Origin: a virus
DNA length: 24,851 nt
Strand: one strand, 5' to 3'
Virus record (IMG/VR): IMGVR_UViG_3300025093_000114
Span: 1-24,851 of that record
Shown here: positions 1 through 24,851 of the stretch, in pieces
Position numbering within the stretch: position 1 is the first letter of the stretch
Layout: each line of letters starts with the position of its first letter
Made by a program: the position numbers and the translations under genes
The notes under the pieces: model-generated
Seen by the model: the letters and a program-made list of their open reading frames with translations, nothing else
Database searches by the model: none
Told to the model about the DNA's origin: nothing

Positions 1-2
1 AG

Positions 3-155
3 ATCCAGCGAAGGACGCGCGAAGCCATGGAGCCATCACGAGTTGATCTTAGTGAAGGCGCATTGCCGGAGGCACCTCCTCCTCCGCAGCAAGAGCCACT
101 TGATGAAACCCTCCCCATCCAGAATCCAGCAGAGTACCAAGAGGAAGAAGCCTAA
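3..155 (+). CDS. C-terminal end of an unidentified upstream protein (partial)
   Basis: An open frame enters from the left edge and stops at TAA 153-155, sharing one base with the portal ATG (TAATG). The visible 50 residues are rich in Pro, Glu and Gln (for example EAPPPPQQEP and the ending QEEEA), so this looks like a disordered acidic tail rather than a folded domain. In tailed phages the gene before the portal is often the large terminase subunit, but nothing visible here (no ATPase or nuclease motif) confirms that. An internal ATG at 27 could instead start a separate 42-aa protein; AAGGA at 10-14 is rather far upstream. Stop-start overlap with the portal suggests translational coupling. 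Confidence 0.6.
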   Translation: MQRRTREAMEPSRVDLSEGALPEAPPPPQQEPLDETLPIQNPAEYQEEEA

Positions 156-2008
156 TGTTGACCAAGAAACAAATGATGGGACTGATCGATACCCACAAGA
201 GTCGGTCTTTCATTGACCAGCGAGAGTGGGACAAGGTCCGCTGCTGGTACACGAGTGATGCGTCAAGCAGCTACACCCAAGATCTTCCCCAGGGTGCTGG
301 AAGTCCTGCGGACTCCACGGACGATTTGTCTCTGGAGACCAACTACCCTTATGCATTCGTGGACACGATGGTCGCGAACATCTGTCCGAACAATCCAGAA
401 GTTACTGTCAACGCACGACGCAAGCACCTTCACGAGCCTGCAAAATATCGAGAGGCACTGATCAATGACACCTTCCGTCGTTCGGGCATTCATCGGATTC
501 TATGGCGAGCAGCTACGATGGCGAGCGTCTACCCACGTTCTTTCGTCAAAGTGGTTTGGAACTTTCGTAAACGCTCTCCCGACTTCCTTGTTGTGGATCT
601 CCGTCATGTTTGGTTTGATCTCGCTGCCGAGCGTTGGGAGGACATTCGGTATCTGATTGAAGTCACGGTTCTCACTCGGGAGGATTTCAATGCCCGCATC
701 AAGGGCAAAGGAAACAAGAGTGACCGTCCCTACGATCCAGAAGTCGCGGAGAAGGCCCAGTTCGGTGCCTATCCAGAGTGGCTGCGAGACCGTCTGAAAG
801 ATCAGTCCCTCATGAACGACTCTTCCAAAGAGGTGTTCGAGTGGGTCACGGTCTATGAGATCTACGACTTCTCGGGCGAAGGTCGCTACTACCACTACCT
901 GGAAGAGCAGGAGGAGCCGTTGTTTGCTGGCGAGCTTCCCTACCGATTCGCTCGCAATCCTTTCTACCGTCTGTCGTTCAACGACAACTTGCAGGACATC
1001 GGCGGTCTGAGTGACGTGACTCTGATCCAGCCAATCCTTGAGCGCTTGAATGAGTTGGACACGCTGATGCTCTGGTTTGCCCAGACGGCGATTCCGATCA
1101 CCATGCTCAACTCCGGGCTGGTAGACAATCCCGAGCACATTCGCAATCAACTGCGTACCGCAACCTCTCCGGGCTCAATCGTAGAGGTGGCAGGAAAAGC
1201 AAATGCCTCGATCCAGGACATCATCGGACACACCCAAACCCCAAGCCTCTCGCCGGAGTTCATCGCTACCCGAGACCGATGCATCCAGATCATCGAGTTT
1301 ATCTTGGGTATTCCACAATACTCTCGGGGAGTGGTCGGTGTGTCTGACGTGGCAACTGAAGTCGCCCTCGCAGATACTGCGACAAGGACTCGCAACGGTC
1401 GTCGGCAGAAAGAAATCTACGACCTGATCGGTTGGCAATCACAAACCATCATCGGGCTCTACGAGGAGTTTCTCGCAGACGACGAGATTCTTCCTGTTCG
1501 CATGCTGCCTAATGCAGAAGTCGTCGAGATCACCCGGGCATCTATGATGGCTCGCGAGATTCTCGCAAGTCGCGGCGAGGAACCTTTGGAGTATGACTAT
1601 GAAGCTGTTCCATACTCTCCCACCGAAAACAACCGGCTGGTCCAACTTAGGAACTTGCAGCAGTTCTTCCCGCTTCTCCAAGAGAACTCACAGGTTGATC
1701 AGAACACCCTCATTCGTAAGCTCTGCGAGCTACTACAGATGCAGGATGTCCTCAAGAGTTCAGAGCAGCTTGAACAAGAAGCTGCCCAAGCGCAGCAGCA
1801 GGCCGCCCAGGCGCAAGCGAGTTTAGCGCAGCCTCCCGCTCCCGGTGGACAAGACACCATTGCAAGTGGTGCTCTGCCCCCTGAGACTGAGCCGATGCTT
1901 CCTCCCAATCCCGCAGGCTTTGGCCCGGGTGGTGGAGAGGCCAGTCCTCTGACTGGATTCGGTGGCGCTCCGTTTGATCTCGATCCAAACATTCCAAGGA
2001 ATCAGTAA
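155..2008 (+). CDS. Portal protein (head-tail connector)
   Basis: This 617-aa protein is the likely dodecameric portal through which DNA is packaged and ejected and on which the head is nucleated. Portal-like features are an N-terminal helical region followed by a stretch beginning NYPYAFVDTMVANICPNNP near residue 64. The central segment (GGLSDVTLIQPILERLNELD near residue 285) has the look of the long portal helix region. The C-terminus has a Gln/Ala-rich helix (AQAQQQAAQAQAS, about residues 545-560) that could form the inner barrel, then a Pro/Gly-rich tail. Length fits podovirus portals, which are commonly larger than siphovirus ones. The start is the ATG in TAATG, with GAGGAAG just upstream. 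It is the first of an ordered portal-scaffold-coat-adaptor-nozzle series, which strongly supports the call. Confidence 0.92.
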   Translation: MLTKKQMMGLIDTHKSRSFIDQREWDKVRCWYTSDASSSYTQDLPQGAGSPADSTDDLSLETNYPYAFVDTMVANICPNNPEVTVNARRKHLHEPAKYREALINDTFRRSGIHRILWRAATMASVYPRSFVKVVWNFRKRSPDFLVVDLRHVWFDLAAERWEDIRYLIEVTVLTREDFNARIKGKGNKSDRPYDPEVAEKAQFGAYPEWLRDRLKDQSLMNDSSKEVFEWVTVYEIYDFSGEGRYYHYLEEQEEPLFAGELPYRFARNPFYRLSFNDNLQDIGGLSDVTLIQPILERLNELDTLMLWFAQTAIPITMLNSGLVDNPEHIRNQLRTATSPGSIVEVAGKANASIQDIIGHTQTPSLSPEFIATRDRCIQIIEFILGIPQYSRGVVGVSDVATEVALADTATRTRNGRRQKEIYDLIGWQSQTIIGLYEEFLADDEILPVRMLPNAEVVEITRASMMAREILASRGEEPLEYDYEAVPYSPTENNRLVQLRNLQQFFPLLQENSQVDQNTLIRKLCELLQMQDVLKSSEQLEQEAAQAQQQAAQAQASLAQPPAPGGQDTIASGALPPETEPMLPPNPAGFGPGGGEASPLTGFGGAPFDLDPNIPRNQ

Positions 2009-2439
2009 TGCCTACATACAACGGACGATGTGACTCGTGCGGCGAGTTCGAAGACATGATGAAGGCGAGTGAGTATCTCAAGCAAGACGGTCTCTATTGT
2101 CCGGTGTGCAATGAGAAAGCCACAACACTGATTCGAAAGGCACCTGCGATTGTCGGACCAATGCCCTCCAAGACTCTGCATATCGACCAGATCGGGCAGA
2201 ACTTCTCCTCTCCGGAAGAAGAGCGGGCGTACTTTAGCCGCCGCAAAGATCGTGAGATCGTCAGTAAAGATGACCCCAAGTGGATCAACCACTACGATTC
2301 AGTTCGCAACCAAGCAGACCGAACAGCCAAGAAACTTGGATTCCGAGATTTCGAGGATCGCAAAAATCACACTCGGAAAGTAAACGCTCACAAGAAAGCG
2401 CTCAAGAACGGCGAAACTAAGATCCAGGTCACGACTTGA
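2008..2439 (+). CDS. FmdB-family zinc ribbon protein
   Basis: A 143-aa basic protein with an N-terminal zinc ribbon: CDSC (Cys8, Cys11) and CPVC (Cys31, Cys34) are spaced as in FmdB/CxxC_CxxC_SSSS family proteins, which begin M-P-x-Y as here. After the ribbon comes a charged helical region (EERAYFSRRKDREIV, about residues 72-86) and a Lys/Arg-rich tail. Proteins with this ribbon and a helical tail are recurrent in phage morphogenesis clusters near the portal; their role is not established and the 'regulatory' label of the family is weak. The start codon overlaps the portal stop (TAATG), with AAGGA at 1996-2000 seven bases ahead. A virion assembly or DNA/RNA-binding role is inference. Confidence 0.85.
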   Translation: MPTYNGRCDSCGEFEDMMKASEYLKQDGLYCPVCNEKATTLIRKAPAIVGPMPSKTLHIDQIGQNFSSPEEERAYFSRRKDREIVSKDDPKWINHYDSVRNQADRTAKKLGFRDFEDRKNHTRKVNAHKKALKNGETKIQVTT

Positions 2440-2468
2440 ATAAAGCTTCTTACCAGAATATGCTTTTC

Positions 2469-2497
2469 TTGACTATCGTATCCGGCTCAGGTAAAAC
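2469..2497 (+). promoter_or_regulatory. Candidate sigma70-type promoter before the scaffold/coat genes
   Basis: TTGACT (2469-2474; consensus TTGACA) and TAAAAC (2492-2497; four of six matches to TATAAT) are separated by exactly 17 bases. The site lies in an 80-base gap, one of the few real gaps in the window, and points toward the acidic protein, scaffold and coat genes. The -10 lies inside a palindrome. This could also be chance; no transcript evidence is available. Confidence 0.4.
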
Positions 2498-2503
2498 CTG
2501 AGC
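2485..2503 (+). repeat. Perfect 7-bp inverted repeat overlapping the candidate -10
   Basis: GCTCAGG (2485-2491) and CCTGAGC (2497-2503) are perfect reverse complements around TAAAA. As RNA this is a 7-bp stem with a five-base loop; as DNA it is a palindrome placed like an operator over the candidate -10. No U-tract follows (the next bases are ACATTTGGAG), so it does not look like a standard intrinsic terminator. It ends about 17 bases before the next ATG, so it could also affect translation of the acidic protein gene. Confidence 0.55.
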
Positions 2504-2519
2504 ACATTTGGAGAATCTC

Positions 2520-2873
2520 ATGGCTGAAGATAAACCCGCGTTCATGGAAGAAGAGGAAGAGGGCATGATGGAAGAGGAGGCTCCCGAAGAGGAGTCTGCT
2601 GACAAGCCCGACATTGACGTGGATATCGAAGTTGAGGAGAGCACTGATTTTGCCTCTCCCACAGAAGCTATGGCTGCTGCCATCAAAGAGCATGGCGCCG
2701 ATCCAGATAAGCTCATGGCTTGGTTTGACGAGTACGGCTACGAGTTGAAGAAGAAAGACGGCGAGATGGAGATGGGAATGGAGGACATGATGGGAGCCGA
2801 AGAGCCCCCAATGGTCATGGATCTCGTTTCTATGCGGAACAACGCCGCCTCTAAAGCAATGGAAGGAATGTGA
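2520..2873 (+). CDS. Small acidic, Met-rich protein preceding the scaffold
   Basis: A 117-aa highly acidic protein of unknown function. The first third is dominated by Glu/Asp (EEEEEGMMEEEAPEEES, about residues 9-25), followed by a short more ordered stretch (EHGADPDKLMAWFDEYGYEL, about residues 58-77) and an acidic, Met-rich tail. An upstream in-frame TTG at 2508 is possible, but the ATG at 2520 has GGAGA at 2510-2514 with five intervening bases and is preferred. Its TGA overlaps the GTG start of the scaffold gene, so the two are probably translated together. Position and composition suggest a scaffold accessory or packaged acidic protein; that is inference only. Confidence 0.75.
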   Translation: MAEDKPAFMEEEEEGMMEEEAPEEESADKPDIDVDIEVEESTDFASPTEAMAAAIKEHGADPDKLMAWFDEYGYELKKKDGEMEMGMEDMMGAEEPPMVMDLVSMRNNAASKAMEGM

Positions 2874-3811
2874 GCGAAGAAGTCGCAGCACCAGCAGCAG
2901 CCGCACCCGTCGCAGAGACGGCTGTCGCTGCTTCACCGGAGCCCTCCCAGGCCCCGGCGGAGCAAGCAAGTTCTTCGGGTGGGGGAGCAGCGGCAGTCCC
3001 CGCAGGCGCCCCTGCACCCACTCGGGCAGACGACCCGTTCCCGGAAGTTGAGTGGAACTCTTGGGACGGAACGATTGACTCTCTTCCTGAGAGCTATCGG
3101 ACAACTGCCCAAGGTGTGTCTGACTACTACGAGAAGAGCTACGCCGAAAAGGCAGAAGAGATTGCAACGCTTCGTTCAATGTACGCTGCAATGCTTTCGG
3201 AAGACGAAGATCCTCGCATCGGGCAGATGACCTCACAGCTTGAGGATCTCCAGCGCCAACTCGACGAGCGCAACCTTGCTTATTCTGATCTTGAAAAGAC
3301 AATGGCTACGACAGAAGAACAAGCTGTCGGAGAGTACGTTGATCGATTCTGGAAAGACCACGCAGATCTTGCTGAGAACAAAGAGAAGTTGTCAGTGTTT
3401 GCAGAGTTCCTGGCAGAGGACGACACTCATGGCGGAATGTGGGATGCCTACGTTGCTGCTGAGTTGATCGATCTGCCAGAATCAGCGGTCGAGATTGCTA
3501 TCCAAGCGAAAACGGATGGTGTCTCAGACCAATATGCACTCAAGTTGGCGAAGGCACACGCCGAGCTTGAAGAAGTCAGAGCCCAACCCACCGGTCCTAC
3601 TCCTGAAGAGATTGCTGCGGCAGAAGCCCAAGCAAAGGCCGAAGCTAAGGCAAAGGCTCCTCGCGCAGGAGCTAAGATTACGAACGGTGCTACTCGATCG
3701 TCCCGGCCTCAAGTTGCCAAAAAGTCGATCAATGATAGCGGTTCGTTAGATGAAATGAGACTTCTTGCTGCTCGTCGTGCATTCTCTGTGCATGGTGGGG
3801 GCAGGAGATAG
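2870..3811 (+). CDS. Scaffolding protein
   Basis: A 313-aa protein immediately before the coat gene. Residues 1-50 are a low-complexity Ala/Pro/Glu tail. A short motif with two Trp (VEWNSWDGTIDSLPE, about residues 59-73) resembles the start of the helical part in other phage scaffolds. The middle is strongly heptad-like (MTSQLEDLQRQLDERNL, about residues 120-136), and the C-terminus is basic and Ala/Lys-rich, ending in a short helix (DEMRLLAARRAF) followed by VHGGGRR. Acidic coiled-coil body plus basic C-terminal coat-binding helix is the classical scaffold layout. No catalytic protease residues are apparent, consistent with T7-like assembly without a maturation protease. The start is GTG overlapping the previous TGA, with GGAAGGA just upstream; an alternative start is not obvious. 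Confidence 0.85.
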   Translation: MSEEVAAPAAAAPVAETAVAASPEPSQAPAEQASSSGGGAAAVPAGAPAPTRADDPFPEVEWNSWDGTIDSLPESYRTTAQGVSDYYEKSYAEKAEEIATLRSMYAAMLSEDEDPRIGQMTSQLEDLQRQLDERNLAYSDLEKTMATTEEQAVGEYVDRFWKDHADLAENKEKLSVFAEFLAEDDTHGGMWDAYVAAELIDLPESAVEIAIQAKTDGVSDQYALKLAKAHAELEEVRAQPTGPTPEEIAAAEAQAKAEAKAKAPRAGAKITNGATRSSRPQVAKKSINDSGSLDEMRLLAARRAFSVHGGGRR

Positions 3812-3856
3812 CGAGGTTCACCCCTCAACCCCCGTCACCCATAGAGGAAAAGTAAG

Positions 3857-4936
3857 ATGGCAATCAGTCCTGATGTAGTCGCAACCGCACTGCAAGATCT
3901 TGCTCCTGGGTACTCGGAACTGTTCTCCCTCTGGCATCCCCTCATGGAGCGGGTTGTGAAGCGGGGCAACGTGGACCGAGCTACACTCAAGGGCCCGTAT
4001 CGCGAGTTTGTGGTTGTTTCCGGCGGTCCTGGAACCGTCACCCAAGTTACCACTGGATCCGAAGTGATCGCTGGTGGTCGTACCCAATCTGCCCAGCGCG
4101 GAAGCTCCTATGCTCCCCGCCTGATCTACGCGTTTGACGTCCCCGGCAAGGACCTCGCAGAGGCCAATGGCGAGAACGATCTGGCCAAGATCATCAAGGC
4201 GTACCCCGAGTTGGCTCTGTCCGACTTCCACGAGCGTATTGCTGATCAGCTTGGATCCGGAAACGGAACGGGCGTTGGTGGTTTCCTCACCCTGAACGGT
4301 GATTCAACCTACAACCCCGGCCTCGCTGCTGCTCGTACCGGTGCTTTCGAGTTCCTGACCCAGGCTGCCCAGGTTGCTGCTGCTAACAGCATCTTCGGTC
4401 TGAACAAGGGAACCACCACGGGTTGGTACAACCAGTACGGTCAGATCTCGTCCTTCGCTACCGATGGTCGTTCGACCATGCGTCAGGTCTACTACCAGGC
4501 TTCCCGTCAGGGATCCAAGGCCAGCGGTCCTGTCGATCTGCTTCTCGGTGATGAGGGCTCGTACCTCAACTACATCGAGGATCTCGACGATCAGGTTCGC
4601 GTGATGCGAGTTGAGGGCGACAAGGCTCCGAAGCAACTTCGTCAGGGAATCCCCTTCCTTGAGGCAGACTTCTTCCTTGAGCAGTCCATCGACCTCACTC
4701 AGTTCAGCACTGGTGGAGCCAACAACGGCGTCGTCTACATGATGAAGACCGATACTTGGCACATGTACACCCTCGGACACGATTCGAACATGGAGACCAA
4801 GGGCGACTTCGCCGTTCGCGGTCCTATTCGTATCCCCGAGCAGGACATGTGGCGTTACGAGTACGTCCTCAACATGGGAATGTACTGTGACCAGCTTCGT
4901 GCTAACGGTGTCGTTACCGGCGGCGCTACCCCATAA
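3857..4936 (+). CDS. Major capsid protein (HK97-fold type)
   Basis: A 359-aa protein placed directly after the scaffold and before a decoration-type gene, the canonical coat position. A probable N-terminal arm is followed by alternating strand/helix segments, a helical region with LALSDFHERIADQLGSG (about residues 117-133) that could be the spine-helix area, Gly-rich loops (GNGTGVGG, NNG) and a C-terminal WRYEYVLNMGMYCDQLRANG (about residues 332-351) before a short Gly-rich end. Codon choice differs sharply from neighbours: CGT/CGC for Arg, GGT/GGC for Gly and frequent C-ended codons, as expected for the most highly translated virion gene. GAGGA at 3844-3848 lies eight bases before the ATG. 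The HK97 fold is assumed from the tailed-phage context, since no signature residue proves it. Confidence 0.9.
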   Translation: MAISPDVVATALQDLAPGYSELFSLWHPLMERVVKRGNVDRATLKGPYREFVVVSGGPGTVTQVTTGSEVIAGGRTQSAQRGSSYAPRLIYAFDVPGKDLAEANGENDLAKIIKAYPELALSDFHERIADQLGSGNGTGVGGFLTLNGDSTYNPGLAAARTGAFEFLTQAAQVAAANSIFGLNKGTTTGWYNQYGQISSFATDGRSTMRQVYYQASRQGSKASGPVDLLLGDEGSYLNYIEDLDDQVRVMRVEGDKAPKQLRQGIPFLEADFFLEQSIDLTQFSTGGANNGVVYMMKTDTWHMYTLGHDSNMETKGDFAVRGPIRIPEQDMWRYEYVLNMGMYCDQLRANGVVTGGATP

Positions 4937-4943
4937 ACCCCAT

Positions 4944-4958
4944 AGTCTTAAGGAGACT
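4944..4958 (+). promoter_or_regulatory. Short hairpin displaying the decoration-gene ribosome binding site
   Basis: AGTCT (4944-4948) pairs with AGACT (4954-4958) around TAAGG, so most of the AAGGAG ribosome binding site (4950-4955) would sit in the loop of a small hairpin. The stem is only five base pairs and may be accidental. The AAGGAG-to-ATG gap is seven bases, predicting efficient initiation for the gene at 4963. Confidence 0.25.
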
Positions 4959-4962
4959 TATC

Positions 4963-5478
4963 ATGGCTATTACAACTGCGGCTGGTATTTCACCAACCAC
5001 TGTTACGAATGAGAGTTCTGCTGGTGCAGATGACGCTTCTCAACTGGCTCCTTTGGGGTTCGAGTTGGTAGTGCCAACTGCGAATGCAGGTGAGCAAACT
5101 TGGATTTACGTCAAGGCAAACGGTGCCCTGACTGCGGGCATGGTTGTTGCTCGCGGTGCGGGAACTGCTGCCCTGACGTATGCCGATGTTATCCCAGCAC
5201 CCACTACTACGGGTGTGAATGGTGTCGTTGGAGTTTGTGTCACCCCTATCGGTGACAATGGCTACGGCTTCATCCTGAAAAAGGGAGTCTGCGGAGTCAT
5301 CGCGGGCACTGGAACAATCGATGTCAACGAGGTTATCGTTGTTGATTCGACCGATGCTGGAACCGCAATGCGCTACACCGCAGGTGCAGCTACCTCTGTT
5401 GAGAGCGGATTCGGCTGGGCCTCCGCGAACGGAGCGGCTACCGACGAGGTGCAGTGCTTCATCAACTGCGTCGGCTAA
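4963..5478 (+). CDS. Capsid decoration/stabilising-type protein
   Basis: A 171-aa Ala/Gly/Thr/Val-rich protein directly after the coat gene. After a Thr/Ser-rich N-terminus (about 30 residues) the rest reads as beta strands: TWIYVKANGALTAGMVVARG, then GVNGVVGVCVTPIGDNGYGF and KKGVCGVIAGTGTIDVNEV. The pattern 'add/allow value, ask whether it is the current value, strand with GVxGVC' recalls small beta-barrel phage proteins of the DUF2190 type, which include capsid decoration proteins. Codons are partly of the highly expressed class, and the ribosome binding site AAGGAG is strong. A hairpin follows the stop. A similar GVVGVC-like core recurs in the protein at 21565. Decoration function is inferred from position and composition. 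Confidence 0.7.
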   Translation: MAITTAAGISPTTVTNESSAGADDASQLAPLGFELVVPTANAGEQTWIYVKANGALTAGMVVARGAGTAALTYADVIPAPTTTGVNGVVGVCVTPIGDNGYGFILKKGVCGVIAGTGTIDVNEVIVVDSTDAGTAMRYTAGAATSVESGFGWASANGAATDEVQCFINCVG

Positions 5479-5505
5479 TCCAACCGAACTGTAGTAAACT
5501 TAGGT

Positions 5506-5529
5506 GGCACCCCTCTTCGGGGGGGTGCC
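5506..5529 (+). terminator. C(UUCG)G-capped hairpin after the coat/decoration genes
   Basis: GGCACCCCTC (5506-5515) pairs with GGGGGGTGCC (5520-5529), including one T-G wobble, closed by a TTCG tetraloop in the exceptionally stable C(UUCG)G context. Bases 5503-5505 and 5531-5533 can extend the stem past one bulged base. No T-tract follows (TACCCTAATAGG), so it is not a full canonical intrinsic terminator. It may act as a partial terminator, an mRNA 3'-end stabiliser or a processing boundary that keeps coat and decoration transcripts more abundant than the tail genes downstream. The next ribosome binding site, AGGAG, is at 5539-5543. Confidence 0.6.
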
Positions 5530-5549
5530 TACCCTAATAGGAGTGCGTC

Positions 5550-7106
5550 ATGAATCTTGGAGAGATTAGATCAGCAATGTTTTCCCAGGCTGATTGGGCT
5601 CCCAAGCAGTCAGAAGACGCCAAGACTCGTGCTAACGAGTTCATCAACCGGGCCTACTTCCAGTTAGTGCAAGAGGCCCCATTCTTGTTTTTTGAAAAAC
5701 GAGTTGGCTTCGCAACAATCGAAGACGACACCCCAGATACCACAGCGATTCGAGATCTCAATCCAGCATCTCCCGCAGACACTGTTTCCGTGGTATCGAC
5801 CGACGCTTGGGTTCTCAAGCGAGATCTTCCTACAACTACGGGCGGCTTGATCCCCTGGGACACGACTGGACGATGGAACGGTCGGATGATCCTCATCACG
5901 GATCCCAGTGGGACGCAGCATCGTAGAATGATTCGAGACATCTGGACCGATACGAACGTTCAGTACATCTCACTCTTTCAACCTTGGAACAACTTCACCG
6001 ACACTTTGATGGGGTGGAGAATCTACTTCGAGGACTACTATCTTCCAGACAACGTGATTCAGGTCAACTCGATCCGCCTGTTCAAACAGAACCAGAACTG
6101 GCCTCTCGACATTGTCGGGCAGATGGAAGCCGAGTATCTCTCCTTGGCAGATTCTCCTCAGACGACAGTCGGAGGTTTGCCTCGCGTTGCCTTCCGTCGA
6201 TACCATCGACAGATCGAAAGTCCGACTTCTGCTCCAGTGGCGACTCTCGTTGCCGGAGGTGCAGGCGCTTGGCAGGGACCCGATCCTGCAGGACAGTTTG
6301 AGTATTGCTTTACCTACGCTTGGGGACACCGTGATGGTGACTTCCGAAACTTCGGACCCGCACAGCCATATTCCGCTGCCCAGACGGCTCCTTCTCGCCT
6401 TGAGCCCTTGTGGGAGTCTGCTCCAAGCCCAATCGTTTCGATCACTACGACAAATGCTGATGCAGGAGCCGCAATCCAACTGACGACTCCCGACATCCAC
6501 TACATGCAGGGATTCGGAAGGTCCGGAGATCGCCGATACCACCGGGCAGGATGGCGCAAACGAATCTACCGTCGTCGAGTTACCGTCGACGCTGCTGCTT
6601 ATGGTGCTCTTCCAAACCAGTTCCCTGGAGCCGTCGAGCAGGAAACTCCCGATGCGTTCATTCTCATCGCAGAGATTGATGGGTTCACCACCACTCTGAT
6701 CGACAACGGGCAGATCCTCCCGGACTACCATCGTCGCCTGCGAGAAGTCCACGGCTACCAATCCATCCGCATGTACCCTCGTCCCAACGAGCGATACCAG
6801 GTAGACGTTCGCTGCCTGCTTAGACCCGAAATGCTGAAGGATGACCAGGACGTTCCAGAGATTCATCACGACGGAATGGACGTTCTTCTCTACCGGGCAC
6901 TTGGCTTCTTGTACGAAGCACAAGGAAACATCGAACTTGCTGACCGAGCCATTGGAAGATTTCGAGAAGCGCTGTTTACCCTTACCAAACGGTACGGAGA
7001 CTTGCGTTATCCTGGAGAAACTCTAATGAAGAGGCCAGCACGTTCCGGTCGTATTATTGATACGAGACGCGCTTGGCGTCGATGGTACAATCTCCCATCT
7101 TCCTGA
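5550..7106 (+). CDS. Head-tail adaptor protein with an inserted Ig/FN3-like domain
   Basis: A 518-aa protein between decoration and nozzle genes, the position of T7 gp11-type adaptors. The N-terminus (EDAKTRANEFINRAYFQLVQ, about residues 22-41) is the helical opening typical of adaptors. The C-terminus carries the family pattern of a strand with RMYPRPNERYQVDVRCL (from about residue 407), a 'DDQDVPEI' acidic turn, then helices (MDVLLYRALGFLYEAQG and following). It is much longer than a typical 200-270-aa adaptor. The extra mass includes a beta-rich stretch at about residues 245-390, with QFEYCFTYAWGHRDGDFRNF, KRIYRRRVTV and FILIAEIDGFTTTLIDNG. That order matches the FN3/Ig-like sandwich seen in phage tail proteins. 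AGGAG lies six bases before the ATG. It should dock under the portal and join it to the nozzle. Confidence 0.82.
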   Translation: MNLGEIRSAMFSQADWAPKQSEDAKTRANEFINRAYFQLVQEAPFLFFEKRVGFATIEDDTPDTTAIRDLNPASPADTVSVVSTDAWVLKRDLPTTTGGLIPWDTTGRWNGRMILITDPSGTQHRRMIRDIWTDTNVQYISLFQPWNNFTDTLMGWRIYFEDYYLPDNVIQVNSIRLFKQNQNWPLDIVGQMEAEYLSLADSPQTTVGGLPRVAFRRYHRQIESPTSAPVATLVAGGAGAWQGPDPAGQFEYCFTYAWGHRDGDFRNFGPAQPYSAAQTAPSRLEPLWESAPSPIVSITTTNADAGAAIQLTTPDIHYMQGFGRSGDRRYHRAGWRKRIYRRRVTVDAAAYGALPNQFPGAVEQETPDAFILIAEIDGFTTTLIDNGQILPDYHRRLREVHGYQSIRMYPRPNERYQVDVRCLLRPEMLKDDQDVPEIHHDGMDVLLYRALGFLYEAQGNIELADRAIGRFREALFTLTKRYGDLRYPGETLMKRPARSGRIIDTRRAWRRWYNLPSS

Positions 7107-7120
7107 AAGGAGCCCAACAG

Positions 7121-7423
7121 ATGGCAAAAACAGACGATACAGTCCTTACTCCCGTGCGAATCATCACGGGAGCAGTTTATGAACGCCCACGAGCAGGAGA
7201 AGTCGAGCAGGTTGTTTGCCTGGCTCGGATCACAGAGGCTGGAAAGGTCAAAGGCCTCTTCCGTCGTTATGGCCTAACCTTTGAGCGATTCGACGAGGCG
7301 TCAGAAGAGATGATGTCTTGGAAGCTCGTGTGGGCTCCCGACGGAAGCCATGAGCCCAAAGTCGAAACAAAGAAACCTGTGAAGAAGAACTCCCGGGCAT
7401 CAAAGGTCGCTGAGGCCAAATAG
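7121..7423 (+). CDS. Small basic protein between adaptor and nozzle genes
   Basis: A 100-aa protein of unknown function. The chosen ATG at 7121 has AAGGAG (7107-7112) eight bases upstream. The longer frame from 7073 would overlap the adaptor gene by 34 bases and lacks a ribosome binding site, so it is rejected. The first 70 residues look folded and strand-rich (PVRIITGAVYERPRAGEVEQ, WKLVWAPDGSHEP). The last 30 are Lys-rich and probably disordered (ETKKPVKKNSRASKVAEAK), suggesting nucleic-acid contact or a flexible tether. Its location between two tail-vertex proteins suggests a head-completion or tail-assembly role, but no family is recognised. Confidence 0.75.
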   Translation: MAKTDDTVLTPVRIITGAVYERPRAGEVEQVVCLARITEAGKVKGLFRRYGLTFERFDEASEEMMSWKLVWAPDGSHEPKVETKKPVKKNSRASKVAEAK

Positions 7424-7439
7424 TCCATAGGGAGAGTTC

Positions 7440-9599
7440 ATGGCAGATACTCGGTTTCGTCAGAAATCTGATGTCCTCCCGATTCGGGTAGAAGCGGGAC
7501 AACTGATCCTGCCTGAGACTGTCGGGTCTCGGATCGAAAACATGTTCCTCACAGAAGAAGGAACACTTCGATCTGTATGGGGGCCTGCGCCTTACGTTCC
7601 TGATTACGGCAATGGCTTTCCGACCTACAACAACCTGAAGGGCATCTTTCATGCTCGTCTTGGTCCAGAGGGCGAGAAAGACATTCTTCTCATTCAAGAT
7701 TCGAATGAGATCAAGGTCTTCGAAGGATGGGAAGCGGGATCTGCCACTCCAAACGATGTCTGGGATATCCTGGTTGGCCCCGCAGCTACAGCAGACCTTC
7801 AGGCAAACATCGGCTTTGACTCCAAGCCTCGCTTTCCCTGCCAGTTCGAGTCGACTCCAAACGGAATCGTGATCATTCCGGCAGGAGAGTCTTCCCGAGC
7901 GTTCTTCTACGATGGCGACACTGTCCTACCTCTGGGCTATGCCACGGCTCCAGACTCCCCCTCGGGCATGGGTCCTGACTCTTCAGGCACTCTTTTCTAT
8001 GACCACGATGGAGGAAATCTACCCACCTGGGCAGGAAACGGACGAGTCGGAAGCTTGGCCCTGGATTCGGTATCTACAACCAACTTGGCTCGTACCGCAG
8101 AGGCAGGCTACCAGTGCGCTGTTCAGTGGATCGATCTCTGGGGCAACCTTTCTCCCCTTTCGGGCAGAAGCTCTACAGTCGTTATCCCAGGCAGCCAATC
8201 TTCGGACACGCCTGATGAGGAACTCAAAGTTCTCTTCTGGACAGGCATTGATACTGGACCTCAAGGAACTGTTGGTCGTATCTTATCGAGAACTCGCGAT
8301 GTCCTGAACTCAGGAACTCTCGATCTGTTTGAGATGAGGAACTACTTCTCGGGCGGTTTCCTGTCTGCTTCTACGATGCCAGATAACATCGGAACGGGAT
8401 TCCCCGACAACATTCCAGATTCTCTGCTGCTGTCAGAGCCCAAGAATCCAGTCGCAGTGACTCCATTCAAGCTCTACACGCTTGCTTTCGGTCGCGGCTG
8501 GGCAGCTAACTTTGAAGACGAGCCGGGCAAGCTGCACCCGTCATTGCCCGGTAGGTGGGGAACATTCCTCGAAAACGAAGAGATCTATCCAGATCCTCGG
8601 GGAGCCGAGATCACTGGCATGTGCCAGATCCAGGACGGTCTGCTTGTTTTTACGGAGAACACCACCTTCTTGATCGTGATCTCTTTCGGAGGAGAAGGCT
8701 TCCAGACGAAGACTCTGCATCCTACGATCGGATGCGTTGCCCCTTCTTCGATCAAGACTCTGCCCAATGGACAGGCCATCTGGCTTGGACGAGAAGGCTT
8801 TTACAGTTGTACGGGATCGGGAGACGGTCTTACGGTCCAGCTTGTTTCTCGTCCAATATCCGCCGAGCTTCGTAAGATCACCCGGTCCCGTGCTCTCCAA
8901 TCTGCGGCTGCGGTTGATGTCCGAGAGAAGAGGTATCGTTGCTGGGTTCCGATGGAAGGATCTCTCCAGAACAATGTTTGCTGGGAGTTCGACGGCCAAG
9001 GTTGGGCTCGAAGGACTGAGGTCAAAGCAGCAGATGTGTGCGTAACTCAAGATCACCGAACCTACATGCTCACAGCAGGAACCTCGCGAGTTGTCGGAAA
9101 TCTAAACGATCTTCAAGGTGTTTGGCTCTTAGACCATGAAGTCCAGTCCTGGAATCCAACTCCCCGGGCAGCAAGGATCCAGACTTGTTGGCTCCGTTCA
9201 GGCTTTGCAGGAAAGCGCGGAAGTCCTACTACGATCTACTTCTGGTTCCGGGAAATGTCCTCGGGCACCATAAACATCGAAATCCAACGAGACTGGAAGT
9301 CGAAAGTTATCTACACGGAGACCGCACCTCTCCACCCGACTGACGATGTTCCTCCGTTCTGGGGAAGTGCAATCTACGGAGGGAATGATCCAGAAGGAAA
9401 CCCTTGGGTCTGGGAAAAGCGCCGCCCTTACTGGACTCGGGTAGATGTTGCGATTCCTTCTTGTGAAGTGTTTCGCCTGAACATTACTCTGAGCAAAGAG
9501 CTTTTCGGAGATGACGCTAATCCGGGGTTCTGGGACTTTATCGGAATGTCCTTCGACGAGGTTCCACATCCAGATACCTTCAGGAGTTATCCGAAATGA
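7440..9599 (+). CDS. Tail tube nozzle protein (beta-propeller)
   Basis: A 719-aa protein equivalent by position and pattern to podovirus nozzle proteins such as T7 gp12 and P22 gp10, which form the hexameric tip below the adaptor. Blade-like strand repeats are visible: GTLRSVWGPAPYVPDYGNG, YNNLKGIFHARLGPEGEKDI with LLIQDSNEIKVFEGW, then MCQIQDGLLVFTENTTFLIV. A characteristic run follows at about residues 425-460: HPTIGCVAPSSIKTLPNGQA followed by IWLGREGFYSCTGSG and VSRPISAEL, the 'genuine surface checked, show what the object is' strand pattern common to nozzle propellers. A second Ig/FN3-like unit seems inserted at about residues 220-315 (AGYQCAVQWIDLWGNLSPLS, RILSRTRD, DLFEMRNYF). GGGAGA precedes the ATG by four bases. 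The TGA overlaps the next ATG (ATGA). Confidence 0.85.
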   Translation: MADTRFRQKSDVLPIRVEAGQLILPETVGSRIENMFLTEEGTLRSVWGPAPYVPDYGNGFPTYNNLKGIFHARLGPEGEKDILLIQDSNEIKVFEGWEAGSATPNDVWDILVGPAATADLQANIGFDSKPRFPCQFESTPNGIVIIPAGESSRAFFYDGDTVLPLGYATAPDSPSGMGPDSSGTLFYDHDGGNLPTWAGNGRVGSLALDSVSTTNLARTAEAGYQCAVQWIDLWGNLSPLSGRSSTVVIPGSQSSDTPDEELKVLFWTGIDTGPQGTVGRILSRTRDVLNSGTLDLFEMRNYFSGGFLSASTMPDNIGTGFPDNIPDSLLLSEPKNPVAVTPFKLYTLAFGRGWAANFEDEPGKLHPSLPGRWGTFLENEEIYPDPRGAEITGMCQIQDGLLVFTENTTFLIVISFGGEGFQTKTLHPTIGCVAPSSIKTLPNGQAIWLGREGFYSCTGSGDGLTVQLVSRPISAELRKITRSRALQSAAAVDVREKRYRCWVPMEGSLQNNVCWEFDGQGWARRTEVKAADVCVTQDHRTYMLTAGTSRVVGNLNDLQGVWLLDHEVQSWNPTPRAARIQTCWLRSGFAGKRGSPTTIYFWFREMSSGTINIEIQRDWKSKVIYTETAPLHPTDDVPPFWGSAIYGGNDPEGNPWVWEKRRPYWTRVDVAIPSCEVFRLNITLSKELFGDDANPGFWDFIGMSFDEVPHPDTFRSYPK

Positions 9600-10303
9600 G
9601 TTGGAAGTATCCTAAGTACCGAGTGAGGAACACTCAGGTTGTTGATCTCGAAGATGTAAATGCGAACTTCAAGGAGTTCGCAGACGAGCTTGGAGGACAA
9701 CTCAACGAGCACAACTGGAAAGAGAATGCCATCGTTGCCACGACTTCTTTAGAGAAGGATGCGGCCTATGCCTGGCACTCAGCAGGAGCATTCGTCCAGC
9801 GAGGATCAGATTGGCCTCAGCCTGTGACAGGAGGATCTCCGCAAGACCAGCTTATTTCTGCTCGACCAGTATGGACTCCGCTTGATGACTGCACCCTGAC
9901 GTTTACCTCTCCGAACTGTCTCTTGTGGATTCATGGATCTTGTCAGATCATTCAAGGTCCAGTCGATGGAACTTCTGGTTTACCCGACGATACTGGGACC
10001 ATCTGGACCGGTTCCTATTTCGTAGACGTGCAGGTGGCTATTCGCATCGACAACTACGTTGTGCCCGAGTCGATTGTCGGAGGAGTAGAGGTCGATAACG
10101 ACTCCTTCTCTGGGCTCAGGCAGCCGATGATGCCCGTAGTTACCAGTCTCGTCTTTCCCATAACTACCGGGCAGCACACGATTGAGATCGTGGCTCGCAC
10201 CACAGGTGTGGTCGTGGATAAGACTGGAGGTACTCAGGAAATCTCTCCAAGAGGATTCTACGCATCCTGTCGAGAGCTTATGGCCCTGGAGATGAGGAGA
10301 TAG
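9596..10303 (+). CDS. Appendage/fibre-type virion protein 1 of 3
   Basis: A 235-aa protein whose ATG overlaps the nozzle stop (ATGA), with AGGAG at 9582-9586. The N-terminus (VVDLEDVNANFKEFADEL, about residues 15-32, then LNEHNWKENAI) is a helical, Asn-rich segment of the kind that anchors phage appendage proteins. The rest is strand-rich: CTLTFTSPNCLLWIHGSCQI, VDVQVAIRIDNYVVPES, TTGQHTIEIVARTTGVVVD and a final strand ending ALEMRR, consistent with a single jelly-roll/TNF-like domain. It resembles the next two genes in layout: anchor, loop, beta domain, terminal strand. Likely roles are tail appendage, head fibre or receptor contact; none is proven. Confidence 0.7.
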   Translation: MSWKYPKYRVRNTQVVDLEDVNANFKEFADELGGQLNEHNWKENAIVATTSLEKDAAYAWHSAGAFVQRGSDWPQPVTGGSPQDQLISARPVWTPLDDCTLTFTSPNCLLWIHGSCQIIQGPVDGTSGLPDDTGTIWTGSYFVDVQVAIRIDNYVVPESIVGGVEVDNDSFSGLRQPMMPVVTSLVFPITTGQHTIEIVARTTGVVVDKTGGTQEISPRGFYASCRELMALEMRR

Positions 10304-10304
10304 C

Positions 10305-11018
10305 ATGGCTGAGATTTCTTTCGATCCGATTGACCCGCAAGAAGCGTTTACCACAGACTCTCTGAACAACCGCTTTTCTACTGGAACAGGTTCTCTTCAA
10401 GCAGCAATCAATGATGTAGAAGAAGATGCAATCGCTCCAGGAGCATTCAACTCCAGCCATCTGCCTTCTTTGGTGCTGTTCCGAGGGCAAACTGCACAGG
10501 ACGCAGGCGGCCAGTACACCTTCGTAAACTCTCCTTGGCCTGGAGGATGGGCAGTCGTCGACTCTAATGGAGAAACCGGAGGAGGTACCGACTTAGAAGT
10601 TGACTTCGGCGCTACTTACAATCTCTCTACCGGGCAAGCGCAGGCCGTCTTTGTCTTGGCGGATCTGTATGTCCAGCACGTCCGACGTACTACTACGCTC
10701 TACAGTGATCACGATGGAGTTGCTTTCCGCATCCAGGCTTATAACGGAACATCTTGGGAAACGATCACTCGGACTGAGAGGTTCATTTCTGCTCAGATCA
10801 CCGGAGGAGCTGCCGAAGCAAACTCTCGTCAGATCAACATGAAGGTTCCGATCAGAACCTGCATCACTGCTGCGGATCTTACGGGCAACACGATTAGCAA
10901 GGTTCGAGTCCAGGTCGCCGTTCACAAGGGCATTCTCGTGACCCCTCCCCAGAATCCAATCGCTACGCTTCTTTCTCGAACTTTGACCGCTATCGTTCTA
11001 CAATCGACCCACACATAG
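10305..11018 (+). CDS. Appendage/fibre-type virion protein 2 of 3
   Basis: A 237-aa protein starting one base after the previous stop, with GAGGAG at 10294-10299. The N-terminal segment (DSLNNRFSTGTGSLQAAIND, about residues 19-38) followed by DAIAPGAFNSSHLPSL echoes the anchor pattern of its two neighbours. The beta domain contains AQAVFVLADLYVQHVRR, DGVAFRIQAYNGTSWETI, SKVRVQVAVHKGI and a closing strand TLTAIVLQ. No collagen-like repeat, chaperone domain or enzymatic motif is seen. As with the previous gene, the best description is a small beta-sandwich virion surface or tail protein; sequence identity to its neighbours is low by eye, so paralogy rests on architecture. Confidence 0.7.
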   Translation: MAEISFDPIDPQEAFTTDSLNNRFSTGTGSLQAAINDVEEDAIAPGAFNSSHLPSLVLFRGQTAQDAGGQYTFVNSPWPGGWAVVDSNGETGGGTDLEVDFGATYNLSTGQAQAVFVLADLYVQHVRRTTTLYSDHDGVAFRIQAYNGTSWETITRTERFISAQITGGAAEANSRQINMKVPIRTCITAADLTGNTISKVRVQVAVHKGILVTPPQNPIATLLSRTLTAIVLQSTHT

Positions 11019-11026
11019 GAGGATCT

Positions 11027-11761
11027 ATGCCAAACGTTGCTATTCCACCAATCGCGGCCGGAACTTCCAATGGAGACGATGTAGAAGATCGGTTCTACAG
11101 TCCGACTGTCACGGGCACTACTTCTGCCGAGATCATCAACGGACATTTGGATGTTGCCAATCTGGCGGGCTCTGTGAGCATCGACCGCTCTCAGATTCAG
11201 CACGGTGCCCTGTCCCGAGGAAAGACAGAAGGCGGAACGCTGAGTCTCGACTACTTTGGCGAGTTGTTCCCTGCTTGGAATATCGCAGAAGATAGTGGAA
11301 CGATTGCACAGAAGCGTCGGATGAATCCGCTGTACCAGGTGATTCCTGGAGCTTCTGTTTCTTTCTATCTGCCGTTCGATCCGTCTTTCGTAATGTTCTC
11401 TTGGCAAGTTTTCGTTTCTGCCCAGCAGTTTGACTTAGACGATCATGCCTCTCACCCGGCAAATTACTTGCCCGCAAGACTGCGGTTTTTTCTCAACGAC
11501 GGAAGAATCGCCAATCGAATCCTTACAGTGCCCACGAAGTTCTTCAATGCCTCTGACACCACTGGCACTTATGATCGCCACTGGGCAGGACACCACTTGG
11601 CAACCGGTCTGACCGAAGGCTGGAACACTGCCAGCCTCCGGATCGCAGTCGATCCCGGCTACAACGGAACGGGAGGTGGACCAGATTACTTCCCAGATGA
11701 GAGTTCAAACACGCACTGCCGTGTTCGAGTTCGTAATATGAACTATGTAGTGTTTAGATAG
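11027..11761 (+). CDS. Appendage/fibre-type virion protein 3 of 3
   Basis: A 244-aa protein with a strong AGGAGG (11017-11022) that overlaps the preceding stop codon. The N-terminus (DVEDRFYSPTVTGTTSAEII, about residues 15-34, then NGHLDVANLAG and IQHGAL) matches the 'F...iNGhLd..Nl' linker frequently found at the base of phage appendage proteins. The beta domain includes YQVIPGASVSFYLPFDPSF, VMFSWQVFVSAQQFDLDD, ARLRFFLNDGRIANRIL and the closing RVRNMNYVVFR. It ends the appendage triplet and is followed after nine bases by the first ejection-type protein. Function is inferred from architecture and position only. Confidence 0.7.
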   Translation: MPNVAIPPIAAGTSNGDDVEDRFYSPTVTGTTSAEIINGHLDVANLAGSVSIDRSQIQHGALSRGKTEGGTLSLDYFGELFPAWNIAEDSGTIAQKRRMNPLYQVIPGASVSFYLPFDPSFVMFSWQVFVSAQQFDLDDHASHPANYLPARLRFFLNDGRIANRILTVPTKFFNASDTTGTYDRHWAGHHLATGLTEGWNTASLRIAVDPGYNGTGGGPDYFPDESSNTHCRVRVRNMNYVVFR

Positions 11762-11770
11762 GAGTTTCTC

Positions 11771-12532
11771 ATGGCAGAAGATAAAAAGGTTACTGATTAC
11801 GTCGGATCTGGCTTCAAATCCATGGTCGAAGCCAACCGGCAACTCCGAAAGCAAACAGAAGCTCTCAAAGAAGGAACTCTCGGTCCCACTCAAGCCCAGA
11901 AGCAGCAGGCCATGCGAGGTGCTACGGATGCTGCTCAACAGCAAGCAGCCGCTGCTGTAGGCGATGTAGCAGAGATGGCTTTCGGCGGAGCCGGAGGCAT
12001 GATGGGAGGCCAGGCTGCTAAAGCTCTCATGGGCGCAGCACAAGGAGCGGCAGAAGCCGGGACTCAGGCCCAGGTTGCAATCAACGCTCAAGCAGCGCAG
12101 ATGGCAGAACAACGTCGTCAAGAGACGATGGACGCTCTGAACAAGCAGCGAGATGAGGCTATCGAAACGATCAGCAAGCTTACTTCCGGAGGCGGAAAGG
12201 CTCTCGAAGGAGCCGTCGCAGGCCAGCAGGGTTCAGGAGGAGGAGCAGAAGCAGCAGCAGGCATCGCTCAAATGATGATAATGATGTGCTGGGTTGCTCG
12301 TGAAGTCCTCCCCGGGCAGTGGAGAGACTGTCGAACTTACATCCTGTTCGGTGCTCCGAAGTGGTTCCGATCGTTCTACATCAAGAACGGACCCGGGATC
12401 TCAGTGTGGCTCTGCCACAACCCCTGGGCAAAGGTTCCCCTCCGTCCTCTCTTCCGCTACTTTGCTTGGCGAGGTAGAAAGATGGGACAGGAAAATCCTG
12501 CTCTCCTCGAAGCACAATCTCATCTGCTGTAG
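11771..12532 (+). CDS. Internal virion/ejection protein, gp14-like, with C-terminal Cys/Trp-rich domain
   Basis: A 253-aa protein in the place of T7 gp14. The first 165 residues are an Ala/Gln/Gly-rich helix-forming region. It contains a Gly-zipper-like hydrophobic stretch (AEMAFGGAGGMMGGQAAKAL, about residues 66-85) suited to membrane insertion, flanked by charged helices (RRQETMDALNKQRDEAIETI). Residues 168-240 differ completely: MMIMMCWVAREV (Cys173) followed by a Trp/Arg/Phe-rich sequence with APKWFRSFYIKNG and LFRYFAWRGRKMG. I recall similar 'CWVAREVYG...' C-terminal units in environmental phage proteins, often on internal or tail proteins, but cannot verify this here. AGGAG overlaps the previous stop, and the start region resembles that of the gene at 2520. 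A packaged envelope-pore subunit is the favoured role. Confidence 0.65.
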   Translation: MAEDKKVTDYVGSGFKSMVEANRQLRKQTEALKEGTLGPTQAQKQQAMRGATDAAQQQAAAAVGDVAEMAFGGAGGMMGGQAAKALMGAAQGAAEAGTQAQVAINAQAAQMAEQRRQETMDALNKQRDEAIETISKLTSGGGKALEGAVAGQQGSGGGAEAAAGIAQMMIMMCWVAREVLPGQWRDCRTYILFGAPKWFRSFYIKNGPGISVWLCHNPWAKVPLRPLFRYFAWRGRKMGQENPALLEAQSHLL

Positions 12533-12540
12533 GAAATATC

Positions 12541-15357
12541 ATGGCTGAAAACGATAGGAATCTGGCTCTCCTGTACCGGATCGTAGAAGACAATCCAGAA
12601 CTCGCTAAGATGCTGGAAGACCGCGCACAGGACCAGGAGCAGTACCGAAACTACCAGCGGGCTCTTCGTGTAGGAGCCCGAGGATTGACTTTGGAGACAG
12701 CACCGGATCTTCGAGATCGTCAGGAAGCAGCACTCAAGTACCTTCAGTCGATCAATGACGCAGCCGATGATCTTGCCACAGCCTCTACTCCCAAGATGTC
12801 TCCGATCATTGAGGCCATCTTCGGGCTGTACAAAGGAGACATCTCAGGCCGATCAGGAGTCAACCGGGCCAAAGTCACCGAGCTTGGTGATGTTCTTGAT
12901 GATGCCTTGGTGGAGAGGTCTACAGCGCAAGACGAGATCTACGAAGAACCTCTTTCTAAGTTTCCGGATATTCAATCAGAGATTCGTCAGATCGCTTCCT
13001 TGCAGCAGTCGGATCCGGATTCCCTGGCTGAAGCTATTTATGCGGGGATGGCAGACACCTCTACTAATGCAGAACGAGCCGCACTTCTTACTTTCGCGGC
13101 AGATGAGGCAGGACTCGATGCGAATCAACTTAGAGAACTCTTGATCACTAAGGGAACAAGCGCATTAGATCCTTCTCGACGGAGTGAGCTTGGAAGAATC
13201 TTCGATGAAGTAGACTCGGATGTTCAGCTAAATCTCCAGAAGATTGATCGAGCAAACAACCGAGTTCGGGCTGCTTCGAACGAGCTTCTTTCCCAGTACG
13301 GAGGAATGACTGGAGCACAGAGGGATTTCCTCAACAAGATCCAGAGCGCAGTCCTCGGTGGAGACGATGCGATGCTCCGTCAGGCTGTTGGTCTTGAGCG
13401 TCTGGAAGGTCTGCCTGAGACTGAAGCCGCAAAGCAGATGCGACAGATCGTCAACGACATGATCAAGCTCCCCGAGGGCGTTGACTACTGGAAATCAGAC
13501 GTGCAGCATGTTGCGGACATCCTTGCCAGTCCAGCGTTTATGGAAGCCGCTAAGGAGTTCGGATACACCGGACCTCCTCGTGAGGTTCTCCAACGAGTCA
13601 CGCAGAACTATGAAGGCGAAGTCGGACAACTCCGTAAGATGGACGACATCCGAGATGCCTACCGCATCATTGATGGCAACCAGCCAGCAGGGTCTCCCGG
13701 CCGTTGGCTGAAAGCACTGATCACTCGTATCTTCAATCCCAACGAGTACGCACAAGTTGCGCGAGAGGCAGGAAACCCTAACTTCCTGCCTGCTCCCGAT
13801 TCTCCTGAAGAGATTCGAGAAGCAATCGAACAGGGTGTTCAGGAAACAGAAGCAGAAGTAGAAGCCGGAGTTGTTGCTCCCCCTGAGCCCGAGATCCCTG
13901 GGCAAGCTCCCGAAGAAGCTGCTGCTCCCGCTCCAGAAGCTGCTGCCCCAGAAGCTGCACCCGAGGCTGCTCCAGAAGGAGTACGTCGCCGTCCAGGAGA
14001 CGAGGGTCTTCCTTCCGAGGGAACAGTACGAGCCATGCAGCGTATGGCAGATTCCCAGGGCCGTACTCTCCCCATCGGGCAGACAGGACTGTTCGTTCAG
14101 CCTGGGCAAGAGGGACGACTCTTCGAAACAGCAGAAGGACGAGAAGGAGAACTTGTTCCCTTTGCTCCTGATGCGCCTGGTGCAGAAGAAGCAGCAGGAA
14201 TGCCAGCCGAAGGCGAGCCAAGAACTGGAACTGACGGCGTGTATAACTATACGCTCGATCCCGATGGGACAGTTCGCTTCATGAGGCGAGGTCGCGAGAT
14301 TCGCGTAACTGACAGCCAACCAGGAGCTTACTACTCGATTCTTGAAAAAGCATTCGGAGAAGAGATCCCAGAGCGTGCTCGGCCTCTTGTACAAAGAGCA
14401 CGAGACCGACTGGCAGGAGGCGCTACTCCTGCTGACGAGGATGCTGATCCAGGAGTTTTGGGAAGCGTGGCCCGGGAGGTAGCGGGGATGGCTGGAGTTC
14501 CTCTTCCTGGAGGTGCTGCGGCAGCAGCCGCTCCCGGTGCTCCTGCGGAGCCAACGGTTTTAGAGCCGGAAGAGGTTCGATCTTCTACTGGAGAACCGGA
14601 AATCCCAAAAGACATTCTCGGCTCTTTTGCAGGCGGACCTCCAATAGAAGAGCCTCCTCCCGGAGAATCGGAGACCGAACTTCCGCCGCCTCCTCCAGAG
14701 CAATCACTGCGGCCAAACGAGCTTCCTGAGCCTGAGACTTCTCCGGATGTCCCAGAGCTTCCAGAACTGCCAGAATCAGACGTTGCCGCAGAAGAAGAGC
14801 AGTACCAGAGAGACTACGCTTCTGGAAGGCTTGGCCAACAAGCTCGAAACGAAGCAATCATCCGGGCCAGTGGAGCCGACGATATTTCCCTGGAGTCAGC
14901 ACTCGCTACGACTGAACCCGAGGAGACTGCGCCGGAAGTGCCAGAGCTTCAAACCTCTGAGCAGCCAGATGAGCTTCAACAGTCTGAGCCCGCAGGTGCT
15001 GGTCCAGAGCCAGGGACTTCTAAGCAAGCACCCTCTTCAGCCGAGAATCGAGAAGCTCGTGAAGACGTGACAGGCAAAACTCGTAAAGCAGCCCGCGAGA
15101 GGGCAGATGCTGCGAGCGCTGCGAGCTTAGACCAAGCCGCCCAAGAAGCGGTTGCCGCAAAGATGACTCCGAGACCTCTTACCTCAGAAGAGAAAGCAGC
15201 CCTGAATATGAGTGCAAACGCTGCCGCCGTTCCTGGTGCTGGACAAGCAGCAGTCAGCACGGGACCGCAGACTCAGAAAAAGAAAGACGACTCAGAAGGG
15301 TTGGCGGCTCTCAGAAACATCCAGGGAGTTCTACAGAGTATTCCGGGTCGACCATAA
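12541..15357 (+). CDS. Internal virion/ejection protein, gp15-like, Pro/Glu/Ala-rich
   Basis: A 938-aa protein in the position of T7 gp15. Residues 1-430 are predominantly helical and charged (for example MLEDRAQDQEQYRNYQRALR). A low-complexity Pro/Ala/Glu region follows at about residues 440-483 (EAAPEAAPEGV). A compact ordered island lies at about residues 565-612, with YNYTLDPDGTVRFMRRGREI followed by YYSILEKAFGE. A second, longer Pro/Glu/Ser-rich stretch extends from about residue 665 to 860 (EEPPPGESETELPPPPPEQS). The C-terminus has a short helix near ALRNIQGVLQSIPGRP. No enzymatic motif is visible. Large helical plus disordered composition fits a protein stored in the capsid and threaded through the tail. 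AGGAAA precedes the ATG. Confidence 0.65.
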   Translation: MAENDRNLALLYRIVEDNPELAKMLEDRAQDQEQYRNYQRALRVGARGLTLETAPDLRDRQEAALKYLQSINDAADDLATASTPKMSPIIEAIFGLYKGDISGRSGVNRAKVTELGDVLDDALVERSTAQDEIYEEPLSKFPDIQSEIRQIASLQQSDPDSLAEAIYAGMADTSTNAERAALLTFAADEAGLDANQLRELLITKGTSALDPSRRSELGRIFDEVDSDVQLNLQKIDRANNRVRAASNELLSQYGGMTGAQRDFLNKIQSAVLGGDDAMLRQAVGLERLEGLPETEAAKQMRQIVNDMIKLPEGVDYWKSDVQHVADILASPAFMEAAKEFGYTGPPREVLQRVTQNYEGEVGQLRKMDDIRDAYRIIDGNQPAGSPGRWLKALITRIFNPNEYAQVAREAGNPNFLPAPDSPEEIREAIEQGVQETEAEVEAGVVAPPEPEIPGQAPEEAAAPAPEAAAPEAAPEAAPEGVRRRPGDEGLPSEGTVRAMQRMADSQGRTLPIGQTGLFVQPGQEGRLFETAEGREGELVPFAPDAPGAEEAAGMPAEGEPRTGTDGVYNYTLDPDGTVRFMRRGREIRVTDSQPGAYYSILEKAFGEEIPERARPLVQRARDRLAGGATPADEDADPGVLGSVAREVAGMAGVPLPGGAAAAAAPGAPAEPTVLEPEEVRSSTGEPEIPKDILGSFAGGPPIEEPPPGESETELPPPPPEQSLRPNELPEPETSPDVPELPELPESDVAAEEEQYQRDYASGRLGQQARNEAIIRASGADDISLESALATTEPEETAPEVPELQTSEQPDELQQSEPAGAGPEPGTSKQAPSSAENREAREDVTGKTRKAARERADAASAASLDQAAQEAVAAKMTPRPLTSEEKAALNMSANAAAVPGAGQAAVSTGPQTQKKKDDSEGLAALRNIQGVLQSIPGRP

Positions 15358-15368
15358 GAAGGTAAAAC

Positions 15369-18300
15369 ATGGCAACTCCAGAGCAGCAAACTTCTGTACT
15401 CCTCGAAGATCAAGAAGAGGAGACGCCTGAGTCCCAGGAACAGGAAGAAGAGACCATCTCGTTCCAGGCTCCGCAGCCTCCTGCGGTCCAGGACCGGGGT
15501 GCTGCTTTGGCTGGAGAGGACATCGATCCTGCTGCTTACTTAGGGTATGACGCCCGAAGCGCGATCCGAGATCGAAGCCCTGTTGTACAGCAGCAGATCG
15601 ACATCTCCCGGGCAAAGAGGCGAGCCGGACCGGCCAGAGCGCAGCAGAGGGGGACGGAGTTCTACGCTCCTCTTCGGCAGACTGTGGGTACAACTCCCGT
15701 TCCTCTCGATAGGCCCTGGAGTACGCGAGAGGAACAAGAGCGCGAATCACCTGATGTCTACTTAGACTCAAACGACCCTCCGGAAGGTTGGCAACCATCT
15801 CCCATTGAGGTCAATCGCCTGGTGACGGAAGGACTCTTGTCTCCCGAAGAAGCAGGAGATGTGAATACTGTCTGGCGGGCAGGAAGAGCTTCAGCGAGAA
15901 ACCAAGGAGGCGCTTCTTGGTTCGGGCAGAAGACAATCGAAGGAGAAGTTGCTCGTGAGCTTTCTCCGGAAAGCGCAATCCAGAAAGCGATGGTCTCGCA
16001 GATTCCGCTGAACTCACGAGAGATCCGAGGCGACATTGTTCTCGATACGCACAAGATGTTTCGGCAGACTCGTGAGTACTGGAAAACTCAGTTTACGGAA
16101 GATCTTCTCCGGGAAGGAAGATCTCCTTCGGATCTGTCTCCGGAAGAAGCAGAAGAACTCAACAAGCTGATCGACCAACGAGCCCTGAACTCCATGGGTG
16201 TGTTCATGAACTCCGGTGGTCGGATGTTCTACACGGATGCTTTCGACCGAGACATCACCAAAGACATCGCAGATGCAGCCTTCGGAACTAAGTTCATCCG
16301 AGCAATCGCGGCTCCTACTACTTACGGAAGGATCGGTGCTCAAGTCCCGGGCAGTGGCTATGGAGCACAGGCAAGTCGGCTAAACCCCGTCGTCAACCCA
16401 GTCACGATGTCCTCCGAGGGACTCCTCTCTCGTTTCGGTCGATTCGCTCCGTCGACTTTCTTCACGCCTAAGATCTTCGGAGGTCACGAGATCGGAAGCG
16501 AAGAGTGGGTCGAAGCCATCCGGGCAGGAGACGAGATCACCGAGCACATCGGTGACATTGCCCGAAGGATTGACGGAGTAGAACCAGGCGGAGAGACCAG
16601 CACGTTTGCGAAAACCGTCGCAGGGGTTGGAGTCCTAAGCTTGATTGTCCTGGAACCGGACATCGTTACTCTCCTGACCCTGCCTGCCAGTGGTCCAGTA
16701 AAAGCAGCAAAGCTTGCCCAGGCAGGTAGGCGAACTCGGAGAGCAGCAAATCGTCTTCGAGAACTTCAGCAAGAGTTCGACGATGGATTGAGTATGGCCA
16801 AAGCCCAGCGGGCTCTGGACGACTATGATCGAGCCCTGATGTTGGCTGTAAACACGCCAGCAATCACCCGTTTCCAGCAGATGTCTGCTACTCGTCGAGC
16901 CTCCGGAAGTGGCATGAAAGGCTACGACGACATGTACGAAACGGCAGGAGCGGCTCGCGAAGAGGCAGAAAGACTCCGCAAAGAACTCGATGAGTTCGCA
17001 GAGTCTGCAACGACTGCCGAGCAGAAAGCCATGGTCGAGCTTCAAGAAGCCCGAGTAGCTGAGCACGAACTCTGGGCAGCCTATACTGAGCGAGAACTCG
17101 TAGAAGGAGAGAAGAATCTTTTCCTCGAAGCTCTTGGTTTGTCACCAGAAGATGCTGCAAAGATCCGAACGGAACGAGGCGTTCCAATCGATGAGCGAGC
17201 CGCGAGGCAGTTAGAGCGAGCAGCTTCTCTGGCTAAGAAGCAAGAGAAGGCAATCCGGAACAGCAAGGAGTACAACAAACTCCTGTCGGACTACGATAAG
17301 AAAGCCAACGAGCTTGGCGAGATCTTCAACACTCTCCAAGAAGGATTCTTGGGAATCGAAGAAGCCCAACGAAAAGGCGGCGGTCTTCGAGTTGGGTGGG
17401 AAGTTCTCTCTACGAAAGGCAACCGCCTCTCCCGGGCAGTCACTGAGACTTCAGAGCCTTTCTCCATTCCAATCTATGGACAGAAGGTCCGACTTCCTAC
17501 TCCTGCGGGTGGATCCGTCATCCGCACAGTAGAAGGCATCCGCATTCGAGGGCCAAAGTCCGGACGATTGTCTAAGGGCAACGACAATCAGATTGTTCTT
17601 CAGGTCAAAGGCAAGAGCGGAGAGATTGAAGAGTACGTCCATCCGTATCGACTGCCCGAGAATGCAGCCAGAAACATCCGATCTAAGATCAAAGAGTTCG
17701 AGGAGATGCACAAAGTAGTCGCTGCTGAAGGCGGACTCATGGAGCAGATCGTCGAGTTGCGTAGAATACAAGACCTGGGCAAAGAACGGGCTGCACATCT
17801 TCGATTAGGCGGTGCTGCTGATCGAGTAAAGAGGTTCCAGAGGGCAGAAGAAAAGCTCGCAGAGGCGTCTAAGAAGTACAAAGAAGCAACAAAAGCAGCC
17901 GGAGTTTCGCAGAAGGACTTCGACAAGCTTTCTCGGAAGTTCGCCAAGAAGGGAGAAGAAGTCTTCAAGGCAGAACAGAAGGCCAGCCAACGCGCTCTCA
18001 TGCGAGAGATCTATGCAAAGAGCATCGATGACGTAGCTTCTGGTCTGGAGAATCTGCACAAAGCAGGACTCGAAAACCTTGGAGTCGTCGGATTCAAGAC
18101 GCCTAAGCAGATTGCGAAGAGCATGAAGGCAATCGCGGATTCAGATTGGAACGCACTCCGGAGTTTCGGAACGAAACTCGACGAGGGCCAGGTTGCTCGT
18201 GCCTACCGTAACCTGATGAAGTCTGCGACTAAACTCATCCCGGGCAGGAGAGGCGAACAAGCAACCTTACAGGTTGACGCAGACAAACTCATGAAGGGAT

Positions 18301-21300
18301 TGGCTTCTGAGCTTGGCGGACCTAAGAATCTTGCCGAGATCACAAAGGCTTCTCCTCCCCTCAGAAAACTTCTGGAAAGAGTGAAGACCGAAGGGTCTGA
18401 CATTAGCCTCGATCTTCGAGAAGCTTCTGCTCTACAAGAAGAGATTCAGAGTCTGATTCGAACAGGTCAAGCTCAGAGACTGTTCACCGATGATGTAGCC
18501 TGGGGTCGAGCCGTCAACGAAGCTTGGCGAGACATCGGCATCGAGAAGAAGAGCAGCAAGTCTCTGATTCGAAGGTTTGCTGGAGGTACCCTTCGGAGCA
18601 TGTCGAATGGATTCCAGGAAGCCTCTGGCATGATCCCGGGCTTCAACATCGAAGACCGAATCGGACTGGTAGGCGATCAACTCGAAGAGGCATTCAAGCA
18701 GACAGAACTCCTGCTCGCAGAGGGCAAACAAGAACTTCTCCAGTGGGCCAAGGCCGATGGCTTTGGTGAGACTGCGGAGGAGAAGCTTCTTGGAATCCTG
18801 GACTTCCAGGGAGATCTTCAGCTTCCTACTGGTCCTTCCCGCTGGTCAGTCGCCAGTGGCATGGGCACTCCTTACCAGAAAGGAAAGCTTGGAATCCTGG
18901 CAGACACTCGAATCGATCCGGTCGAACAAGCTCGGCTGGCTCGGGCGGAAGCCTCCAGGTCTAAAGAGATTCAAGATCTGGAAGACGGTCTCGTTGCTCG
19001 GATCGAAAGCCTAAAGGCAGAAGGCAAACTCAAAGAAGGACTCACTGAAGAGTTCCTTGATGAGATGAAAGATGCTGTTGCTCGTCTAACAGATGAGATG
19101 GCAAAGGAAGGATTCAAGCCCGTGTCTGCAATCACGGGCGCACCGATCAGCTTGGTATCTGTCTCTCGTATGTGGGTTCCACGAGGCGAAGTTACCGCAG
19201 TCGCTAAGGAAGCAGGTCCTCTCTTGATGGGACTTGCGAAGAAGTACTTAGATGAATCTCCGGGCTTTGGTCCTACCAAGAATGCTCTTGGAGAAGTCAT
19301 CGACGTGGGCTTTGCCGAGAAGATGCGGAAGGCGACTTACGCAATCATCGGCAACACCGAGTACGACGTAGCTCGTGCTTACGCATTCGCCAGCTCTGGC
19401 CTCGTGACTTCCGCGACTCTCAGCACGCTGAAGAATCGTATGGCGAAGTCTTTCGGAACATTCAGTCCGGAAGAGGCAGCAGACATCAACCGTCTCTTGG
19501 CAGGAGAGTCCTTTGAGGATGTCGGAGACATCGACAAGGCAATCCAGAACCTCAACCGTTTGGGTATGCCGTTCACTCAGAAAGACTTCCAGGCTGCCCG
19601 AGGAGTACCGATTGTCTCTTCCGCCAAAGAAGCTCGCTCGAAGAGACTCGTGGAGATCGGAGCCGGAAGCTATGCTCCTGAGAACCTGATCCGATCTTTG
19701 GATGTTCTTGCAGGAAGAATCGCCAAAGAGTTCGATCCGTTCCCGAGACAGGTCACTGGCAAGAACGCGGCCCTGGGTATGGTCGATGATTACCTCCGGT
19801 TGTGGAAAGGATCTGCTGTTACGGGTCTCCTCGCTCCGAACCCTCGATACTGGACAAACAACATGTTCGGTGACTTCGTGCAGATGTGGCAGGAAGTTGG
19901 TATAGCTCGGGCAGGATCTCTCAGCTTCGTCAACGGAATGACGAACATCCCGTTCTTCGGACGAGGTCTGCAAGAGAAGACGCTGTTCATGGCGGAGCGA
20001 GTTGCAGGAAAGTCTGGAAAGGGAGTCGCCCTCCCGGGCATGGTAGACACGTTCTTGAACCCGCATCTCGCTCGAATCTACAAAGGCGAGAAGGGAGAGT
20101 TCATCACAAAGAACGGTGACGTGATCACCTTCGATCAGGCTCGTCGCTATGCCCTGGAAGATGGAATCAACGATACGTTCGTTCGCGAAGAACTCCTCGA
20201 CACCTTCTCCCGGGCAGCGGCCCAAGGTGAGAAGTCGATGCCGAACTTCTTCAAGGAGTGGCAGGGACTGATCTACAACCATGCTTCGATGGTCCAAGAC
20301 CGTCAGCGAATGGGCCTGTATCTCGACAGCCTCCAGCGAGGAATGAGTCGCCAGGAAGCCAAGAAGACAGTTGACCGTGCTCTCTATGATTGGAAGCACG
20401 GAATCTCTGAGACCGAAGCAATGATCATGACTCGCTTCGTTCCTTTCTGGAGATTCTACCGTCTGTCCATGAAGCAGATGGGCTCAACTCTCCTTGAGCC
20501 TTTCGTTCGCAATAACAGCGAGTTGGCTCGTAAAGCCCTGACGGGCGACAGTCGTCTGGCTCGACTTCGACAGAACTTGCTCATCTTCCCGAACTTGCCA
20601 AACTTCTTCTACCAGGATGGCACTTACGAAGGCATGAGCATGAACGAGAAAGTGGATGCCGTGGCTCGGGAACTCTATCCCTCCTGGGCAGATACTCGAC
20701 CGAAGTTCGGCGTCATTCCTTTCGATCCAGTTCGCCGTCAACGGTACAAAGAGATCACCGGAAAAGACTACACACATGCCATGATTTTGGCTCCCCAGCA
20801 CACAGGCATGGACATGTTTGACATGACCACTGCTTTGTTTACCGGAGTCGGCATGATGCTCGGGAAGCTTCCGGGAACCTCTTCTTTCGGGGCAGGATTC
20901 AACGCTCCTTCAGATGTCGGTGCTCGATTCTTCGAGCCAATCTTGGGCGCAGCTTCTCCTCCATTAGAGATGTCGATGCGTGCCCTGCTCTCTACGATGA
21001 ATGCAGATCTGGATTACCAAGTGCGAGGCTCTTTCCGGAGCATCAGCCCAGAAGAAGAGACAGTTTGGCGCACCATCCCGGGCCTAAGCTCCCAGCTTCG
21101 AGAAGATCCGGAAACTGGTCGAAGCCAAGTTCCGATTGCCACTTACATGGCATGGCGAATGCTTCCGATCGGATCTACTCAGGCTACTGCTTGGATTGGA
21201 GCAACCACCTCTCCTGAGTGGGAACAGGGATTCCGAAAAGGATTCATCGCTGCAACCAAGCGACTGACCGGTTTCATGCGAGAGTCTCCATTCAACATCC

Positions 21301-21470
21301 AGGACGAAGTAGATGGACGCATGCGGGACATCCGAAGGGAGTTCACCGAGTTCATCAAGTCGGCGCCTCCAACCTTCGAGCCTTACAGCGGCGGAAGAAT
21401 CGAGGGTCTGGGAGAAACGCTCCAGCGCAAGGTCGAGCAGAGAGGAATGAGAAGCATCCTCGACAAATGA
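15369..21470 (+). CDS. Giant internal virion/ejection protein, gp16-like (2033 aa)
   Basis: The largest gene of the window, in the position of T7 gp16 (1318 aa) but much longer. Layout: acidic Gln/Glu/Pro tail (1-45); mixed region with SPEEAEELNKLIDQRALNS; hydrophobic segment at 417-438 (VAGVGVLSLIVLE...TLLTLP); long coiled coil (about 445-665); a beta-rich piece (FSIPIYGQKVRLPTPAGG); a second Lys/Glu coiled coil (about 760-890); then a C-terminal half with two landmark motifs. NPRYWTNN (1491-1498, preceded by WKGSAV) and FVPFWRFYR (1690-1698, after LYDWKHG) resemble motifs I recall from very large phage and plasmid 'polyvalent' proteins with LPD38-like regions. No lysozyme, transglycosylase, protease or polymerase signature was seen. 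AAGG lies six bases before the ATG. A trans-envelope DNA conduit role is inferred. Confidence 0.72.
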   Translation: MATPEQQTSVLLEDQEEETPESQEQEEETISFQAPQPPAVQDRGAALAGEDIDPAAYLGYDARSAIRDRSPVVQQQIDISRAKRRAGPARAQQRGTEFYAPLRQTVGTTPVPLDRPWSTREEQERESPDVYLDSNDPPEGWQPSPIEVNRLVTEGLLSPEEAGDVNTVWRAGRASARNQGGASWFGQKTIEGEVARELSPESAIQKAMVSQIPLNSREIRGDIVLDTHKMFRQTREYWKTQFTEDLLREGRSPSDLSPEEAEELNKLIDQRALNSMGVFMNSGGRMFYTDAFDRDITKDIADAAFGTKFIRAIAAPTTYGRIGAQVPGSGYGAQASRLNPVVNPVTMSSEGLLSRFGRFAPSTFFTPKIFGGHEIGSEEWVEAIRAGDEITEHIGDIARRIDGVEPGGETSTFAKTVAGVGVLSLIVLEPDIVTLLTLPASGPVKAAKLAQAGRRTRRAANRLRELQQEFDDGLSMAKAQRALDDYDRALMLAVNTPAITRFQQMSATRRASGSGMKGYDDMYETAGAAREEAERLRKELDEFAESATTAEQKAMVELQEARVAEHELWAAYTERELVEGEKNLFLEALGLSPEDAAKIRTERGVPIDERAARQLERAASLAKKQEKAIRNSKEYNKLLSDYDKKANELGEIFNTLQEGFLGIEEAQRKGGGLRVGWEVLSTKGNRLSRAVTETSEPFSIPIYGQKVRLPTPAGGSVIRTVEGIRIRGPKSGRLSKGNDNQIVLQVKGKSGEIEEYVHPYRLPENAARNIRSKIKEFEEMHKVVAAEGGLMEQIVELRRIQDLGKERAAHLRLGGAADRVKRFQRAEEKLAEASKKYKEATKAAGVSQKDFDKLSRKFAKKGEEVFKAEQKASQRALMREIYAKSIDDVASGLENLHKAGLENLGVVGFKTPKQIAKSMKAIADSDWNALRSFGTKLDEGQVARAYRNLMKSATKLIPGRRGEQATLQVDADKLMKGLASELGGPKNLAEITKASPPLRKLLERVKTEGSDISLDLREASALQEEIQSLIRTGQAQRLFTDDVAWGRAVNEAWRDIGIEKKSSKSLIRRFAGGTLRSMSNGFQEASGMIPGFNIEDRIGLVGDQLEEAFKQTELLLAEGKQELLQWAKADGFGETAEEKLLGILDFQGDLQLPTGPSRWSVASGMGTPYQKGKLGILADTRIDPVEQARLARAEASRSKEIQDLEDGLVARIESLKAEGKLKEGLTEEFLDEMKDAVARLTDEMAKEGFKPVSAITGAPISLVSVSRMWVPRGEVTAVAKEAGPLLMGLAKKYLDESPGFGPTKNALGEVIDVGFAEKMRKATYAIIGNTEYDVARAYAFASSGLVTSATLSTLKNRMAKSFGTFSPEEAADINRLLAGESFEDVGDIDKAIQNLNRLGMPFTQKDFQAARGVPIVSSAKEARSKRLVEIGAGSYAPENLIRSLDVLAGRIAKEFDPFPRQVTGKNAALGMVDDYLRLWKGSAVTGLLAPNPRYWTNNMFGDFVQMWQEVGIARAGSLSFVNGMTNIPFFGRGLQEKTLFMAERVAGKSGKGVALPGMVDTFLNPHLARIYKGEKGEFITKNGDVITFDQARRYALEDGINDTFVREELLDTFSRAAAQGEKSMPNFFKEWQGLIYNHASMVQDRQRMGLYLDSLQRGMSRQEAKKTVDRALYDWKHGISETEAMIMTRFVPFWRFYRLSMKQMGSTLLEPFVRNNSELARKALTGDSRLARLRQNLLIFPNLPNFFYQDGTYEGMSMNEKVDAVARELYPSWADTRPKFGVIPFDPVRRQRYKEITGKDYTHAMILAPQHTGMDMFDMTTALFTGVGMMLGKLPGTSSFGAGFNAPSDVGARFFEPILGAASPPLEMSMRALLSTMNADLDYQVRGSFRSISPEEETVWRTIPGLSSQLREDPETGRSQVPIATYMAWRMLPIGSTQATAWIGATTSPEWEQGFRKGFIAATKRLTGFMRESPFNIQDEVDGRMRDIRREFTEFIKSAPPTFEPYSGGRIEGLGETLQRKVEQRGMRSILDK

Positions 21471-21495
21471 TCTCGCGCAAAGTAAGATTCCAATA

Positions 21496-21516
21496 ACTTC
21501 TGCGAAGAGCAGAAGT
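21496..21516 (+). repeat. 8-bp hairpin in the gap after the giant gene
   Basis: ACTTCTGC (21496-21503) and GCAGAAGT (21509-21516) are perfect reverse complements around the loop GAAGA. It sits in the 94-base gap (21471-21564) before the second decoration-type gene; the rest of the gap holds only AGGAG at 21552-21556. No U-tract follows (CCTCACTG), so intrinsic termination is doubtful. It may stabilise or process the downstream mRNA, or mark a transcript boundary. No convincing -10/-35 pair was found in the gap. Confidence 0.55.
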
Positions 21517-21564
21517 CCTCACTGAAGATAGTTTGAGAAGACTCACGCATTAGGAGAGTAAACA

Positions 21565-22023
21565 ATGCCAGTCATGAAGCAAAAGTCCATCCAGCCTGCC
21601 CGGAACATCCCGCACGCTGAAGGCATTCTTATGTACAACGGGACCGGAGCCGCCATCGCAGCCAACACGCTCGTGAAGGTCGCTGCCTCTGCTCCCACGG
21701 GCCAGTCTTTGAACATGACTGCTACCGACGTGGACGCCTCTGCTCCTGAGAACGGCGCTGTCCCACTGTTCATCACCCGCCACGCAGTGCCTGCTGGAAA
21801 GTACGGAGTCGTCCTTCCCTGGGCAATCCTCTCTAGCTTGGACACGTCAGCCACGGGACTCAACATTCCTGCTGGAGATCCCGTCTACCTTCAAGATGAC
21901 GGATCGTACGGCCCTGCTGTTGGAACCGTTGACCGCGTTGTCGGTGTGTGCTTGGTGCAAGACGACGAGGACGGTGTTCTCTTCATCAACCTCCAAATCG
22001 GCGGCGTCGTTACGCTTGCGTAG
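21565..22023 (+). CDS. Second decoration-type small virion protein
   Basis: A 152-aa protein with a strong AGGAG eight bases before its ATG. It is Ala/Gly/Val/Thr-rich and strand-rich: MYNGTGAAIAANTLVKVAAS, AGKYGVVLPWAILSSL, AGDPVYLQDDGSYGPAVG, then VDRVVGVCLVQDDEDGVLF and INLQIGGVV. The 'GxAIAANTLV ... PVYL.DDG ... VVGVC ... GVLFINL' order is that of DUF2190-like and other beta-barrel decoration proteins. It resembles the protein at 4963, whose core is GVVGVCVTPIGDNGYGFI. Codons are more C-ended than in the preceding giant gene, hinting at high expression. A head decoration or other outer virion role is likely; its separation of 16 kb from the coat gene is unusual. Confidence 0.68.
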   Translation: MPVMKQKSIQPARNIPHAEGILMYNGTGAAIAANTLVKVAASAPTGQSLNMTATDVDASAPENGAVPLFITRHAVPAGKYGVVLPWAILSSLDTSATGLNIPAGDPVYLQDDGSYGPAVGTVDRVVGVCLVQDDEDGVLFINLQIGGVVTLA

Positions 22024-22031
22024 GGGGCCTG

Positions 22032-22385
22032 ATGGCTGGAGCAGTAAGTAAGAAAACCTGGATTCGAGGCTCGGGTGGCCGTATTGGTGATGGAGAAATC
22101 CAGATTGCCAATATGCCTATCCGTGGCTGGATTCGTCGTGCCCGTTGTAGCGCAGCAGGCGGAGGCAATGTCACCCTATCTGTCGGAGAAACCTCCGCCG
22201 GAACGGGCTTTGCTACCGTGCTTGCTTATAGTGCCACAGCGACTCCACTCGACCAGGAAGAAGATCCCGGAATCTTCTATGAGATTCCAGCTTCGGCCAC
22301 TGCCGGATCTACAGGAACTCTCTTTGTAGACGTCACTGGCTCAGGGCTCATCAACATCTCTCTCGATATTGAGCCCGCCAACTAA
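22032..22385 (+). CDS. Small beta-rich virion-type protein
   Basis: A 117-aa protein eight bases after the previous stop. The frame is open further upstream to 21948, but that would overlap the previous gene and give an unlikely Arg/Cys-rich start, so the ATG at 22032 is chosen, with GGGGG at 22023-22027. The sequence is one continuous beta pattern: QIANMPIRGWIRRARCS, GNVTLSVGETSAGTGFATV, IFYEIPASATAGSTGTLF and a final strand INISLDIEPAN. This resembles compact beta-sandwich modules found on virion surfaces. It may partner the decoration-type protein before it. No family name can be given. Confidence 0.7.
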   Translation: MAGAVSKKTWIRGSGGRIGDGEIQIANMPIRGWIRRARCSAAGGGNVTLSVGETSAGTGFATVLAYSATATPLDQEEDPGIFYEIPASATAGSTGTLFVDVTGSGLINISLDIEPAN

Positions 22386-22394
22386 GGGGGTTCA

Positions 22395-23660
22395 ATGGCA
22401 GAGAGGCGTTCACGACGCGAGTCTCCGGACACACGAGTTGCTCTCTCTAAAGGAGAGCACTCGTTTCTCTCGGAGGAGCAGCTAAAAGATCTTGCGGCTC
22501 TGTATATGTACGGATCGGCGGCAGGGTTCGACTTTTCTTCTCTTCCTACCGATCCGGCGGAGAGGAGACGAGTCTTGTCTGGCTACCGTCCGTCTCGCGT
22601 TTGGGATGTCTTTCCCAACTATGATGAGATCACTCGGGGAGATGTCCAACAACTTCTCCAAGGGCAGGACCCCTTCCAGCCTGGATCTTTCGGGTTTCGA
22701 GTACTCGCAGCATCCGGGGACTACATGCCCGAGAGTAATCTTCGAACCTCGTATGGTCGAAGAGCAGATGAGGGTCCAGCCCAGAGCTTCGAAGAAGCAG
22801 AGGGACTGGCCAGCGAAAGTCGAAAGCGGAACATTACTGGCATGCCCGGTGTGGGGACGGCGGGGATGCTCGCAGGTCCGGCTATTCTTCGAGGAATAGA
22901 AGCAGGTTCAAGATTCTTCACGGGACCTTCCAGAGAACAGAGGGCAAGATCTGCTGAAGACTACTTAGCTGAGATTCGAGGACACGCTGGAGGGGCCGCT
23001 TTCCGTCGGGGAAGAGAAGCCATGCTCGGAGATGTCCGAGAAGCAGATGCAGACATGATCGATGCAGTTCTTCGCTCGGGAGGAACCATCGATGAAGCTG
23101 CTGTCCAGTTGATGGGAACTAAGCCTACCGAAGCATTGAACAAACTCTACGATCGAGTGATTCCAGATAAAGCTTTCGCTGGAACATCAGGTTTTCAGGA
23201 TCTCGGGGCTCTTCTTGCGCCCGGTCCCTCACAGCTTGGATATCCTGGAAGAGACGCCGCCATCCTTGACGAACTATCCTCCGAAGAAAGGGCAGAAATC
23301 GCAGAAGGACTCGGACGATATGAGACTGCGGTAGAACTCTCAAACAGGGTGGCGAGACAACGAGGCGGAGTAAGTCGTTTGGCCCAGATGAAAGAGAGAG
23401 GGCTTATCGACGAGGATGAGTACAACCGACGGGTTGCTCGCGTCTTTGAGATCCCGAATGTCCAACGGGAGCCACGCACTTCCGAGCCAGCGCCTACTCC
23501 AACCACTGCTCCTGAACCCACTCCATCCCCCCGGGCAGAAGAGCCGACTATGCAAACTCAGCCTGAGCCTACTCCTCAAGCTCGTCCTCAGACTGAGATT
23601 CAGAGAACTCGACTTCCGAAAAGATACCGTAATCCTCTTACAGGGGAGTTCATGCAATGA
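22395..23660 (+). CDS. Putative internal virion protein with Gly-rich hydrophobic segment and SHOCT-like motif
   Basis: A 421-aa protein of unknown family. A basic N-terminus (RRSRRESPDTR) leads to a helical region; the hydrophobic, Gly-rich stretch NITGMPGVGTAGMLAGPAIL (residues 146-165) could contact membranes. A second helical block contains DADMIDAVLRSGGTIDEAAV. Residues 327-352 (MKERGLIDEDEYNRRV at the core) match the pattern of SHOCT motifs, short helical pairs with 'L..Gl.de.Ey...' that occur at the ends of many proteins. A Pro/Thr/Glu-rich linker follows (PTPTTAPEPTPSPRAEEPTM), and the protein ends RNPLTGEFMQ. Start: AAGGGGG just before the ATG at 22395. TGA overlaps the next ATG (ATGA). 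Composition is like the ejection proteins upstream, so a packaged or assembly role is inferred. Confidence 0.6.
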   Translation: MAERRSRRESPDTRVALSKGEHSFLSEEQLKDLAALYMYGSAAGFDFSSLPTDPAERRRVLSGYRPSRVWDVFPNYDEITRGDVQQLLQGQDPFQPGSFGFRVLAASGDYMPESNLRTSYGRRADEGPAQSFEEAEGLASESRKRNITGMPGVGTAGMLAGPAILRGIEAGSRFFTGPSREQRARSAEDYLAEIRGHAGGAAFRRGREAMLGDVREADADMIDAVLRSGGTIDEAAVQLMGTKPTEALNKLYDRVIPDKAFAGTSGFQDLGALLAPGPSQLGYPGRDAAILDELSSEERAEIAEGLGRYETAVELSNRVARQRGGVSRLAQMKERGLIDEDEYNRRVARVFEIPNVQREPRTSEPAPTPTTAPEPTPSPRAEEPTMQTQPEPTPQARPQTEIQRTRLPKRYRNPLTGEFMQ

Positions 23661-23998
23661 ATGGTTCCAGCAGTTGTCCGAGTCACAATGGCTCGAAGAA
23701 AAGAGATTACGCTTGCGAGTACAAACAGCAGAAGAAGAATCCTGAAGCCGTTCGAAAGAAGAACGACAGGAATCGACAAAGAAGAAAAGCCGAGAAGGAA
23801 GGTCGGGTCAAGAAGGGAGATGGCAAGGAACTGCATTCTCCCAGCGGACATGCCAAGAACGGAGATCGAGTAGTTGCCCAAGAGGCGAAAGAGAATGAGA
23901 ACTACTGGGACGATGACCGGTCTGATATAAAGGAAATCAAGAAGAAAATCTCGATGTCGATCAAAGCGAATAAGAGAAAGTCGATGAGGAAATCGTAA
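23657..23998 (+). CDS. Small Lys/Arg-rich protein resembling degenerate phage HNH-like proteins
   Basis: A 113-aa very basic protein. The middle, DRNRQRRKAEKEGRVKKGDG (residues 37-56) followed by KELH (His60), recalls a common phage family reading 'RNxARR...G.v.kGDGkdVdHk.G...N...NLrV....NR'. Here the tail is altered: one His remains (His60), Asn68 and Asn80 are near expected Asn positions, but the double His/Asp core is not intact. Two Cys (Cys7, Cys20) lie in the N-terminus. It is therefore either a degenerate HNH-like protein that keeps the basic nucleic-acid-binding arm, or an unrelated basic protein. It overlaps both neighbours (ATGA at the start, TAATG at the end), so it is translationally coupled within the late cluster. 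Codons are AAG/AGA-rich, unlike the genes on either side. Confidence 0.6.
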   Translation: MNGSSSCPSHNGSKKRDYACEYKQQKKNPEAVRKKNDRNRQRRKAEKEGRVKKGDGKELHSPSGHAKNGDRVVAQEAKENENYWDDDRSDIKEIKKKISMSIKANKRKSMRKS

Positions 23999-24851
23999 TG
24001 GCAAGAACAATCCCAGCACCTTCTGGCGGAAGAACTGTCCCTGCTCCTGATGCAGGCGGCGGCGGTGGTGGTGGAAATCCATACCGCGACTGGACCGAAC
24101 TCGACATCCATGACGCCAGTCTCTGGCAACGAGTTGATCAACCCACGGGCCCCGCACGCCTCGGCACGATCTCCTCCGACGGTACGGTGCTGACTTACGA
24201 CAATCCCAACACGGGCGCAAAGCAGATGCAGCCCGGTACGTTGAAGGGAACACTCTACATCGCAAAGGCACACTTGAAGCCCTATGAGGAGTGTGGTTTG
24301 GCAGAGCCTTCTGGAGTTACTCCGAACCAACTCTACCCTGAGCAGTTCTCGATCAAGGTTGAGCTTCTGTGCGACGACATCCCCATCACCGGGCCCGTAG
24401 GTAGCGAGAGCACTTTTGGCTACGGCCAATATGGGCAGATCGGTGTCGGCTTTGTCCATTACGCGACCGATCAAGGCGGTACGCCTGTAATGCCGAACGC
24501 GACTCTCGAATGGGCAATGGCTCGGGTCTACAAGAACCAGACCTCAGATCCCACGGGGACGACAAGCGCTGGCCTCTACAAGGCTGGGTATATGACTGGC
24601 GGAAACCAGGCGTCAACTACAGGTGCAACCTGGAAGTGTCAGTTTTCGCCCCAGCGTGACGTTGACCACAACGCCATCATCTTCCAAGCAACCTTCGGGG
24701 CGACAAGCCGCAACAGCGTTGATCGATGCTTCATCCACGGCGGTTCTTACGCGACTACGAATCCACGAGCGAGATTCTTAGGCTCCGCTATCGGAACCAA
24801 CGGCAACAACGCAACCCAGTTTACTGGTGCTAACGACCGCTACGTCCACAT
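23998..24851 (+). CDS. Open-ended virion protein with N-terminal Gly tract (3' partial)
   Basis: An uninterrupted frame of 284 codons runs from the ATG at 23998 off the right edge. The start overlaps the previous stop (TAATG), with GAGGA at 23986-23990. The protein opens MARTIPAPSGGRTVPAPDAG, then seven Gly in a row (24055-24075), a flexible linker, then a strand-rich region (LWQRVDQPTGPARLGTISSD, FSIKVELLCDDIPITGPVG, TLEWAMARVYKNQ, NAIIFQATFGATSRNSVDR). This looks like a lectin-like or jelly-roll virion protein, possibly a fibre, spike or capsid appendage. Codon use (ACG, GGC, GCG, CTC) departs from the GGA/CGA/ACT style of most of the window, suggesting high expression or separate origin. 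The missing 3' part may hold the decisive domain. Confidence 0.7.
   Translation, partial: MARTIPAPSGGRTVPAPDAGGGGGGGNPYRDWTELDIHDASLWQRVDQPTGPARLGTISSDGTVLTYDNPNTGAKQMQPGTLKGTLYIAKAHLKPYEECGLAEPSGVTPNQLYPEQFSIKVELLCDDIPITGPVGSESTFGYGQYGQIGVGFVHYATDQGGTPVMPNATLEWAMARVYKNQTSDPTGTTSAGLYKAGYMTGGNQASTTGATWKCQFSPQRDVDHNAIIFQATFGATSRNSVDRCFIHGGSYATTNPRARFLGSAIGTNGNNATQFTGANDRYVH

Follow-up and report, generated by a model that had tools for sequence, protein, structure and literature searches.

The open reading frame at positions 15369..21470 of the window, that is, the whole 24,851-base stretch of a virus record analysed here, encodes a 2033-aa protein (P0001) that is probably an ejection protein with an LPD38-like C-terminus. 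Together with proteins of 253 and 938 aa, it would make up the ejection set of an undescribed short-tailed phage lineage, being the largest of the three. The assignment as an ejection-type protein, already made in a first-pass annotation of this DNA, is supported by the conserved gp16 slot of the gene, by the absence of a visible enzyme and by a predicted C-terminal fold that matches injected polyvalent proteins. The same annotation had proposed a distinct architecture, which is only partly right, because the C-terminal unit is predicted to be LPD38-like. The kind of injected phage protein to which P0001 belongs is known, but its family is a new, previously unprofiled and distant branch of it.

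The window is 99.95% identical, in reversed orientation, to part of a 53,910-base IMG/VR contig, and the 123-base terminal direct repeat of this contig indicates a complete genome; genomes of this lineage measure approximately 54 kb. The contig encodes a TerL-like terminase, a helicase, a portal and a DNA polymerase of family A whose N-terminal part is a uracil-DNA glycosylase domain. All window features described below lie on the plus strand of the window. The P0001 gene is a single intact frame, as first annotated, with an ATG start, 2033 codons and no internal stop, and a plausible AGAAGG-like ribosome site is found 5' of the start. In comparison with its 83% identical homologue in L001, differences are distributed over codon positions 1, 2 and 3 as 287, 161 and 837, respectively, indicating that P0001 is under purifying selection.

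A direct search with P0001 recovered only two records, one of them being the window's own genome. Relatives of the portal led to seven additional genomes with P0001 copies 19–41% identical, and alignment-based searches raised the family to more than 30 relatives (19–83% identity), derived from IMG/VR plus one MAG, nearly all of them occupying the same slot. Complete copies are mostly single open reading frames of about 1,890–2,510 aa, with two longer ones of 2,806 and 3,389 aa; the shorter copies end at contig ends, and one copy has an in-frame TAG. When 50,697 isolate phage records were searched by tblastn with the portal, the 938-aa and the 2033-aa proteins, no relatives were found, and when P0001 or divergent members were used as queries against isolate phages, plasmids and bacterial genomes, one MAG contig was the sole relative obtained. 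Additionally, no match of P0001 to Pfam, PHROG, NCBIfam or PDB was accepted, and the protein was matched by no lysozyme, protease or polymerase family, signatures whose absence had been noted from the sequence beforehand. A match to PF05396 at residues 816–923 (E 0.005, below cut-off) was rejected, as it is coiled-coil-like and occurred in one of the nine members scanned, and weak Rab and coiled-coil matches in the PDB sequence-profile search were judged to be due to chance.

The genes preceding P0001 form a structural block. The 617-aa portal protein (155..2008) matches phrog_332 (E 2.8e-13) and phrog_156 (E 1.3e-11), the 359-aa major capsid protein (3857..4936) matches phrog_9953 (E 3.7e-8), and a 719-aa virion structural protein (7440..9599), found in the position of the podoviral tail nozzle, matches phrog_3287 (E 5.2e-8) and phrog_511 (E 1.6e-5); by sequence, this nozzle candidate has no relative in the PDB, and the adaptor candidate gave no match there. 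The genomes compared keep the order portal, scaffold-like, capsid, adaptor-like and nozzle-like proteins, three proteins of about 240 aa and the ejection set. Judged by slot order, the 253-aa gene (11771..12532) occupies the gp14 slot and is a candidate outer-membrane partner, while the 938-aa gene (12541..15357) occupies the gp15 slot and is a candidate periplasmic-tunnel partner. The 253-aa protein is rich in Ala and Gly and contains, around residue 162, a stretch of moderate hydrophobicity. The gp15-slot gene evolves fast, its homologues ranging from 502 to 1352 aa, and a PG_binding_1 (peptidoglycan-binding) domain is present in two of them (E 7e-18). Among the records containing upstream genes, nearly all family copies are preceded by a gene of 502–1352 aa and, before it, usually by one of 159–319 aa (or, taken more broadly, of about 160–430 aa), the exceptions being G015, L071 and L082. 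This is the size order of T7 gp14-gp15-gp16, and the gp16 slot initially attributed to P0001 is kept across the family.

The best-conserved part of the family by far is the C-terminal third, where PNPRYWTNN, VQxRQR, ALYDW and PFxRF are found. The conserved C-terminal unit (residues 1225–2033, 19041..21467) is backed by alignments of 22 and 33 members and by an AlphaFold2 model, and residues G1486, P1490, Q1505, R1645, R1647, G1658, A1664, Y1673, D1674, W1675, F1693, R1695 and P1933 are invariant across 33 members. The first-pass annotation had pointed to two conserved-looking aromatic blocks, NPRYWTNN (residues 1491–1498, 19839..19862) and FVPFWRFYR (residues 1690–1698, 20436..20462). Both lie where they had been placed, and in the alignment of 33 relatives their mean conservation ranked 10th of 802 and 54th of 801 equal-length C-terminal segments, respectively, indicating that neither is due to chance, with F1693 and R1695 as the only invariant residues of the latter block. 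Two motifs that had been overlooked are stronger than both in the same alignment, namely VQDRQR (VQxRQR in the family; residues 1642–1647, 20292..20309) and ALYDW (residues 1671–1675, 20379..20393), whose Y, D and W are invariant in the 33 members. The hydrophobic segment at residues 417–438 (16617..16682), a candidate for membrane insertion, had also been placed correctly, since among all 19-residue stretches of the protein the most hydrophobic begins at 417–420. Each of the 20 homologues that cover the region retains this segment, which scores highest in 14 of them, and in most members it is followed by [E/D]PD. As for the coiled coil, estimated by rough eye at about 8% in the first half alone, the agreement is only rough, a crude heptad scan showing a single clear coiled-coil-like stretch at residues 520–556 (16926..17036), which is about 3.6% of the first half and less than had been guessed.

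The nature of the C-terminal unit was approached by structure prediction. An AlphaFold2 model of residues 1225–2033, built from 22 homologues, reached moderate confidence (pLDDT 62, pTM 0.50). The Foldseek comparison that had been recommended for the C-terminal part was run with this model against predicted viral structures (BFVD) and gave 14 matches at E <= 0.001. Several matches were named 'large polyvalent protein associated domain-containing' (best E 1.6e-7), unnamed ones reached 8e-27 and one named LPD38 had an E of 0.005, with TM-scores in the range of 0.2–0.4. In the PDB, the model found no match below E 0.7, and the T7 gp16 and N4 vRNAP structures therefore lend no support. An independent AlphaFold2 model of the core of true LPD38 (PF18857) sequences (pLDDT 73) was searched against the same library, and the top-50 target lists of the two models had 11 entries in common, including A0A096XER9, which is 318 residues in length; the shared targets were likely matched over the same part of both models. 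Among the matches of the LPD38 model there is also a cyanophage S-CBP2 protein named 'internal virion protein' (E 0.004).

The LPD38-like core was assigned to residues 1427–1747 (19647..20609) on the basis of element order, shared Foldseek targets and restricted hhalign. Its predicted elements are a hairpin, two helices, an NP helix, a 33-residue helix, an 11-residue helix, a YDW loop and a PFxRF helix. The P0001 and LPD38 models present the same order of elements and equal helix lengths (NP 19/19, long 33/33, next 11/11), and in both an arginine motif lies on the 33-residue helix and a PF motif on a later one. An LPD38-like fold is thus predicted for the P0001 C-terminus, both models being of moderate confidence. 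At the level of sequence profiles, the similarity is at the edge of detection. The PF18857 profile, whose positive control was detected, found none of the 35 family records above cut-off and was also silent at E<=10 and 0.1, and a full-length profile comparison with LPD38 scored within the block-shuffled null. When hhalign was restricted to the core, it returned an E of 0.0045, a score reached by none of 60 shuffles, or by one of 60 with another choice of range, and profile evidence by itself is no proof of the link. The unmatched Pfam profile and the global comparison inside the null would fit a scenario in which P0001 is an internal virion or ejection protein whose C-terminal unit has a new fold, its resemblance to LPD38 being convergent. 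This scenario is unlikely, though it carries some weight, and it is opposed by the eleven common fold-search targets, one of which is named LPD38, and by the agreement of element order and motif layout. That the C-terminal unit of about 800 residues is a divergent LPD38-like helical unit is supported by prediction.

Another aspect of the family is the presence of cargo domains in relatives of P0001. Alignment with G014 (2421 aa) revealed an insertion site at residues about 993–1009 (18345..18395), which is empty in P0001 and where G014 has about 300 + 150 additional residues. The G014 insert carries the zincin motif HELLHAAT (HELLH domain), and its zincin segment resembles parts of N4 vRNAP, of DarB-like proteins and of internal virion proteins from phiKMV-like phages and Pradovirus. 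It is the same zincin metallopeptidase as reported for N4 C1 (PMC12633501; PMC5512222). The zincin HExxH metallopeptidase motif is found in three relatives (G014, L078 and L107), and in L107 the region ahead of the C-terminal unit contains, besides this motif, pentapeptide repeats (residues 1470–1615) and ART-PolyVal (about 1683–1832). L107 thus unites several unrelated effector domains on one chain, as phage-type polyvalent proteins do, whereas profile scans of P0001 gave no effector domain, and the window's protein is probably a purely structural, cargo-free version. A mosaic spread of cargo-type domains over ejection proteins was already known (PMC8954989).

Considering that LPD38 proteins have been described as injected polyvalent proteins (PMC5512222) and that zincin, pentapeptide and ART domains occur in relatives, P0001 could itself be an injected effector acting in the cytoplasm, with its middle region representing an unrecognised host-takeover or anti-defence domain and its slot reflecting packaging only. 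This seems rather improbable, as P0001 lacks a recognisable effector domain, and members with and without cargo alike conserve the hydrophobic segment and gp14/gp15/gp16 order. Far less probable is a role as the tape-measure protein of a long-tailed phage, which the great length and helix content of P0001 and a weak match of one homologue to phrog_167 (E 0.1) might suggest. However, the structural block contains no tail-tube, sheath or tape-measure match, the globular C-terminus is conserved and has invariant residues, and the lengths of up to 3389 aa are due to inserted cargo and additional upstream sequence instead of repeats. Finally, that P0001 is an N4 gp50-like virion RNA polymerase, or derives from one, is hardly credible, and this reading was dropped, since the match of G014 to the vRNAP PHROG (E 4.7e-16), a type of result that the first-pass annotation had named as evidence against its own reading, arose for G014 only, on a zincin segment common to phiKMV-like internal virion and DarB-like proteins and without covering the polymerase domain, while P0001 carries no polymerase signature and hhalign against the full N4 vRNAP came out empty.

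Under the preferred reading of P0001 as an ejection protein, the three proteins of 253, 938 and 2033 aa would be packaged in the capsid, and P0001 would leave via the tail at infection, before or together with the DNA. The ejected set would then build a passage that transiently spans the envelope, P0001 lying at the inner membrane and extending to the cytoplasm. The LPD38-like unit may keep P0001 in the virion/ejection pathway and is a candidate for virion or tunnel assembly. Together with segment 417–438, which might insert into the membrane, it would probably contribute to the DNA passage at its inner-membrane end, and the region around residue 1000 would serve in some relatives as the site for effector domains. 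The family, its slot, its conservation and the cargo of relatives are demonstrated, whereas a short tail, packaging into virions, ejection and a channel are proposed for this lineage by analogy with T7, N4 and JC1, and insertion into the membrane is likewise a proposal.

The giant ejection protein as such is already known. Less ordinary are the predicted fold that ties P0001 to LPD38 and the sharing of one slot by cargo-bearing and cargo-free members. With cargo-bearing sisters and a cargo-free member in one slot, the delivery and cargo parts can be told apart and tested, and the analysis suggests that delivery is the role of LPD38, hitherto listed as a domain without known function. A plausible but tentative extension, which may well not hold, is that short-tailed phages in general use the LPD38-like unit as a delivery chassis, which evolved in several branches now mutually unrecognisable by sequence; effectors would plug in ahead of the unit, and branches such as the window's would use it bare, as a structural ejection protein. 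If so, a single system would embrace the giant internal proteins of the T7-like, the Bcep22-like and the new phages. Little is understood about giant ejection proteins of short-tailed phages, most of which go unnamed in environmental data, and the P0001 family offers a large alignment with invariant residues.

Regarding known systems, the phiKMV-like and Pradovirus internal virion proteins (phikF77 gp41 and DoCa9_43) occupy the same slot and share the zincin segment with G014; similarity beyond this segment was not detected. N4 gp50 is likewise the giant third protein of an ejection operon, and its zincin (C1) immediately precedes a large C-terminal helical part, a layout shared by some P0001 relatives, but P0001 has neither the polymerase domain nor the zincin and no profile match to C2. 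P0001 resembles T7 gp16 in its slot after gp14- and gp15-sized genes, in being the largest ejection protein and in its candidate membrane segment. However, T7 gp16 has 1318 aa versus 2033 aa in P0001, and published gp16 homologues range from 609 to 1337 aa (PMC8954989). In hhalign comparisons of P0001 with T7 gp16, N4 C2, full N4 vRNAP and phiKMV, no sequence or profile similarity was detected, so the profile check against T7 gp16 proposed at the outset came back negative. The N-terminal SLT transglycosylase domain, detected in the T7 gp16 control, was absent from all 34 phage records of the family, gp15 homologues included.

The closest likeness is to the LPD38 proteins, described as phage-type polyvalent proteins injected alongside DNA (PMC5512222). 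Set apart from them by the silence of PF18857, the P0001 family also has additional helices, together with a beta hairpin, separating its first motif from its second, and VQxRQR and ALYDW motifs of its own; in the window's copy, cargo is moreover undetectable. In both groups, the unit is C-terminal, with the motif layout NPx[YF]...N...D, an R-bearing long helix and an F-x-x-Q helix, and the protein is the third of a small-medium-giant gene set, with upstream cargo domains in some members. In the T7-like Pelagibacter phage HTVC034P, the LPD38 protein is gp44 (1229 aa, 162 bits), and the genes preceding it, encoding tail tubular A/B, an acetyltransferase, an internal virion protein B-like product and a 580-aa protein, place it in the T7 gp16 slot. 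In BcepIL02, gp70 (4667 aa) has LPD38 at its C-terminus (599 bits) and is the third gene, after two virion-associated proteins, and in the Bcep22-like podovirus JC1 the gp70 homologue and its two upstream partners were identified by mass spectrometry in CsCl-purified virions (PMC9144972).

The record G002, which contains the phage genome of the window, ends in an exact terminal direct repeat of 123 bases, and it is the complete genome of this phage, of about 53.8 kb. In a complete relative of the window (L005:7569-10247), a single ORF of 892 aa encodes a DNA polymerase A fusion protein that also includes a 3'-5' exonuclease and, at its N-terminus, a uracil-DNA glycosylase domain.

Three consecutive proteins, each of 235-244 aa, are encoded at window positions 9596-11761 and are probably tail appendages; their order is preserved in most family members, and no mutual relationship among the three was detected by blastp. 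The 253-aa protein in the gp14 slot (window 11771-12532) has a Cys- and Trp-rich C-terminal block at residues ~171-235 (CWVAREV...W...R...APKWFRSFYIKNGP...P.AKVPLRP), which looks like a conserved appended tail.

Among the homologues of the 2033-aa protein, that of L096 (G019) is broken by one in-frame TAG, and the 2806-aa homologue (L107:3875-12292) unites in a single chain a zincin, pentapeptide repeats resembling those of the Qnr/MfpA type, and an ADP-ribosyltransferase. ART-PolyVal matches were also observed in a separate 829-aa protein of a relative's genome (L073, ORF at 11015).

Unlike the window's 938-aa protein, which lacks PG_binding_1, the gp15-slot homologues at L062:1515-4679 and L063:938-4036 both carry this domain.
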